DNA of 64,000 nucleotides from Flavobacteriaceae bacterium F08102 (GTDB lineage: Bacteria > Bacteroidota > Bacteroidia > Flavobacteriales > Flavobacteriaceae): assembly GCA_023015935.1 (NCBI GenBank), contig JALKAY010000004.1, forward strand, positions 434,001 through 498,000. Direction: 5' to 3'. Position numbers and translations under genes: made by a program. Under the pieces are notes generated by a model, which saw only the letters and a list, made by a program, of their open reading frames with translations, had not been told where the DNA came from and did no database searches. Of the stretch, positions 1-64,000 are shown in pieces; the first letter of the stretch is position 1; every line of letters begins with the position of its first letter.

Positions 1-936
1 ACTATGCGCGCTTATGAATACTTTATATTAGTTAATTCATTCGCCAAACAGTACGATGCTGCAACCGCTAATACTGATCCTGGCGTACCGTTAGTAACCA
101 TCCCTGATGTGCTTGCCGAAAGTACTGGAAGAGCGTCTGTACAGGAAATTTACGATTTTATGCTCACAGAAGTAATCGAATCAATTGCCGATTTACCTGT
201 TTCTCAAAGTATTGATACCAGAGCAACTAAAGGTGCTGGATATGGTTTTTTAGCACGTATCTATTTACAAATGAATGATTACGTAAAAGCACGAGAATAT
301 GCGAATCTAGCCCTAGGTCAAAATGGAACAATTAGTGATTATACCAGCGGTAATCCATTAGGAACCCTTTATGATGCTGAACAATACACCTATCGATATT
401 TTGGTGGAACCTATGGGTATACGGGTGGAACCCTAACAGATGAAGTACTTTCTCTATTTGATATTAATAATGATGTACGTGTTAACGGTATCTATGGCTA
501 CTTATCGTATAGAAATGGGTATGCTAAAGGATATAGTACATATTCCAATCACTTTGTTTCTATTCCTGAGATGTACTTAATCCGCGCAGAAGCGAACGCT
601 CGACTGGACGATGCAACGATAGACGATGTACTTGATGATCTTAATGAGTTAAGACGCAACCGAATCTATGGGTATACAGATTCTACGAATGTGGCATCAA
701 AAGAAGCTGCTTTATTGTTCGTTCTTGAAGAACGAAGACGTGAAATGCTTGCAACTGGTATGCGTTGGTTCGATTTAAAACGCCTCAATCAAGAAACAGC
801 AACCGCTAAAACCATCACACACACCATTGATGTTGATACGTATACTCTAGCACCTAATTCGAATAGATATGTGTTTCCTATTCCACCAGAAACGATGAAT
901 TTCAATCCTGATATGGAACAAAACCCAAGAAACTAA
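1..936 (+). CDS. SusD/RagB family nutrient-binding lipoprotein, C-terminal part (5' end outside window)
   Basis: The reading frame is open from the first base, so this is the C-terminal ~311 residues of a longer protein; the ATG at position 4 is internal. The SusD hallmark near the C-terminus is visible: EERRREMLATGMRWFDLKRL, followed by the usual ending with VFPIPPETMNFNPDMEQNP. Family members are surface lipoproteins that cap a SusC-type TonB-dependent channel and bind its substrate (known for the family). The matching susC and the signal peptide must lie upstream of the window. A strong hairpin terminator starts 7 bases after the stop, so this is probably the last gene of its transcript. 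The substrate cannot be read from this fragment. Confidence 0.9.
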   Translation, partial: TMRAYEYFILVNSFAKQYDAATANTDPGVPLVTIPDVLAESTGRASVQEIYDFMLTEVIESIADLPVSQSIDTRATKGAGYGFLARIYLQMNDYVKAREYANLALGQNGTISDYTSGNPLGTLYDAEQYTYRYFGGTYGYTGGTLTDEVLSLFDINNDVRVNGIYGYLSYRNGYAKGYSTYSNHFVSIPEMYLIRAEANARLDDATIDDVLDDLNELRRNRIYGYTDSTNVASKEAALLFVLEERRREMLATGMRWFDLKRLNQETATAKTITHTIDVDTYTLAPNSNRYVFPIPPETMNFNPDMEQNPRN

Positions 937-942
937 ACATTC

Positions 943-975
943 ATGGGCACCTTAAACAAGGTGCCCATATTTTAA
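943..975 (+). terminator. Intrinsic terminator after susD-like gene
   Basis: Perfect 11-bp inverted repeat (ATGGGCACCTT / AAGGTGCCCAT, arms 943-953 and 958-968) with a 4-base loop, followed by a T-rich stretch (ATTTTAATT). It lies directly behind the SusD stop codon and before the MORN gene start at 986, separating the two. Confidence 0.75.
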
Positions 976-985
976 TTATTTACCT

Positions 986-1660
986 ATGAAAACTACACTA
1001 TTAACGCTTAGTATTCTCCTGTTGAGTTTCCAACAAAGCTATAGCCAAAAGTCAAAAAAACATGCCGTATTACTTGAATCTATCAGTGTCAAGTACGAAG
1101 GCGACATGAAAAAAAACCTAGCAAATGGAAAAGGAAAAGCTTGGGGTACAGAAGATTTCTACGAAGGTCAATTCAAAAAAGGCTTACCTCATGGTGAAGG
1201 AATATATACCTGGGGTAATGGAAATATCTATAAAGGAGAATTTTCGAAAGGAAAAATGGATGGCAAAGGAACGTTAACCATTAAAGCTTCTGGAGGAACC
1301 TCAGACATCATCCAAAATGGATATTTCAAAAATAATCAATACCTAGGGGAATATAAAAGTCCCTATAAAATTATTGCCGATGGTGGTGCGAGAAATGTGA
1401 ACTTTCAAAATAACGGAGGAGCACTCAAACAAGTAAGTTTTGAAGTGGTTTCCAATGGGGTTTCGGTTTCTTCTGGCGCCTTGCGTATTACCGATGAAAA
1501 AAATTCATTAATCCAAGTGGTTAATGGATTTAAAACGATGACCAATGCTACGTTTCCTTTAAAACGTATAGAAATCTCATTCTCTGTTAACAAAGCAAGT
1601 TATACGGTAATTTTAGATGTGTATCAAGCAGGGAATTGGCATGTAATTATCTCTGTATAA
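986..1660 (+). CDS. Exported MORN-repeat protein
   Basis: Protein of 224 aa with an N-terminal signal peptide (MKTTLLTLSILLLSFQQSYS, cleavage near residue 20). Residues ~37-100 hold about three MORN repeats, seen as YEGxxxxxxxxGKG, FYEGQFKKGLPHGEG and IYKGEFSKGKMDGKG. The rest (100-224) resembles no family I recognise and looks beta-rich. MORN repeats are short beta-hairpin units used in protein or lipid contacts; in exported bacterial proteins the role is usually unknown. The gene sits between the SusD terminator and the TlpA-like gene and could be the first gene of the following group. Function inferred only at the level of the fold. Confidence 0.85.
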   Translation: MKTTLLTLSILLLSFQQSYSQKSKKHAVLLESISVKYEGDMKKNLANGKGKAWGTEDFYEGQFKKGLPHGEGIYTWGNGNIYKGEFSKGKMDGKGTLTIKASGGTSDIIQNGYFKNNQYLGEYKSPYKIIADGGARNVNFQNNGGALKQVSFEVVSNGVSVSSGALRITDEKNSLIQVVNGFKTMTNATFPLKRIEISFSVNKASYTVILDVYQAGNWHVIISV

Positions 1661-1733
1661 ACGGCTAAACGGTAGCAATCACAACATTTAGAAATACACC
1701 TTTTAACAACTAATTTTTCTTAAACAAAATAAA

Positions 1734-2960
1734 ATGATTTATAAAAATCTATGCCTCCTCCTATTTGTTTTTGTAATTTCAGCATGCACTACGCCTGAAA
1801 ATAAAACAAATACCTATACCATCGATGGAACTATTAAAAATGCTCCGGATGGGATGAAAGTAACACTGAGCTTAACCGCTCCAGAATTTTTTAATGAAGG
1901 CATAAAAATTAAAGATACCGCAATTATAAAAAATGAAACGTTTCAGTTTAAAGGAACTTGCCCAGCACCCTTTTTATATGCAATAAACTTCCTTGAACCT
2001 GAAAAAAAACGCTTGGACAAAATTCAAATTCCGCTTTTCCTTGAAAATGGCCATATCACAATTGAAGCCGATATCAACGATATGCCAAATCGAGAGGCAT
2101 TGTTCAATCACACCTACGATTTTAACAAAGTGATCATTAAAGGCTCTAAGAGTCAGGCACGCTATCAAACCTACCTCGCTGAGATTTCTCCATTTGAATT
2201 AGACATTGATAAATGTTGGGAGGAGAATACAAAAAATTGGAAAGAAAAACGAACTCTTTCTATTTCAGAAGGGATTGAACTCGCTGAGAAGTTTGAAAAA
2301 GCTTGGGAGGGTAAAAAAGCATATGTCTTCACTTTTTTAAAGAAAAATATGAACAATGCCGTTGGTCAATATTTAGCATATTACCTACCAAATACTGGTT
2401 CTGTAAAGTTTTCAAGAGAAGAATACGACGAATTATTAGCCCTTGTACCTGCTAATAATGAGCATTCATCAGCACTAAACCTACTTGAAAACACACTTAA
2501 AAAAATGCAAAAGATAGCTGTTGGTTCTCCCTATCAAGATTTAACCTTTAATGATCCAAATGGGAATCCTGTGAAACTTTCAGAGGTTGTTGAAAAAGGC
2601 AAATATACCTTAGTTGAATTCTGGGCTTCTTGGTGTGGACCTTGCCGCGCAGATATTCCGCATTTAAAAGAAATCTACAAGCTCTATCACCAAGAAGGGT
2701 ATAATATGGTGAGTATTTCCCTTGACGATTCAAAAGAGAAATGGTTAGAGGCCGTACGTCAAGAGGGAATGCTTTGGGATCAGTACAATGACCCTATGGC
2801 TTTTAAAGGAGCTATTGGTAAAGTGTATAATATTAGAGGTATTCCTGCCTGCTTTTTAATAGGTCCTGACGGTACGATTGTGACTGACAATATGCGCGGT
2901 TCATACATGGACAAACGCTTAATTGAAATGTACGGTAACAAATTTGGTGATAAATACTAA
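1734..2960 (+). CDS. TlpA-like thiol-disulfide oxidoreductase lipoprotein with N-terminal DUF4369-like domain
   Basis: 408 aa. A lipoprotein signal ends at Cys18 (FVISAC), so the mature protein is membrane-anchored and faces the periplasm or the surface. Residues ~25-130 match the DUF4369 pattern common in Bacteroidetes (YTIDGTIKNAPDGMKVTL start). Residues ~265-400 form a thioredoxin/AhpC-TSA domain with the redox motif WCGPC at 300-304 and the cis-Pro loop RGIPACFLI. Family members reduce or isomerise disulfides of exported proteins. It leads a group of four closely spaced exported proteins, three of them redox-type, which suggests a shared disulfide-handling job linked to the neighbouring Sus locus. 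That link is inference. Confidence 0.9.
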   Translation: MIYKNLCLLLFVFVISACTTPENKTNTYTIDGTIKNAPDGMKVTLSLTAPEFFNEGIKIKDTAIIKNETFQFKGTCPAPFLYAINFLEPEKKRLDKIQIPLFLENGHITIEADINDMPNREALFNHTYDFNKVIIKGSKSQARYQTYLAEISPFELDIDKCWEENTKNWKEKRTLSISEGIELAEKFEKAWEGKKAYVFTFLKKNMNNAVGQYLAYYLPNTGSVKFSREEYDELLALVPANNEHSSALNLLENTLKKMQKIAVGSPYQDLTFNDPNGNPVKLSEVVEKGKYTLVEFWASWCGPCRADIPHLKEIYKLYHQEGYNMVSISLDDSKEKWLEAVRQEGMLWDQYNDPMAFKGAIGKVYNIRGIPACFLIGPDGTIVTDNMRGSYMDKRLIEMYGNKFGDKY

Positions 2961-3031
2961 TCAAATTAAGCCCCCTTTTTATAGCAATAAATTAATTCGA
3001 CTTAAAAACAAAAAAATAGAACAACATTCAA

Positions 3032-4537
3032 ATGACTTTAAAAAAAATATTTCAAACAGTTGCACTTTTTATTTTATTCATAAGTGCTATTTCAACGCAA
3101 GCCCAAACAGCTAAAAAATTTGATGTAAAAGTCTTATACGTCGGGTATAATCCTGCCAAAGAGATGCCCACTTCATCACAATTTAGAGATGCCAAATCGG
3201 ATCGATTTGAGATCGATTTCAAAACCCGATGGGTTGCCTTTAACACCTTTTTAAAACGACGTTTCACCAAGGTATCTAGTATTGACTCAAGAGCGTATAC
3301 TGAGGCAATGTCAAAGGATTACGATGTGACCATTTTTGACCAAATGACCACCCCCATTAAAGAGCGCGTGTATGAAAAAGATGCAAAAGGACAGGTAATC
3401 AAATATGAACCTGCACAATATTTAACTCCAGATTTTCACAGTGCAGCTATTTTTATCGGAAAAGTTGCGCCAGATTTAGGAGCCGGAACTGGAAGTAAAT
3501 TTGACTGGCACTGTTTATGTCTAAATGGCGAAGCATTAAATGTAAATACATCGCATACCGTTTTTAATACGCCTATCAAGGTTACTCCCACATTTACGAA
3601 AATTACCACTCCACAAAATTTTCGCCAATACCCAGGTGGAGATAAAATTCCCGAAAAAATTCCTATGTGGCGCGTTCAAGGTTTAGATTTTCAAAATTCA
3701 AATTATGCCATCGGAATGGTATCTAGAGGCTTTGGTTTTACAGACTCCCCAGATACAGAATATATTTCAGGAGGAGGAAACTCCAAAGAAATGTATGCCG
3801 TTGCCATTGGAAGACACGCTAATTTTATGATGTGGGGCTTTAGCGCATCGCCTGACCATATGACTGAAGAGGCTTTGGATGTCTTTACCAATTCTATAGT
3901 GTACATGAAAAAATTTAATGGTGCACAAGTCATTGCCAAGAAAATGGATGATCGAATCACCATCAGAAAATCGTATTTGTTTTTCAAAAACAGGGATATA
4001 AATAAAGCCAATTTTGAAAAATATAAAGCTCAATGGATGCGATATAAACAAAAAGACCTCGCTAGAAAAAAAGAGCTTGAAACCAAAAAAGCCAACAACG
4101 AACCCCTCAATAAATTTCAACAAGCCTTTCTAGATAATTTTGAACCCGTACCAACCTTTGAATCATGGCTTGCTAAAAAGCAATACATGGGCGAAAAATA
4201 CTTTAAAAAATTTGGTACTGACACCAACGCCTATTTAACGTTCTTAAATAACAATATTGGGTACTTCACCTATATAGACAAAGAACTTGTTTTAGACGAA
4301 GACGTTCAAAAGCTAGGTATCAATAATAATGACATTCGCCTACTAGAAACCGCTATCTCCATGCTGTCAAAAGGAGTTAAACAACAAGCCATCGCGAAAA
4401 GAATACTTCAACGGTATACCGAAGAGGATTTTTCATCTCCAACTGCATGGAAACAATGGTTTTCAACTAATAAGGACAAGTTGTTTTTTACTGAATCTGG
4501 AGGCTATAAATGGTTAGTAGATACCACAAAAAACTAA
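3032..4537 (+). CDS. Exported protein with class I glutamine-amidotransferase/ThuA-like fold
   Basis: 501 aa with a signal peptide (residues 1-24, ending ISTQAQ). The first ~300 residues look like a GATase1/ThuA-type fold: an opening strand KVLYVGYNPAKE, YDVTIFDQ, FIGK, a nucleophile-elbow-like DWHCLCLNGEALN, and the end pattern GRHANFMMWGFSASPDHMTEEALDVF seen in such domains. The C-terminal ~200 residues are helical and charged. Whether it is an active hydrolase cannot be decided; the CLC segment could supply a cysteine nucleophile. It sits 70 bp after the TlpA-like gene and 3 bp before the DsbD-alpha gene, so it is probably co-transcribed with them. Assignment is by eye. Confidence 0.75.
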   Translation: MTLKKIFQTVALFILFISAISTQAQTAKKFDVKVLYVGYNPAKEMPTSSQFRDAKSDRFEIDFKTRWVAFNTFLKRRFTKVSSIDSRAYTEAMSKDYDVTIFDQMTTPIKERVYEKDAKGQVIKYEPAQYLTPDFHSAAIFIGKVAPDLGAGTGSKFDWHCLCLNGEALNVNTSHTVFNTPIKVTPTFTKITTPQNFRQYPGGDKIPEKIPMWRVQGLDFQNSNYAIGMVSRGFGFTDSPDTEYISGGGNSKEMYAVAIGRHANFMMWGFSASPDHMTEEALDVFTNSIVYMKKFNGAQVIAKKMDDRITIRKSYLFFKNRDINKANFEKYKAQWMRYKQKDLARKKELETKKANNEPLNKFQQAFLDNFEPVPTFESWLAKKQYMGEKYFKKFGTDTNAYLTFLNNNIGYFTYIDKELVLDEDVQKLGINNNDIRLLETAISMLSKGVKQQAIAKRILQRYTEEDFSSPTAWKQWFSTNKDKLFFTESGGYKWLVDTTKN

Positions 4538-4540
4538 AAA

Positions 4541-5071
4541 ATGAGAACAATACCTAAACATACTACGCGTTTATTCGTGCTATTTATATGCTTGAGCTTC
4601 AAACTCGTTGCGCAGAAAGTAAACGAAACACTTAAACTTCAAGTAATGGATGAAAAGTTTAGCATTACGACACCCGTGCCAAGTGAACTTGATCCGGTGG
4701 CTATCAATGCCAAGCTCATATTTTCAGAAGATCAAAAACAATTCGCCATCGTTATGAAAGTGAATATACTGAGTTCCTGGCATATTTATAGTTCAGTAAC
4801 TAAAAATTCACCCCTAATCGCAACCAAAATAAATGAAAATTTACCCCCTGATACTGCCATTGCGTTGGGCGATTGGATAAAACCAGCTACAACACCCTTT
4901 AACGAAGAGGCAACTATTTTTGATGGAGAGGATTTTTATTTTATTCGATATTACCAATTAAACAATGGTAAAAGTCTCCCAAAGGATACCAATATTAGCT
5001 TGTATTATCAAGCCTGTGATCCTTATCAATGTTTTCCACCGCAAACTAAAACGATTCAATTATTAAAATAA
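4541..5071 (+). CDS. Stand-alone DsbD-alpha (N-terminal) domain protein
   Basis: 176 aa with a signal peptide (to about residue 24, LVAQ). The mature part matches the periplasmic alpha domain of the thiol:disulfide interchange protein DsbD: LSSWHIYS, then YYQACDPYQCFPPQ with the active cysteine pair Cys159 and Cys164. In DsbD this domain passes electrons from the membrane part to periplasmic acceptors. Here the membrane (beta) and C-terminal thioredoxin (gamma) parts are absent; a small thioredoxin follows 4 bases downstream and may take the place of the gamma part. The stop of the previous gene and this start are 3 bases apart, so they form one operon. Confidence 0.8.
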   Translation: MRTIPKHTTRLFVLFICLSFKLVAQKVNETLKLQVMDEKFSITTPVPSELDPVAINAKLIFSEDQKQFAIVMKVNILSSWHIYSSVTKNSPLIATKINENLPPDTAIALGDWIKPATTPFNEEATIFDGEDFYFIRYYQLNNGKSLPKDTNISLYYQACDPYQCFPPQTKTIQLLK

Positions 5072-5075
5072 TATC

Positions 5076-5486
5076 ATGAAAAAACACATCGTATTATGCC
5101 TTACCTTATTCACCATATCTACGGGGATAGCTCAAGGAATTACATTTACAAATAGTTCATTAGAAGCGACTTTAACAAAGGCTAGTGAGGATAATAAATT
5201 AATCTTTATCGATTGCTATACCGTATGGTGTAGCCCTTGTAAAAAATTAGCCGCGGAGGTATTTACTCAAAAAAATGTGGGTGATTTTTACAACAAAAAT
5301 TTTATCAATCTAAAAATAGACATGGAAAAAGGGGAAGGACTCGAGATAGCCCAGTACTACAAGGTCAACTCCTATCCTACCCTATTGATATTAAACAGTG
5401 AAGGAGAAGTCCTCGAGCGATTCGGTGGCGGTACAGATGCCGATAAAATGCTCAAAAAAGGGCAACAAGCACTTGACAAACAATAA
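5076..5486 (+). CDS. Small exported thioredoxin-family protein
   Basis: 136 aa: signal peptide (residues 1-19, TISTGIAQ) and one thioredoxin-like domain of the Thioredoxin_7/DsbD-gamma type. The redox motif is WCSPC (51-55) after FIDCYTV, and the cis-Pro loop is NSYPTLLIL. It starts 4 bases after the DsbD-alpha gene, and the operon ends with a terminator at 5538-5564. Likely partner of the DsbD-alpha domain or of the TlpA-like protein upstream (inference). Confidence 0.9.
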   Translation: MKKHIVLCLTLFTISTGIAQGITFTNSSLEATLTKASEDNKLIFIDCYTVWCSPCKKLAAEVFTQKNVGDFYNKNFINLKIDMEKGEGLEIAQYYKVNSYPTLLILNSEGEVLERFGGGTDADKMLKKGQQALDKQ

Positions 5487-5537
5487 ACCATTAAACAGAT
5501 GTACCGTAGATTATTTGAATTAGTTTCTAGGGTAGCT

Positions 5538-5564
5538 AGGGAAGTGAAAACTTCCCTTTTTTTT
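5538..5564 (+). terminator. Intrinsic terminator of the redox operon
   Basis: Perfect 8-bp stem AGGGAAGT/ACTTCCCT (5538-5545, 5550-5557) with a GAAA tetraloop and a run of eight T. It closes the 1734-5486 gene group. Confidence 0.85.
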
Positions 5565-5681
5565 ATGCGAAATTTTAAAAGTCTGATGGGTACTGGTGGG
5601 TACACTCCTCCCTAATTCCCAGTTTCAAACAACCATGTGTTTAATCAGAACTTGAGCCACTGATACTCAAAAACTAAACCG

Positions 5682-5689
5682 TACCTTTG
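5682..5689 (+). promoter_or_regulatory. Bacteroidetes -7 box (TACCTTTG) upstream of FUSC gene
   Basis: Exact match to the Bacteroidetes housekeeping -7 consensus TAnnTTTG, 32 bases before the ATG at 5722. It gives a plausible short leader. I found no good TTG/TTTG -33 element at the usual spacing, so confidence is limited. Confidence 0.4.
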
Positions 5690-5721
5690 CCAACAGCAAT
5701 GTTAAAACATCGTTCGTTGTA

Positions 5722-7914
5722 ATGCTTCAAGAACTCAAAATATTCTTTAAAAGCACCCCTTTTTCAAAAGCAATTTTGGTAGGTGTAGCAGTAACTACCC
5801 CTATTTTACTAGGCATCCAATTTGATCAATTTGAAATTGGCTTAGCTATCTGTTTTGGCGCTTTTTGGTGCTCACCAAGCGATGTAGGCGGAAGAATCCA
5901 ACATAAAACGATTGGAATTCTAGCCGCTATATTTTTAATCGTTATTGTAAGTTTCATCGGTGGATATCTACATTTGACAGGATGGTTTATTTATCTTATT
6001 CTTGGAGCGCTTACATTTTTGATTGCCTTTATTTCCGTGTATGGCTTTAGGGCTTCCTTGATCAGTTTTTCCGGATTATTAGCCCTCGTCTTGAGTTTCG
6101 CTCATACTTCACCCGAATTAAAAATCTATGAATATGCATTGTGGATTGGCGTTGGCGGACTTTGGTATTTAAGTCTTTCCTTAGGATGGTACTTGTTAAA
6201 TCCCAAAGGGCAAACGGAAGAACTCTTATCTGAAACATTTAGTACTACTGCCGACTTCATAAAAACACGAGGCGATTTAATAGACCCAAACGCAGACCGA
6301 AAAAAACTAGTTACCCAACTGTTACAGTTACAAACAGCACTTACCGATCATCACGCTTCCTTGCGCGAAGTATTATTATTATCGCGTAAAAAATCAGGTC
6401 GATCAATGTATCAAGCTAAACGCTTGATGGTCTTTGTACAGTTGGTTGAAATATTAGAAACAGCCATAGCAAATCCAGTGAACTACGACAAAATGGATGC
6501 ATTATTTAAAGAACATCCACAGTTCAATGCAGCGTTTCAAAAAATTCTCTTCAGTTTTTCTGATCAACTGCAACAAATTGGCAGGTCGAGTAAAAACCCT
6601 AAAAAATTCCCTAAAACATCCGTCATTAGTGATGCGTTAGACCAATTGGAAGTCGACATTGCTCCATTAAAAACAGATCCTGCTACACATCGATTTGAGC
6701 AATACCTAATGCTTCAAAATTTATTAGACTATCAACGTAAAATTTGCGAAAAACTCAAACGCATTAAATGGCTCTTAGGAAAACCTGAATTGAGCTCGAC
6801 TGAATTGGTAGACCAAGAGGTATTAACCCGATTTATTATCCCACAAGAATACGATCCCATAATCGCCTTGCAGAATCTTAGTTTTAAATCGACCATTTTT
6901 AAACATTCCCTTCGCTTAGCGGTTACCATGATGATCGGGTATTTAATAGGATCCCTTTTGGAATTTCAAAATCCCTATTGGATTTTACTTACCATTATCG
7001 TGATAATGCGTCCGAGCTACGGACTCACAAAATCTCGGTCTATTGATCGAATCATTGGCACCCTCCTTGGAGGCGTATTAGCCACAGGCTTAGTATTTCT
7101 CATTCAAGACCCGTATGTCTATGGAATCTTAGGCGTTATTTCATTGATCATCGCTTTTTCTATGGTGCAACGAAATTATAAAGCTTCCGCAACCTTTATT
7201 ACCTTGAGTGTGGTATTTATTTATGCCATCATTCGCCCCGACGTGTTTACGGTAATTCAATATCGCATTTTTGACACACTGATTGGTGCAGCCTTATCAT
7301 TTACAGCCATGGTACTTCTTTGGCCTGCATGGGGGTTTTTAGAAATAAACGTAGCCATCGAAAAAAGTATTAATGCCAACAAAGAATTTTTACAAAAAAT
7401 TTCGAGGTATTATGAAGTCAAAGGAAAGGTGCCTACCTCCTATAAAATTGCCCGTAAAACGGCCTTTCTAGAAACGGCTAATCTCAGTGCAGCATTTCAA
7501 CGTATGGTACAAGAACCTAAATCTAAACAGAAAAATATTGACCATATTTACGAAATAGTTGCCTTAAACCAATCGCTTCTTTCAGCCTTAGCTTCTTTGA
7601 GCACCTATATCCAAGAACAACCCACCACTCCCGCAACAAATCGGTTCCATCAACGTATTCACACCATTGAAGAAAACCTGAATTTTGCAGTGCTTAATCT
7701 TCAAAAAACTCAACAACCGTCCGACATAGCGATTAACAACCTCCAAAAAAACACACGTGATTTCATCCCTATTTCACTTCTTCAAAAAGAGAAACTCGAA
7801 CATTTACAAAAGGAAGCTCATCTTATTTCAGAACAGCTAAAATGGATGGAAACCATCAGTAATAAAATGGGTGTCTTAACCGCTAAAATCTCACGTAAAA
7901 CAAGTAAAAAATAA
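5722..7914 (+). CDS. FUSC/YccS-type inner-membrane protein
   Basis: 730 aa. Two blocks of hydrophobic helices (about residues 15-165 and 395-545) each precede a soluble helical region, the typical layout of the FUSC family (YccS/YhfK and aromatic-acid exporter AaeB relatives). Seen: IGLAICFGAFWCSPSDVGGRIQHK in the first block and YWILLTIIVIMRPSYGLTKSRSIDRIIGTLLGG in the second, the conserved FUSC helix pair. The length matches the family (~700-750). It is probably an integral transporter-like protein of the inner membrane; the substrate is unknown. Single gene between a terminator and the convergent sigma-factor gene. Confidence 0.88.
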   Translation: MLQELKIFFKSTPFSKAILVGVAVTTPILLGIQFDQFEIGLAICFGAFWCSPSDVGGRIQHKTIGILAAIFLIVIVSFIGGYLHLTGWFIYLILGALTFLIAFISVYGFRASLISFSGLLALVLSFAHTSPELKIYEYALWIGVGGLWYLSLSLGWYLLNPKGQTEELLSETFSTTADFIKTRGDLIDPNADRKKLVTQLLQLQTALTDHHASLREVLLLSRKKSGRSMYQAKRLMVFVQLVEILETAIANPVNYDKMDALFKEHPQFNAAFQKILFSFSDQLQQIGRSSKNPKKFPKTSVISDALDQLEVDIAPLKTDPATHRFEQYLMLQNLLDYQRKICEKLKRIKWLLGKPELSSTELVDQEVLTRFIIPQEYDPIIALQNLSFKSTIFKHSLRLAVTMMIGYLIGSLLEFQNPYWILLTIIVIMRPSYGLTKSRSIDRIIGTLLGGVLATGLVFLIQDPYVYGILGVISLIIAFSMVQRNYKASATFITLSVVFIYAIIRPDVFTVIQYRIFDTLIGAALSFTAMVLLWPAWGFLEINVAIEKSINANKEFLQKISRYYEVKGKVPTSYKIARKTAFLETANLSAAFQRMVQEPKSKQKNIDHIYEIVALNQSLLSALASLSTYIQEQPTTPATNRFHQRIHTIEENLNFAVLNLQKTQQPSDIAINNLQKNTRDFIPISLLQKEKLEHLQKEAHLISEQLKWMETISNKMGVLTAKISRKTSKK

Positions 7915-7938
7915 AAGGTAAAGTTCCCTCATAACCTT

Positions 7939-8565
7939 TTAGCGGGAGGCTGACGTACACTTGGTAGACGCTATTTTTTGTGAATTCCGCTTTCCAAGCA
8001 CGAGTATAAATAGTGATTTAATTTTACTTCCAACTTGTTTGCGAATGATATGATATGCCTTGGTCAATTGCCCTTCTACAGTTTTTGTTGAAATATTTAA
8101 ATATTCAGCAATCTCAATATTAGTTAACCCTTCTTTCTTGCTCAGTAAAAAGGTTTCTTTACACTTAGGAGGTAAATGTTTAACGCCTTCCATTACTAGT
8201 GCAATTTTCCGTTCTAAAAGTTCATGACTATTTTCCTCAAGAATTTCATCAATAGCTTCTTTAAAGGTGCCTTCCAACGGGGAAATACTTCGCCCCCGGT
8301 GATACTCATTGATAAATTCATTGTAAAGAATCTTGTATAAATAAGGCTTTAACGCATAGGTTTCATCTAGTTTTTTTCGTTTTTCCCAAATTTTATAAAA
8401 GACTATTTGCACAAGATCTTCTGCCATTCTAGGATCTCCATTTAAACTCAACGCATAGACAAATAAGGGTCTGTGATACGTTTCTACCAAATAGACATAG
8501 GCGTCTTCCCTCCCCTTACTAAGGTGCTTTATGAATTTCTCATTATTTTTAAATTCGTATTTCAT
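7939..8565 (-). CDS. ECF-type RNA polymerase sigma-70 factor (Bacteroidetes family)
   Basis: 208 aa. Sigma region 2 is seen at ~25-90 (YHRPLFVYALSLNGDPRMAEDLVQ...VFYKIWEKRKKL) and region 4 at ~135-182 (LPPKCKETFLLSKKEGLTNIEIAEYLNISTKTVEGQL), a helix-turn-helix for the -35 element. Such factors are held by a FecR-type anti-sigma and released when a TonB-dependent receptor with an STN domain binds ligand. Here the fecR gene (9532) and STN-SusC (10928) lie close by but on the opposite strand, so the sigma gene is transcribed apart from them. The gene converges with the FUSC gene, 24 bp between the stops. Confidence 0.92.
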   Translation of the reverse strand: MKYEFKNNEKFIKHLSKGREDAYVYLVETYHRPLFVYALSLNGDPRMAEDLVQIVFYKIWEKRKKLDETYALKPYLYKILYNEFINEYHRGRSISPLEGTFKEAIDEILEENSHELLERKIALVMEGVKHLPPKCKETFLLSKKEGLTNIEIAEYLNISTKTVEGQLTKAYHIIRKQVGSKIKSLFILVLGKRNSQKIASTKCTSASR

Positions 8566-8770
8566 GAACTAAAATGGGGTAACTTCAGACAAATGTTATA
8601 AAAAAAATATTTAAAATAAAGAAAAATACCAATTATACCTCAACACACTTTCTAAATAATACCCAATTACGCCACACAAAACTAAATACGTTTAAAAAAA
8701 ACACTATACTGTTTTGATTGTAAGGAAATTAAAATTAAATTGACAACAAAACTTTAAATCGTCTTGTAAT

Positions 8771-9007
8771 ATGAAATCAAAACGAGTAGTAATCGCTTTA
8801 TTCATTTCAACTTTTTTCATAAGTTGTAGTAATAATCAAAATGGTCTCGACAATGAGGCTAAAACTTCCAATCTCCAATTTTTAGGTCAAATCACGTTAA
8901 CCAATGGTATCGAATCATTAAATCCGACATTAGCTAAAAAAAGTAACGTAGTAAAAGGGGAAGCAGTGTCAATTTCTAAAATTGGTGAGTTTACTTTAAA
9001 TAATTAA
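8771..9007 (+). CDS. Small predicted lipoprotein, unknown function
   Basis: 78 aa. The signal sequence MKSKRVVIALFISTFFISC has a good lipobox (FISC, Cys19), leaving a mature chain of ~60 residues with no family I recognise. It lies between the divergent ECF sigma gene and fecR. Position suggests a link to the Sus-type signalling locus, but nothing in the protein proves it. A long untranslated stretch with a terminator follows. Confidence 0.6.
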   Translation: MKSKRVVIALFISTFFISCSNNQNGLDNEAKTSNLQFLGQITLTNGIESLNPTLAKKSNVVKGEAVSISKIGEFTLNN

Positions 9008-9531
9008 AATCTAACTCAACGTAAAATAGATGCTAGGTGCTTGTAGGTGTTTCATGTGACTATGTATTTCAAAAGTGTGGTGATGAAACAAGTACTATCA
9101 CCGAAGTAAGGGGCCTTTTTCTCGAAACATTCATTGGCTCCACCGCAGCATGTACGGTTCTTATTGTTTTTCTCCTTTTTGGGTAAGTACGAAACACAAT
9201 CGTAGCTATTGATTTGTTTCAACAAAAAAAGGAATGAAGTAACTATTCGTTATAGGGGCCTAACGCATTGCTTTTTTGAATCCCCCATTTCCATGTCACT
9301 TACACAATTACAAACCAGCTTGTTTTTTTAATCATATCATCATTATCAACAATTAATTGAACGAATACCTTATTCACTAAGGTGCTCGTTTTTTTTTTAA
9401 TTTATTATAAACCATACATTCCCCTTGTTTATTCAGAAATAAAGCGGCTATTCTTTGTGTAATTTATTCCATACCAAAAAAAAATTAGATAAAAAGTAAG
9501 GGATATCCCTTTTTTTCTTGTTATATAAAAA
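9008..9531. other. 0.5-kb intergenic stretch between lipoprotein gene and fecR
   Basis: Mostly without a convincing gene. A GTG-started frame of 49 codons at 9037-9186 (+) ends in a hydrophobic segment (CTVLIVFLLFG) and follows directly on a stop; it could be a small membrane peptide but may be chance. A strong terminator is at 9361-9399. A short palindrome (AAGGGATATCCCTT) lies at about 9500-9513, just before fecR. The stretch may be a long 3' untranslated region of the lipoprotein mRNA or hold a small RNA. Confidence 0.4.
9361..9399 (+). terminator. Intrinsic terminator upstream of fecR
   Basis: Near-perfect 12-bp stem (ACGAATACCTTA / TAAGGTGCTCGT, one mismatch and one G-U) followed by about ten T. 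It lies ~360 bases behind the small lipoprotein and 130 bases before fecR, so it ends a + strand transcript that began upstream and separates it from fecR. Confidence 0.75.
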
Positions 9532-10716
9532 ATGATCGTACTGCAAATGACTCCAAAAATCGAAAATTTAATCGTCAAATACATTACTAAATCAGCGAAT
9601 GCTGCCGATTTAGATGAGCTTTCTACTTGGATACAAACGCCTGAAAATAGAGCCATTTTTAAAGATTATGTTCAGACGCATTATGCCATTACGCATAGTT
9701 TGAGTATTTCAGACACTGATAAAGCTATTGATAAATTATTGAATAAAATCCATAAAGAAAAGTCTTTTTTATACCGTGTACGCACCCAGCCGATTTATAA
9801 ATATGCGGCAGCTGCCATGGTAATTGGTATCGTTGCGAGTACATACTTTTTTACCAATAACTTCCCTAATGCCAATCTAGAAATAGAAAATCCAATAATT
9901 ATAAATAATGCCATTGAAGTAGGTACCAATAAAGCTACCTTAGAATTAGAGGATGGAACTGCTATAGAGTTGACAAAAGGAAAAACATTCAAAACTACCG
10001 ATGCCAAAAGTACCGGAGATGCCTTGGTCTACGAACATACTTCAACTACACCTAAAAAAATCACTAAAAATACCTTAACCATCCCTCGTGGAGGCCAATA
10101 TAAATTAGTGCTTGCAGATGGAACAAACGTGTGGTTAAACTCAGAATCAAAATTAATATACCCTACCCGCTTCGAAGAAGGAAAGGCGCGTAATGTGAAT
10201 CTTGTTTACGGTGAAGCCTATTTTGAGGTTTCTCCAAGTGAAGCACATGCGGGTGCTACATTTAACGTAAACCACAAGATGCAAAATATACAGGTTCTAG
10301 GAACTCATTTTAATGTAAAAGCCTATCAAAATGAATCGAAAATTTATACCACCTTGGCAGAAGGTAAAGTAAAGGTTATACACGAAAACGGTTCACAAAA
10401 CCTTATGCCTAACCAACAATCCATTTTAAACCTAGCAGAAAACACCTTATCAGTGGTTAATGTAGATGTGTATAACGAGATTGCTTGGAAAGACGGTGTT
10501 TTCACCTTTGAAAACAAGTCATTAGTCGAGATAATGACCGCACTTTCTCGCTGGTATGATATGGAATTTATCTTTAAAGACCCTACGTTGAAAAGTCAAA
10601 AGTTTATTGGCAATATCAACAAAAACTTCAGTATTGTGGAAATTTTAACCACCCTACAAAGCACCAACATTATCCATTCATTTGAAATTAACAATAAAAC
10701 AGTCACCCTTAAATAA
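9532..10716 (+). CDS. FecR-family anti-sigma factor
   Basis: 394 aa. A cytosolic N-terminal part (~1-80) binds the ECF factor; one membrane helix follows (YKYAAAAMVIGIVASTYFF, ~84-103); the periplasmic FecR domain covers ~180-285 (TIPRGGQYKLVLADGTNVWLN, VYGEAYFEV, QVLGTHFNVKAY, TTLAEGKVKV), and a DUF4974-like C-terminal domain follows. A second possible start is the ATG at 9547 (MTPKIENL), which fits the family's usual beginning equally well. It is the expected partner of the sigma factor at 7939-8565 and of the STN domain of the SusC that follows (known mechanism; pairing inferred from neighbourhood). Confidence 0.93.
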   Translation: MIVLQMTPKIENLIVKYITKSANAADLDELSTWIQTPENRAIFKDYVQTHYAITHSLSISDTDKAIDKLLNKIHKEKSFLYRVRTQPIYKYAAAAMVIGIVASTYFFTNNFPNANLEIENPIIINNAIEVGTNKATLELEDGTAIELTKGKTFKTTDAKSTGDALVYEHTSTTPKKITKNTLTIPRGGQYKLVLADGTNVWLNSESKLIYPTRFEEGKARNVNLVYGEAYFEVSPSEAHAGATFNVNHKMQNIQVLGTHFNVKAYQNESKIYTTLAEGKVKVIHENGSQNLMPNQQSILNLAENTLSVVNVDVYNEIAWKDGVFTFENKSLVEIMTALSRWYDMEFIFKDPTLKSQKFIGNINKNFSIVEILTTLQSTNIIHSFEINNKTVTLK

Positions 10717-10757
10717 CCTCTAATTATGACATAAAACTACTACGTATTCTTCGCAAC

Positions 10758-10782
10758 ATGTAAAAAGCTTAACTTTTTACAT
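10758..10782 (+). repeat. Perfect hairpin in the leader between fecR and susC
   Basis: Inverted repeat ATGTAAAAAG - CTTAA - CTTTTTACAT, 10 bp perfect with a 5-base loop, 42 bases behind the fecR stop. There is no T tract behind it, so it is not a standard terminator; it could attenuate or stabilise the fecR/susC mRNA or be an operator. Confidence 0.45.
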
Positions 10783-10927
10783 CACTCCGAATAAAATTTT
10801 AAAAAGAATTATTGATGATACTTTGAAAAAAGGAGAAATAGTTTACACCGGCAAGCATAAGACTATTCCCCCAGCATACAGTATTAATCAATTAAATAAG
10901 TTTAACTAACTAATAATTTACGAATTT

Positions 10928-13900
10928 ATGAAATTTAAATTAATCGATTTCTTGTCCTTTCGAGGAAAGAAACTCTTAACTTGTGTTATGCGAACATTTA
11001 TATTTTTATTTTGTGCTACCGTGTTTAGCTTTACGCCGAACAAAGTAAATTCTCAAAATATTGAAATCAATATTCAAGAGGATAAACTGGTCACTGTTGA
11101 CGAAGTCTTTAAAATAATCCGTCAACAATCTAATGCATACATGTTTATTTATCCTGAAAATCTATTCAATTCCTTTCCTAAAATTCAACTTAAAAAAGGA
11201 ACAATCGAACTAGATAAACTGTTAAACTTAGCCCTTTCTGGTGGTGATGTGAATGTATCAATAACCCGTAACAACACGATTTTAATTAAGGAAAAAACGG
11301 CAAAAGAAAAACAACAGCAACAAGTATCTGGTAAAGTAACCGATGAGGATGGTTTGCCAATTCCTGGTGTTAATATTGTTATAAAAGATACTAAAAAAGG
11401 GACTGCAACTGACTTTAATGGGAATTACACAATTCAAGTACCCAATAGTAACAGCATCTTAGTTTTTAGTAGTATTGGGTATTTAACAGAAGAAGTAGCC
11501 GTCAATGATCAAACAATTATTAATATTACCCTTAAACCAGATGTAAACGAACTTGAAGAAGTAGTAATCTCTACCGGTATCTTCAATCGTAATGCTGAAA
11601 GTTATACAGGAGCTACGGTGACCATCAAAAAGGACGAATTAAAACGAGTTGGGAATGCCAATTTATTCCAAACAATCCGAAATATCGATCCATCCATTGC
11701 CATTTTCGACAATTTCGAATTAGGTTCGAACCCAAATGCACTTCCTGAAATACAAATTAGAGGAGCTTCAACTATTCCATCAGAAAGTTCTGAATTGTCG
11801 GGGAACTTAAAAGGAAACTATTTAAAAAACCCAAATCAACCTCTATTTATTTTAAACGGATTTGAAAGTAGTATTGAACAAATCCTCGATTTAGACCTTA
11901 ACTTTATCGAAAGCGTTACCATCCTTAAAGATGCTGCCTCTAAAGCCATTTATGGATCACGTGCTGCCAACGGTGTGGTAGTGATTGAAACGCAAGCACT
12001 TGGATCTTCTGAAGCAAGAATTACCTACAACGGTAGTTTAGATATTCAACTACCCGATTTAAGTAGTTATGATCTCACCAACGCTTTAGAGAAAATTGAA
12101 GCTGAACGCATTGATGGAATGTATATACCTAATCTCAATGATGCTGATGAATATATCCGTTTACAACAATTATACAACTTCCGTAAAAAACTTGCACTTG
12201 AAGGTTTAGATACCGACTGGATGGCAAAACCATTACAAACAGGGATTGGCCAACGACATTCACTTTCAGCTGAACTAGGTGCTGACGCCTTACGGATGAT
12301 TGCCAGCCTTTCGTACAACAATATCGAAGGGGTGATGAAAGGATCAGGAAGAGAAATAATCAATGGTAATTTAAGTGCCTTTTATCGTGTGAAAAATTTA
12401 TCTTTCACCAATAGAATGACTATCACCAGTACCAACGCGTATGAATCTCCGTATGGCACGTTTGGTGAATACTCACAAATGAATCCGTATTGGAGAGCAG
12501 AAAATGCCGATGGAACTATTCCTTATTACGCAGAAATAGTTGATGATAATACCAAATATACCAATCCGCTCTACAATGCAACCCTTAATACAAAAGACGA
12601 AGCGAGCTATTTAAACTTTATCAATAATTTCTACTTCGAATGGAGAATTAAACCATCATTAAGAGCTACAACACGGATAGGTATTGATGTAAAGCGAAAT
12701 GATGCTGACAAATTTTTACCGTCTGAACACACTAGTTTTGAATCATACCAATTTGGAGACGCACTTTTACGCAAAGGATCTTACCGAGTAAACAACGGAA
12801 AAAGCAGTAGACTTTCAGGGGATTTTAACCTCATGTTTAACAAGAAAATTGCTAAAAGCACCTATTTTGCCAATGTTGGTTTCAATGTAAATGAAAGTAA
12901 ATTCGAAGAAATTGTACACCTTGTTGAAGGTTTTCCTAGCGGACGTGACAATATCATCTTTGCACGTGATTACGCCTTAGGAACTCGTCCTACTGGAGTA
13001 GAAGGACTTTCTCGTGATTTAGGCTTTTTAGCAGTAGGCTCCTATGTCTACGATGACCGATTTTTATCAGACATTACCCTACGAACCAATGCTTCTTCAC
13101 AGTTTGGAAAAGACAATCGTTGGGCGAACTTTTGGAGTTTAGGATTAGGGTGGAACATTCACAACGAAGCATTCTTAAAAGATAGTAAAGTTTTAGATCA
13201 ATTAAAACTGAGAGGAAGTCTTGGTTCTACAGGAAATCAGAATTTTAATGATAATGCATCTGTATCGACGTATTCGTACTATCTAGATGCCTTGTATCAA
13301 GGCTTTAACGGTTCTTATTTAGATCGTTTAGCAAATGATGGTCTGCAATGGGAAAGTAAATTTGACTATAACCTCGGGTTGGATGCCAAAATTAAAGGAC
13401 TAACCTTAAGCGTTGACTATTATGAAAGCATTACGCAAAACTTAATTACCGATATTACCGTACCTACGTCTACTGGGTTTAATTCAGTGAAAGAAAATTT
13501 AGGAAAAGTTAAAAATTCAGGGGTTGAATTAAATGCATTGTTTTTAGCTTGGTCTAATAACGATGGATTCTTATCATTCAATTTTGGATTACAAACCAAT
13601 AAAAATGAAATTATTGAATTGTCTGATGCCTTACAATCATACAATAATGCTGCGAAGGAACGAGCTGCAGATCGCGGAAACAATGACCCTGTACTTATCT
13701 TTGAAGATGGTAATTCACTCAATGCTATCTGGGCAGTACCCTCATTGGGAATTGACCCAGCAACAGGAAACGAAATTTATGTGGATCGCAATGGAAATAC
13801 CACGTTTGAATGGAATGCAGATGATATGGTTGTAGCGGGAAATAGTAACCCTTCATACCGTGGAACCTTTGGTGTAAATGCCGAATACAAAGGATTTGGT

Positions 13901-14341
13901 GTAGGTATCACAGGTCGTTATTTAGGTGGAGGTCAATTGTACAATCAAACCCTAGTAGATCGTGTAGAAAATGTAGATATGAATTACAATGTGGATAGAC
14001 GCGTGCTCACTGGACGGTGGTTAGTACCTGGTCAAGTAGCTTTGTATAAGCGTTTAGGAGACTACAACCAACGTATTGAAGGAACCAGTTCATTTAGAAG
14101 TTTACCTGAGAAAACAAGAGCCACTACGCGTTTTGTACAAGATAGAAATGAACTAGATATTGCTGCCATTAATGTGTATTACGACTTTAATGACCAAATA
14201 CTCAATCACCTCGGTGTAGAAAGACTACGTCTTGGATTCAATATGAATGAAGTTGCGAAATTTTCAACGATTAAGATCGAACGAGGAACAGACTTTCCTT
14301 TTTCGAGAACCTTATCATTCTCACTATCTGCAACTTTCTAA
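10928..14341 (+). CDS. SusC/RagA-family TonB-dependent outer-membrane transporter with STN signalling domain
   Basis: 1137 aa. Signal region ~1-42; STN (secretin/TonB short N-terminal) domain ~45-122, which signals to FecR; carboxypeptidase-regulatory-like domain ~132-212 (VSGKVTDEDGLPIPGVNI); TonB-box-like LEEVVIST; plug with EIQIRGASTIPS and ILKDAASKAIYGSRAANGVVVIET; then a long beta-barrel ending in Phe (SFSLSATF). The protein imports a ligand across the outer membrane with energy from TonB-ExbBD, and the STN part makes it a sensor as well. It is followed by its SusD partner 25 bp downstream. The ligand is not evident; no glycan-degrading enzymes are nearby. Confidence 0.96.
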   Translation: MKFKLIDFLSFRGKKLLTCVMRTFIFLFCATVFSFTPNKVNSQNIEINIQEDKLVTVDEVFKIIRQQSNAYMFIYPENLFNSFPKIQLKKGTIELDKLLNLALSGGDVNVSITRNNTILIKEKTAKEKQQQQVSGKVTDEDGLPIPGVNIVIKDTKKGTATDFNGNYTIQVPNSNSILVFSSIGYLTEEVAVNDQTIINITLKPDVNELEEVVISTGIFNRNAESYTGATVTIKKDELKRVGNANLFQTIRNIDPSIAIFDNFELGSNPNALPEIQIRGASTIPSESSELSGNLKGNYLKNPNQPLFILNGFESSIEQILDLDLNFIESVTILKDAASKAIYGSRAANGVVVIETQALGSSEARITYNGSLDIQLPDLSSYDLTNALEKIEAERIDGMYIPNLNDADEYIRLQQLYNFRKKLALEGLDTDWMAKPLQTGIGQRHSLSAELGADALRMIASLSYNNIEGVMKGSGREIINGNLSAFYRVKNLSFTNRMTITSTNAYESPYGTFGEYSQMNPYWRAENADGTIPYYAEIVDDNTKYTNPLYNATLNTKDEASYLNFINNFYFEWRIKPSLRATTRIGIDVKRNDADKFLPSEHTSFESYQFGDALLRKGSYRVNNGKSSRLSGDFNLMFNKKIAKSTYFANVGFNVNESKFEEIVHLVEGFPSGRDNIIFARDYALGTRPTGVEGLSRDLGFLAVGSYVYDDRFLSDITLRTNASSQFGKDNRWANFWSLGLGWNIHNEAFLKDSKVLDQLKLRGSLGSTGNQNFNDNASVSTYSYYLDALYQGFNGSYLDRLANDGLQWESKFDYNLGLDAKIKGLTLSVDYYESITQNLITDITVPTSTGFNSVKENLGKVKNSGVELNALFLAWSNNDGFLSFNFGLQTNKNEIIELSDALQSYNNAAKERAADRGNNDPVLIFEDGNSLNAIWAVPSLGIDPATGNEIYVDRNGNTTFEWNADDMVVAGNSNPSYRGTFGVNAEYKGFGVGITGRYLGGGQLYNQTLVDRVENVDMNYNVDRRVLTGRWLVPGQVALYKRLGDYNQRIEGTSSFRSLPEKTRATTRFVQDRNELDIAAINVYYDFNDQILNHLGVERLRLGFNMNEVAKFSTIKIERGTDFPFSRTLSFSLSATF

Positions 14342-14366
14342 TACTAACATAGTAATACTATAACAT

Positions 14367-15824
14367 ATGAAAACGACATTAAAATACGGAATAATCCTAA
14401 TCTTACTCGCAGGATTTACCACATCTTGCGACGATTTCTTAGATGAAACCTCCTCTGCGCAAATTACCGCAGATGATCAATTTAAAGAAGCCTCTGGGTT
14501 TAAAGATGCATTGATCGGCGTATATATTTCCATGACCCAACCTCAACTCTACAGTAGAGATATGACCTACAACCTTGTAGATATTTTAAGTAGACAATAT
14601 GCTCCTTTGGGTGGATCTGCCTTATACAGTCAAATAGAGCAGTACAACTATCGTGGGGTAATCTCTACCTCACAAGTAGATAATTTATGGATCAAATCGT
14701 ACAATACCATTGCGAATATTAACAGTGCACTCGATGCGATAGATGAAAAAGCATCCGTTCTCTCGGATATTGATTACAGTATCATCAAAGGAGAACTGCT
14801 TGGACTAAGAGCATTTTTACACTTTGACCTAATGCGTTTATACGGTAAAGGGAATCTCGCTAATCGCGGAGACCTTGCTGGTGAATTTGGCGTGCCGTAT
14901 GTAACCACTTTTGGAAAAGAAGTTACTCCAAGACGTTCGTATGAAGAAACCTTTGCCTTGCTAACCAACGACCTTGAAGAAGCGAGTGAGTTACTCAAAG
15001 AAGATCCTATCTATACCGAAATTAATCGTCCAGCTGATTACTATACCGAAGTAAACCGAAATGGTTTTTACAACCAACGCGAGCAACGGATGAATTACTA
15101 TGCCGTAAAAGCTTTACAAGCCCGTGTGCTTGCTTGGCAAGGTGGCTTGGCCAATTTAGAAGCAGCAAAAAATGCAGCCGAAGAGGTGATTAACAAATCA
15201 AATGCAGCATTAATTGACGCCAGTTCTTACCCAGTTTCAAGTGATCCTATCTTATATCCAGAAGTACTATTTGCTTTAGATGTAAATGCCCTAGAAGATA
15301 TTACCATCGGATACTTAAATGCTGCTACGTTTAACACCAACGTGAATGCCTTGTATTTGGATACTTCTACTGCGAATGCTTTATACGAAACAAGCAATTC
15401 AAACATTGGGGTTGCTGATATCCGATTTAACACCCTACTTGAGTCACAAACTCGTGGCCTTATTAGTACAAAACTAATTCAGAAAAGCGGATTACTAAAC
15501 AGAGAGAAAGTTCCTTTAATTAAACTTCCTGAAATGTATTATATCGCAGCGGAGTATTATATAGAAAATAATCAACTCGATCTAGCTATCGCTAAACTCA
15601 ATAGTGTACGACAAAGTAGAGGAATTATTGAAGATATTCCAGAAACAGCAACCCAAGAAGAATTAGAAGACGAGTTATTAAAAGAATATAGAAAAGAATT
15701 TGTAGGAGAAGGACAATTGTTCTTTGCGTATAAACGACTTGGACTTACCACTTTTCCTGGCTTAGGAGCTACCATCGCGGATGATGACATTTATGTCTTA
15801 CCTATTCCAGATACCGAACTATAG
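14367..15824 (+). CDS. SusD/RagB-family outer-membrane lipoprotein
   Basis: 485 aa. The lipoprotein signal ends at Cys21 (GFTTSCDDF). SusD features: an early DFLDETSSAQITADDQF motif, tetratricopeptide-like helices (LLGLRAFLHFDLMRLYG), and late LPEMYYIAAEYYIENNQLDLA and LLKEYRKEFVGEGQLFFAYKRL, then YVLPIPDTEL at the end. It forms the lid of the SusC channel from the preceding gene. Normal length for the family. Same operon as 10928-18245. Confidence 0.95.
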   Translation: MKTTLKYGIILILLAGFTTSCDDFLDETSSAQITADDQFKEASGFKDALIGVYISMTQPQLYSRDMTYNLVDILSRQYAPLGGSALYSQIEQYNYRGVISTSQVDNLWIKSYNTIANINSALDAIDEKASVLSDIDYSIIKGELLGLRAFLHFDLMRLYGKGNLANRGDLAGEFGVPYVTTFGKEVTPRRSYEETFALLTNDLEEASELLKEDPIYTEINRPADYYTEVNRNGFYNQREQRMNYYAVKALQARVLAWQGGLANLEAAKNAAEEVINKSNAALIDASSYPVSSDPILYPEVLFALDVNALEDITIGYLNAATFNTNVNALYLDTSTANALYETSNSNIGVADIRFNTLLESQTRGLISTKLIQKSGLLNREKVPLIKLPEMYYIAAEYYIENNQLDLAIAKLNSVRQSRGIIEDIPETATQEELEDELLKEYRKEFVGEGQLFFAYKRLGLTTFPGLGATIADDDIYVLPIPDTEL

Positions 15825-15864
15825 TCAATACAAAACAGTTATTAAATTCTTTAATCTAACTAAT

Positions 15865-16617
15865 ATGAAAAATATAAAATTCAATGCAGCTACCCTCGTT
15901 CTATTAGCATTGGTGCTTGTAGTTACGAGCTGTACCAAAGATGAGATTATGTCTTTTAAAGGCCAGCCAGGCGTTACTTTTTTACCTAGTGAAAATTCAA
16001 CGTTTGATACCAAATATTCCTTTTTAGGAAATTCGTCTGGCGAATATATACAAGAGGTTGATGTTCAAATTGTGGGAGAAGCAGCCGATGTAGATCGTTA
16101 TTTTAACGTGAAGGTTATCAACGACGAAAAAACTACAGCTTCAGAGAGTCAGTATGAAATTGTGGAAGGAATTGTAAAAGCCAACGAATATCAAGGAAAA
16201 TTATATATCAAATTGTTTAATTCAAACGATTTAGACGATAAAACGGTAAGTATCCACTTGGAATTGGTGCCCTCTGACGATTTTGTCCCTGGCGCTATTG
16301 AAACAAATGAGTTTACGGTATCATGGACCAATCAAATTGTCATTCCGTCATGGACTTATTACCGATTTTTCTTTGTGTCAACACCGAGTACCCTAGCCTA
16401 TCGACTCATTGTTGAAACGACTGGACTAACGGAATTTGGTAGAAATGAATATAGAGATCTCGGTACAGATGGCGCAACAGCCTTGGCTACTAAATTTGGT
16501 GACTATGTAAAGCAATACAATCTTGAACACCCAGGAAATCCACTAGTACACGATGATGGAGCGCTTGCAGGAGAAGAAATTGTACCAAAATACTATACCA
16601 AATCAAAGTATGATTAA
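15865..16617 (+). CDS. DUF4843-type lipoprotein of the Sus-like operon
   Basis: 250 aa from the ATG at 15865. I prefer this start because it gives a clean lipoprotein signal (VLVVTSCTKD, Cys23) 40 bases behind the susD stop; an upstream ATG at 15781 would overlap susD and hide the signal. The mature part is beta-rich (YIQEVDVQIVGEAADVDRYFNVKV, KLYIKLFNSNDLDDKTVSIHLEL), the pattern of DUF4843 proteins that regularly follow SusD in Bacteroidetes. It is probably a surface or periplasmic accessory ligand-binding protein. Family call by recall, not by search. Confidence 0.8.
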   Translation: MKNIKFNAATLVLLALVLVVTSCTKDEIMSFKGQPGVTFLPSENSTFDTKYSFLGNSSGEYIQEVDVQIVGEAADVDRYFNVKVINDEKTTASESQYEIVEGIVKANEYQGKLYIKLFNSNDLDDKTVSIHLELVPSDDFVPGAIETNEFTVSWTNQIVIPSWTYYRFFFVSTPSTLAYRLIVETTGLTEFGRNEYRDLGTDGATALATKFGDYVKQYNLEHPGNPLVHDDGALAGEEIVPKYYTKSKYD

Positions 16618-16706
16618 ATGCCTTTTGGGTCAATTGCCCAATAGAAAGCGTATAACCTAGTTACAGAACGGATGAAAAATCCTTTTAACAACATAAACGA
16701 ATCACA

Positions 16707-18245
16707 ATGAAAAAAACAACAATTTTTGCGAGCTTTTGCATTAGTTTATTGCTATTGATTACTTCATGTTATGAAGATCAAAGTTTGCTCGACACGAACC
16801 CCATCACTGGTGTGGTCATTGACACTACCGGGATGAGTGAATTAAGTGTTCGCCAATTTGAAAAATTACAAATTAATCCAACTATCGAAACGGGTGATCT
16901 TTCCACAGCTGACCTCAGTTTTGAATGGCGTCTAAATTTAGTGCCAAATGACACGTTATTTGACTTGATTGGAACAGATAAAAACTTGGACTATGAAGTG
17001 CGTCTTCCTCCAAACCGCTCAGGAAAGCACCATTTATTACAGTACAAAGTTATTGACAATAAAACCAAATTAGCCTATAGTGTAGCATGGCCATTAACCG
17101 TGCTGAATAATATTGGTGAAGGTCTTGTTGTTGCTGTAACTCCTGATGGAGTAAATACGGATTTCAGTCATATCATGTCACCTGAAGTAACCACTGATTA
17201 TACTGAAGTAAGTGTAAAACACAATGTTTACTCTGCCATCAATGGAAGTACCATTAGTGGGCTAACTAAACAGCTTAATTTTACTACCATCTATGGTGTG
17301 GATGCCCTTTTAGGAATGACCGATCAAAGTGTATACAGAATTAACACCTTAGATTATACCTATTTTGGAATGAATGACGATTTGTTCTTTGCAAGTAATA
17401 GTAATTATCAACCACAAACCTTTGGCGATGTCGTACAAGGAAATCTCTATGTTGGGAATGGTAAATTAACCGCAACTTATTTAGGAGCGTCTAAAAAATA
17501 TGGGTTACCCATGGATTTTGAATTTGTGGTTCCTGATCATATTGCCGCGAATGGTTTCAACTACTATCCATTACCTGTACGAATTAATTTCTATGATGAA
17601 GTAAATGAACACTTTGTATACCTTCCAACCTTGCGTTTTGGAGATACCAATATGCATCCAGTACCTGGAGATGCTGCCGGTGTTTTTGATCCAGCCAATG
17701 TTAAAAACAAAATGAACCTAGCTGCTGATGTAAGTACTACAGGAGATTTTAGACATCTATTAAAGGATAAAACTACGGGTGAAATAACCCTCTATGTATT
17801 AGATGGTGGCGGGGATCAATATCCTAGTCCTATCCCACCTGCACCTAAATCTATCTATAGTTTAGCAGGTGCCCCTGATATTGAAAACGCAATTCACTTT
17901 GCCTTTTTAGAAGATCAACGGGTCTTGTATTATGCAACAAGTACTAAAATTTATGCTATGTTGTACAGTGCCAGTACACCTACTTTTGAAGAACGCTATA
18001 CCGTTCCTGCAGGAGATGAGATTACCACCTTACAAGTGTATAAACAAGCTGGTTATCCATTTGCTTCAAGTGGTACACCAATTGCCACAAATAATAAGCA
18101 ACTGATTCTCTCAACCTATAATGGCATTGAAGGAAAGGTCTCTATCCTCCCTTTAATCAATTTTGGTTTAGGAAATATCGATGAAGCAAATATCAAAACC
18201 TTTGTTGGTTTTGATAAAATAACAGCCATCATTCCTCAAAAATAA
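16707..18245 (+). CDS. PKD-like family lipoprotein of the Sus-like operon
   Basis: 512 aa. The lipoprotein signal ends at Cys21 (LLLITSCYEDQ). The N-terminal ~130 residues form Ig/PKD-like beta domains (LSFEWRLNL, HHLLQYKVIDNKTKLAYSVAWPLTV); the rest looks like a beta-propeller-type fold. Proteins of this kind (often annotated PKD_2) are the usual fourth member after SusC, SusD and DUF4843, and are thought to sit at the cell surface as accessory binding proteins. It ends the operon; a long hairpin begins at the stop codon. Confidence 0.8.
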   Translation: MKKTTIFASFCISLLLLITSCYEDQSLLDTNPITGVVIDTTGMSELSVRQFEKLQINPTIETGDLSTADLSFEWRLNLVPNDTLFDLIGTDKNLDYEVRLPPNRSGKHHLLQYKVIDNKTKLAYSVAWPLTVLNNIGEGLVVAVTPDGVNTDFSHIMSPEVTTDYTEVSVKHNVYSAINGSTISGLTKQLNFTTIYGVDALLGMTDQSVYRINTLDYTYFGMNDDLFFASNSNYQPQTFGDVVQGNLYVGNGKLTATYLGASKKYGLPMDFEFVVPDHIAANGFNYYPLPVRINFYDEVNEHFVYLPTLRFGDTNMHPVPGDAAGVFDPANVKNKMNLAADVSTTGDFRHLLKDKTTGEITLYVLDGGGDQYPSPIPPAPKSIYSLAGAPDIENAIHFAFLEDQRVLYYATSTKIYAMLYSASTPTFEERYTVPAGDEITTLQVYKQAGYPFASSGTPIATNNKQLILSTYNGIEGKVSILPLINFGLGNIDEANIKTFVGFDKITAIIPQK

Positions 18246-18299
18246 GCTGCAACGTTTGTACGGAGTTAGCAATAGCTACTCCGTACAAACACAACAGCT
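18245..18299 (+). repeat. Long stem-loop at end of the Sus-like operon
   Basis: The inner stem pairs 18254-18270 with 18275-18290 (GTTTGTACGGAGT... with ...ACTCCGTACAAAC, one bulged T, loop AATA). Outer arms AGCTG/CAGCT (18245-18249, 18295-18299) extend it. No T tract follows, so it may end or protect the mRNA in another way than an intrinsic terminator. Confidence 0.55.
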
Positions 18300-18390
18300 A
18301 TTAAACATACATACGCGTAGTCATTACAACAAAACTTACCCTAGTAAACACTAGGACTAGGCTTCTATTATCTAAATTCACTGTAACCTA

Positions 18391-20661
18391 ATGAAAAAAA
18401 TTTTAAGAATAGCTCGTATAGAATTGAGCATCCTTTTTTATTCTCCTATCGCATGGTTGATGTTAATAATCTTTATTATACAATGTGGCATCGGCATTTC
18501 AGATTTAATTGAAGCTAAAGAAGCAAGTCAACAGATGGGAAATAAATTCACCGGTTTGACGATGGATATTTATGGTGGCGGAAGAGGGTTCTTTAATATG
18601 GTAAAGAATAACTTATACCTTTACATTCCTCTACTCACTATGGGGCTAATGAGTCGAGAACTCAGCAGCGGCTCTATAAAATTATTACAATCGTCCCCCA
18701 TTACAAACCGTCAAATTATACTCGGTAAATACCTAGCTATTGTTGGGTATTGTTTCCTATTAGTCATCGTTATGATTGCTGCTGTGGGTATAGGGCTTAT
18801 CGCTATTGAAAATCTTGATATTACCTTTACTTTTGGAGCCATCTTAGGGTTGTTCTTTCTCGCCTGTGCTTATGCTGCAATTGGGCTCTTTATGTCTAGT
18901 TTAACTACCTACCAAGTAGTCGCTGCGATAAGTACCTTAGCTGTATTTGCCGCATTAAATTTTATGAGTTCTGTTGGACAAAGCATCGAGTTTGTTAGAG
19001 ATATTACTTATTGGCTAGCCATGTCTTCTCGAGTTGATAATTTCATTATTGGTTTAATTAGCAGTAAAGATGTAATTTATTTCCTTCTCATTATCAGCAC
19101 CTTTTTAGTGTTGACCATTATGCGCTTAAACGCAGCAAAAAGTACAGCTCGCCCTGTCATCAAAAACCTTAAATACACCGCTGTCATTGTGACCGTACTA
19201 ATCATCGGTTACTTGAGCTCATTAACGAGCTTTACCGGATATTATGATACAACACGCTTTAAAACAAGAACTTTAACACCTAAAACTCAAGCCTTATTAA
19301 AGCAATTAAAAGAGCCTGTAAAAATCACTGTTTATGCCAATGTACTCAACAGTTTTGCTCATTTAGCTTCGCCTAGATTTAGAATCTTTGATCTTAAACA
19401 ATTTGATGATTATACCCGTTTTCTTCCAAACTTAGAAATTACTTATCAACCATATTACAACTATACCCTCGATCAACGAGATAATACCGATAAAACCCTA
19501 GAAGAACGAGCCAAGCGTGCAATTACAGCCTATGGTTTCGATTTTGACAATGTTCTATCTCCAAACGAAATCAATAAAATTATTGACCTTACTCCTGAAT
19601 TAAATGGCTTTGTAAGGGTACTATCCTACCAAGGCAAAACAGCAAACTTGCATATGTTTTTCGATAATATTGGCTACCCAAAAGAATCTGAAATTTCTGC
19701 TGCGGTTAAAAATGTACTCTATGGAGCCCCGGTAATAGGCATCTTAACGGGTAATTACGAACGAGGTATCGATAAACGTGGTGACAAAGAATATAAAACA
19801 CTCTTAAATGAACTAAACGTACGTTCTTCATTAATCAATCAAGGATTTAACCTTAAAAACATCGCGTTTGATTCGAACAAACCACTTCCTTTAGATCTAA
19901 CCGTACTGGTTGTTGCAGACCCCATAGAAGCCTATTCTGCCGAGCAAATGCAACAATTGAAGTCCTATATACAACAAGGAGGTAATATACTCATCGCAGG
20001 TGAACCTTATAAACAAGCCTTACTAAATCCGCTACTCCAAGAAGTGGGTATTGAATATACCTCGGGAATGCTTTTAGAGGAAAGTGAAGATTATAACAAA
20101 GATTTAATTCAAGCAAAAATTACTCCAGAAGCAAAAGCATTAGGATTTAACATAAAAGAAAAGAGCGTAATTACCATGCCTAACTCAATGGCAATCAAAA
20201 TTTTAGATAGCACGAATTTTACAATAACCCCCCTCTTAACTACCAATCCATCAACGGTATGGAATCAAGAGGGACGATTCAATTTAAAAGTTGATTCCGT
20301 ATCTTTTGATCCAATGCGTCATCAAAAGAAAAAAGCAACGGTTGGTGTAGCTCTTAGTCGAGAATTGAACGGATCAACGCAAAAAGTGATCGTCTTAGGA
20401 GATGCTGATGTCTTGAGTAATAAAGAAATTAGCCGATCTAATGTCACACAACAAGAAAATTACAATTTTGCGGTAGCATCATTTAAATGGTTTACCGATG
20501 GAGCCTACCCCATTGATGCTACACGTACCAACCCTATAGATAATAAAATTACCATGAATGCCGCTCAACTTGGCACGACTAAATTGATATTTATCGGACT
20601 ATTCCCGTTAAGTCTAGCCCTCATTGGAGCCATTATTTTAATTAAACGCAAACGACAATAA
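18391..20661 (+). CDS. ABC-2-type permease fused to GldG-like auxiliary domain (copy 1)
   Basis: 756 aa. The N-terminal ~250 residues carry six hydrophobic helices of a GldF-like ABC-2 permease (MKKILRIARIELSILFYSPIAWLM; LYIPLLTMGLMSRELSSGSIKLLQSSP). A further helix (~265-285) leads to a large GldG/ABC_transp_aux domain (~290-715; VLVVADPIEAYSAEQMQQLKSYIQQGGNILIAGEP), and a final helix ends in KRKRQ. In Flavobacterium, GldF and GldG are separate proteins of a gliding-related ABC transporter with GldA; here they are one chain. It sits with an ATPase and a paralogue in a tight three-gene operon, so it probably forms a heterodimeric exporter. Whether it serves gliding is open. Confidence 0.88.
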   Translation: MKKILRIARIELSILFYSPIAWLMLIIFIIQCGIGISDLIEAKEASQQMGNKFTGLTMDIYGGGRGFFNMVKNNLYLYIPLLTMGLMSRELSSGSIKLLQSSPITNRQIILGKYLAIVGYCFLLVIVMIAAVGIGLIAIENLDITFTFGAILGLFFLACAYAAIGLFMSSLTTYQVVAAISTLAVFAALNFMSSVGQSIEFVRDITYWLAMSSRVDNFIIGLISSKDVIYFLLIISTFLVLTIMRLNAAKSTARPVIKNLKYTAVIVTVLIIGYLSSLTSFTGYYDTTRFKTRTLTPKTQALLKQLKEPVKITVYANVLNSFAHLASPRFRIFDLKQFDDYTRFLPNLEITYQPYYNYTLDQRDNTDKTLEERAKRAITAYGFDFDNVLSPNEINKIIDLTPELNGFVRVLSYQGKTANLHMFFDNIGYPKESEISAAVKNVLYGAPVIGILTGNYERGIDKRGDKEYKTLLNELNVRSSLINQGFNLKNIAFDSNKPLPLDLTVLVVADPIEAYSAEQMQQLKSYIQQGGNILIAGEPYKQALLNPLLQEVGIEYTSGMLLEESEDYNKDLIQAKITPEAKALGFNIKEKSVITMPNSMAIKILDSTNFTITPLLTTNPSTVWNQEGRFNLKVDSVSFDPMRHQKKKATVGVALSRELNGSTQKVIVLGDADVLSNKEISRSNVTQQENYNFAVASFKWFTDGAYPIDATRTNPIDNKITMNAAQLGTTKLIFIGLFPLSLALIGAIILIKRKRQ

Positions 20662-20683
20662 TCACTTATTAATATACAATACA

Positions 20684-21622
20684 ATGGAAGAAAGCATTGC
20701 CAAAATTCAAAATTTATCGCATCGATACAGTAAAGATTGGGCGATTAGAAACATTAATTTTGAGATTAAAAACAGAGGAATTTTAGGCTTATTAGGTTCC
20801 AATGGAGCAGGAAAATCAACCACGATGAACATCCTTTGTGGAGTGATTAATCAAACGGAAGGAATTGCCCTCATTGATGGAATTGATATTCGAGAAAATC
20901 CAGTAGAAGCAAAAAAACTAATCGGATTCTTACCTCAAAAGGCCCCGTTACACTTTGAGCTTACCGTAGATGAATACCTTACACACTGTGCATATATGCG
21001 TTCAATTCCTAAGGAAAAAGTAAAAGAAGCCTTAGAGATAGCAAAGGAAAAATGCGGCATTACTCATTTTAGTAAACGGGTATTGAAAAATCTCTCTGGA
21101 GGCTATCAACAACGTGTTGGATTAGCTCAAGCCATTATCCATAATCCTAAATTAGTAGTCTTGGATGAACCTACCAACGGATTAGATCCTAATCAAATTA
21201 TAGAAGTTCGTCGACTGATAAAAAATATCGCAGAGGATCGCGCTGTTATCTTATCAACACATATTCTATCCGAAGTACAAGCAACTTGTCACGACATTGT
21301 CATGATTGAACACGGAGAAATGGTCTTTCAAGATAGTATACAAGCATTTAATAATTATATCAAACCCAACACCGTACTGATTCATGTTGAGAAGGTACCT
21401 TCAAAAGACGAATTATTAGCTATTCACGGAATTGTCGATGCCGATTTTGTCACGCAAAATAGCATCCGACTGACGTTTAATACAGGTCCTGAAATCACCA
21501 AGTCCATTATTCAACACAGTATTGAAAAAGGATGGGATTTAACCGAAATACAACTTGAAAAAAGTTCCTTAGATGCGATTTTCGCTCAATTGTCTAAGAA
21601 AAAAAAGTACGCTAACCCATGA
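20684..21622 (+). CDS. ABC transporter ATP-binding protein, GldA-like
   Basis: 312 aa. Walker A GSNGAGKST (~39-47), Q-loop FLPQKAPL, signature LSGGYQQRVGLAQA, Walker B LVVLDEPTNGLDP and switch His STHIL are all present, so the enzyme should be active. The C-terminal ~90 residues match the extension of ABC-2 (CcmA/GldA) ATPases. The stop overlaps the start of the next permease (ATGA), which indicates translational coupling. It energises the two flanking permease fusions. Confidence 0.95.
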   Translation: MEESIAKIQNLSHRYSKDWAIRNINFEIKNRGILGLLGSNGAGKSTTMNILCGVINQTEGIALIDGIDIRENPVEAKKLIGFLPQKAPLHFELTVDEYLTHCAYMRSIPKEKVKEALEIAKEKCGITHFSKRVLKNLSGGYQQRVGLAQAIIHNPKLVVLDEPTNGLDPNQIIEVRRLIKNIAEDRAVILSTHILSEVQATCHDIVMIEHGEMVFQDSIQAFNNYIKPNTVLIHVEKVPSKDELLAIHGIVDADFVTQNSIRLTFNTGPEITKSIIQHSIEKGWDLTEIQLEKSSLDAIFAQLSKKKKYANP

Positions 21623-23952
21623 GAAAAATTCTAAAAATTGCAAAACTAGAGCTCAGTTTACTCTTCTATTCACCGATTGCATGGTTGGTGTTAATCATCT
21701 TTTTTATCCAAACTGGGTTGACTTTTACAGATTTACTCTATAAATATGAAACCAATCAACAATTAGAGCGACCATTACAAGTACTAACAAAAATACTATT
21801 CGCCGGTGATGATGGGATCTTAGCAAAGGTTCAACAGCATTTATACCTCTATATCCCTCTATTAACCATGGGATTGATGAGTAAAGAACTTAGCAGCGGT
21901 TCTATCAAATTGTTGTATTCATCACCCGTAAAAATTAGTGAAATCATTTTTGGTAAATACTTAGCCATGATGGTGTATAACTTATTTTTAGCAGCCATCT
22001 TGGCGAGTTTTATACTCGTTGCAAACTACACGATTGTTGCGCTAGATATTCCTTTTGTCTTAGGAGGTATACTCGGAATTTATCTATTAATGTGTGTATA
22101 TTCTGCCATTGGTCTGTTTATGTCGAGCTTAACGAGTTATCAAGTAGTAGCTGCCATTAGTACCCTTGCGATCCTAGCCATCTTAAATTTCATAGGATCT
22201 ATTGGTCAAGCCTATGATTTTATTCGTGAAATCACCTATTGGATGTCCATAAATGGTCGTGCTGATTATTTTGTGAACGGCTTAATAACAACACGCGACT
22301 TTATCTATTTCATTTTGGTTATAAGCCTCTTTTTAGCCCTCTGTATCCTCCGTTTAAATAATCAGCGAAAAACAAGGTCAACAGGGATGAAAATTGGAAT
22401 GTATATCGGATTGATAGCCATAATTATGGGTATAGGTTATTTTAGTGCCCTCCCAACCTTAACTGGATATTTGGATACAACCAGAAATCAAGATCGAACA
22501 CTTTCAAAGACTTCACAAGAAATCATCCAGTCTTTAGAACATGATATACACCTAACAACCTATGTAAATATCATTCACCCGTCCTCGGTATACGGTGCAC
22601 CGGAAAATAGAATTAAAGATGAACAACGCTTTGAAAATTACCGCCGTTTTATCCCTAAAATGAAGATGGACTATGTGTATTATTACGATAGTATCCCTTA
22701 TCGAAGAGACACTTTATTACCCCTTGAAGATCAAGCAAAAAAGGCTGCCAAAGCCTTACATCTCAATTTTGATAAAGTCTTGACTCCTAAAGAAATCAGA
22801 CAAAAAATAGATCTCGTTAAAGAAGGAAACCGCTTAGTTCGTTTTATTAAATATGGAGATCAAACGATTCCCTTGAGAATGTTTGACGATATTTTTGTTT
22901 ATCCAAATGAAACTGATATAAGCTCAACCCTAAAACGACTTATCCAGCCAGCAAGTGAAGTTGGAATGCTCATAGGTCAAGGCGAACGAGACACCTATAA
23001 AAATGGTGATGATTCGTACAAATTTGTAACCAAAGGATTAAACATTAGAGGCTCTCTAATCAATGCTGGATACAATGTGAACGATGTGGACCTGTCCTTA
23101 GAAACTACCCCAATACAAGACAGTAAAGCACCGTCTTTTGATACGGAGAAATTGAATTTATCACGGGCTATGGCCATTGATACAAACCTCTCCGTATTAG
23201 TCATTGCCGACCCAAAACGCGCCTTTACGCATGACGAATTAGCCAAAATCAATGACTATATTGAAGCCGGTGGCAACCTACTCATTGCTGGAGAACCAGG
23301 ACAACAAGACATTCTTAACCCGTTAATCAATCCTTTGGGAGTTACCTTTAATGAGGGAACACTTTTACAGGAAAGTCGAAATTTTGAACTCGATTTAATT
23401 CAAAGTCTCATTCCCAAAAATAGCCACGGACCAAGTTTAAATTTTTACGATGGGGCCGTCGTCGTGAGTCCAAAAGCAGGAATTCTTAGTTATGCGGACA
23501 CAACGGATTATACCATAGAACCCATTTTAATCACAAACAAAACAAATACTTGGCTACGTACAACTCCCTTTGATTTAAATACAGAGAAAATTACGTTTGA
23601 CCCAAACCAGGATGAACGAATTGAAGCGCCTACGGCACTCGCATTAACCCGAAAACGTCAAAACGGTACTGAACAAAAAATTGTAGTTATTGCCGATGCT
23701 GATTTTATGAGTAATGCACAAGCGCAACGAAATAGACCTTCTAATGTAAATATGTCGTTTACCATTAGACTTTTTAAATGGTTTAGTGATAATGAATACC
23801 CCATTAGTACCGGTAAAAAAAGGTCTATTGACACTAAAATTTTAGTGAATAGAACAGAAATTATGTGGCTAAAAATTCTTCTTCTGGGAATAATTCCACT
23901 CGCAATTGGAATCGTCGGATCAGTTGTTTTACTAAAAAGACGAAGAAATTAA
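21619..23952 (+). CDS. ABC-2-type permease fused to GldG-like auxiliary domain (copy 2)
   Basis: 777 aa, same architecture as 18391-20661 and clearly paralogous: LLFYSPIAWLVLIIFFIQTG, LYIPLLTMGLMSKELSSGSIKLLYSSPVK, LTSYQVVAAISTLAILAILNF, then a GldG-like part (VLVIADPKRAFTHDELAKINDYIEAGGNLLIAGEP) and a last helix ending KRRRN. The start overlaps the ATPase stop by 4 bases. Two different permease chains plus one ATPase suggest a heterodimeric transporter, made by duplication. A strong terminator lies 165 bases downstream. Confidence 0.88.
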   Translation: MRKILKIAKLELSLLFYSPIAWLVLIIFFIQTGLTFTDLLYKYETNQQLERPLQVLTKILFAGDDGILAKVQQHLYLYIPLLTMGLMSKELSSGSIKLLYSSPVKISEIIFGKYLAMMVYNLFLAAILASFILVANYTIVALDIPFVLGGILGIYLLMCVYSAIGLFMSSLTSYQVVAAISTLAILAILNFIGSIGQAYDFIREITYWMSINGRADYFVNGLITTRDFIYFILVISLFLALCILRLNNQRKTRSTGMKIGMYIGLIAIIMGIGYFSALPTLTGYLDTTRNQDRTLSKTSQEIIQSLEHDIHLTTYVNIIHPSSVYGAPENRIKDEQRFENYRRFIPKMKMDYVYYYDSIPYRRDTLLPLEDQAKKAAKALHLNFDKVLTPKEIRQKIDLVKEGNRLVRFIKYGDQTIPLRMFDDIFVYPNETDISSTLKRLIQPASEVGMLIGQGERDTYKNGDDSYKFVTKGLNIRGSLINAGYNVNDVDLSLETTPIQDSKAPSFDTEKLNLSRAMAIDTNLSVLVIADPKRAFTHDELAKINDYIEAGGNLLIAGEPGQQDILNPLINPLGVTFNEGTLLQESRNFELDLIQSLIPKNSHGPSLNFYDGAVVVSPKAGILSYADTTDYTIEPILITNKTNTWLRTTPFDLNTEKITFDPNQDERIEAPTALALTRKRQNGTEQKIVVIADADFMSNAQAQRNRPSNVNMSFTIRLFKWFSDNEYPISTGKKRSIDTKILVNRTEIMWLKILLLGIIPLAIGIVGSVVLLKRRRN

Positions 23953-24115
23953 AAAATAAATCAATATTTTTTAGGGGTAAGCGCTTTTTTTTACGTCATA
24001 TAAGTATACAAGGGATGTCTTCGAATCATTGCTGTATAAAAAGAGAAAAAAAAGGGCTTGCCCCATTTAAAATATTGTATTTGAATTAGTTGTAGGAAGC
24101 TTGCTTCCAGAAATT

Positions 24116-24147
24116 AAAACCTTTCGCGAAGGCGAAAGGTTTTTTTT
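24116..24147 (+). terminator. Intrinsic terminator of the Gld-like ABC operon
   Basis: Perfect stem AACCTTTCGC/GCGAAAGGTT (24118-24127, 24132-24141), loop GAAG, A-rich before and eight T after. The 165-base stretch between the stop and this hairpin also holds a small GGAAGC/GCTTCC hairpin (24095-24108) and no gene that I can support. Confidence 0.88.
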
Positions 24148-24337
24148 GTTCTTACCTTACGCTTACTGACTAACCTATTGATTTTCAGCTTCTTTAAACG
24201 TGTTTTATTAGCAACATTGACTTTTCCCCCTAGTGTAACCACTGAAGCATCATTGAATAACTGATGAATATCATAGCACAAAAACAGTGAATTCTCGTAT
24301 CTTAGTCATCCTAAATACACGTGTTAAAATACCTACC

Positions 24338-24793
24338 ATGATCAAAAATCTCAGCGAAGCAGAAAAACAATATATCTTATCAAATCATTATATTGGATAC
24401 TTAGGATACATTTACCAAGATCGTCCGTTTGTTGTGCCTATTACTTTTTTTTATCATCAAAAAGAAAATGTGATAATTGGCTATAGCAATAATGGCCATA
24501 AATTACACGCAATGCAACTTCATAATAAAGTATCGCTTCAAATTGCTCAAATCAACGCAATCAACCAATGGAAATCGATTATGGTTCACGGAAGATTTGA
24601 GCAACAAAATGGTACAGAAGCTACCTCTTACCTCCATGAATTTTCCTTAGGAATTAAAAATCTTATTCTAGAACACGAATTCAGAAAAGTAAATTTTATT
24701 TCCGAATTTTCAAGTAAAGCCCTCGAAAATCAAATTGCGCAAGTTTTTTTAATTCGGATTGACGAAATTACGGGAAAAATGAGGCGAGCATAA
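24338..24793 (+). CDS. Pyridoxamine 5'-phosphate oxidase-fold (flavin-binding) protein
   Basis: 151 aa from the ATG at 24338 (MIKNLSEAEK), preferred over the upstream ATG at 24287 because the family begins here. Split-barrel FMN-binding signatures: ILSNHYIGYLGYIYQDRPFVVPITFFYH, VIIGYSNNGHKLHAMQLHNKVSLQIAQI and WKSIMVHGRFEQ. This is the pattern of the Pyridox_ox_2/nitroimidazole-resistance-like group, which bind FMN or a related cofactor; the substrate is not known. It is followed 60 bases later by a small lipoprotein gene. Confidence 0.85.
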   Translation: MIKNLSEAEKQYILSNHYIGYLGYIYQDRPFVVPITFFYHQKENVIIGYSNNGHKLHAMQLHNKVSLQIAQINAINQWKSIMVHGRFEQQNGTEATSYLHEFSLGIKNLILEHEFRKVNFISEFSSKALENQIAQVFLIRIDEITGKMRRA

Positions 24794-24853
24794 ATAATTT
24801 AAATTTTGCGCAACCCAATTCGGCTTGATACATCTCTTCAAAAAAATTATTTG

Positions 24854-25222
24854 ATGTTTAAAACAATTGTCTTTTTAGTAGGGTTGCTAAGCGTAGTAAA
24901 TTGTTCAGATGACCGCGACTATACGGGGATCGATGGTGATTATATAGGCGATTTTACACGAGGAACCAACCGAGTTAACGTTTGGCTCAAATTAAATGAA
25001 AATGAATATACTGGGCAGAGTGAACAATCTAAATTTCCAGCACTTTGTACTGGAACGTATACGATTAAAGAAAACACCATTTTTTTTGAAGACCAGTGTG
25101 TTTGGAGTGCTGAATTTGATTGGAGTTTAATACTAAGTGATTCATGGCAGTATACAATGAAAAAAGACAGTCTAATTCTTTGGAATTCACACGGCGATCG
25201 CTACCGTTTAAAACGGCATTAA
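24854..25222 (+). CDS. Small predicted lipoprotein, unknown function
   Basis: 122 aa from the ATG at 24854, which gives the lipoprotein signal MFKTIVFLVGLLSVVNC (Cys17). The frame is open upstream to an in-frame ATG-less region, so a longer form is unlikely. The mature chain is beta-rich (YIGDFTRGTNRVNVWLKLNENEYTG) with three further cysteines and resembles short lipocalin-like or extracellular binding domains, but no family is certain. Confidence 0.65.
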   Translation: MFKTIVFLVGLLSVVNCSDDRDYTGIDGDYIGDFTRGTNRVNVWLKLNENEYTGQSEQSKFPALCTGTYTIKENTIFFEDQCVWSAEFDWSLILSDSWQYTMKKDSLILWNSHGDRYRLKRH

Positions 25223-25368
25223 CAACCGCTTCTAACGTGAGAACTGAATTTTCAAATCAGCTCCCTAAAAGACCTTTTACGTCAATAAATATTTCGTTTG
25301 GATGCATCGAATCCCTATCAAATTCGTACCTTTATTTCTTCAATTCGAAACCAATAAAACAAAACAAT

Positions 25369-25668
25369 ATGCAGTTAGTTTATGAATATGTCAATATTAG
25401 CGCAAGTGACCATTTAGAGAATTATTGTGCAAAAAAACTAGAGAGTTTAGGTACAAAATTTCCCTTTGTCATTCGAGCAACTATTTATTTTAAAAAAGAG
25501 AATCGTACAGAAGATGAAAAATGCCACTGTAGCATTCAATTGAGTATGCCTGGACCACAAATTCACGCTTCGTCCTTAGAACGCAACTTTGAAGCATCCA
25601 TCAATGAAACCATTCGCGATTTAGAAGACCAATTGTCAAAAAGAAAAGACAAGATGAATACCTACTAA
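25369..25668 (+). CDS. hpf: Ribosome hibernation promoting factor (HPF/RaiA family)
   Basis: 99 aa from the ATG at 25369. An upstream in-frame ATG at 25144 would run into the previous gene and adds non-family sequence. The chain follows the HPF/YfiA pattern: VYEYVNISASDHLENYCAKKLESL, FVIRATIYFKKEN, CHCSIQLSMPGPQIHASSLERNFEASINETIRDLEDQLSKRK. It is the short form without the dimerising C-terminal domain. Such factors bind the 30S decoding centre in stationary phase and help to form inactive 70S/100S ribosomes (known for the family). Confidence 0.88.
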   Translation: MQLVYEYVNISASDHLENYCAKKLESLGTKFPFVIRATIYFKKENRTEDEKCHCSIQLSMPGPQIHASSLERNFEASINETIRDLEDQLSKRKDKMNTY

Positions 25669-25839
25669 GGTTAAGATCAACCATGGTACATTTTCGAATA
25701 GATGAAAAAAATACGATATCGTAAAAATACAGAACAAATAACCAAGCGATATAACACTTCGTTTTGCGCTTAATCCTTTGTTTTTTTTTATTTCATCTAA
25801 CTTTACATTGCTGTTGTTCTTAAAAAGACGCATTTTCAT
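25636..25839 (-). CDS. Possible small two-helix membrane protein
   Basis: 67 codons from the ATG at 25839 (MKMRLFKNNSN...). A charged N-terminal half (KLDEIKKNKGLSAKR) is followed by two hydrophobic stretches (VISLGYLFCIFTISYFF and WLILTLVGIHLVFSF). The 3' end overlaps the last 33 bases of hpf on the other strand. A hydrophobic frame opposite A-rich DNA can arise by chance, so this is only a candidate. Confidence 0.3.
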   Translation of the reverse strand: MKMRLFKNNSNVKLDEIKKNKGLSAKRSVISLGYLFCIFTISYFFHLFENVPWLILTLVGIHLVFSF

Positions 25840-26004
25840 CAGTGAAATGTTCAATCCATATAATACTCATTGGCTTAGTATCTGCAAGTACGCAATACTT
25901 TCCGATATAATTTAAGTTTGTGTATGGACGATGAATTAATTTCTAACGACTGAATTTATTTTTTTCGATAAAGAAAACAAACGTATTAAATTTACATTAA
26001 TATC

Positions 26005-26036
26005 AAGAGGTATGAATAGATCATGCCTCTTTTTTT
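26005..26036 (+). terminator. Orphan intrinsic terminator before cardiolipin synthase gene
   Basis: Stem AAGAGGTATGA/TCATGCCTCTT (11 bp with one G-U pair), loop ATAGA, then a T run to 26036. The nearest + strand gene end is hpf at 25668, so the terminator closes either a ~340-base hpf 3' untranslated region or a small RNA. Confidence 0.75.
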
Positions 26037-26147
26037 GACTAAAAAATCATCATAAATCAAAACAAAAATGATACTTTAACGAAGTCTAAGGTAAACACGT
26101 TTGCTTTACTAATTTCCCTATTTTTAAACTTTATAAGTCATGTATTT

Positions 26148-27569
26148 ATGAGTCCAACATTTTTAATACTCTATATCATTATTAATATTTGCGCCATAAT
26201 AAGCATTGTCTTGTATGGTTCACAGCCGAGTAAATCATTAGGTTGGTTATTGATTATTATCGGTCTTCCTTTTGCCGGAGTCCTTTTTTATGTCATGTTC
26301 GGAATCAACCGTCGAGAATTTAAAATTTTCACCTTGAAGGATGCCCAAAAACGAAAATTATACGATCAAACCCACCAGGCTGTTAACTTAAAAAATAAAG
26401 ATGCCTTTTTCACTTCCAAGAAACAATCAAAAATAGCCACCATGGTAACCAATAGTTGTGGCTATATCCCCCACGAAGGTAATGAAGTTACCATTTTGTC
26501 AGGTGGTCAACAAACCTTTGACAAGATTTTTGAGGTTTTAGCACTAGCAAAAAAATTTATTCATGTTCAATATTATATTATAGATGAAGGGGAATTATTT
26601 GATAAGTTTATCGCTATCTTTAAAGAAAAAATTGCCGAAGGCGTTGAAGTACGCGTAATTTATGATGCCATAGGGAGCATTAGCCTAAAGCGTAGTACTG
26701 TTAAAATACTTCGGGAAATTGGCGTTGAAATTTATGCCCTCTCACCGCTAAAATTCGGAAGTATATTATTCACCCTAAATTATCGAAATCACCGAAAAAT
26801 ATTAATCGTTGATGGTCACACAGGATTTACAGGAGGGGTAAATATTTCTGATAAATACATTAAATCGAATTCAAAATTGGGCGTTTGGGATGATGAACAC
26901 ATCTGTTTAGAAGGCCCCGTAGTAAACAGTCTGCATAAAATATTCATCAAGGATTTTTATTTCGCTAGTAATCAGAAAGATTTAAGCACGCATAAATACC
27001 TTGTAGATATCCCTCCAAAGGGGAATAAAGTAGTTCAAATCGTTTCTAGTGGGCCTGATTCAAAGAATTCATCCATCATGCAACATTATATGGCTATGAT
27101 TAATTTGGCCGAAAAACAAATTCTTATTGCCAATCCTTATTTTATTCCAAGTCGACCGGTATTAGAATCCATCAAAATGGCCGCCTTAAGTGGTGTCAAA
27201 GTACATATTTTAGTTCCAAAATATTCCGATTCTAAATTAGCTAAAAACAGCATGTTTTCCTATTTCACAGAAATGCTTTCAGTAGGGGTTATGATTCATT
27301 TAAGTGAAGAATTTTTACACAGCAAATTTATTGCCATCGATCATGAAATAGTCTCTGTAGGATCTGGGAATTTTGATCATCGAAGCTTTGAACAAAACTT
27401 TGAAGCAAATGCATTAATCTATAATGCAGAAATAGCCAAGAAAATAAGTACCGAATTTCTTTCTGACTGTGACGCATCAACCACCTTAACCTTGGAAGAA
27501 CATCAAAAAAGACCTCTTTTTGACAAATTTGTTGAAGGATTAGCAAGGTTGTTTAGTCCGCTATTATAA
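26148..27569 (+). CDS. cls: Cardiolipin synthase (phospholipase D superfamily)
   Basis: 473 aa. Two N-terminal membrane helices (3-22 and 31-51) are followed by the PLDc_N-like pattern and two catalytic HKD motifs: NHRKILIVDG (His215, Lys217, Asp222) and HSKFIAIDHE (His391, Lys393, Asp398), each followed by the G-x-x-N pattern (GGVN, GSGNFDHRS). The enzyme joins two phosphatidylglycerol molecules (or PG with another phospholipid) to cardiolipin at the inner membrane. Full length and all catalytic residues present. Single gene. Confidence 0.95.
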   Translation: MSPTFLILYIIINICAIISIVLYGSQPSKSLGWLLIIIGLPFAGVLFYVMFGINRREFKIFTLKDAQKRKLYDQTHQAVNLKNKDAFFTSKKQSKIATMVTNSCGYIPHEGNEVTILSGGQQTFDKIFEVLALAKKFIHVQYYIIDEGELFDKFIAIFKEKIAEGVEVRVIYDAIGSISLKRSTVKILREIGVEIYALSPLKFGSILFTLNYRNHRKILIVDGHTGFTGGVNISDKYIKSNSKLGVWDDEHICLEGPVVNSLHKIFIKDFYFASNQKDLSTHKYLVDIPPKGNKVVQIVSSGPDSKNSSIMQHYMAMINLAEKQILIANPYFIPSRPVLESIKMAALSGVKVHILVPKYSDSKLAKNSMFSYFTEMLSVGVMIHLSEEFLHSKFIAIDHEIVSVGSGNFDHRSFEQNFEANALIYNAEIAKKISTEFLSDCDASTTLTLEEHQKRPLFDKFVEGLARLFSPLL

Positions 27570-27669
27570 CGTATTCCCATTTTTAATCTCCAATGAGAAT
27601 GCGTAATTTTGTCATTCTATAATAAGACAATTATCGGCAATTTTCCCTAAACTCAATTTTAATTACACA

Positions 27670-28482
27670 ATGTTTTACCCCTATTTGTTTGTTTTATTTT
27701 CGCTTTTAAGTGCGGCTTGTCAAACGGGGAAATTAACTGTTCAAGCCAATTTGCCTGGTAATTTAAAAGAAATCTCTGCGGTTGAAATAACCCCCCATTC
27801 TCCACTGCTTTGGGTAATTGAAGATGCGGGTAACAAAAATGAACTATATGGTTTAAACAATCAGGGAGAAATAGCAGTCACCATCCAAATTGACAATTCA
27901 AAAAATAAAGACTGGGAAGAACTCACAACGGATCAAGAAGGCAATGTCTATATAGGCGACATAGGCAACAATAATTTAAAACGATCTATTTTTACAATTT
28001 ACAAAGTAAAAACTCCTTCAAAAAAATCAACAACCATCCCTGCTGAGTCAATCGAATTTTCATTGCCTAAACATATTAAGTCTCGTGATTTTGAAGCATT
28101 TTTCCTCTATAAGGATCAATTTTACCTCATCAGTAAAGAAAAGGGAAAGGCGATTGTCATAGCCGTTCCAAATATCGTTGGAAAACATACGGCACGCTTG
28201 GTTCAATCGTTTAAACTCGATGGTAAAAACACGAAAATAACCTCTGCAGACATCAGTGACGACGGAAAAACAGTCATTGTTTTAAACCACGACAACGTAT
28301 GGAAGCTCAACAATTTCAGTGGCGAACATTTTTTTGATGGCACGATCACCGAAATGCCTTTTGAACACAGTTCTCAAAAAGAAGGGATTTGTTTTAAAAA
28401 TGACGATTCAGTCTATATCACCGATGAAAAAAACAAGAGTTCTGGAGGTAAGCTTTACCAGTTTAGCATAAAAAATAACTAA
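27670..28482 (+). CDS. Predicted lipoprotein with beta-propeller-like (SdiA-regulated/NHL-type) fold
   Basis: 270 aa with a lipoprotein signal (LLSAACQTGK, Cys17). The mature chain opens NLPGNLKEISAVEITPHSPLLWVIEDAGN and continues with LTTDQEGNVYIGDIGNN and ICFKNDDSVYITDEK, repeated beta-blade-like units with GN/GD turns like those of SdiA-regulated and NHL-type propellers. No catalytic motif. The partner or ligand is unknown. It converges with the phosphoesterase-Omp85 pseudogene 30 bases away. Confidence 0.7.
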   Translation: MFYPYLFVLFSLLSAACQTGKLTVQANLPGNLKEISAVEITPHSPLLWVIEDAGNKNELYGLNNQGEIAVTIQIDNSKNKDWEELTTDQEGNVYIGDIGNNNLKRSIFTIYKVKTPSKKSTTIPAESIEFSLPKHIKSRDFEAFFLYKDQFYLISKEKGKAIVIAVPNIVGKHTARLVQSFKLDGKNTKITSADISDDGKTVIVLNHDNVWKLNNFSGEHFFDGTITEMPFEHSSQKEGICFKNDDSVYITDEKNKSSGGKLYQFSIKNN

Positions 28483-28512
28483 AACGAGGGGTATTGATAG
28501 CCATCTCTTTTG

Positions 28513-31500
28513 CTAGAAATTCACTTCTAGGCCAAACGAAAACCTAACCCCTTCCGTCCCTGTAAACACGTTCCATGTGCCCGTCATAAAGTTGGCTGCA
28601 GTAATCCAAAATCCACCGCCGTAATCGGGATGCCACTTTCTAGAATAATCACCATTATTGACCCAAACACGGCCTAGATCAGTCCCAGTAAATACCCCCA
28701 TTTGAATTGGAGCGAATGGGGTTCTAAATCGGTTAAAACGATAGCGTATATCAAGGTTTCCAACCAATAGGTTATGGCCAGTAAATCGATTGGAATGATA
28801 CCCTCGCAATCCCGTTTCTCCACCTAAATTGGCTGCGTAATAAAAGGGAATATCATTGCTAAAACGGAGGTTGGTGCTAACATTCGATTTAAGGGTCAAC
28901 TGCCTATTCCGTGAAAGACTATTGTAAAAACCGAGGTTAGCATTGAGAAAAGCAAACGTCTTTGACAAGGTATTCAATTCACTTGTCAACCCTGTTTCAA
29001 CGGAAAATACCATTCCCCTGGTAGGTACTAACGGACGATCCAAACTTTTATAGCGATACCCTCCTTTTACAGTACCATAGTGCCGGCGATCCTCACTTCT
29101 AGCGGCAGGATTGGGGGCTACATCAGCAAGAAAAGAACCATCGGCGTACCCAATCGCTATCCCTTCTACCATCGTTTTTACCCTAAATTCACTTCCCGCT
29201 GGAGAATTCTTTACCAATCCTAAAGAAGCCCCGTAGAGGCCTTTACGGATACGATTATACGCCAATCCAAGTTGGTCATCTTCATTGATTGTTTCATTAC
29301 CAAACCCAAAGAAATTAGCTCCGTAATTCGTTGAATTAAAACGTACACCTAGTTCTAGATTCCAGCGCCCACGTAAGTTAAACTCCCCTTCATATTGCAA
29401 ATCAACCCCTTGGAAAGCGGTATAGTAGTTCCCTGAAAAACGATGTTGCCAAGTAAATGGATTAAGTGAAAACCCATGATAAGTATGGCTATAGCGTCCC
29501 CCCACTATGAGTCCGTCATCTGGAGTATACCCAAATCGAGTTGAACCAATATCTACGTAACTAATGGTATGCGTATAATCAAATAGATTTACCTCGTAAT
29601 TATCTGAAAAATACACATTCGCCCCGTTGTTTTTACGAATCGTATTTTTCTTTGTTTTATGATCGTAAATTCTCACGTTAGCCCCGTTCTCTACGGTATA
29701 CGTATCATTATTTTGGCCACCAACTATACGCACTTTAGTTGCATTTGTCACTTTCCCTTTTAGATCAAATACATCCTGACCAGCAAGTCCATAAATCCAT
29801 ATTTCTTTAGTCTGAGGATGGTATAATTTTCGATTGACCAGCTCCACCCCAGGTTTTCCATTAAGAATACTTGAAATTTTAACCTCGGTAACACCTTTTT
29901 CAAAACGCTCCACTTGTATATAATCATCCTGATCTGTCGCCATCACGATAGCTAATCTATGAAGGTAAGCTGCATATCGTTTAGCAAAACTCACTAACTG
30001 TTGCCTTCTTCTTTTTAAATTAACTTTAATTTCGTCTAACGTGCTGTCTTGGACTTGTGATGGTACCCGTTGAAATGCTTGAGATATTACTGCATCTGTA
30101 ATATGTTCTTGCAAATAGGTTGCTTGGGTAATCCATTCAGAAGAATCCGAAGTTTGCAATAAGACACGGTCTAATTCAATCCCTTGGTTATGCATCCATT
30201 TGAAATCTTTAATGATCGAATCATACACGTGAAATTGTTTTGTAGAACTGCAAATTAGCTTCATTACCTCTAAGGAAGCTCCATTAAAATTTGAAAAGAT
30301 GTAATTGCGATCTTTCGGTAAAGGAACATAAAGTACATCGCCATTGGGTTGTTCTGTATGTGTCCACCTCCATGAATCTTGTTGCCCATTCCAATTCCCG
30401 ATCAATAGATCAAAAAGACGCGCTCTAATATAGGCTGCTTCATCAATTTTGTGTTTTTCATTCTTCCTAATACTTGAAATAATAGCATACGTGTTTTCAC
30501 CTTCTGGCCGTTCTGTAAGTGTATATAATTCACCTCCAAACGCGCTGTTAAAATTTCCTAAAGCCTTGTGTTTCGGAATAAAATATAAGGATGGGGTGGG
30601 ATAGTAAAGATCGGCTGCTGCAGACAACACAGGGATTGCCAGAAATGCGTATGGATGTGTTGCTTCATAATAATCAACGCATAAATCACTTACCAAAGTT
30701 TGCTTAAAAGGCTCTTCTATAAAGGTCTTTTGGTTGTGAATCGCTCGCAACCATGGGGATAGCGTCTTACGCAATGCAGTCATGCTTAGCTCTTGTCCAT
30801 CCTTTGTCTGCAATAGCAAAGATTTCCTAGCATGTTCAACATCCTTTCGAATTACCTGTAATCCGCCCTTTAAAGTATCTAAGACGACCACGGGCACCGC
30901 TATAGGAGTGGTATATACATCGCTATAATACCTCCCCCAATCAGATTCAAAGAAAGGTATTTTTTCAGTTTCCTGTTTGCTATACACCGCTATGTGCCTT
31001 GACGATTCAAAATAATCTGGTAGGGTCTCTATAGGATATGATTTTGGTTTTTGAAACACTTCTTTTTGAAATAGGCGTTTAGGTTCACCGCGATCTTCCC
31101 CAAAAAATTGTACCCATGCACTACCATCTTTAAAGACTACTAACCGTGCAAAACCTTGTTTTCCATAGGAAAATAAACCATCATTAGTTAATGAAGCAAA
31201 AGTGCTTTTAGATCCAGAACCTGATATAATTTGTTTAATTTGCCCATTCACAATGTATTGTAAACTATGATCGTGCCCTGAAACAAAAACCAATCGTTCA
31301 TAGTGCTTTACCATGGTTTCTAAACGCTTCATCAATCCGTTATATCGCACATTATATCGATCTTGTATAGAAATTCCACCCTGTGTTCTAATTTGAGTAA
31401 CGAGTGAACCAAGGATAGGTAATGGGATGAGTCGTTCACTAGGCTTAAAATGCTTAGAAAGACGGTATTGTCCACCGTGGATTCCATTGGTATACATCGG

Positions 31501-32171
31501 ATGATGCATGGCAAAGACGATTGTTTTATGTTGATTCCTACTCAATTCCGCATTAATTTCTTCTAAAAAACGAGCTCTTGTTTTAATTGCACAATCCTCA
31601 TTAATGGTTGGGTGCTTATTCCAATCCTCTAAATACCATTCTGTGTCTACTAAAATTAATTGAATATGTTCACCAATGGCAATACTTTCTAGAGGACAAC
31701 CATTTTTTGGTAAAAAAGAATCCTCACCAAGAAATTGTTCAATATAATTTTGTTCCCGTTTTAATCCGTGTAAACCATCCGTATACCAATCGTGATTGCC
31801 TGGAATAAAATGCTTTTACCGTTAAATTTTGTTAACGATTTAATTTGAGAATCTAAATTATACTCGGCAGATTTACGCGCTTTCGCTCCTACTTCAGGCA
31901 TCCCTGCGGGATAAATATTGTCTCCTAAAAACAAAACTACATCCTTTGAGGTATCGCGATTGGCTATGTACTTTTGAAATGTCTGTAAACCGGATGAGGC
32001 ACTGTTTTCAGGCGAAAGACCAGCGTCGCCCAGTAGATAAAAAGTATGTTCAATGGGCTTGTTTGGTAAAAAATTTAATCGATCTGCATCGTATCTGACC
32101 TGTTCTTGAACGGTTGCGCAAGCGCTGAGCAAACATAATCCTAGCAAACAAACCATTGATAATTCTTTCAT
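28513..32171 (-). pseudogene. Metallophosphoesterase-Omp85 (BamA/TamA-like) fusion, split by a one-base frameshift
   Basis: Read on the minus strand, the first part starts at 32171 with a lipoprotein signal (LLSACATVQ) and a calcineurin-like phosphoesterase start (YLLGDAGLSPE, LFLGDNIYPAG) and runs off frame near 31805-31815 (sense ...AGCATTTTATTCCAGG...). Shifting by one base restores IPGNHDWYTDGLHGLKREQ, which holds the next metal motif GNHD, and the frame then stays open to 28513. The rest contains LILVDTEW, MHHPMYTNG and SGHDHSLQ (further metal-site motifs), a middle domain, and a C-terminal surface-antigen/Omp85 barrel (GGETGLRGYHSNRF; last residue Phe). With the lost base the protein would be ~1219 aa, typical for this Bacteroidetes fusion. 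A TTG near 31545 can mimic a start but is internal. Either a real recent knockout or an assembly error in a short T run. Confidence 0.88.
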
Positions 32172-32362
32172 AGTAAAGGTAACTTAAGACTAAGGTCGTA
32201 ATTTTTGGAGGGACTTTACGCCGTTTCAAATAAAATTAATGTTCATAAACATTTTGCGACAAAGATGAAACAAAACTTGATGTAACAAAAAAACACCTTA
32301 GACCAAATTATCATAACGGCGATTAATTCGTTAATTTTTAGCACTTTTGTAAAACCAATATC

Positions 32363-33553
32363 ATGACTATGTCCTCTATCATTGAAAAAGCGAATACTTA
32401 TGTTTTTGAATTATTCAAAAAAAAGCTTCCACAACACTTTATTTATCACAATTTTGCGCATACCAAACGCGTTTTAAAAAGTACACGTGAAATAATTGCA
32501 CAATCAAATATTTCTGAAGAGGATACGGTGGTATTACAGTTGGCAGCGATTTTTCACGACACAGGCTATATTGTTAAAAGAAAAGGACATGAAGAAGAAA
32601 GTGTCAAAATAGCCGCAGAGTTTTTAGAAGCTGAAAAAGTAGCTCCTTCCTTCATTGCTAAGGTCAAAGCGTGTATCATGGCTACACAATTTGATCATCA
32701 TCCAACAAATCTTTTAGAAGAAATCATCAAGGATGCAGACACCTCACATTTTGGCAAGGACTATTTTGAAGAAGCAAGTGAATTATTGAGAAAAGAACTG
32801 GAATTAGCGGGAGTCGTTTCTTATAGTCCTAATCAATGGCTCAAACAAAATATAACCATCTTAACGCAAAAGCACTCCTATTATACAGCCTATGCTCATG
32901 AAAAATGGCAGCCACAGAAGGCCCAGCATCTGACCGAGCTAATAAAACGCAATAAAAAGCAAAAAAAGAAACGCAATGTTGAGAAAATAAAAGCCAAATA
33001 CAAAGCACAATACAAACAGGAAAGCCCAGAACGTGGCATCCAAACGTTCTACAGAGTTGCTTTACGCAACCACATTAAATTAAGTGATATTGCTGATACG
33101 AAAGCCAATATTCTACTGTCTGTCAATGCCATTATCATCTCACTCGTCTTATCTAATCTATTATCTAAGCTCGATAATCCTTCGAATAGTTATATGATTG
33201 TACCTACGGCTATCTTTATTGTTTTTAGTGTGATTGCTATGATTTTATCGGTCTTGGCAACACGTCCAAATATTACGCGTGGGGAATTTACCAAACAAGA
33301 TGTTATCGATAAAAAAGTAAACCTGACTTTTTTTGGAAATTTTCATAAAATGGAATTAAAGGAATATGAATGGGCCATCAGTGAATTATTGTTAGACAAA
33401 GATTATGTATACAGTTCCTTGACAAAAGATTTGTATTTCTTAGGAAAGGTTTTAGATAGAAAATACCGTATTTTACGGGTAACCTACACCATTTTTATCG
33501 TGGGAATCGTGGTATCTGTACTCGCGTTTGGAATCGCGTTTAACTATCGGTAA
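32363..33553 (+). CDS. HD-domain phosphohydrolase fused to Pycsar-effector-type transmembrane domain (PycTM/DUF5706-like)
   Basis: 396 aa. Residues ~1-190 form an HD-domain: YHNFAHTKRV, AAIFHDTGYIVKRKGHEEESV and IIKDADTSHFG supply the usual His, His-Asp and Asp metal ligands. A lysine-rich linker (~190-215) leads to a second domain (~222-396) that begins FYRVALRNHIKLSDIADTKA and continues LLSVNAIIISLVLSNLL, then two more hydrophobic helices (~270-290, ~372-392). The SxxADxKAxxLLxVNAxIIS pattern is that of Pycsar-system effectors, which respond to cyclic pyrimidine nucleotides and damage the membrane. No nucleotide cyclase is encoded nearby. Function could be signalling or defence; undecided. 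Confidence 0.82.
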   Translation: MTMSSIIEKANTYVFELFKKKLPQHFIYHNFAHTKRVLKSTREIIAQSNISEEDTVVLQLAAIFHDTGYIVKRKGHEEESVKIAAEFLEAEKVAPSFIAKVKACIMATQFDHHPTNLLEEIIKDADTSHFGKDYFEEASELLRKELELAGVVSYSPNQWLKQNITILTQKHSYYTAYAHEKWQPQKAQHLTELIKRNKKQKKKRNVEKIKAKYKAQYKQESPERGIQTFYRVALRNHIKLSDIADTKANILLSVNAIIISLVLSNLLSKLDNPSNSYMIVPTAIFIVFSVIAMILSVLATRPNITRGEFTKQDVIDKKVNLTFFGNFHKMELKEYEWAISELLLDKDYVYSSLTKDLYFLGKVLDRKYRILRVTYTIFIVGIVVSVLAFGIAFNYR

Positions 33554-33586
33554 ATGCCGACTAGAATATCATATATATCAAGGCTT

Positions 33587-34153
33587 TTACTCTTCTTTAA
33601 TACAGTCTATTTTCCAAGTCGGATACACTATTTTTTCCTCGGGATCTACCCACTCCCCAATCCATTTGTAGCCATTTTTTGTAATATCATAAAAGCTCAA
33701 TCTAAATGAACCATCCATTCCATTTGGCGACTTCTGTGGTTTATATAAACGGATTATCCCGTCAATGGTATTCCCTTCCCAATGTGGTAAAGTCGCTACA
33801 GGAACAGCCGAAGTGTAATAGTGTACATACCATCTCGCACTGTCTTGACTATATTGACGGATACTTCCAGAATGTTTTCCATCAGTCTTTAAGGTCTCAT
33901 CTTGTACCGCCATTCCATTCATAATATAGCGGAAGGTCCAAGTCATTTTTACCGGATCAGCCCAAGAACCATCCGCATTTCGAGAGGTAGATGTACAGGT
34001 GCATTTACCGATTAACGCTGCATAATCTTTGATCTGTTGGGGAGCATTAGGATTGGCTCTCCCATAGGGAAATTCCGTTGAAGCATCATATTCAAATTGT
34101 CCATAGCTAAAGGTAACAATTAACAGTGTAGCCAATGTAAAGTAAGGTTTCAT
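33587..34153 (-). CDS. Exported protein, DUF1579-like, unknown function
   Basis: 188 aa from the ATG at 34153 (MKPYFTLATLLIVTFSYGQ, a signal peptide); an upstream in-frame start at 34204 would bury the signal. The mature part (KDYAALIGKCTCTSTSRNADGSW, MTWTFRYIMNGMAVQDET, GSFRLSFYDITKNGYKWIGEWV) has the lipocalin-like repeated WxG/W...Y pattern of DUF1579-type proteins. No catalytic residues recognised. It converges with the HD-PycTM gene, 33 bp between the stops. Confidence 0.7.
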   Translation of the reverse strand: MKPYFTLATLLIVTFSYGQFEYDASTEFPYGRANPNAPQQIKDYAALIGKCTCTSTSRNADGSWADPVKMTWTFRYIMNGMAVQDETLKTDGKHSGSIRQYSQDSARWYVHYYTSAVPVATLPHWEGNTIDGIIRLYKPQKSPNGMDGSFRLSFYDITKNGYKWIGEWVDPEEKIVYPTWKIDCIKEE

Positions 34154-34265
34154 AGTTCGCGCTTTTAGGTAGTTAAAGATACTAATTATCTGTGAATCTA
34201 CCACTTACAGACATACACACCAATTCATCCGCGAAATTCCTCAAAGGAGTAACAAATGAGAATCC

Positions 34266-34302
34266 TAAAAAAATGCTGTGAACGCAAAAGGTTCACAGCA
34301 TT
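34266..34302 (-). terminator. Intrinsic terminator of the M14 peptidase operon
   Basis: Perfect 12-bp stem (AATGCTGTGAAC/GTTCACAGCATT, 34272-34283 and 34291-34302) with a 7-base loop. Read on the minus strand it is followed by seven T. It lies 27 bases behind the stop of the carboxypeptidase gene at 34329. Confidence 0.88.
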
Positions 34303-34328
34303 GGTTATACATCATAACTAAATTATTT

Positions 34329-36080
34329 CTATTTATTTGAAGGCTTTTTACTCGTAACAACGCCTCCCTTCACACTATCCACCTGGATGGTGTAATTTCC
34401 ACCTCCTTTGATAATCCATTTCACTGTAACAATGCTATTTCCAGGAATATTTTTCACCACCAATTTTGACGGGTTGTAGCGTTGTTCTGTGGTCACACCA
34501 AAATCGGCATTTTCTACAATCATCCCAGCAACTACCTTAACTCCTTCTATGCTGATATAATCAGGGCGTGTAATTTTATATTTTAAATCCTGACTAGCAT
34601 GGGTAGGCATTAAGCGATCATTTCTTATGGTTGCCGTCACTTCTGTCAAGCCATTTCCAAGTGATTTTTCTTCAATATTGGCAATAGATAATCGCGGCAT
34701 GTGATAGGCGTGATAAAAGGTAAATGCCATATTTCTATGCGCCTCCTCCTCTAGCATAAAGCCAGGGGTAGCCCGACCCAAATTCTTTTTAAACCCTCCA
34801 ATTTCAATTTCTCCATAAACTGGATGATTATAAGGCTCCCATGGGACAAATCCATCTCCAAAAGTCAAATCCTTATCAAAGGTATACATCTGGTTTCTTT
34901 CTCGATCTTTCTCTTTGTAATAAGCAAATGGAGTGAACAGCTCATTCGTAAACGTATACACCCCTCTTGCTCCGTAAAACCAATCTAATTCTCCACCAAA
35001 AACCGAGTATAAATCTTTGTACACAGTGAGATATCGATACCCAGGGAGTAATTTTTCTCCTTTTTTCCCAATCGCATCATAGATTTGAATATCTTGTGCA
35101 TTATATGTAGACAAATCCTCTTCTGCACCCGGACCTCTTAAAATCATACCGCCCGAGTTGTGATAACTCTGCGCTCCAGCAATATTTGGATGTTTTAAAA
35201 CAAAATCAGCTACAGCGCGATTTTCAGGGGCAGAAAATGGATATTTCAAAGCACCACGCTGTACATAATCTGGTTGCCATTTCCACGCCCAATCTCGATT
35301 TGGATCATAATAACCAGGTTTATCTTCATTAATTTTTCCATCACCATCATTATCTATACCTTCTGAACCTAAATACTCATAACGCTGTGCCGTAACTACG
35401 TCATCTGGGTTAATACGTATCATTTGACGCGGATCTTTTGGATCAATTATCATATCCCCATGGTCATTTTTTCTTCTCATTAACGTAATAGAACCATCGC
35501 CATTTAAATCGTCAAACCCATCCTCATCAAAGAGTCCATCTTGATCATCGTCAAGCGGAATCATTCCAGCACGTGGACTACTTCCTGTATTTGCTTCAAG
35601 CATATAGTTATTTCGAGCATCTGGGTTTATCGTCGGAACAATATAAAAGATACGTTCATTTAACATTTCTGTTATATAGTCGTTATGTCCAAAACTTTCT
35701 GTAAGATACCACGCTGTATAGGTACAGATTTCACTCCCCTGAATTTCATTAGAGTGAATATTTCCATCGATGTAAAATCCAGGTTTACGATCTGCATTTC
35801 CCACCTTGTAATTCGTAATTTCCATCATCCAAATATCCCTACCTTCAGTCGATTTACCAATCGAGTGCCGCTTTACTAAATTTGGGTAAGCTTTCGCAAT
35901 TTTTTTACTAATTTCAGCCAACCCTTCTGCGGTGTAATACCTATTAAAAGCAACGTGTACTTTAGGATTTGCTGGGGTACCAACTGCACTAAATATTTCT
36001 GCACTAGACTGCGATTGTACGAACATTGGGAAGCATAAGGTCAACCCTAGTATTCCGATAATATTTTTAACTACGCTCAT
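34329..36080 (-). CDS. M14-family zinc carboxypeptidase, exported
   Basis: 583 aa with signal peptide (MFVQSQ, ~1-24). The M14 zinc site is complete: His109-x-x-Glu112 (GNIHSNEIQG) and His307 (AQSYHNSGG), with catalytic Glu380 (YTFTNELF). Between them is an insert with calcium-loop-like runs DDDQDGLFDEDGF, DLNGDG and DNDGDGKINED (~177-252), not part of the core fold. The C-terminal ~130 residues form a beta domain, perhaps for cell-surface binding. It removes C-terminal residues from peptides outside the cytoplasm or acts on a similar amide. It starts 4 bases after the stop of the inactive paralogue 36085-37716, so both are co-translated. Confidence 0.92.
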   Translation of the reverse strand: MSVVKNIIGILGLTLCFPMFVQSQSSAEIFSAVGTPANPKVHVAFNRYYTAEGLAEISKKIAKAYPNLVKRHSIGKSTEGRDIWMMEITNYKVGNADRKPGFYIDGNIHSNEIQGSEICTYTAWYLTESFGHNDYITEMLNERIFYIVPTINPDARNNYMLEANTGSSPRAGMIPLDDDQDGLFDEDGFDDLNGDGSITLMRRKNDHGDMIIDPKDPRQMIRINPDDVVTAQRYEYLGSEGIDNDGDGKINEDKPGYYDPNRDWAWKWQPDYVQRGALKYPFSAPENRAVADFVLKHPNIAGAQSYHNSGGMILRGPGAEEDLSTYNAQDIQIYDAIGKKGEKLLPGYRYLTVYKDLYSVFGGELDWFYGARGVYTFTNELFTPFAYYKEKDRERNQMYTFDKDLTFGDGFVPWEPYNHPVYGEIEIGGFKKNLGRATPGFMLEEEAHRNMAFTFYHAYHMPRLSIANIEEKSLGNGLTEVTATIRNDRLMPTHASQDLKYKITRPDYISIEGVKVVAGMIVENADFGVTTEQRYNPSKLVVKNIPGNSIVTVKWIIKGGGNYTIQVDSVKGGVVTSKKPSNK

Positions 36081-36084
36081 GATC

Positions 36085-37716
36085 TTATTTTAAGTTTACC
36101 GTTGTTTTATCAATTCCTGTATGCGCTGCTCCAGCACTAATTTCAACCTTACCGTTACCTTTTATTAACCACGTAAATGTTTCACTACCATCACCAGGTA
36201 AACTACCGATCAACTGTGTTTTTTTACCTGAAATAACTTCCTGACCTTTACGGAGTTTAAGGGTTACCATAATTTTTTGTAGCCACCGTGAACGCTGTCC
36301 CATCTCTGTATGTGTAGGTAAAAACCCCTTATTATGAACCTGGACGGTAATTCGCGTCAACCCATTATTCACATTTTCTACCGTAACATTTTCCAATTTT
36401 ATTTCGGCTTGCATCTCTGCAACCGCAACGATAAAATCAGTATGCTTTTTACTGATATCTTTAACCATCGAATAAGGTGGAGTAAACATTACATAAGGTG
36501 CAATACCTCCTACTTCCACTTTTTTTCCTGGAAAATTTGGATGTTCTACAGGAGTCCATTCAACAAAATAGCTTGGTATCTCCTCTTTCGCTGCCCATTG
36601 TAAAAAATTAGCTTCTATATGTTTCGCGGCCTTCACTAAAGAGTCTCCTTTAAATTTTGGCGGCCACCACCCTGGCGTACTCATCGCTAAGCGTCCAAAA
36701 TGAAAATAAGACCATTCAAAAAAACCACCTTGCTGCACTTCATATTTAGGTGCATCCTTGGTTTCAGTAAGATCATTGTATTTTTTAGAAAGGTATTTAT
36801 TGAGTACTTCATCATCTTTTAAGATACTTGTAACCACCCTCTTTTTTGCCTTTCCCGCAGTATACTTTAAAGGTGAAGAAAGGTTGTTTGATGGTCCTAA
36901 CGTTAAGATTGCATACAAATTCCACTGATCATACAAGAAATCAAGTAAAGCTCGGTGTTCTTTTTCAGAAACTGCATGTTCTCCAGCTCCTGGTGTGAAA
37001 TACGGGTAATCAAAAGTTAAATTTTTATTGAAATTTACCCCTCCTGGTCCATCTTCATTAAACTCCCCATCGTAATCATTATCAATTCCTTCTGTATAAA
37101 CTTTATATCCCCCCATCTGACCCTTTTCTGCATCTGCTTTCACCATAATCCGCTCGTCTTCATCTAATTTTACATAATCTCCGGTAGGATCTTCCACGCG
37201 AACCAACGTAATTAATCCATCCTTATTTAAATCTTCAAATGGATCTTCGTCAACTTGACCATCACGGTCATCATCAGTACTTCGGCTATTTGCTAGACGC
37301 TCATATTTTAACGCTTCGTGATAGTTTTCACTCGCTTTAGGACTCATATTAGGAAAAATATAAAAAGTCGTTTTCGCTAAAACTTCAGAGTGCTCCGCGA
37401 GCAATTGTTCTGCCATTTGTAAAGCCATCTCAACAGTCAAAACTCGACTTCCATCAACGCCACCTACAATTGCAATGCCTGGGTGACTCCCTGGATCTCC
37501 TTTAGAGAGTGTCAAATTCCAAATATCATACCCTCCTTCAGTTTTTGTTAAGGATGTTAATTTGGCTAGTGTGGGGTATTTTGTTTGTAAATTCTTTAGT
37601 TTTGAAGTTAATTGTTGATAATTGATATAATCGGTTTGTGCAATACTGCGTATTGACATACAACAAATTAACCCACAAAGCATTAAGCTTTTGAAGGGTA
37701 TTCTTTTTGTTCTCAT
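36085..37716 (-). CDS. M14-carboxypeptidase-like protein without zinc ligands (probable pseudoenzyme)
   Basis: 543 aa from the ATG at 37716, which gives a signal peptide (SLMLCGLICCMSIRSIAQ); the longer frame to 37800 has a non-signal head. It is paralogous to the next gene with the same order of parts, including the calcium-loop-like insert (DDDRDGQVDEDPFEDLNKDG and DNDYDGEFNED). The zinc motif HxxE is replaced by Asp-x-x-Arg (VGGVDGSRVL), and the His of the third ligand is also missing (LTLGPSNNLSSP). It should therefore not bind zinc. The tight operon with an intact enzyme suggests a regulatory or substrate-binding partner, perhaps a heterodimer. Reading of the alignment is by eye. Confidence 0.85.
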   Translation of the reverse strand: MRTKRIPFKSLMLCGLICCMSIRSIAQTDYINYQQLTSKLKNLQTKYPTLAKLTSLTKTEGGYDIWNLTLSKGDPGSHPGIAIVGGVDGSRVLTVEMALQMAEQLLAEHSEVLAKTTFYIFPNMSPKASENYHEALKYERLANSRSTDDDRDGQVDEDPFEDLNKDGLITLVRVEDPTGDYVKLDEDERIMVKADAEKGQMGGYKVYTEGIDNDYDGEFNEDGPGGVNFNKNLTFDYPYFTPGAGEHAVSEKEHRALLDFLYDQWNLYAILTLGPSNNLSSPLKYTAGKAKKRVVTSILKDDEVLNKYLSKKYNDLTETKDAPKYEVQQGGFFEWSYFHFGRLAMSTPGWWPPKFKGDSLVKAAKHIEANFLQWAAKEEIPSYFVEWTPVEHPNFPGKKVEVGGIAPYVMFTPPYSMVKDISKKHTDFIVAVAEMQAEIKLENVTVENVNNGLTRITVQVHNKGFLPTHTEMGQRSRWLQKIMVTLKLRKGQEVISGKKTQLIGSLPGDGSETFTWLIKGNGKVEISAGAAHTGIDKTTVNLK

Positions 37717-37882
37717 TCGAAATAGATATTTAGGATTAGGTTGTATTCTTTGTTTGAGAAAGAACTTAACAAACCTATCTGTTATTTTGGTATTTTCCAA
37801 GGAATTAAACTCAAAATAGAGCTCCTTTTAATCCCTAAGCTTCTTAATCAAAAGATAAATCATGTCCTTTACCCATAAGTAA

Positions 37883-38320
37883 TTAGGCAGTCTTCGTCTT
37901 TTTTAGCAATAAAACAACCATAATTCCAAACACAAGGTGACCGATAAGACCTCCTGTAACCACCAATACGGTGTCGTCAGAAGAGGGATTTGGCATATCG
38001 TAAGCTGCTTGTTCCAAACCGAAAAAACCAATTTGAGCAATCAAAAAAGCGATAAATCCAAAAATAATGCCCTTGATAAACCATGAGTTCACCGCAGTTA
38101 ACATCTGCCTGAATATGAAAATATACAATAAGGCTAAGACAATACCGATAATGAAATGAAATATCCATCCAGAAATCAAAGTGACCCCAAACACGTATTC
38201 AATTAGTTCTTGTGGTGCTGAAGTAGGCATCCCTACCGATGAAGCAACATACATAAAAAGGCTCATAAATGCGGTGGCAATAACACCACTGATGATACCA
38301 CTGACGATCTTGTTTAGCAT
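37883..38320 (-). CDS. Small four-helix membrane protein, possibly DUF6789-like
   Basis: 145 aa with four hydrophobic helices (about 8-28, 48-70, 82-102 and 118-140), beginning IVSGIISGVIATAFMSLFMYV and ending in a lysine-rich tail KKTKTA. The GxxxTxxM first helix and the repeated Gly pattern resemble short membrane proteins of the DUF6789 kind. No catalytic or transport motif. It stands alone between the M14 operon and selO, transcribed from the opposite strand to selO. Confidence 0.65.
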   Translation of the reverse strand: MLNKIVSGIISGVIATAFMSLFMYVASSVGMPTSAPQELIEYVFGVTLISGWIFHFIIGIVLALLYIFIFRQMLTAVNSWFIKGIIFGFIAFLIAQIGFFGLEQAAYDMPNPSSDDTVLVVTGGLIGHLVFGIMVVLLLKKTKTA

Positions 38321-38552
38321 AGGTCAAAAATTTTGTTATTTGTATAAAGTTACAAAAAAAACGTGTCATCATACTGCAATGGCGTAAAGAACCAAACACA
38401 ACCACCTGTAAATCACCCAAAAAGACACCCCGCAGTATACCGAATATAATTTTAAAATTAACGTGATAAACTCATAAAATCACTTTTAAGACCCATTTTG
38501 AATGCCTATCTTTCATTCGTCAAAATAAGGCTTAAAAAATTTATGCGTCTCT

Positions 38553-40115
38553 ATGAAGCTTACTATAAATCACCACTTTACTGATTCATTACCCGCTGAT
38601 TCATTACAAGAAAATACACCGAGACAGGTGTACCAAGCAGCGTATTCATGGGTACTCCCTAAAAAGCCTAGTAATCCAACCCTACTTCACGTTTCTGACA
38701 GCCTCTGTCAGGTGTTAAAAATTAGTAAAGAAGAATGCCATTCCAAAAAATTCGTGGATCTCGTCTCTGGAACTCAACTTCTACCAGAAATGAAACCGTA
38801 TTCCATGTGTTATGGAGGACATCAATTTGGAAATTGGGCGGGACAACTCGGGGATGGTAGAGCGATAAATTTAGCAGACATTACAGTTGATAAGCAACCA
38901 TGGACTATGCAACTAAAAGGCGCAGGAAAAACACCGTATTCAAGGTCAGGAGATGGTTTAGCTGTATTACGCTCTTCAATACGAGAATATTTATGCAGTG
39001 AAGCTATGTTTCATTTAGGCATACCAACAACACGTGCCCTAAGCTTGGTCACCACTGGTGATAAAGTACTAAGAGATCCACTTTACGATGGAAATCCAAG
39101 CTACGAGAAAGGGGCCATCGTTTGTCGTGTAGCCCCTACATTTATCCGTTTTGGAAATTTTGAAATTTTTGCAGCACGCAACGATATTCCTAATTTAAAA
39201 AAACTAACCGACTTTACCTTAAAAACCCATTTTAAGACATTAGGTAAACCTTCCAAAGAAGCCTATCTCCATTTTTTTAGAACCGTTTCTGAACGCAGTT
39301 TAAAAATGGTGATTGATTGGCAGCGCGTTGGATTTGTACACGGTGTTATGAACACAGACAATATGTCTATTTTAGGATTGACAATCGATTATGGACCCTA
39401 TGGATGGCTCGAAGGATATGATTTAAACTGGACTCCAAACACCACAGATGGTCAAATGAAGCGCTATGCCTATGGCAGACAACCTGAAATGGTCCTTTGG
39501 AACTTATACCAATTGGCGAATGCACTCTATCCACTCATTGAAGAAACATCGGCGTTAGAAGATATTTTAACAAATTATAGAGACCAATATGAACAGCAAA
39601 ACGGCATCATGCACTGTCAAAAATTAGGGTTAAACCACTATACAAACGAAAACCTACAGCTAGCCGCAGATCTTAATCTCATTTTACAAGCCACTGAAAC
39701 GGATATGACTATTTTTTACCGATTGTTAGCTGATTTTGATGAACATAGCCCTCATAAAGGGCTCGACCTAATTCACAAAGCTTTTTATCAACCCTCGGCC
39801 CTCAATTTACCCCTTAAAGATCGATGGAATACTTGGTTCAAACAATACAGCCAACAACTAATTTCTATAAACTCAAAGCCCACCGAACGCAAACGTCAAA
39901 TGAATTCTATAAATCCCAAATACGTGCTCCGAAATTACATGGCACAGTTAGCTATAGATGCTGCAGATCAAGGGGATTTAAGCGTACTCGACGAATTGTA
40001 CACAGTACTCAAAAAGCCGTATGAAGAACAACCCAAATACGAAAAATGGTTTGCAAAAAGACCCGAATGGGCGCGACATAAGGTTGGATGCTCAATGCTT
40101 TCCTGCAGCTCATAA
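38553..40115 (+). CDS. selO: Protein adenylyltransferase SelO (pseudokinase AMPylase)
   Basis: 520 aa. SelO/YdiU signatures: YGGHQFGNWAGQLGDGRAI, QLKGAGKTPYSRSGDGLAVLRSSIREYLCSEAM, GIPTTRAL, FGNFEIFA, FVHGVMNTDNMSI and DYGPYGWLEGYD. The C-terminus CSMLSCSS keeps the short Cys motif typical of bacterial members. SelO transfers AMP from ATP to hydroxyl residues of target proteins, linked to redox stress in other bacteria (known for the family). Normal length. Single gene. Confidence 0.95.
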   Translation: MKLTINHHFTDSLPADSLQENTPRQVYQAAYSWVLPKKPSNPTLLHVSDSLCQVLKISKEECHSKKFVDLVSGTQLLPEMKPYSMCYGGHQFGNWAGQLGDGRAINLADITVDKQPWTMQLKGAGKTPYSRSGDGLAVLRSSIREYLCSEAMFHLGIPTTRALSLVTTGDKVLRDPLYDGNPSYEKGAIVCRVAPTFIRFGNFEIFAARNDIPNLKKLTDFTLKTHFKTLGKPSKEAYLHFFRTVSERSLKMVIDWQRVGFVHGVMNTDNMSILGLTIDYGPYGWLEGYDLNWTPNTTDGQMKRYAYGRQPEMVLWNLYQLANALYPLIEETSALEDILTNYRDQYEQQNGIMHCQKLGLNHYTNENLQLAADLNLILQATETDMTIFYRLLADFDEHSPHKGLDLIHKAFYQPSALNLPLKDRWNTWFKQYSQQLISINSKPTERKRQMNSINPKYVLRNYMAQLAIDAADQGDLSVLDELYTVLKKPYEEQPKYEKWFAKRPEWARHKVGCSMLSCSS

Positions 40116-40411
40116 ACCTATACTAAGAACGAAGTTTAAAGAATCTGTAAAAAAACAGCACGCCTTTAAGGCTAGGCATGTATAACAAGGTCAAACACCA
40201 TGGCAACTTCGCCAATTCTAGTCTCTTAAAAAAAACGTTTCGTATCATACAAATGAGGTGAATAAAAAATTGATTAGAATACAGACCTACCCATCTTCAA
40301 AAGACCCCTACTAAAATAAAAGCCTATATTGCATATTGAAAACGTATTGTAGTATGTGAATCACCCCTTATTAAAATATTCAATTTAACTTGTTTTTTCA
40401 AATATCAACAA
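40116..40411. other. Intergenic stretch without recognisable gene
   Basis: About 300 A/T-rich bases between selO and the aldo/keto reductase gene. I see only a weak GCCTTTAAGGC palindrome near 40166-40176 with no T tract, and no frame that looks coding. Confidence 0.4.
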
Positions 40412-41371
40412 ATGCGTAATTATATGCCACTGGGACTTGGACTCGCAGCGATTGGGAGACCCGACTACATCAATATTCGAAATCAAACGAAAATTGACAA
40501 ATCTCAAAAAGCGTTCGAAACAAATGCCTTTGCCATGTTAGACGAGGCCTATACACTGGGAATCCGTTTTTTTGATACAGCCCCCTCTTATGGAATGGGC
40601 GAAAAATATTTATTAAAGTGGCATACTCAACGTGCACACAAGGATGTGCATTTGAGCACAAAATGGGGGTATACGTATATGGCTAATTGGAAAATTGGCT
40701 ACCGTGGAAAGCACGAGATTAAGGAACACTCCCTTGCAAAATTACAAGAACAATGGAGTCATTCTAAAGCACTACTCCCTGCCTTAGCCCTCTATCAAAT
40801 TCATTCAGCTACATTTGACAGCAAGGTATTAAACAATACTGCTGTCTTAGAAGAATTATATCGACTCAAAAAGGAACATGTTATTAACCTTGGCATTACC
40901 AGTTCTGGCATTCATCAAGCAGCACTGTTAAAAACTGCTTCAGAAATACACCTGTATCATGAACCGCTTTTCGACAGCTTCCAGGTTACCTATAACCTCT
41001 TTGAACAGTCTACCCATAACGTTTTAAGACAATTACTAAAAGCAGGAAAGCAAGTTATTATTAAAGAGGCCATGGCCAATGGACGGGTATTCCCAAACCA
41101 ACAATTTCCAAACTACCAAAAAACCTATCAAATCTTGACTAAACTAGCACACAAATACCACGTGGGTATGGATGCTATAGCATTGCGATTTGTCTTAGAT
41201 TACGTAAAGCCCAGTCTGGTGTTAAGTGGAGCATCTAACCTTCAGCAACTTCGCGAAAATAGTAAAGTAAATTCTTTTACTTTAAATCAATCAGAACTTA
41301 ACACGCTCTCTTCCTTAAATAAAAATTCAGCACACTATTGGAGCGAACGCAACGCATTACAGTGGAATTAA
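40412..41371 (+). CDS. Aldo/keto reductase
   Basis: 319 aa TIM-barrel oxidoreductase. The catalytic tetrad is visible: Asp and Tyr in IRFFDTAPSYGMGEKYL, Lys in LSTKWGY, His in LYQIHSAT. The NADPH region at the end is LVLSGASNLQQLRENS. It opens with LGLGLAAIGRPDYINI, as in the subgroup that includes galactose or sugar dehydrogenases, but the substrate is not clear. Stands alone. Confidence 0.88.
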   Translation: MRNYMPLGLGLAAIGRPDYINIRNQTKIDKSQKAFETNAFAMLDEAYTLGIRFFDTAPSYGMGEKYLLKWHTQRAHKDVHLSTKWGYTYMANWKIGYRGKHEIKEHSLAKLQEQWSHSKALLPALALYQIHSATFDSKVLNNTAVLEELYRLKKEHVINLGITSSGIHQAALLKTASEIHLYHEPLFDSFQVTYNLFEQSTHNVLRQLLKAGKQVIIKEAMANGRVFPNQQFPNYQKTYQILTKLAHKYHVGMDAIALRFVLDYVKPSLVLSGASNLQQLRENSKVNSFTLNQSELNTLSSLNKNSAHYWSERNALQWN

Positions 41372-41518
41372 AGAACTGAGAACATAAGGTTCAATACCCT
41401 AAACTCTGGTTAATAATTCAGCAATTCTTTATTTAACCAAGGCTTAACACAGATGAATGATGAAGCATTTTCCACTCTCAACATAAATTATTATCTTTAA
41501 GAAAAATTCTGGTCTATT

Positions 41519-41686
41519 ATGCGATTACTAAATTTCAGCAATTATGACCAAAATCCATTGCTGGATTTGAGTGTTTGGAAATCAAAAAACAATGAGTTTC
41601 ATGCTAATAGGGATATGGTCATCCCTATTAACAATCATTCATTTGATTATCCTCAAAAAGAATGTTATTCAAACCAAAAATGGTAA
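41519..41686 (+). CDS. Possible small protein 1 (55 aa) upstream of saccharopine-dehydrogenase-like gene
   Basis: ATG-started frame, 55 codons (MRLLNFSNYDQNPLLDLSVW ...), ordinary amino-acid use, no signal peptide. The second small frame starts inside its last codons (ATGGTAA overlap), so the two may be coupled or may be pieces of one ~100-aa gene with a frame change. Not seen in any family I know. Confidence 0.4.
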   Translation: MRLLNFSNYDQNPLLDLSVWKSKNNEFHANRDMVIPINNHSFDYPQKECYSNQKW

Positions 41687-41817
41687 AACAACGTAAAATA
41701 GGTTTTAATAGTACTTTTGAAACACCCAGAAAATACCTTAGAGCGCTTTGGTGGTATCCCCTTGAATCATGGGTTGATGCACCTACACTACAAACTTGGT
41801 ATAAAGTTCATCATTAA
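41680..41817 (+). CDS. Possible small Trp-rich protein 2 (45 aa)
   Basis: ATG-started frame, 45 codons (MVKQRKIGFN ... YLRALWWYPLESWV ... WYKVHH), with four Trp and several aromatic residues. It ends 11 bases before the start of the saccharopine-dehydrogenase-like gene, a spacing that suggests one mRNA. Overlaps the previous small frame by 7 bases. Confidence 0.42.
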   Translation: MVKQRKIGFNSTFETPRKYLRALWWYPLESWVDAPTLQTWYKVHH

Positions 41818-41828
41818 CAATTAAAATT

Positions 41829-42980
41829 ATGAAACCCACAAAACACATAATTATTGCGGGAGCTGGTGGTATTGCAGAAGCTGCTGGTTTACTTTTAATG
41901 GCGTGGAGTGATACACCTATCGTCGTATACATAGGAAATCATCATAAAGAAAAAGCGATAAAGGTAGCGCAATGGATCCAAGAAGGGCTTGATAAAGAAG
42001 TGAAAATTATTCCCTTTCACTTAGACTTATCAGCCATGAATGAAGAAATGCGACCAATTTTCGACCGAGCCGAGGCTATTCTTGACTGCCTTCCAGGAGG
42101 CTTAGCTCCGTCTGTTGCTCAATACGCCAAGACCTTTAATTTACACTATGCGAATTTAACCGAATATGTAGCTGAAACCAATCAAATTGTTGCCTTGGCA
42201 AAAAATGCGAAAACGGGATTTGTTCTACAAACCGGATTAGCACCTGGATACATAAATGTTTTAGCAAATTATCTTTTTCAATCATTTTGCTCCCAATATG
42301 AAGTTCAACGCGCAGATCATATTGCGTGTAAAGTAGGCGCCTTGACAAACCATGCGCAGGCACCACACTATTACGGATTTACTTGGAGTCCCATAGGAGT
42401 TGCAACTGAATACCTTAAAGATGCGATAGCGATACGCGATTATAAAAAAGTCATCCTACCTGCACTTTCTGAGCGACAAAAAATTCGAATTTCTGGTATT
42501 GATTATGAAGAAGATTTAACTTCAGGAGGCGCAGCGGATTTACCTGATGCCTTCGCTGGAGTCGTAAAAAGTCTAGACTATAAAACCTTAAGACATCCTG
42601 GACATTACGCATGGATAGAGGCCCAATTAAAAGATCAATATCCGCTTAAAAATGCGGTAAAACATCTAGAAGACACGATGCTCAAGGCAATCCCCCATGT
42701 AGAAGAAGATCAAATCATCCTCTATGCCAGTGTTCAAGGAAAAGATCAGCACGGAGTCTTACGGAAAAAAGAAATAGCTAAAAAAATAACTCCGATGAAA
42801 GTGGGTAAACACACATTACGTGCAATTCAGGTAACCACCGCCGCACCCTTGATAGAATCAATATTATGGCTTTTAGCAAGTCACCCTAAAGGGATCATTT
42901 TACAAAGTGAAATTCCCCCAATACCGTTCTTACATGGACAGTTCGTAAAAAAAGTATATGGATCAGTACATCATCCATAA
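41829..42980 (+). CDS. Saccharopine dehydrogenase-like protein
   Basis: 383 aa. N-terminal Rossmann fold with the dinucleotide loop IIIAGAGGIAEAAG (residues ~7-20) followed by an acidic/polar strand end, then ILDCLPGGLAPSVAQYAKTFNLHYANLTEYV and FVLQTGLAPGYINVLANYLF, which are the usual core motifs of the saccharopine dehydrogenase/carboxynorspermidine-type family. Members join or split amino acids with 2-oxo acids using NAD(P)H. A lysine-catabolic role is possible but not shown; no partner gene lies beside it. Two tiny frames lie directly upstream. Confidence 0.85.
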   Translation: MKPTKHIIIAGAGGIAEAAGLLLMAWSDTPIVVYIGNHHKEKAIKVAQWIQEGLDKEVKIIPFHLDLSAMNEEMRPIFDRAEAILDCLPGGLAPSVAQYAKTFNLHYANLTEYVAETNQIVALAKNAKTGFVLQTGLAPGYINVLANYLFQSFCSQYEVQRADHIACKVGALTNHAQAPHYYGFTWSPIGVATEYLKDAIAIRDYKKVILPALSERQKIRISGIDYEEDLTSGGAADLPDAFAGVVKSLDYKTLRHPGHYAWIEAQLKDQYPLKNAVKHLEDTMLKAIPHVEEDQIILYASVQGKDQHGVLRKKEIAKKITPMKVGKHTLRAIQVTTAAPLIESILWLLASHPKGIILQSEIPPIPFLHGQFVKKVYGSVHHP

Positions 42981-43079
42981 ACCGCAAAGCGATGTGAGAA
43001 GCAAGTTTCAGCGAATGTAAAAAAAATGAATCCTGTTTTAAGACTTTTAAAAAGTATTTTTTTTTGATAATTAAAAAAG

Positions 43080-43087
43080 TACATTTG
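43080..43087 (+). promoter_or_regulatory. Bacteroidetes -7 box (TACATTTG) upstream of rimB
   Basis: Exact TAnnTTTG match, 18 bases before the rimB ATG; a TTTG lies upstream at 43063-43066 but closer than the usual spacing. If used, the mRNA leader would be only about a dozen bases. Confidence 0.35.
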
Positions 43088-43105
43088 CTTTCGTTAAAAA
43101 CGTAA

Positions 43106-43546
43106 ATGAAAAGAAAATTAGGAAGAACAGACATTGCAAATTTTCCAGAGCTACAGCTCTCGCAAATTGACATAAAAGTTGACACAGGCGCCTATACTTC
43201 TTCAATACACTGTCATGAAGTAAAAGAAGTAATTGTAGCTAATGAAAGTTTTATTCAGTTTAAATTGTTAGACCCCTTTCACGAGCATTACAACGAAAAA
43301 GAATTTGTCTTTCGAAATTACAAAAAGAAAAGTGTAAAAAGCTCGTCGGGTGTCGCTGAAGAACGATTTGTCATTGAGACTATTATTGAAATCTTTGGTG
43401 AATATTTTCCTATTGAGCTTACATTGAGTAATCGAAGTACCATGAAGTACCCTATTCTATTAGGAAGAAAATTTTTAACCAAACGATTCATTGTAGATCC
43501 ATCTAAAACGAACTTATCGACTAAACAAACTGAAAAAAAATCATGA
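43106..43546 (+). CDS. rimB: Retropepsin-like protease RimB (ATP-dependent zinc protease family)
   Basis: 146 aa. The aspartic-protease-like motif [11 protein letters not shown] (residues ~28-38), the pattern [14 protein letters not shown] and the ending [19 protein letters not shown] are typical for the RimB family (PF05618). In other bacteria RimB acts with RimK on the glutamate tail of ribosomal protein S6. Its stop overlaps the rimK start by 4 bases (ATGA), so the two are translationally coupled. Confidence 0.88.
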
Positions 43547-44418
43547 AAATTGCAATTCTTTCGAGAAACCCTCACCTGTATTCAACAGAACGCCTAGTAG
43601 AAGCTGCCGAAAAAAGAGGCCATGTCGCAGTGGTGGTTGATCATTTAAAATGCGATATTGTTATCCAAAAAAGAGCTCCAAAAATATATTACAAAGGGAC
43701 TTATCTTGACGATATTGATGCTATTATCCCTAGAATTGGGGCTTCAGTGACTTTTTATGGCACAGCAGTAGTCCGGCAATTTGAAATGATGAAGGTATTT
43801 TCTGCTATTGAATCACAAGCCCTTATCCGATCTCGAGATAAATTACGCAGTTTACAATTACTAGCACGTGCAGGTGTTGGCTTACCTAAAACAGTTTTTA
43901 CAAATTACACAAAAGATCCTGAACATTTAGTTAAGTCGGCCGGTGGTGCTCCCCTAGTTATCAAATTATTAGAAGGAACACAAGGGTTAGGCGTAGTGCT
44001 TGCAGAGACATTAAACGCTGCAACTTCAGTCATTGAAGCATTTAATGGATTGGGCGCTCGCGTTATTGCACAAGAGTTTATAAAAGAAGCTGGAGGTGCA
44101 GATATACGTGTTTTTGTCGTAGACGGTAAAGTGGTTGGTGCCATGAAACGACAAGGTAAAGAAGGTGAATTTAGATCAAATTTGCATCGAGGCGGTACGG
44201 CCACAATCATTGAACTTACCGACGAGGAAGAACGAACAGCGCTTAAAGCTACAAAGGCACTAGGACTTGGCATCGCCGGTGTTGACCTACTACAATCATC
44301 ACGAGGTCCACTTGTCTTAGAAGTTAATTCTTCTCCTGGCTTGGAAGGAATTGAAAAAGCAACGAAAAAAGATATCGCCAAACAAATAATCCGCTATCTA
44401 GAATTGAATGTCGAATAA
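43543..44418 (+). CDS. rimK: Ribosomal protein S6-L-glutamate ligase RimK
   Basis: 291 aa ATP-grasp enzyme. Seen: [56 protein letters not shown] (ATP-binding loop), [27 protein letters not shown], and [29 protein letters not shown] (metal-binding Asp/Glu/Asn). RimK adds glutamate residues to the C-terminus of S6 and thereby tunes ribosomes. Coupled with rimB just upstream. The target could also be another protein, as related ligases modify several substrates. Confidence 0.92.
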
Positions 44419-44533
44419 ATAAATTCCATTGCATAACATACTGCTATGAGGTTATACTAAATACGGTAAAGAATTGCGTTTTTTACGTATTTTTGATAAC
44501 CTTGAATTAATCGTTCGTATTAACTCCAATCTT

Positions 44534-44644
44534 TTATTCCCAATTTAATACTGAATAATGTTCAGTTATATATGCTTTTACTTTTGAAATATCTTCTTTG
44601 GCAGTTAAATATGGGACGTGTTCTGACAAGTGGACACCAATCAT
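44534..44644 (-). CDS. Possible small ORF downstream of GHMP kinase gene
   Basis: 36 codons from the ATG at 44644. The amino-acid mix (MIGVHLSEHVPYLTAKEDIS and later HYSVLNWE) looks like real protein rather than random frame. It starts 15 bases behind the kinase stop on the same strand and could be a microprotein or the leftover end of a decayed gene. No family recognised. Confidence 0.32.
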   Translation of the reverse strand: MIGVHLSEHVPYLTAKEDISKVKAYITEHYSVLNWE

Positions 44645-44658
44645 TGTTCTTATGCATG

Positions 44659-45795
44659 TCAATTTTCTAATGTAGTGACCCCTGAATCAACAGAAACCAA
44701 ATAAGCATCCTTCCCTCCTGCACGTTTAATTCCATCAATCACTAGGTCAATCTTATCTTCGGGAGCGATGGCTACAATGCTCCCTCCACTCCCTGAACCA
44801 ACAATTTTGGCTCCATATGCTCCAGCTTTTAGTGCACCATCTATCATCGAATCAATCTTTGGCATTGAAATACGTAAAATATTTTTTAAAATATTGTGGT
44901 GCTCTGTCATCAAGGTGCCTATTTTAGGTAAATCCAATCCGTTTTTTTTAAGTTCCACAAGGGCACATTTTGTCAAATCATGATTATTCACAGCCGCATA
45001 AAAATACGGCTGTAAAGTATCGGGTAAATCCTTTAAATATCGCTTCACCTGGTGGGGTTTAACCGCATTAATTTCAAAAAAGGGATGTATTTTTTTTAGG
45101 AAATCAATGGCATCCCACGCACCTTTTTTTAATTCCTCAAAAGTTTCATTTGTCTTTTTAGCAATTCCAGATTCTCCGATAATTAATCCCGGTAACGGTT
45201 TCTGTAAAACTTCATAGGTAAAATTCGTTCCCGTTTCTAAAAATAATATATTGCCTAAACCGATACTAAATTGATCCATCCTTCCTCCTAGAAATCCATG
45301 TTCAACAACTTCAGCTTCAAAAGCTATTTGCGAAACAAACGCTGAAGTAACATCCACATCACATCCGAAGGCATCGAGTAAAAAACGAACCCAAGCAATA
45401 ACAACCGCAGACGAACTAGATGTTCCCTCATTGATGGGGATATTACCTGAAATTGAAACGTCAAACCCTTTATTTGGAATACATCCATGATGTCTTAAGA
45501 TCTTTAAGGCGGCCAAAAAATTGTCTCCTTTCACAATGTGAGCATCCAATGAATAAATATCAATATCGCGTTTTTCACCGATATCAGGTAAATCTATTTG
45601 AAATATCGCTGACTCATTTTCTATGGCATTTAATATAATATATCTAGAAATTGCACAGGCTATAATGGGCAAGCCCAAATAATCTTGGTGGTCACCAAAA
45701 AGGCAAGTTCTCGCTGGGGCTCTAACAACAATTTTCTTTTTATTTATTGATGTACTCGCGTAACTTGCTGAAGATTGAAGGTCTTTCATTAACAT
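44659..45795 (-). CDS. GHMP-family kinase (galactokinase/mevalonate-kinase-like)
   Basis: 378 aa. GHMP motif 1 VRAPARTCLFGDHQDYLGLP near the N-terminus, the ATP loop NEGTSSSSAVVIAW and the C-terminal motif 3 AGAYGAKIVGSGSGGSIVAIA are all present, so the kinase is likely active. The first motif differs from classic galactokinase (GEHTDY) by GDHQDY, so the substrate may be another sugar or sugar derivative. A small frame follows downstream. Confidence 0.85.
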   Translation of the reverse strand: MLMKDLQSSASYASTSINKKKIVVRAPARTCLFGDHQDYLGLPIIACAISRYIILNAIENESAIFQIDLPDIGEKRDIDIYSLDAHIVKGDNFLAALKILRHHGCIPNKGFDVSISGNIPINEGTSSSSAVVIAWVRFLLDAFGCDVDVTSAFVSQIAFEAEVVEHGFLGGRMDQFSIGLGNILFLETGTNFTYEVLQKPLPGLIIGESGIAKKTNETFEELKKGAWDAIDFLKKIHPFFEINAVKPHQVKRYLKDLPDTLQPYFYAAVNNHDLTKCALVELKKNGLDLPKIGTLMTEHHNILKNILRISMPKIDSMIDGALKAGAYGAKIVGSGSGGSIVAIAPEDKIDLVIDGIKRAGGKDAYLVSVDSGVTTLEN

Positions 45796-45889
45796 TTCCT
45801 TATGGAATGTTAAAATTAACTAAATTATTAAAGTAAACTGTGATTATTTACAAAAGATTCTATTCGTAAAAAAAGTACGCTTACCTTTT

Positions 45890-48397
45890 TTAATAATTAT
45901 CTACATCAATATTAAATCGAATCGCTCTAAATTCAGGTATGGCTTGAAAACTATTTTTTATTTTCTGAAGTATGTTTTTAGACTGACTTACAGGCCTATT
46001 TTTAGGGAGTTTGATTAAAATTGTTTTGATGTGTTGATTGCGAATTCTCGAAACGGCCGGACTTGTAGGACCTAATACGAGATTTCCAAAATTATTCACT
46101 AAAGAGGTAGCCAACCAATTAGCTCCTGTATTCACTTTGTTAAAATCCTTATGTTTTAAGGTGATTTTCAACAACCGTTGAATCGGAGGATATTGAAACT
46201 GATAACGGTCATTGAGTTGCTCTTTGTACATCGTTTGGTAGTCATTTGTACTTACCTGTTGTAAAATTTGGTGATAGGGATTAAACGTTTGGATAGCTAC
46301 TTTTCCGCGCTTGTCTGCTCGTCCCGCACGCCCCGCTACTTGTACTAATAATTGGAAACTCCGTTCATGAGCCCTAAAATCAGGAAAATTCAACATATTA
46401 TCGGCATTTAAAACACCAACTACCGTAACATTGTCAAAATCTAATCCTTTCGTCAACATTTGTGTTCCTACCAAAATATCAATTTCTCGTGCTTGAAAGG
46501 CACTGATAATTTTTTGATAACCGTACTTACCACGCGTTGTATCCAAATCCATTCTCCCAATTGTAGCTTCTGGAAATAACTCACTTAATTCAAGCTCTAT
46601 TTGTTCTGTACCAAAGCCTTTAGTATCGAGGTTCGGCATTCCACAAGCACCACATACTTTTGGTAAATCACGATGATATCCACAATAGTGACATTGTAAT
46701 TGATTTTTATACTTGTGGTAGGTTAAACTGACATCACAATTTGGGCAATGAGGAGATACCCCACAGCTCAAACATTCTACAATAGGTGAAAATCCGCGTC
46801 GATTCTGAAATAGAATTACTTGTTCTTTCGCTTCGAGTGCCTCTGTTATTAAAACCATCAATCGTTCTGAAAAATGTCCCTTCATTCTATTTTTGCGATA
46901 CCCTTCCTTAATATCCACCAACTCTATTTCAGGTAACAGCACATTTCCAAATCGCGTTTTAAGTTCTACCAAACCATATTTTTCAGATTTTGCATTATAA
47001 TAACTTTCAATAGACGGTGTAGCACTTCCTAAAAGTACCTTTGCCGAATGCATTTGAGCAAGCACAATGGCTGCATCTCGTGCGTGATATCTCGGTGCTG
47101 GATCAAATTGCTTGTACGAAGTTTCATGTTCTTCATCAACAATGATAAGCCCTAAATTTTCAAAAGGTAATAATACACTTGATCTCGCCCCGAGGATAAG
47201 TTTTGCCTTAGCTGAATTCGCCAAGGTCTCTCGCCATACTTCAACCCGTTCATTCAACGAATACTTTGAGTGAAACACTGCTATTTGATTACCAAAATAC
47301 TGTTTTAAACGATGTATTAACTGGGTTGTCAAGGCAATTTCCGGAACTAAATAGAGGACTTGCTCTCCTCGATCTATAATTTCTTGAATAAATTTTACAT
47401 ATATTTCCGTTTTTCCACTCGACGTAATACCGTGTAATAGCAGAACCGATTTATCTTGAAACTGTTCCTTTATAGCCTCATACCCCTGTTGCTGAACGGC
47501 AGATAATTCTTTAAAATCACGGATGGCTTTACCAAAATTAACGCGATCTGTTTCAAGGGTATATATTTCAAATATTTCCTTTTTTACCAATGCGTTAATC
47601 ACTCCATCAGATACATTCGCTTGTGACTTAAGTGCTTTGTAAGAAATGGGTTTTTGGGTTGATGCTTTTATAGAAAAAAACAACAAGATCAATTGTCTTT
47701 GTTGTGGCGCTCTTGAAAGCTCATTTAATAAGGTTTCTAAATTTGCATCTTTTTCATAGTGTTCACTTAACCGAATGTATTTTTTTAACTTGGGCTTATA
47801 CTGTTCAATTATTTCTTCTTTCACAGTCAATGCTCCTTTACTCATTAAGGATTGAATAATAGGGAGAACTGTTTTCTTATCTAAAATTTCACTGATTTTT
47901 TGAATGGGTAATTCCTCTTGTTGAGCTAATGCTTCAACAATAAGAAATTCGTCATCGGTTAAATCTGACTCAATAGTATACGTAGGGTTTTTAATAATTT
48001 TCGTCTCACTTTCTAACAGGTAAATAGAAGGTATCGCAGATCGCAACACCTCTCCCAAAGTACACATATAATACCTTGCTATCCATTGCCAATGTTTTAA
48101 TTGTTTTTCATTGACAATAGGTTGTTCGTCTAAAATTTGAAATATGGGTTTGGCTTCGTAGGCTGTAGGGGCATCTTGATGGATCGAAGCCACAATTCCT
48201 GTATAGATTTTCGATTTACCAAATGGTACGGCTACCCGCATTCCGGGTAATATAAATGCAGCTTCAGCTTCCGTTATTTCATAGGTAAATAAACGTTGAA
48301 GTGGAATCGGTAATATTAAATCTATATAATTCAGGATTGTTTTTTTTAGTATGTGTAAAATTAAAAAATATCGCTTGAACACAGGGTGAATTGACAA
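45890..48397 (-). CDS. priA: Primosomal protein N' (replication-restart helicase PriA)
   Basis: 835 aa. The N-terminal DNA-binding part begins LILPIPLQRLFTYEI; Walker A is HGITSSGKTEIY; DEEH box IIVDEEHETSYKQ; a zinc-binding insert has CLSCGVSPHCPNC and CHYCGYHRDLPKVCGACG; the helicase C-lobe has GTQMLTKGLDFDNV and QVAGRAGRADKRG. PriA loads the replisome at broken forks. Odd: there is no ATG in front of the conserved start. The first codon at 48397 is TTG, and a GTG at 48382 is another choice, so the exact start is uncertain. Confidence 0.95.
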   Translation of the reverse strand: MSIHPVFKRYFLILHILKKTILNYIDLILPIPLQRLFTYEITEAEAAFILPGMRVAVPFGKSKIYTGIVASIHQDAPTAYEAKPIFQILDEQPIVNEKQLKHWQWIARYYMCTLGEVLRSAIPSIYLLESETKIIKNPTYTIESDLTDDEFLIVEALAQQEELPIQKISEILDKKTVLPIIQSLMSKGALTVKEEIIEQYKPKLKKYIRLSEHYEKDANLETLLNELSRAPQQRQLILLFFSIKASTQKPISYKALKSQANVSDGVINALVKKEIFEIYTLETDRVNFGKAIRDFKELSAVQQQGYEAIKEQFQDKSVLLLHGITSSGKTEIYVKFIQEIIDRGEQVLYLVPEIALTTQLIHRLKQYFGNQIAVFHSKYSLNERVEVWRETLANSAKAKLILGARSSVLLPFENLGLIIVDEEHETSYKQFDPAPRYHARDAAIVLAQMHSAKVLLGSATPSIESYYNAKSEKYGLVELKTRFGNVLLPEIELVDIKEGYRKNRMKGHFSERLMVLITEALEAKEQVILFQNRRGFSPIVECLSCGVSPHCPNCDVSLTYHKYKNQLQCHYCGYHRDLPKVCGACGMPNLDTKGFGTEQIELELSELFPEATIGRMDLDTTRGKYGYQKIISAFQAREIDILVGTQMLTKGLDFDNVTVVGVLNADNMLNFPDFRAHERSFQLLVQVAGRAGRADKRGKVAIQTFNPYHQILQQVSTNDYQTMYKEQLNDRYQFQYPPIQRLLKITLKHKDFNKVNTGANWLATSLVNNFGNLVLGPTSPAVSRIRNQHIKTILIKLPKNRPVSQSKNILQKIKNSFQAIPEFRAIRFNIDVDNY

Positions 48398-48430
48398 TTA
48401 TTTTAAAATGGAATCTGGCCTCCGTATATT

Positions 48431-48447
48431 TTTGGCACGTTGTTTGA
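48431..48447 (+). promoter_or_regulatory. Sigma-54-like promoter upstream of basic secreted protein gene
   Basis: TTGGCAC-GTTGT-TTGAA closely follows the -24/-12 sigma-54 consensus TGGCACN5TTGC, with the two key dinucleotides at the right 12-base spacing. The -12 GC reads GA here, which is a weakness. It lies 54 bases before the ATG at 48501. Confidence 0.4.
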
Positions 48448-48500
48448 AAAGGTAGACATGTTGGTGTTTTCGAACATCACTTAATTTAATACCAAAAGAT

Positions 48501-49589
48501 ATGAAAAAATATACGCTATTACTCGTAACGATGTTCAGCTTTGGGCTCATAGCTCCAATGGCGGCGAACAATTCAACAGACCTTCCTTTTGAAAATACAA
48601 TAAATTTTGAAAATCAAATTACGTTCGAAGAAGGCGGAATTAGCTTCTCTATATTTCAAAATGGAGAATTTGATTTTTACCTTGTTCGTCAAGCTGAAAT
48701 ACATGCAAATGCACGTGTAGGTAATGTGAGTATAACTTTCAATTCTGGGTATAACTATGATCCTTATGTACAATACGATGATTATGGTGCCATTATACAA
48801 ATAGAAGATGTTCCTATTTATTATGACCATTACGGACGTATTAGTAAAGCTGGAAACGTTTCTATTAGCTATCAATCAAATCGCGTGGTTCGTGTAGGCG
48901 GAATGCGTATCTATTATCATGCGAATGGACATTACTCACATTATAATGGGTATATTAACCGCTACAATAGATATTATGTATTTAATCCATTTCACACATT
49001 TTTTGTTCGTCCTTTATTTAATCGTTGTATCGTAAGTTATAAACCGTATAGAAGACATTATACACCTAAACGCTATAAATTTTGGGGACACAATCGCACG
49101 GCTTATAAAGCAGCTAAACGCTATAATACACGTAGAAATTTCAGAACCATTGATGGTAGAATTCGCACACAACATAATAGTACCGCTTCAAGGCGTACTA
49201 ATCATACGGTAAGACGTGATGTACGAAGCAGAAGTGCGCATAGAAATTCGATTACTCAACGCAGAATCCCACAAACCAAGGGGAAAAAAGATATGATAAG
49301 AAAACCGGTGGGACGACGTACAAATCAAACAGCTAATAACAGTCATCGATCTATAAGAAAACCTACTCAAGTAGAACGCAAGGTTCAATTGAAAAGAAAA
49401 GTTAATCAACCGAGTCGAGTTTCAACTAAAGCCAAGGCCCCCACGCAAAATTCTAGGGTACGATCGCAAAAGGTTCACGTGAGAAAACCCGCAACACATA
49501 AAGGTTCCTCAACTCAAAAAAGAACCCTTCAAACTGTAAAAAAACGCAGTGACACAAGTAATTCTGCACAAAATAGAAGCAGAAGATAA
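48501..49589 (+). CDS. Exported protein with very basic C-terminal tail
   Basis: 362 aa. Signal peptide ~1-22 (GLIAPMAANN). Residues ~40-135 contain repeated beta units with GNVSITF, YDDYGAI, YYDHYGRISKAGNVSISY and VGGMRIYYH. From ~180 to the end the chain is dominated by Arg, Lys, His, Asn, Thr and Ser with only five acidic residues, so the tail is strongly positive. No family recognised. The tail could bind nucleic acid, acidic polysaccharide or the envelope (inference). A short purine-rich stretch and a terminator follow; a sigma-54-like site lies upstream. Confidence 0.8.
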   Translation: MKKYTLLLVTMFSFGLIAPMAANNSTDLPFENTINFENQITFEEGGISFSIFQNGEFDFYLVRQAEIHANARVGNVSITFNSGYNYDPYVQYDDYGAIIQIEDVPIYYDHYGRISKAGNVSISYQSNRVVRVGGMRIYYHANGHYSHYNGYINRYNRYYVFNPFHTFFVRPLFNRCIVSYKPYRRHYTPKRYKFWGHNRTAYKAAKRYNTRRNFRTIDGRIRTQHNSTASRRTNHTVRRDVRSRSAHRNSITQRRIPQTKGKKDMIRKPVGRRTNQTANNSHRSIRKPTQVERKVQLKRKVNQPSRVSTKAKAPTQNSRVRSQKVHVRKPATHKGSSTQKRTLQTVKKRSDTSNSAQNRSRR

Positions 49590-49596
49590 AAAAAAT

Positions 49597-49650
49597 ATGA
49601 AAAAGAAAAAGAGCTTGAAAAAGAAGAAGAATGAAAAAGAAGAAGCGTGA
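49597..49650 (+). other. Purine-rich stretch with a 17-codon lysine-rich frame
   Basis: ATG-started frame reading MKKKKSLKKKKNEKEEA in DNA made almost only of A and G (GAAAAAGAA units), between the basic protein gene and its terminator. It may be a microprotein or simply purine-rich spacer. Confidence 0.25.
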
Positions 49651-49676
49651 AAAAGCCCCGAATGGGGCTTTTTTTT
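49651..49676 (+). terminator. Intrinsic terminator
   Basis: Perfect stem AAAAGCCCC/GGGGCTTTT with loop GAAT (49651-49659, 49664-49672) and eight T. It closes the 48501 transcript. Confidence 0.9.
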
Positions 49677-49742
49677 ATTCCAACATTGATAGTAACTTCA
49701 CCTTATGCAAAGAACTTATTGAAGTATTCTAGCAAAGTAAAC

Positions 49743-50393
49743 TCACCTATTCTTTGATAATTTATCTTTAAATACAAACATCAAAATTATGGGTACTGAA
49801 AGGATGCCTATAATGAAGGGATTCTCTTTAAAAATTTGAGGAAACAAGGCTAAGGTAAGTACAAAACCACCTATTCCTCCCCCAAGATGTGCAGAATGAC
49901 CAATATTTCCAACTTGATTTTTCATTCCATACATGGAATACAATAAATAACCTACGCCAAATACATAGCCTGGAATAGGTATAAATGGAAAAAACAAAAA
50001 GGATAATTTCATGTTTGGATTAAGCATTATAGCGGCATATAAGACCCCCATTACCGCACCGGAAGCCCCTACTGCGGCATAATAAGGCTCCTTTTTATGA
50101 AAACTCAAGGCAAGTGTACTTCCCGCCATTAAACTCCCCAAATAAATCACTAAAAATTTCACGACCCCAACGACATCAATCACAGCATCAGCAAAGATAA
50201 ATAAGGTAAACATATTGAAAAATAAATGCATTTGATCAACATGTAAAAAGCCAGAGCTAAACATGCGTAGTCGCTCCCCTCGTTGGATCGGACCTACTTG
50301 GAACTTATATTTTTCAAAAAACAAACGATCTGAAAAACCTTTCATAGAAAATAAAACATTGGCTGCTATTAATACAAGTAAAACTGGATTCAT
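49743..50393 (-). CDS. Rhomboid-family intramembrane serine protease
   Basis: 216 aa, about six membrane helices. The rhomboid catalytic pair is present: Ser in VGASGAVMGVLYAA (GxSG) and His in GHSAHLGGGIGG. The L1-loop motif appears as EKYKFQVGPIQRGERLRMFSSGFLHVDQMHLFFNMFTL, with the usual HxxxN. It cleaves membrane-protein helices within the bilayer; the substrate is unknown. It is divergent from the acyltransferase gene at 50455. Confidence 0.92.
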   Translation of the reverse strand: MNPVLLVLIAANVLFSMKGFSDRLFFEKYKFQVGPIQRGERLRMFSSGFLHVDQMHLFFNMFTLFIFADAVIDVVGVVKFLVIYLGSLMAGSTLALSFHKKEPYYAAVGASGAVMGVLYAAIMLNPNMKLSFLFFPFIPIPGYVFGVGYLLYSMYGMKNQVGNIGHSAHLGGGIGGFVLTLALFPQIFKENPFIIGILSVPIILMFVFKDKLSKNR

Positions 50394-50454
50394 TTGTGTG
50401 TAGAAATTTTGTCAAAGATAAAATTATATCCCGATATTTGTCCAAATTTACAAC

Positions 50455-51339
50455 ATGCACTTTTTAAGTTTTATCCTTGTATATCCGTTCATTTGGTTAA
50501 TCTCCATTTTACCCTTCCGGGTAATGCATCTCGTTTCGGATTTTTTCTACATAGTGACCTATTATATAATAAGATATCGAAGAAAAGTTGTTGAGAAAAA
50601 TGTACGGTTAGCCTTTCCAGAAAAATCACCCAAAGAAATAAAAAGCCTCATTAAAAAATCCTATCGTCATTTTGTGGATGTGCTTTTTGAAATGATTAAA
50701 TCATTTACTATTTCTGAAGCTGAAATTTCAGCACGGTATAAATTCACCAATATTGAACTCATTCATGCACTCGAAAAACAAGGAAAAAGCATTTTGTTAA
50801 TGGGGGGGCATTACGGAAACTGGGAGTGGATTTTTATCTTGAATAAATACATAAAATCTACTGGTTTTGCCGTTTATAAAAAATTAGAAAACCCGTATTT
50901 TGAACGCCAAATAAGAAGGTCAAGAGGCCGATTTGGCACGCATTTGGTTCCCACCAAAGAAACTTCTTCTACCATTGACCGAAATCATCGTGAAAAAGTT
51001 CAAGCAATGTATGGCTTTTTGACAGATCAATCGCCAAAACGAAACAAAGCACATCATTGGGGGCCTTTTTTTGGAGTAGAAGTTCCCATCCATACTGGAG
51101 CTGAATATTTAGCCAAGAAACACGATTTGGCAGTAGTGATGTTTACAACCAAAAGAGTTAAACGCGGGTATTATGAATCTACTTTTGAAATTCTCACAGA
51201 ACAGCCAAATAGCGTTAAAGATTTTGAAATAACAGATACTTTTTTACAAAAATTCGAAGACCATATTAAAGAGGCTCCTGCCTATTATTTTTGGACACAT
51301 AAGCGGTTTAAGCATGCTAAATTCAAAAGCACAACCTAA
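50455..51339 (+). CDS. Lipid A biosynthesis lauroyl/acyltransferase (LpxL/HtrB family)
   Basis: 294 aa from the ATG at 50455 (MHFLSFILVYPFIWLISILPF), which gives the single N-terminal membrane anchor; an in-frame longer version is not needed. The catalytic HX4E motif is GGHYGNWEW (~114-122), followed by VYKKLENPYFERQIRRSRGRFG and the second conserved block FLTDQSPKRN. The enzyme adds a secondary acyl chain to lipid A at the inner membrane. A single gene that converges with glmM. Confidence 0.92.
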   Translation: MHFLSFILVYPFIWLISILPFRVMHLVSDFFYIVTYYIIRYRRKVVEKNVRLAFPEKSPKEIKSLIKKSYRHFVDVLFEMIKSFTISEAEISARYKFTNIELIHALEKQGKSILLMGGHYGNWEWIFILNKYIKSTGFAVYKKLENPYFERQIRRSRGRFGTHLVPTKETSSTIDRNHREKVQAMYGFLTDQSPKRNKAHHWGPFFGVEVPIHTGAEYLAKKHDLAVVMFTTKRVKRGYYESTFEILTEQPNSVKDFEITDTFLQKFEDHIKEAPAYYFWTHKRFKHAKFKSTT

Positions 51340-51382
51340 TTTTACTCCCCTTATTGAACCAAATACAACCTTCTATTAAATC

Positions 51383-51416
51383 ATGGGTTTAATTTGTTTT
51401 TAAAAACGCAACCCAT
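51383..51416. terminator. Possible hairpin between convergent acyltransferase and glmM genes
   Basis: ATGGGTT/AACCCAT (7 bp perfect) encloses an inner GTTTTTAAAAAC palindrome. It lies in the 87-bp space between two converging genes and could serve both, but its T tracts are short. Confidence 0.4.
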
Positions 51417-51426
51417 TGATATTTTA

Positions 51427-52818
51427 TTACAACCCTGCAATTTCTGCAATTTTTTGCATGGTAGTCTTTGCTAAATCGTCCGCTTTTGCTTGACTGGTAC
51501 TCTCTGTATATATTCTAATAATGGGTTCCGTATTTGATTTCCGTAAATGAACCCATTCGTTGGCAAAGTCAATTTTGACCCCATCAATTACATTTACCTC
51601 TTCGTTTTGGTGTAATTCAGCCATGGTCTTCAGTATAGCATCCACATCTAACCCAGGGGTTAATTGAATTTTATTTTTAGACATAAAGTAGGTTGGATAA
51701 CTATCTCTTAACGCTCTACAAGAAACTTTTTCCTTTGCAAGATGTGTTAAAAACAAGGCAACACCCACTAAAGAATCACGTCCATAATGAGCGGCTGGAT
51801 AGATAATCCCTCCATTTCCCTCTCCGCCAATTACAGCATGGGTGTCTTTCATTAATTGAACTACATTCACCTCACCGACAGCACTTGCTCGGTAGCTACC
51901 CTTATGCTTTTCTGTCACATCCCGCAATGCTCGTGACGAAGATAAATTAGAGACCGTATTGCCAGGTGTTTGGCTTAAAACATAATCGGCACAAGCCACT
52001 AAGGTATACTCTTCTCCAAACATAGTACCATCTTCACAGACCAACGCTAAACGATCTACATCTGGATCTACTACAATACCTAAATGTGCGTTCTCTTTCA
52101 CAACAAGCTCAGAAATATCCGTTAAATGCTCTTTTAATGGTTCTGGGTTATGTGGAAATTCACCATTTGGCTCACAATACAACTTAACACAATCAACCCC
52201 TAAGCGCTCTAACAATGCGGGAATTACGATTCCCCCTGTTGAGTTCACGGCATCTACTACGACTTTAAATTGTGCCTTACGAATCAAATCAACATCTACG
52301 AGGTCTAATGCTAACACCTCGTCGATATGTTTATCCATATACCCTTTTACTTTGTTGTAAACGCCCAAAGAATCAACCTCAGCAAAAGTATAATCATCGC
52401 TTTCAGCACGTGCTAAAATTTTAGCTCCTTCTTCTCCATTTAAAAACTCTCCTTTGTGATTTAATAATTTAAGGGCGTTCCACTGTTTCGGATTGTGCGA
52501 AGCAGTTAAGATTATACCCCCATCCGCTTTTTCTAAGGGAACAGCTACCTCTACAGTTGGTGTCGTTGACAATCCTAAATCGATTACATGGATTCCCATC
52601 CCCACGAGGGTATTCGCCACCAAGCTACTAATCATTTTTCCAGAAATTCGTGCATCCCTTCCAATGACAACCGTTATGGTATCTTTGGTTGGATGTTGTG
52701 AAATTAACCAGCTACCATAGGCGGCAGCAAACTTTACAGTATCTACAGGGGTAAGATTATCATTAACGTTACCTCCAATGGTTCCTCGAATTCCAGAAAT
52801 TGATTTGATTAAGCTCAT
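51427..52818 (-). CDS. glmM: Phosphoglucosamine mutase (alpha-D-phosphohexomutase family)
   Basis: 463 aa. The phosphoserine loop ILTASHNPKQWN, the metal loop DPDVDRLAL, the sugar-binding loop GEGNGGIIYP and the phosphate-binding end RKSNTEPIIRIYTES are all present. The opening SISGIRGTIGGNVNDNLTP is typical of the Bacteroidetes GlmM type. It converts glucosamine-6-P to glucosamine-1-P for UDP-GlcNAc, needed for peptidoglycan and lipid A. The family also has phosphomannomutases, so the sugar is not proved. Confidence 0.9.
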   Translation of the reverse strand: MSLIKSISGIRGTIGGNVNDNLTPVDTVKFAAAYGSWLISQHPTKDTITVVIGRDARISGKMISSLVANTLVGMGIHVIDLGLSTTPTVEVAVPLEKADGGIILTASHNPKQWNALKLLNHKGEFLNGEEGAKILARAESDDYTFAEVDSLGVYNKVKGYMDKHIDEVLALDLVDVDLIRKAQFKVVVDAVNSTGGIVIPALLERLGVDCVKLYCEPNGEFPHNPEPLKEHLTDISELVVKENAHLGIVVDPDVDRLALVCEDGTMFGEEYTLVACADYVLSQTPGNTVSNLSSSRALRDVTEKHKGSYRASAVGEVNVVQLMKDTHAVIGGEGNGGIIYPAAHYGRDSLVGVALFLTHLAKEKVSCRALRDSYPTYFMSKNKIQLTPGLDVDAILKTMAELHQNEEVNVIDGVKIDFANEWVHLRKSNTEPIIRIYTESTSQAKADDLAKTTMQKIAEIAGL

Positions 52819-53055
52819 AGTATACTTTTAAAAAGGCAAATATAAAGGTAAATCCTTAATTGAAAACCCTGTAAAAAAATTATTCTAGGTTCTGTACGTT
52901 AATTTTTCGTACCCTAAATATCTTTACCAAATAATGTTAGCAAGGCCGTTGTTCGCAAGATTGCCTATGATTATTTTTATATGCAAAAGATTATCACTGT
53001 TTCTCCTACATTCATAGATACGCCCATTCCATCAACCTGACACCCAACTTTTAAA

Positions 53056-53087
53056 ACAAAAAAAACCGCTGACAAGCAGCGGTTTTT
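53056..53087 (-). terminator. Intrinsic terminator of rpsA
   Basis: Perfect 11-bp stem AAAAACCGCTG/CAGCGGTTTTT (53061-53071, 53077-53087), 5-base loop. On the minus strand it is followed by a T run, and it lies 24 bases behind the rpsA stop. Confidence 0.88.
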
Positions 53088-53110
53088 CATATCTAATCAT
53101 CGAATAACGA

Positions 53111-55348
53111 TTACTCGTTTCCTTCCATTTTGTTTTTTAAATCAGCTAATGCTGAGATATCACCTAAGGTAGATTTTTCGATATTATCATCCATTTTCTT
53201 CTTGGCGCTTTTGATATTCTTTTGCTCTTGAGCTCTAAAGATTGCTGTGTGCGAAACAACTAATCTTCTGTACTCTTTACTGAATTCTAACACCTTGAAT
53301 TCTGTGGTTTCACCCTTTTCAATTTTGCTTCCGTCTTCTTTTTCCATATGACGTGAAGGTACAAATGCTTCAACATCAATATCTCCAAACGTTACAATGG
53401 CACCTTTATCCGTTTTTTGTGTAACGGTACCAGTGTGTACAGAATCAATTTGGAATTGGTCTTCAAAAGCATCCCAAGGATTTTCAGTAGTTTGTTTATG
53501 ACCTAAATTCAATTTACGCCCTTCTACATCTAACTCCAATACTTGAACCGTTAATTCGTCACCAACTTTTACAAAATCAGATGGGTGTTTCACTTTGGTA
53601 GTCCAAGATAAATCAGAAATATATACCAATCCGTCAATGCCTTCTTCAAGTTCAACAAACACACCAAAATTAGTATAGTTTCTTACAATACCGGTATGTG
53701 TAGATCCCACAGGATATTTTGAGGTAATGTCAGTCCATGGATCTGGGTGTAATTGCTTAATACCCAATGACATTTTACGTTCATCACGGTCTAAAGTTAA
53801 AATTACTGCTTCTACTTCATCTCCAACTTTTACAAAATCCTGAGCCGAACGCAAGTGTGTTGACCATGACATTTCAGAAACGTGGATAAGACCTTCTACT
53901 CCTTGACTTACTTCGATAAATGCTCCGTAATCTGCGATAATTGCAACTTTACCTTTTACTTTATCTCCAATTTTCAAGTTTTCATCTAAGGCTTCCCATG
54001 GATGTTTTTGTAATTGTTTCAATCCTAATTGAATTCTAGATTTGTTATCATCGAAATCAAGAATAACAACATTTAGTTTTTGATCTAATTCAACCACTTC
54101 GGTTGGATGATTAATACGACTCCATGATAAATCTGTGATGTGAATTAAACCATCAACACCACCTAAATCTACAAATACACCGTATGAAGTTACGTTTTTA
54201 ACGATTCCTTCTAGTACTTGACCTTTTTCAAGTTGACCAATAATTTCTTTCTTTTGTTCAGCTAAATCAGCTTCAATTAAAGCTTTGTGCGAAACAACCA
54301 CGTTTTTAAATTCATGATTTACTTTAACCACTTTAAATTCCATGGTTTTCTCCACATACTGATCGTAATCTCTAATTGGTTTTACATCAATTTGAGAACC
54401 TGGTAAGAAGGCTTCAATTCCGAAAACATCAACAATCATTCCTCCTTTAGTTCTACATTTAACAAAACCATTTACCACTTCTTGTGTTTCGTGTGCTTTA
54501 TTTACACGATCCCAAGCTTTGATTACTCTAGCTTTTTTATGAGACAATACCAATTGACCTGTACTATCTTCTCTTTTATCAACCAATACCTCAACAACAT
54601 CACCTTCAGCTAAGTTTGGATTATATCTAAACTCATTTAAAGAGATAACACCTTCTGATTTAGAATTGATGTCAATAATTGCTTCACGATCTGTTAATCT
54701 CGCAACGGTTCCGTCAATAACTTCATGTTCATTAACAAATCCAACAGTACCTTCTAAGGCTTTATCAAACGCAGCCAATTTTTCATCGTCTACGGCTTCA
54801 ATTCCTTCTTCGTACTTATGCCAATTAAATGAATCTAAAAACTCTTGTGTATTTTTAGCGACAAACTTTTCAGTAGGTTCAGCAGTAGCCTCCTCTTTCT
54901 TTTCAGCTTTCACTTCTTCTTTTACAGGAGCTTCTTCCTTAACTTCCTCTGCTTTTGCTTCAACCTTCGCAGTTTCTTTTTCAGTTTCTTCCTCTACATC
55001 CTCTTGCTCATTCGCATAAAAACCTTCTTGTCCTAAATCTTGTACCAAAATGGTATAAAAAATTGCACGGTACTTATTTCGATTTGAAGAACCGATGGTT
55101 TCAATAGCTTTCGCAATGGCTTCGTCGAGCTTAGGGCTATCTTCCAATCCTAATTTCTTAATTAAGAAATTATTTTTTACCGTCTCTAATTCTTTTGGAT
55201 CAGAGCTTGATACTTTTTCAGCATCCACTTTGTAAATTGAAGGACCTAATCCTTTAGTAACGCGCGCTAATAAATTCTTATCAACGTTAATTCCTAATTT
55301 TTCAACTTCACCTGTGTATAATTCTATTTTTTCTTGTAACTTAGACAT
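53111..55348 (-). CDS. rpsA: 30S ribosomal protein S1 with N-terminal DUF2853 domain
   Basis: 745 aa. Residues ~1-110 match the DUF2853 family (KGLGPSIYKVDAEKVSSSD, ELETVKNNFLIKKLGL, GSSNRNKYRAIFY), normally a free ~100-aa Bacteroidetes protein. Residues ~113-160 are an acidic Glu/Lys/Ala linker. From ~205 on come about six S1 RNA-binding domains (GIVKNVTSYGVFVDLGGVDGLIHITDLSW, GKVAIIADYGAFIEVSQGVEGLIHVSEMSW, GIVRNYTNFGVFVELEEGIDGLVYISDLSW). S1 binds mRNA on the 30S subunit; it matters much in a phylum that lacks strong Shine-Dalgarno use. The fusion is one unbroken frame. Typical Bacteroidetes S1 lacks the first domain and is ~600 aa. A -7 box and a hairpin lie in the leader. Confidence 0.93.
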   Translation of the reverse strand: MSKLQEKIELYTGEVEKLGINVDKNLLARVTKGLGPSIYKVDAEKVSSSDPKELETVKNNFLIKKLGLEDSPKLDEAIAKAIETIGSSNRNKYRAIFYTILVQDLGQEGFYANEQEDVEEETEKETAKVEAKAEEVKEEAPVKEEVKAEKKEEATAEPTEKFVAKNTQEFLDSFNWHKYEEGIEAVDDEKLAAFDKALEGTVGFVNEHEVIDGTVARLTDREAIIDINSKSEGVISLNEFRYNPNLAEGDVVEVLVDKREDSTGQLVLSHKKARVIKAWDRVNKAHETQEVVNGFVKCRTKGGMIVDVFGIEAFLPGSQIDVKPIRDYDQYVEKTMEFKVVKVNHEFKNVVVSHKALIEADLAEQKKEIIGQLEKGQVLEGIVKNVTSYGVFVDLGGVDGLIHITDLSWSRINHPTEVVELDQKLNVVILDFDDNKSRIQLGLKQLQKHPWEALDENLKIGDKVKGKVAIIADYGAFIEVSQGVEGLIHVSEMSWSTHLRSAQDFVKVGDEVEAVILTLDRDERKMSLGIKQLHPDPWTDITSKYPVGSTHTGIVRNYTNFGVFVELEEGIDGLVYISDLSWTTKVKHPSDFVKVGDELTVQVLELDVEGRKLNLGHKQTTENPWDAFEDQFQIDSVHTGTVTQKTDKGAIVTFGDIDVEAFVPSRHMEKEDGSKIEKGETTEFKVLEFSKEYRRLVVSHTAIFRAQEQKNIKSAKKKMDDNIEKSTLGDISALADLKNKMEGNE

Positions 55349-55437
55349 GTGCCTAAAAAAATGTTTGTATTTTACTGTTAATTAGATTATTAACGGACTC
55401 AACAGTAAAAGAAGTTTATATTAATTACCTTATTTCG

Positions 55438-55469
55438 CTCCTTTTTAAATCTATACCCGCAAAAAGGAG
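55438..55469 (-). promoter_or_regulatory. Hairpin at predicted 5' end of rpsA mRNA
   Basis: CTCCTTTTT (55438-55446) and AAAAAGGAG (55461-55469) form a 9-bp stem with a 14-base loop, about 90-120 bases before the rpsA start. It begins just behind the -7 box, so it would sit at the very 5' end of the mRNA and could be an autoregulatory or protective structure. Confidence 0.45.
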
Positions 55470-55471
55470 TG

Positions 55472-55479
55472 CAAATGTA
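55472..55479 (-). promoter_or_regulatory. Bacteroidetes -7 box (TACATTTG) of rpsA
   Basis: Read on the minus strand the sequence is TACATTTG, an exact TAnnTTTG. It places transcription start at the leader hairpin about 120 bases before rpsA. No clear -33 element. Confidence 0.5.
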
Positions 55480-55696
55480 CAAAAAATAGTTTAATTGATT
55501 GAGCTTGAATAGGAAGAAGATTTTCACCTACCCAATTTTGGGGATTTTTCCCTATAAAATTACCATAAGTAACCTTACAAATAAAACCTCTCCTCCTTTA
55601 AATTCATGTCTTACGACGTCGATTTACACCACTCTCAATTGCCTTGAATTTTAAGGATTGACAAAGAAAATGGCTTTAAAAACGCAATCCTGCGTC

Positions 55697-56650
55697 TTAA
55701 AACAAGGCTTTAATTATCGCTTCTTCTGTAATACCTTCCGCATCCGCTTTGTAATTCTTTACAATACGATGTCTTAAAATGGCATTTGCAACATTGCGAA
55801 CATCTTCAATATCTGGAGAAAATTTACCACGAATAGCTGCATAGCCTTTGGCAGCAATTATTAAATTCTGAGAGGCACGTGGCCCTGCTCCCCAATCGAT
55901 ATATTCATTGACCATATCGATAGTTTTAGCTGAATTTGGCCGCGTTTTAGCGACTAAAGTTACAGCGTATTCAATCACATTATCAGCTACGGGAATTCGT
56001 CGTATCAACTGTTGAATATTTAGAATTTCTTGTGCAGAAAAAATAGGATTCAATTGTTGTACTACGTCATTTGTCGTATTTTTCACTATTAAAATTTCCT
56101 CATCAAACGTTGGATAGTTCAATAATATAGAAAACATGAAACGATCTAATTGAGCTTCTGGTAAAGGATACGTTCCTTCTTGTTCAATGGGGTTTTGGGT
56201 AGCCAACACAAAAAATGGCGCTTCCAATTGATAAGGGTGTCCTGCCACCGTAACAGATTTTTCTTGCATTGCTTCTAAGAGTGCTGCCTGTGTTTTGGGT
56301 GGAGTTCTGTTAATCTCATCTGCTAAAATAATATTCGAAAAAATGGGCCCCTTAATAAACTTAAATTGCCGACTCTCATCTAAAATTTCACTACCAATAA
56401 TATCCGACGGCATCAAATCAGGGGTAAATTGTATCCGTTTAAAATTAAGTCCTAATGTTTTAGCAATGGTATTTACCAATAAGGTTTTGGCCAAACCAGG
56501 CACTCCTATTAAAAGGGAATGACCTCCACATAGTACCGATAACAACACATGATCAATGGCCTCATCCTGACCAACTATGATCTTTTGAACTTCGCGTTTT
56601 AAATCCTTGTATTTAGCAACTAATTGCTCTACTGCTGCAACGTCCGACAT
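55697..56650 (-). CDS. MoxR-family AAA+ ATPase
   Basis: 317 aa. Walker A GVPGLAKTLLVN (~43-54), Walker B IILADEINRTPPKTQAALLEAMQE, sensor 1 ATQNPIEQEGTYPLPEAQLDRF and the C-terminal AAA lid (GPRASQNLIIAAKGYAAIRG). MoxR ATPases act as chaperones in the maturation of enzyme complexes, often with von Willebrand-A proteins. None of those follow here; the gene instead comes 3 bases after a SurA-type isomerase gene, so it is the last gene of an envelope-biogenesis operon. Confidence 0.95.
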   Translation of the reverse strand: MSDVAAVEQLVAKYKDLKREVQKIIVGQDEAIDHVLLSVLCGGHSLLIGVPGLAKTLLVNTIAKTLGLNFKRIQFTPDLMPSDIIGSEILDESRQFKFIKGPIFSNIILADEINRTPPKTQAALLEAMQEKSVTVAGHPYQLEAPFFVLATQNPIEQEGTYPLPEAQLDRFMFSILLNYPTFDEEILIVKNTTNDVVQQLNPIFSAQEILNIQQLIRRIPVADNVIEYAVTLVAKTRPNSAKTIDMVNEYIDWGAGPRASQNLIIAAKGYAAIRGKFSPDIEDVRNVANAILRHRIVKNYKADAEGITEEAIIKALF

Positions 56651-56653
56651 GCC

Positions 56654-58042
56654 TTAATTTTTTAACCAATTATTCTCATAATCACAATCTTTATACTGAT
56701 TATTGAGTTTGATATAGGTTTCTGGAATTTTTTCTTTTACCCATTTCGCAATGGCTTCATTTTGTTTTTTCTGTAAAGCCAAATTTTGAATTTTCACATA
56801 ATCTTTTCCTAAGTCGGCAATATGTGATTCAGTTCTAGATTTGATATATAAGATTTTATTCATCTTTAACCCTTGTACAGTCTCATCGTAAAATGGCTCT
56901 GTAAACTCACCTACTTTAAGCGATGAAATTCGTGCGTACAACGTAGGGTCCATCCTTGTAAGCTCAAATTTAGAATCATTCGTCTCACCATTCATTAACA
57001 AACCATAAGTCGCTTTCGTTTCTTTATCTTCTGAATACTTCTTTACAGCTTCTTCAAAAGTCATTTCCCCACTGAGTACTTTATTCTTTATCATTGTTAA
57101 GGTATCCCGATCTCTACGAAGTTCTTCTTCTGTGATTTCAGGTTGAATTAAAATATGACTTACTTCTCGTTGCTTTCCTCTAATTTTATCCACCCGTAAA
57201 ATATGGTACCCAAAAAGCGTTTTAAACGGTTTTGAAATTTCGCCTTCTTCTAAACTAAAAGCTTGCTCTTTAAAATCGGTATCAAAACCACTCTCCCTGG
57301 TAATGGTGTATTTACCTCCTTGACCATCTCTATTACCACTTACCGCAGGGTCATCAGAATTCAAATACGCTTTCATTTTAAAACTACTCCCGTTTTGAAT
57401 TTCTTTCTTCAGTTCATTTAATTTATCAATAACCCGTTGATTTTCTTCCTCAGAAGATTTAGCGTTTATAACAATTTGACCTATTTCAACTTCAGCGCCA
57501 ATTTCTGGTAAATTATTTTGTTCCTTTAAACTATTGAAATAATTGCGAATTTCTTCTGGGGTTACACTTACGTCTTTGGTTATATTTTGTCGCATTTTTT
57601 GAATCAATCGAGACTCCTTTTCTACATTGATAAACTCCGTTCTCAATTCGTCCATATCATCAAACCCATAATAGCGATATAAGTTCTCTTCTGACCCTAA
57701 TTCAGACAAAAAGTAAGCTATTTTTTGATTAACAATACCTTGAACTTCTGCTTCTGTCACTTCTAGGCTATCCACCACTGCGTGATGCGCTAACAATTTT
57801 CTGTGCATAATTTGTTCAATCATTTCACAATCACTGACAGTTACTTTACCTTCACTTTCTTGTTCAATGCTTAATTTAAATGCTGCAATTTCTGAGTCGA
57901 GTACAATATTTTTACCAACCACCGCTGCTACACCATCTAGTTTCACTCGTGAAGTTGTTCCTGTTTCAACTTCTGCTGTATCCTGCCCAGCCATCTGAAT
58001 GGTCATCCCAAGCATTATGAAAAACACACACTTTTTTAACAT
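56654..58042 (-). CDS. Periplasmic peptidyl-prolyl isomerase/chaperone, SurA-like
   Basis: 462 aa from the ATG at 58042 (MLKKCVFFIMLGMTIQMAGQ, a signal peptide); a longer start overlaps the upstream gene. The N-terminal SurA_N helical domain has VKLDGVAAVVGKNIVLDSEIAAF; a parvulin domain follows at ~160-275 (EIGQIVINAKSSEEENQRVIDKL, FGYHILRVDKIRG), then a second, shorter parvulin-like repeat (VSHILIQPEITEEEL). SurA folds outer-membrane proteins in the periplasm. It is the third of three neighbouring SurA-type genes and starts at the previous stop. Confidence 0.9.
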   Translation of the reverse strand: MLKKCVFFIMLGMTIQMAGQDTAEVETGTTSRVKLDGVAAVVGKNIVLDSEIAAFKLSIEQESEGKVTVSDCEMIEQIMHRKLLAHHAVVDSLEVTEAEVQGIVNQKIAYFLSELGSEENLYRYYGFDDMDELRTEFINVEKESRLIQKMRQNITKDVSVTPEEIRNYFNSLKEQNNLPEIGAEVEIGQIVINAKSSEEENQRVIDKLNELKKEIQNGSSFKMKAYLNSDDPAVSGNRDGQGGKYTITRESGFDTDFKEQAFSLEEGEISKPFKTLFGYHILRVDKIRGKQREVSHILIQPEITEEELRRDRDTLTMIKNKVLSGEMTFEEAVKKYSEDKETKATYGLLMNGETNDSKFELTRMDPTLYARISSLKVGEFTEPFYDETVQGLKMNKILYIKSRTESHIADLGKDYVKIQNLALQKKQNEAIAKWVKEKIPETYIKLNNQYKDCDYENNWLKN

Positions 58043-58043
58043 C

Positions 58044-58892
58044 TTAATAAATTTGAAATTCTTTATTTTTAATAGCATCTTCCGTTATTGTTTCCTCGAT
58101 TTTCTTTAACAAATGAAGCTTTCGTTGATGCAGAATCATTTGTTTAATGGTCGGAACTGCATAACTCATCGGGGCTATTTCGTTCCGCAATAATACGTCT
58201 TTAATTTTAACTATATAAGTCCGCAGACTATCTTCTTTTTCAATTGTTTTGTTTTTTCGCAACACCTCAGATTTATCATAACTCGTTAGAATTGGTGTTG
58301 TTCTTGCTACATCGTCAAATTTAACCCAAATAGAATCATTCAAATGTAACGCTTGCAATTGCAACTCATGTTCCTTTATTAATTCATCCTCTTCTTGATT
58401 CTCATGCTCAAACCATTTTTTTATTTGTTTTGCATTGTTGAGCGAATTGTCAAACGATACGTATCTAAATTTTACAAGCTCCTCATTTAATCTGAAAATT
58501 TGTTTATTCTTCACATAGAAGTCTTCAATATCAGACTCTGTTACAACGGTATCTAACTCTTGTTTTACAACAGCCTCTTTATACTTATTAATTAACAAGT
58601 CCTGTTTATATTTATCTACAAGACTATTAATTTCTTCAGATTCAGTAGCTAAATTAATTCGGGCCTTTTGTAAAAGCAATTGTTTCAATGCCCACTCATT
58701 GATATAATTTTGAAAAAACAAGGCGCTGTCTTCTTTTGTAAATTGTGACGGCATTGCTTTCAAAATTTCAGCTTTATGTAACACAGAGGCATTCACCCTA
58801 GCAACTACCTCATTATCTTGATCTGTATGCTTACAAGACATACAGATTAGAAGCCCTATGAAAAGAATATTTCGTATGCTATTATTCTCCAT
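58044..58892 (-). CDS. Lipoprotein with SurA_N-like chaperone domain
   Basis: 282 aa with a lipoprotein signal (LLICMSCKHTD, Cys20). The mature chain is strongly helical and begins VVARVNASVLHKAEILKAMP, the SurA N-terminal pattern, but no parvulin (isomerase) domain follows. It is probably a membrane-anchored helper of the two larger isomerases. Its start overlaps the end of the upstream isomerase gene by 11 bases. Confidence 0.72.
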   Translation of the reverse strand: MENNSIRNILFIGLLICMSCKHTDQDNEVVARVNASVLHKAEILKAMPSQFTKEDSALFFQNYINEWALKQLLLQKARINLATESEEINSLVDKYKQDLLINKYKEAVVKQELDTVVTESDIEDFYVKNKQIFRLNEELVKFRYVSFDNSLNNAKQIKKWFEHENQEEDELIKEHELQLQALHLNDSIWVKFDDVARTTPILTSYDKSEVLRKNKTIEKEDSLRTYIVKIKDVLLRNEIAPMSYAVPTIKQMILHQRKLHLLKKIEETITEDAIKNKEFQIY

Positions 58893-60780
58893 GTGCCTGC
58901 TTTAATGCGTTCAACGTTTCATTATCAACTGACACGTTATACCTACTTCTCAATCCCTTAAGCCACGAAGCTTCAAGATATGCTTGATAATCATTAACAA
59001 CAGCTCCTCTTGCTTGTTGAAAGCTCATTTGTTCAGGTTGTAAAATCTCATTTATCTTTATAATCGTAAAATCATTTTCCTTTCCTAAAACATCAGATAC
59101 ACCGAGTTTATCGAAAGTAAAATTAGCCGGTAACTTCTTATTACCTTCCTCTAAAACACCCGAACTCAACAATACGTGAATAGTAGCCCCTTCATTCATT
59201 ATTTTTTTAATTTCGCTATTACTCTTACCTTGTTTTAACAAGCGTCTTACTTCTTTGGCTTTTGATAAATTAGTGCAATGTGCAATAACTAACGCTGCGC
59301 GTTTTCCCCATTGGTATAAATCGGCATGTTTTTCGTAAAACGCTTTTAATCCGATAGTATCACGTTCTGCTTGTCCCCATATTTTATCTTGCATAACGTC
59401 AAAAAGCAATAAACCTTCTCGATAATCTTTCAGGGTAAATGCATATTCAGGTTCTGTATGAATTAAATTCTCTTTATAATAGGTTAAAATTTCTTGATCC
59501 ATAAAATGATCAAACGCCAAAGCTCCTTTTTCCTTAGAGCTTTCGAGATACCTAATAAATGAATCCAACGGAATTTCCTTTCCGTTAATCGTCGCAATAA
59601 CCTCTTTTTGACTTTTGTATGCCTGCAATGTCCCCCCTTTTATGTAAGCGTCAACCAACGTTTTATTAGGCTTAATTTTATACGTAGATTTCAATCTAAG
59701 TAAGACTGACTTTCCAGCAATTTTTGCGCGCTCACTTTTTTCAATTTTCCGCTCCAACGCGTCGCGCTCATCTTTAAAATCACCAATGGGTAATTTCTTA
59801 ATCAATTTAACGATATGCCACCCTTGTGAAGTTTTAAACGGTTCTGACAATTCACCTGGTTCTTTTAAAGAAAAAGCAACATTGGCAAATTCATCAATCA
59901 TTCTTGTACGATTAAATTTAGGCAATACGCCTCCATTAATGGCTGAATTCCGATCATCAGATTGTTGTTTTGCCATTAAATCAAAATGACCATTCTGTTT
60001 TAATTTTTGATAGATCTCACCTATTTTAACCTTAGCGGCTACGGAATCTGAAGGATTGTGTTTAATCATAATATGAGCAACTTCTACTTCACCATCCGAC
60101 GGTCTTTTATCATTTACCTTAAGAATATGATAGCCATAATTTGTTCTAAAGGGAGCGGAAACTTGATGAACAGGGGTGTTATAAGCAACTGATTCAAAAG
60201 GGTAGACCATTGAAAACACCGTAAAGTACCCTAAATTTCCCCCATTCTTTTTAGCGGATGGATCCTCTGAATATTTTTTTGCTACGGTTTCAAAAGAGGT
60301 CCCAGCAAGCACTTGTCGTCGTGCCTTTTGTATCTTCTGATAAGCTTTTAAGGTATCTGCTGGACTCGCATTTGGCGGAACTAACACTAAGATATGACTG
60401 GCATCAATATCAAATTTTGATCGATCATAAGCTTCTTTAACTAAGCGACGTGTCACCTTACTATCAATTAAATACGGAGCCATTAATTGTTCTCTATACG
60501 ACGCTAATTCTTCTCGATAAGCTCGCACCGTATCATACTTTAAGCGATATGCTTCTTTAAGTTTAAGTTTGTAATTTATATATAAATCTAAGTATTCGGC
60601 AATTGATTTTTTATTTTCTTTAGCGACAATATCTCTATTTTTATTAAAGACCTTCATAAATTCACCAACCGTAATAATATCTCCATCAACTGTAAACAAA
60701 GTGGCATCATCTGCTTGTGAAAATAGATTTATACTTGCCGCACAGAGCAAGACAAAAAAGAAACGTTTCAAATTATTCAT
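58882..60780 (-). CDS. Periplasmic peptidyl-prolyl isomerase (two parvulin domains)
   Basis: 632 aa from the ATG at 60780 (MNNLKRFFFVLLCAASINLFSQ, a signal peptide); a TTG-based start at 60804 gives a poor head. After a SurA_N-like start (DATLFTVDGDIITVGEFMKVF) come two parvulin domains: ~120-215 (SHILVLVPPNASPADTLKAYQKIQKAR, NGGNLGYFTVFSMVYPFESVAY, FGYH variant NYGYHILKVND) and ~220-315 (VAHIMIKHNPSD, SQGWHIVKLIK). The C-terminal half (~340-630) is helical. Likely major outer-membrane-protein folding factor. First of the SurA-SurA_N-SurA-MoxR run. Confidence 0.92.
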   Translation of the reverse strand: MNNLKRFFFVLLCAASINLFSQADDATLFTVDGDIITVGEFMKVFNKNRDIVAKENKKSIAEYLDLYINYKLKLKEAYRLKYDTVRAYREELASYREQLMAPYLIDSKVTRRLVKEAYDRSKFDIDASHILVLVPPNASPADTLKAYQKIQKARRQVLAGTSFETVAKKYSEDPSAKKNGGNLGYFTVFSMVYPFESVAYNTPVHQVSAPFRTNYGYHILKVNDKRPSDGEVEVAHIMIKHNPSDSVAAKVKIGEIYQKLKQNGHFDLMAKQQSDDRNSAINGGVLPKFNRTRMIDEFANVAFSLKEPGELSEPFKTSQGWHIVKLIKKLPIGDFKDERDALERKIEKSERAKIAGKSVLLRLKSTYKIKPNKTLVDAYIKGGTLQAYKSQKEVIATINGKEIPLDSFIRYLESSKEKGALAFDHFMDQEILTYYKENLIHTEPEYAFTLKDYREGLLLFDVMQDKIWGQAERDTIGLKAFYEKHADLYQWGKRAALVIAHCTNLSKAKEVRRLLKQGKSNSEIKKIMNEGATIHVLLSSGVLEEGNKKLPANFTFDKLGVSDVLGKENDFTIIKINEILQPEQMSFQQARGAVVNDYQAYLEASWLKGLRSRYNVSVDNETLNALKQAHGE

Positions 60781-60879
60781 AGTAGATACTAAGGAAAATT
60801 TCAAAATTATCTGAAGAAGTATTTTACTTGGTTAGCGTACAAAATTATTGCATATTTCTAAAGAATCGTGTTAAAAATA

Positions 60880-61161
60880 TCACAAAGATATTACTCCTTC
60901 AACCTTTCCAACCTCCTTGTACTTCACAATCACTTCATCGGCTGAAGCTAAATGTACCAACACCGTTAAACTAATATACTTTCCTGTTTTAGAAGGTTTT
61001 GATTCAATGACCGCGCCTAAATGATCAAAAACATCTTTAATCGCATTCTCTTTTTCCTCATCCTTTGGAATGATGAACTTATACATGTATTTTGTAGGAA
61101 AAATAGTAGTTTCTTCTAATCTGAATTTTAGCTTTTTATAAAAATCCTCTTGGTTACTCAT
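60880..61161 (-). CDS. DUF493 family protein (YbeD-like)
   Basis: 93 aa. Pattern of the DUF493/YbeD family: FYKKLKFRLEETTIFPTKYMYKFIIP, KDVFDHLGAVIESKPSKTGKYISLTVLVHLASADEVI and the end KVEGVISL. A small ferredoxin-like fold whose role is unclear. It lies 100 bases before the SurA-type run on the same strand and is divergent from the P-loop NTPase gene. Confidence 0.85.
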   Translation of the reverse strand: MSNQEDFYKKLKFRLEETTIFPTKYMYKFIIPKDEEKENAIKDVFDHLGAVIESKPSKTGKYISLTVLVHLASADEVIVKYKEVGKVEGVISL

Positions 61162-61255
61162 AATGACATTTTACTAAAGATTGACAAAAATACAGATTAT
61201 ATTTAGCTTAGTAGTAAATATTTTTTTTCTTTGTTGTGATAACACGAGAAAAAAA

Positions 61256-61792
61256 ATGCCACAAAAAATTGTGATTACAGGGGGGCCTAGCAGTGGAAAA
61301 ACAACCTTAATTAGTGCTTTAGCGGATGAAGGGCACCTTTGTATGCCTGAAATTTCAAGAGAAATCACACAAAAAGCAAGAAATCGTGGCGTGGAATACC
61401 TTTATTTAGAAGATCCTGTGAGATTTAGTCAATTACTCCTTGAAGGTCGCAAAAAACAGTTTCAAGCAATTATTAACCTTCAACAAGATCACGTGTTTTT
61501 TGACCGAGGAATTCCTGATATAATAGCTTATCTTGAAGCCTCAAATACAACCTATCCAAAAAGTTTTTGGAATATAAGTAAAGAACATCGGTATGATCTA
61601 ATTTTTATATTACCTCCTTGGAAAGAAATATACACACAGGATGAAGAGCGATATGAAGATTTTAATTTGGCCTGTACCTTGTATCTTGCTTTAAAAAAAA
61701 CGTATACAGATTTAGGACATCATGTCGTAGAAATTCCAATCGGCACGATTTCTGAGCGTCTTAAATTCATCTACAATTCGTTAAAAAATTGA
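61256..61792 (+). CDS. P-loop NTPase/kinase-like protein (AAA_28 type)
   Basis: 178 aa from the ATG at 61256 (MPQKIVITGG); an earlier frame start at 61181 is in an A/T-rich leader and not convincing. Walker A GGPSSGKTTLISAL is at residues ~8-20; later come DHVFFDRGIPDIIAYLEASN and LIFILPPWKEIYTQDEERYEDF, matching the AAA_28 family that resembles small-molecule kinases such as NadR-type. Its stop overlaps the TTG start of recQ (TTGA). Confidence 0.85.
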   Translation: MPQKIVITGGPSSGKTTLISALADEGHLCMPEISREITQKARNRGVEYLYLEDPVRFSQLLLEGRKKQFQAIINLQQDHVFFDRGIPDIIAYLEASNTTYPKSFWNISKEHRYDLIFILPPWKEIYTQDEERYEDFNLACTLYLALKKTYTDLGHHVVEIPIGTISERLKFIYNSLKN

Positions 61793-63696
61793 ACAAAAAA
61801 GCTCTACAGATTCTACAAAAATACTGGCATTACAATGCTTTTAAGGCTCCTCAAGAAGAAGTGATTACATCGGTTCTTAACAAGCAAGACACGATTGTAA
61901 TTATGCCTACTGGTGGCGGAAAATCACTTTGTTATCAAGTACCCGCCATGGTAAATCCTGGAGTTTGCTTAGTAATATCCCCCTTATTAGCCTTAATGGA
62001 CGACCAGGTAAATCATTTGCAATCAAAAGGAATCAAAGCCATTGCCATTACATCTGCACTAAATCAAGAGGAAATTATTCAGGCTTTTGACAATTTACAA
62101 TTTGGAAATTATAAATTCTTATACCTGTCCCCTGAAAAACTACAGTCTGATTTTATCCAACAAAAATTAAGACAACTTCAAATTAATTTAATCGCAGTAG
62201 ATGAAGCCCATTGTATTTCTGAATGGGGACATGACTTTAGGCCCGCTTATTTAAAAATTCATTTACTAAGAGCACTAGACATTACAGCGCCCATTATCGC
62301 TTTAACCGCTACTGCAACAAAAAGCGTAATTGAGGACATCCATAAGCAACTAGCATTAAACAATGCTGTATTAATCCAAAAATCACTTCAACGCCCTAAT
62401 ATTGATCTAAAAATCATACATACTGACAATGTATATCCTCAGCTCAAAGCATTAATTAACAAAAAGAAAGAGCCTGCAATCATCTATGCTTCTAGTAGAA
62501 ATAGAGTCAAAAACTACAGCGACTATCTAAATCAACACGGGTTTGAGAGTGTGTATTACCACGGAGGACTTCCAAAAGAAGATAAAAATAAGGCATTTGA
62601 CCAATGGATGTCTGAAAGAAAACCGATTATGGTAGCAACAAATGCTTTTGGAATGGGGATCGATAAAGATAATGTCCGTCAGGTTTTTCATTTAGACATC
62701 CCACAAAGCCTTGAAAATTACATGCAAGAATCTGGACGTGCAGGACGTGATGGGGCAAAGGCAACAGCCTATCTCTTTGTGAACGATCATTTAATAGAAA
62801 ATCTAAAAACACAATACAAGAGAGGAGCCGTTACTGTAGATGCAGTTAAAAAAGTCTACACCTCACTTAACCAGTATCTCTATATTAGTTATGGAAGCCA
62901 ACCTGATCAAAAATTCGAATTTAATTTAACCGAATTTTGTGCGCGGTTTAAATTGGTCATTCCACAAACGTACAATGCACTAAAAGTACTCGAAAAAGAA
63001 GGTGTACTCGTCTTTGAAGAGGGCTTTAACAAAAATTCAAGTATAAAAATAATGGGTCGTCCTTCACAAATTTTAGCCATTAATAAGAATCAAAAAAATG
63101 CTTTATTAACCTTATTACTGAGAACCTATGGAGGTATTTTTGAAAATTACGTACCTATTAACGAGACTTTTTTAGCCTCAAGATTGCACGTAAAGCCTCA
63201 GGAACTAAGACAAATGTTGATCAAACTAAATACTCATGAATGGATTGACTACCATCCTCAAAGAACGGTAAGTCATCTGCAATTTTTAATGCCACGAGAA
63301 GATAACTACACCATAAATCGGATCCGAAGAAACATTAAACATCGGCTTCAGATAAGCAAAGATAAATTAACGGCAATGATAAATTTTGTTCAGCATACTG
63401 AACATTGTCGAAACCAACGTTTACTGGCATATTTTGGTGAAACGTTAAAAAAACCTTGTGGAAATTGTGATCTTTGTCGTTCTAAGAAAACGATTACCAG
63501 TAGTCGCATAAGTCAAAAAGAACTCGCCGTCAACATTTTAGAACTACTCAAAAAAAAACCCATGAGTGTTGAGGAACTTGTCGCAAACCTCAACGACGAT
63601 AAGGCTACCATAATTTCACAACTTCGACAATTACTAGACGATCAAAAAATTACCTTAAATTTACACCAAAAATTGACGCTAAGAACGCATGATTGA
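61789..63696 (+). CDS. recQ: ATP-dependent DNA helicase RecQ
   Basis: 635 aa. Start is TTG at 61789, overlapping the previous stop; no ATG exists before the first motif. Helicase motifs: QEEVITSVLNKQDTIVIMPTGGGKSLCYQVPA (motif 0/I), LLALMDDQ (Ia), VDEAHCISEWGHDFRPAY (II and the aromatic-rich loop), LTATAT (III), IYASSRNRV (IV), VATNAFGMGIDKDNVRQVFH (V), QESGRAGRDG (VI). Zinc-binding Cys follow in the RQC region (HCRNQRLLAYFG...CGNCDLC). It unwinds DNA from the 3' side for recombination repair. The C-terminal winged-helix part ends without an obvious HRDC domain. Confidence 0.95.
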   Translation: MNKKALQILQKYWHYNAFKAPQEEVITSVLNKQDTIVIMPTGGGKSLCYQVPAMVNPGVCLVISPLLALMDDQVNHLQSKGIKAIAITSALNQEEIIQAFDNLQFGNYKFLYLSPEKLQSDFIQQKLRQLQINLIAVDEAHCISEWGHDFRPAYLKIHLLRALDITAPIIALTATATKSVIEDIHKQLALNNAVLIQKSLQRPNIDLKIIHTDNVYPQLKALINKKKEPAIIYASSRNRVKNYSDYLNQHGFESVYYHGGLPKEDKNKAFDQWMSERKPIMVATNAFGMGIDKDNVRQVFHLDIPQSLENYMQESGRAGRDGAKATAYLFVNDHLIENLKTQYKRGAVTVDAVKKVYTSLNQYLYISYGSQPDQKFEFNLTEFCARFKLVIPQTYNALKVLEKEGVLVFEEGFNKNSSIKIMGRPSQILAINKNQKNALLTLLLRTYGGIFENYVPINETFLASRLHVKPQELRQMLIKLNTHEWIDYHPQRTVSHLQFLMPREDNYTINRIRRNIKHRLQISKDKLTAMINFVQHTEHCRNQRLLAYFGETLKKPCGNCDLCRSKKTITSSRISQKELAVNILELLKKKPMSVEELVANLNDDKATIISQLRQLLDDQKITLNLHQKLTLRTHD

Positions 63697-64000
63697 ACCA
63701 AGAATTATTTTTATGGGAACCCCTGATTTTGCAGTGGGTATATTAACTGAGATTATCGCACAAAACTACAACGTTGTTGGTGTAATTACAGCACCTGATC
63801 GACCAGCTGGACGCGGTTTAAAAATCAATGAATCTGCCGTAAAAAAATATGCAAAAACGCTAGACCTCCCGATTCTCCAACCGACCAACTTAAAAGATCC
63901 CGATTTTTTAAAAGAATTAGCCGAACTCAAGGCAAATATTCAAGTAGTAGTCGCTTTCCGCATGCTACCTAAAGTGGTGTGGGAAATGCCACAATATGGG
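63689..64000 (+). CDS. fmt: Methionyl-tRNA formyltransferase, N-terminal part (runs off window)
   Basis: First 104 codons from the ATG at 63689 (MIEPRIIFMGTPDFAVGIL, then TAPDRPAGRGLKI and LPILQPTNLKD). These are the usual opening blocks of Fmt, which formylates initiator methionyl-tRNA. It overlaps the recQ end by 8 bases, and recQ-fmt adjacency is common in Flavobacteriaceae. The 3' end lies outside the window. Confidence 0.95.
   Translation, partial: MIEPRIIFMGTPDFAVGILTEIIAQNYNVVGVITAPDRPAGRGLKINESAVKKYAKTLDLPILQPTNLKDPDFLKELAELKANIQVVVAFRMLPKVVWEMPQYG

What the first reader, a model, noticed from the sequence alone, without database searches (positions are those of the whole stretch)
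34329..37716. Active M14 carboxypeptidase paired with a zinc-less paralogue
The downstream enzyme has His109/Glu112/His307/Glu380, but the upstream paralogue has Asp and Arg in place of the HxxE pair and lost the third His. Genes are 4 bp apart. An exported enzyme-pseudoenzyme pair suggests a heterodimer or a dedicated binding partner.
Basis: partly seen in the sequence, partly recalled or inferred. Interest (0 to 1): 0.5.

Follow-up and report, generated by a model that had tools for sequence, protein, structure and literature searches.

The report
Carboxypeptidase paired with zinc-less twin
Many bacteria of the Bacteroidota keep, side by side, an exported protein-trimming enzyme and a twin of it that has lost every part needed for the reaction; the dead twin is kept intact by selection, so it must do some other job, probably as a partner of the working enzyme.

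Summary
Gene A (34329-36080, minus strand) is an M14 zinc carboxypeptidase with H109/E112/H307 and general base E380. Gene P, 4 bp upstream (36085-37716), is a paralogue (26% identity) with D88, R91, G274 and P348 there. P belongs to a conserved pseudoenzyme family. Of 111 distinct P proteins none keeps H109, H307 or E380, and one has Glu at 112; they share replacements of their own. A and P each fall on one side of a branch, so one old duplication fits. P is under purifying selection (median dN/dS 0.058; A 0.019). P lies directly upstream of A in 110 of 121 loci. In 395 sampled genomes of the phylum, 36 of the 37 with A also have P; in the exception A starts at a contig end. In two genomes the genes are on separate contigs, yet both are present. 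P is predicted to fold as M14 (pLDDT 92; Carboxypeptidase T, Z 30.7). My reading is an exported enzyme-pseudoenzyme pair, most likely a heterodimer. Contact is not shown: a tandem AlphaFold2 model gave pTM 0.63. The kind is known (MPP, Csd1-Csd2, Sph2681/2682); a bacterial M14 version was not found in seven paper searches.

The parts
34329..36080 (-). Gene A: exported M14 zinc carboxypeptidase, 583 aa; zinc ligands H109, E112, H307; N261-R262; general base E380; Asp-rich insert from D177; C-terminal beta domain
   Evidence: the C-terminal domain and fold are from the L088 relative
36085..37716 (-). Gene P: exported M14 pseudoenzyme, 543 aa from ATG; D88, R91, G274, P348 at the catalytic places; keeps N230, K231 and the Asp-rich insert
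36081..36084 (-). 4-base gap between the stop of P and the ATG of A; no terminator-like site on the minus strand between the genes
34272..34302 (-). Terminator-like hairpin (12 pairs, then T run) just after gene A, consistent with a transcript that ends there
   Evidence: 4 terminator-like sites found in the region, 3.0 expected in shuffles; this is the only one on the minus strand

Best explanation
The pair is a two-gene unit that exports an active carboxypeptidase (A) and its zinc-less paralogue (P), which work together, most likely as a heterodimer in the periplasm or outside the cell. Shown: gene order, loss of all catalytic residues in P, retention of P under purifying selection, a predicted M14 fold for P, A and P each on one side of a branch, and near-perfect co-occurrence. 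Inferred: P is made first from a shared message, folds as an M14 domain with no metal, and binds A, steadying it or helping to choose substrates. P mostly keeps Asn and Lys/Arg at the two places that in carboxypeptidase A hold the C-terminal carboxylate (N144 recalled; R145 in the review's table), so it may still grip peptide C-termini without cutting them. A then removes the C-terminal residue, probably a hydrophobic one.
For: Losses in P across the family: 0 of 111 keep H109, H307 or E380; 1 of 111 has Glu at 112; in A HxxE is kept in 113 of 113 that can be read there and E380 in 114 of 114. New conserved residues in P: Glu/Asp 90 and Lys 12 of 111 at 109; His 86 at 112; Gly/Ser 109 at 307; Pro 101 at 380; Asn 96 and 106 at 310 and 311; Asn 98 at 261; Lys/Arg 101 at 262. 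P then A on one strand in 110 of 121 loci; stop-to-ATG median 8 bases, 94 of 105 between -30 and +60, taking the in-frame ATG nearest to P's stop. Phylum sample of 395 genomes, the window's included: 37 carry A (over 400 bits), 36 of these also P, 35 adjacent (counted by eye). P and A on different contigs in G247 and Raineya orbicola. In the genus of G167, P in 59 of 59 genomes, the start of A directly downstream in 58. Median dN/dS P 0.058 (36 comparisons), A 0.019 (25). P model pLDDT 92.4, pTM 0.91, Carboxypeptidase T Z 30.7 over 283 residues. Tree: A support 99, P support 98; all 10 outgroup rows keep an HxxE, so loss in P is the simpler direction. Hydrophobic N-terminus, crude measure, in 110 of 114 A and 109 of 111 P.
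Against: The tandem AlphaFold2 model does not give a confident arrangement of P and A (pTM 0.63, no PAE shown). Paired mutual information was dominated by relatedness and said nothing. Neighbour genes kept together need not make touching proteins. In two genomes the genes are on different contigs. P changes faster than A (mean pairwise distance 0.58 against 0.46; dN/dS about three times higher). The distance correlation (r 0.85) is also what shared descent alone would give. A's invariant R170 (113 of 113) faces a gap in all 111 P rows (P's R140, 98 of 111, lies near and may or may not replace it) and Tyr358 is lost, so peptide binding by P is weakly based. None of the 16 congeners has P, so the pair can be done without.
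Confidence: 0.55

Rival explanations
1. P is an independent exported binding protein, for example a catcher of peptide C-termini or of a cell-wall peptide, that serves the same pathway as A without touching it.
For: Several former-pocket columns of P are well conserved with P's own residues; Asn and Lys/Arg at the carboxylate-binding places are mostly kept; no confident P-A arrangement in the tandem model.
Against: In the phylum sample 36 of 36 genomes with P carry A; a free-standing binder would be expected alone at times. Only G504 (about 83% complete, P cut by a contig end) showed P without A.
Confidence: 0.22
2. P is a dedicated inhibitor, decoy or zymogen-like guard of A that holds A quiet during export.
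For: P is encoded first, next to A; strict pairing.
Against: P is a full-length M14 domain of nearly A's size with its own conserved former pocket, more than an inhibitor would need; no Pfam family but M14 was found in it.
Confidence: 0.1
3. P has a new activity or a rearranged metal site, built from the reversed ExxH pair and other conserved residues.
For: ExxH 54 and DxxH 12 of 111 P rows; His 339 in 108 and His 392 in 111 of 111; conserved Arg342, Thr347, Pro348, Trp350 columns.
Against: The pair is KxxH in 12 of 111 and Asp/Arg in the window, with Gly/Ser at the third ligand in 109 of 111; a metal site of this kind is not kept across the family.
Confidence: 0.08
4. P is a decaying duplicate.
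For: Catalytic residues lost; P split into two frames in G172 (L072).
Against: Median dN/dS 0.058; 107 loci with both genes at 400 aa or more after identical proteins were counted once; P in 59 of 59 genomes of one genus, one a fragment and one cut by a contig end; well-folded model.
Confidence: 0.02

Closest known systems
Carboxypeptidase T / M14 carboxypeptidases (Pfam PF00246)
   Same: A: fold (L088 relative, Z 35.1 to 3prt, 304 residues), HxxE, third His, Asn-Arg, Tyr and Glu. P: same fold (Z 30.7, 283 residues).
   Different: Both carry an Asp-rich insert and a further C-terminal beta domain; P lacks the ligands and the general base.
M14 pseudopeptidases of animals and yeast (AEBP1, CPXM1, CPXM2, CPD domain III, Ecm14; PMC11266112, 12 of 20 passages seen)
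   Same: M14 proteins with lost catalytic residues. CPD is the nearest in plan: three peptidase units in one chain, the third inactive (that the other two are active is recalled).
   Different: The review's table gives H69 for all five; here none of 111 keeps either zinc His or the general base. The passages name four vertebrate members and one characterized yeast member, no bacterial one. In CPD the units are one chain; here they are two genes. No discoidin domain or prodomain was found in P.
Csd1-Csd2 of Helicobacter pylori (M23B heterodimer; PMC5053510, abstract read)
   Same: Zinc-bearing peptidase plus a related protein with incomplete ligands and no metal; a crystal heterodimer is known.
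   Different: Other peptidase family, acting on cell-wall peptides; here the complex is not shown.
Bacterial M16B pairs such as Sph2681/Sph2682 and PttP1/PttP2 (PMC8960859, passages read) and mitochondrial processing peptidase (named in a table passage of PMC11266112)
   Same: Active subunit with the zinc motif plus a subunit without it that helps to bind substrate.
   Different: M16 fold, endopeptidases (recalled); here an M14 exopeptidase fold, and complex formation is untested.

Membership tests
M14 zinc carboxypeptidase (enzyme A) | Profile match above the curated cut-off | tested here: met
   136.9 bits, cut-off 21.6
M14 zinc carboxypeptidase (enzyme A) | HxxE + His zinc ligands and general-base Glu | tested here: met
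   H109, E112, H307, E380; 113 of 113 readable A proteins keep HxxE, 112 of 114 H307 (1 unreadable, 1 Leu in an extra copy), 114 of 114 E380
M14 zinc carboxypeptidase (enzyme A) | Carboxypeptidase activity | not testable with these tools
   sequence only
M14 fold (protein P) | Profile match and fold | tested here: met
   56.5 bits, cut-off 21.6; model pLDDT 92.4, Carboxypeptidase T Z 30.7, rmsd 2.8, 283 residues
Active M14 peptidase (protein P) | Zinc ligands and general base | tested here: not met
   D88, R91, G274, P348; none of 111 P proteins keeps H109, H307 or E380, one has Glu112; no other shared HxxE
Known M14 pseudopeptidases (AEBP1/CPXM/CPD-III/Ecm14) | Lost catalytic residues in an exported M14 protein | tested here: met
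   (export by a crude hydrophobicity measure)
Known M14 pseudopeptidases (AEBP1/CPXM/CPD-III/Ecm14) | N-terminal discoidin domain or prodomain | tested here: not met
   only PF00246 found in P; the folded part begins about residue 28 of 543
Enzyme-pseudoenzyme peptidase pair (MPP, Csd1-Csd2, Sph2681/2682) | Related active and inactive members kept together | tested here: met
Enzyme-pseudoenzyme peptidase pair (MPP, Csd1-Csd2, Sph2681/2682) | Stable physical complex | tested here: inconclusive
   tandem model pTM 0.63; covariation uninformative

The most novel reading that the evidence does not exclude
P is a peptide C-terminus receptor built from a dead carboxypeptidase: it grips the carboxylate of peptides with the kept Asn-Lys/Arg pair and hands them to A, so that the pair is a two-site exopeptidase in which one subunit reads and the other cuts.
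Probability: 0.15. Interest if true: 0.75.

Novelty: new variant of a known kind. Interest (0 to 1): 0.52.

Why it matters
Enzyme-pseudoenzyme pairs are known in M16 and M23 peptidases. The M14 pseudopeptidases in the passages I saw (PMC11266112) are from vertebrates and yeast, and none is a separate gene kept beside an active twin. Here an M14 pair is spread over much of the Bacteroidota, found in all 59 sampled genomes of one genus, and encoded as a minimal two-gene unit. That makes it a simple test case for what a peptidase gains from a catalytically dead paralogue, and it shows that a protein that passes the 'zinc carboxypeptidase' profile cut-off can lack every catalytic residue.

Tried and rejected
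Second zinc motif in P: looked for, none shared. Decay: rejected by dN/dS and spread. Conserved third partner gene: none found; the commonest neighbour family is in 22 of 107 loci, upstream and in 22 of 23 genes on the other strand, and 14 of these 22 loci bear Algoriphagus titles, so local synteny explains it; flanks were cut by contig ends in some loci, so counts are lower bounds. Natural P-A fusion: none appeared among the frames. Physical contact by folding a tandem read-through: pTM 0.63, not decisive, since two well-folded but loosely placed modules could give such a value (my judgement). Paired mutual information: dominated by relatedness. Plasmid spread: one weak match (two places in one record), of which I read one, a stand-alone haloarchaeal M14 protein with an HxxE. 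Papers: searches listed no bacterial M14 enzyme-pseudoenzyme pair; the library holds open-licence papers only.

Mended on recheck: the tree held a wrong row (for L171 my script took a 960-aa frame on the other strand instead of the 694-aa frame); the tree was built again without that row, and P's support rose from 92 to 98. Four genomes without a listed A were searched with A: G458, G462 and G485 hold the start of A directly downstream of P at a contig end and the rest on another contig; G504 shows no A.

Limits: the loci were sought with P, so they cannot show A without P; that rests on the phylum sample. Rows dropped: frames under 400 aa and profile scores under 400 bits (L083) before the counts; identical proteins counted once. 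One search's 121 loci include some genomes twice, two stretches that are not members (L083, L084), and L067/L068 from one genome. dN/dS used pairs with P identity 72 to 99.5% and dS 0.2 to 2, not independent of each other. The trees use the quick method; long branches (L083, L070 P, L065 P) remain. (OmpA search) and the 10-base stretch served no question.

Full report
What is there. On the minus strand of the window, gene P (36085-37716, 543 aa) is followed after 4 bases by gene A (34329-36080, 583 aa), and A is followed by a terminator-like hairpin at 34302-34272. Both match Pfam Peptidase_M14 over its cut-off (A 136.9 bits, P 56.5 bits, cut-off 21.6) and each other (26% identity over 552 columns, E 9e-43). 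A has H109, E112, H307 and E380; P has D88, R91, G274 and P348 at the same columns. No HxxE exists in the window's P. The nearest solved structure by sequence is Carboxypeptidase T for A and for the P profile; for the window's P alone it is a carboxypeptidase B (7eqx, E 1.6e-5), then Carboxypeptidase T.

It is a conserved family, not an accident of one genome. Among 60 close genomes searched, only the window's own matched P (16 congeners without it, some of them incomplete), so the pair is patchy near home. In a sample of 395 genomes of the phylum, 43 matched. With A as query over the same sample, 37 genomes, the window's included, hold an A-type protein over 400 bits; 36 of these hold P, 35 with P next to A (my count by eye). 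The one without P (G191) has A at the very start of a contig. The other 6 of the 43 hold only a more distant M14 type. In the genus of G167 (Algoriphagus, judged by a contig of the same length as that of L098) P was found in 59 of 59 genomes, one a fragment. A or its start lies directly downstream in 58 of 59: 55 by eye and three more, cut by contig ends. In G504, about 83% complete and with P cut by a contig end, A was not found.

Gene order. Of 121 loci looked at, the window included, 110 have P directly before A on one strand. The others: G247 (L067 and L068), with P and A on different contigs; L158 (Raineya orbicola), P alone at this place with A on another contig of that genome; L094 and L082, cut by contig ends; L072 (P in two frames and a second A), L075 and L139 (a second A), L164 (A in two frames); and two stretches that are not members (L083, L084). 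The distance from P's stop to the nearest suitable ATG of A has a median of 8 bases and lies between -30 and +60 in 94 of 105 pairs; choosing the nearest ATG leans towards short distances. No third gene family is near the pair in more than 22 of 107 loci.

Residues. In 111 distinct P proteins, none keeps H109, H307 or E380 and one has a Glu at 112. Their replacements are themselves conserved: Glu/Asp (90) or Lys (12) at 109, His (86) at 112, Gly/Ser (109) at 307, Pro (101) at 380, Asn at 261 (98), Lys/Arg at 262 (101), Asn at 310 and 311 (96 and 106), Arg at 374 (102), Trp at 382 (93). ExxH is the commonest pair at 109/112 (54 of 111). By entropy over 54 pairs some of these columns rank among the better conserved fifth of P, but those at 109 and 112 rank near the middle (0.48 and 0.45), so the old ligand places themselves are not strictly fixed. 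In 114 distinct A proteins HxxE is kept in all 113 that can be read there, E380 in 114, and H307 in 112, with one unreadable and one Leu in an extra A copy (L075). The near-invariant A residues R170 (113 of 113) and Y358 (114 of 114) have no clear counterpart in P. Leu/Ile at A365 (100 of 114) fits a hydrophobic S1' pocket by comparison with carboxypeptidase A as I recall it. The Asp-rich insert is kept in both (D177, D179 and D181 columns: A 112-113 of 114, P 104-111 of 111).

Evolution. A first tree held one wrong outgroup row; the tree built without it, 54 pairs and 10 outgroup rows, puts A on one side of a branch (support 99) and P on one side of another (98). All 10 outgroup rows hold an HxxE. 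This fits a single old duplication followed by one loss of catalysis. Median dN/dS among near relatives is 0.058 for P (36 comparisons) and 0.019 for A (25); the comparisons share sequences and are not independent. Distances of P and A between species correlate (r 0.85, 0 of 2000 permutations as high), which shared inheritance explains without contact.

Structure. The window's P, folded with 63 relatives, gives mean pLDDT 92.4 and pTM 0.91, and its best solved match is Carboxypeptidase T (6f79, Z 30.7, rmsd 2.8, 283 aligned, several rows tied; Foldseek E 2.7e-14 to 3prt). To look for contact I used 29 loci in which P and A share a frame, read through the stop between them, plus 29 P rows and 27 A rows, 85 in all. 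The L088 tandem gave pLDDT 87.0 and pTM 0.63, with the link at 515-545 under 50: two good modules, no confident arrangement that I can show. A's half matches Carboxypeptidase T with Z 35.1.

Reading. Shown: a conserved pair of paralogues with export-type N-termini, one an intact M14 enzyme by sequence, the other without any catalytic residue, kept by selection and found together. Inferred: they work together, most likely as a heterodimer in which P supports or feeds A. The kind of arrangement is known from M16 and M23 peptidases (PMC8960859 passages, PMC5053510 abstract) and from mitochondrial processing peptidase (named in a table of PMC11266112). The review of metallopeptidase pseudoenzymes, in the passages shown, names M14 pseudopeptidases of vertebrates and yeast; its CPD carries an inactive M14 unit in one chain with two others. 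I found no paper on this bacterial pair in seven searches. I rate it a new variant of a known kind.

Noticed in passing
window 28513-32171, minus strand: A metallophosphatase-type N-terminal part (31761-32171, weak PhoD match below its cut-off) and a long frame with an Omp85-type end (28513-31815) look like one gene broken by a frame change where they overlap; real mutation or assembly error not settled.
   Followed up: partly
window 32363-33553, plus strand: HD-domain protein with a PycTM (Pycsar effector) membrane domain; no cyclase among the eight proteins scanned around it.
   Followed up: no
L075 499-2229: Triple P-A-A: the first A copy has Leu in place of the third zinc His, perhaps a second, younger loss of catalysis.
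   Followed up: no
L053 (G150 contig 1) and L054 (G150 contig 3): One genome carries two P-A pairs, one close to the main family and one divergent (A 64% and 41% identical to the window's A).
   Followed up: no
L180 5001-6635: A haloarchaeal plasmid encodes a stand-alone M14 protein similar to P over 92% of the query (23.5% identity) but with an HxxE.
   Followed up: partly
genomes G001-G016 (congeners): None of 16 congeners matched P at E 1e-5 although distant families have it, which suggests transfer or repeated loss.
   Followed up: no
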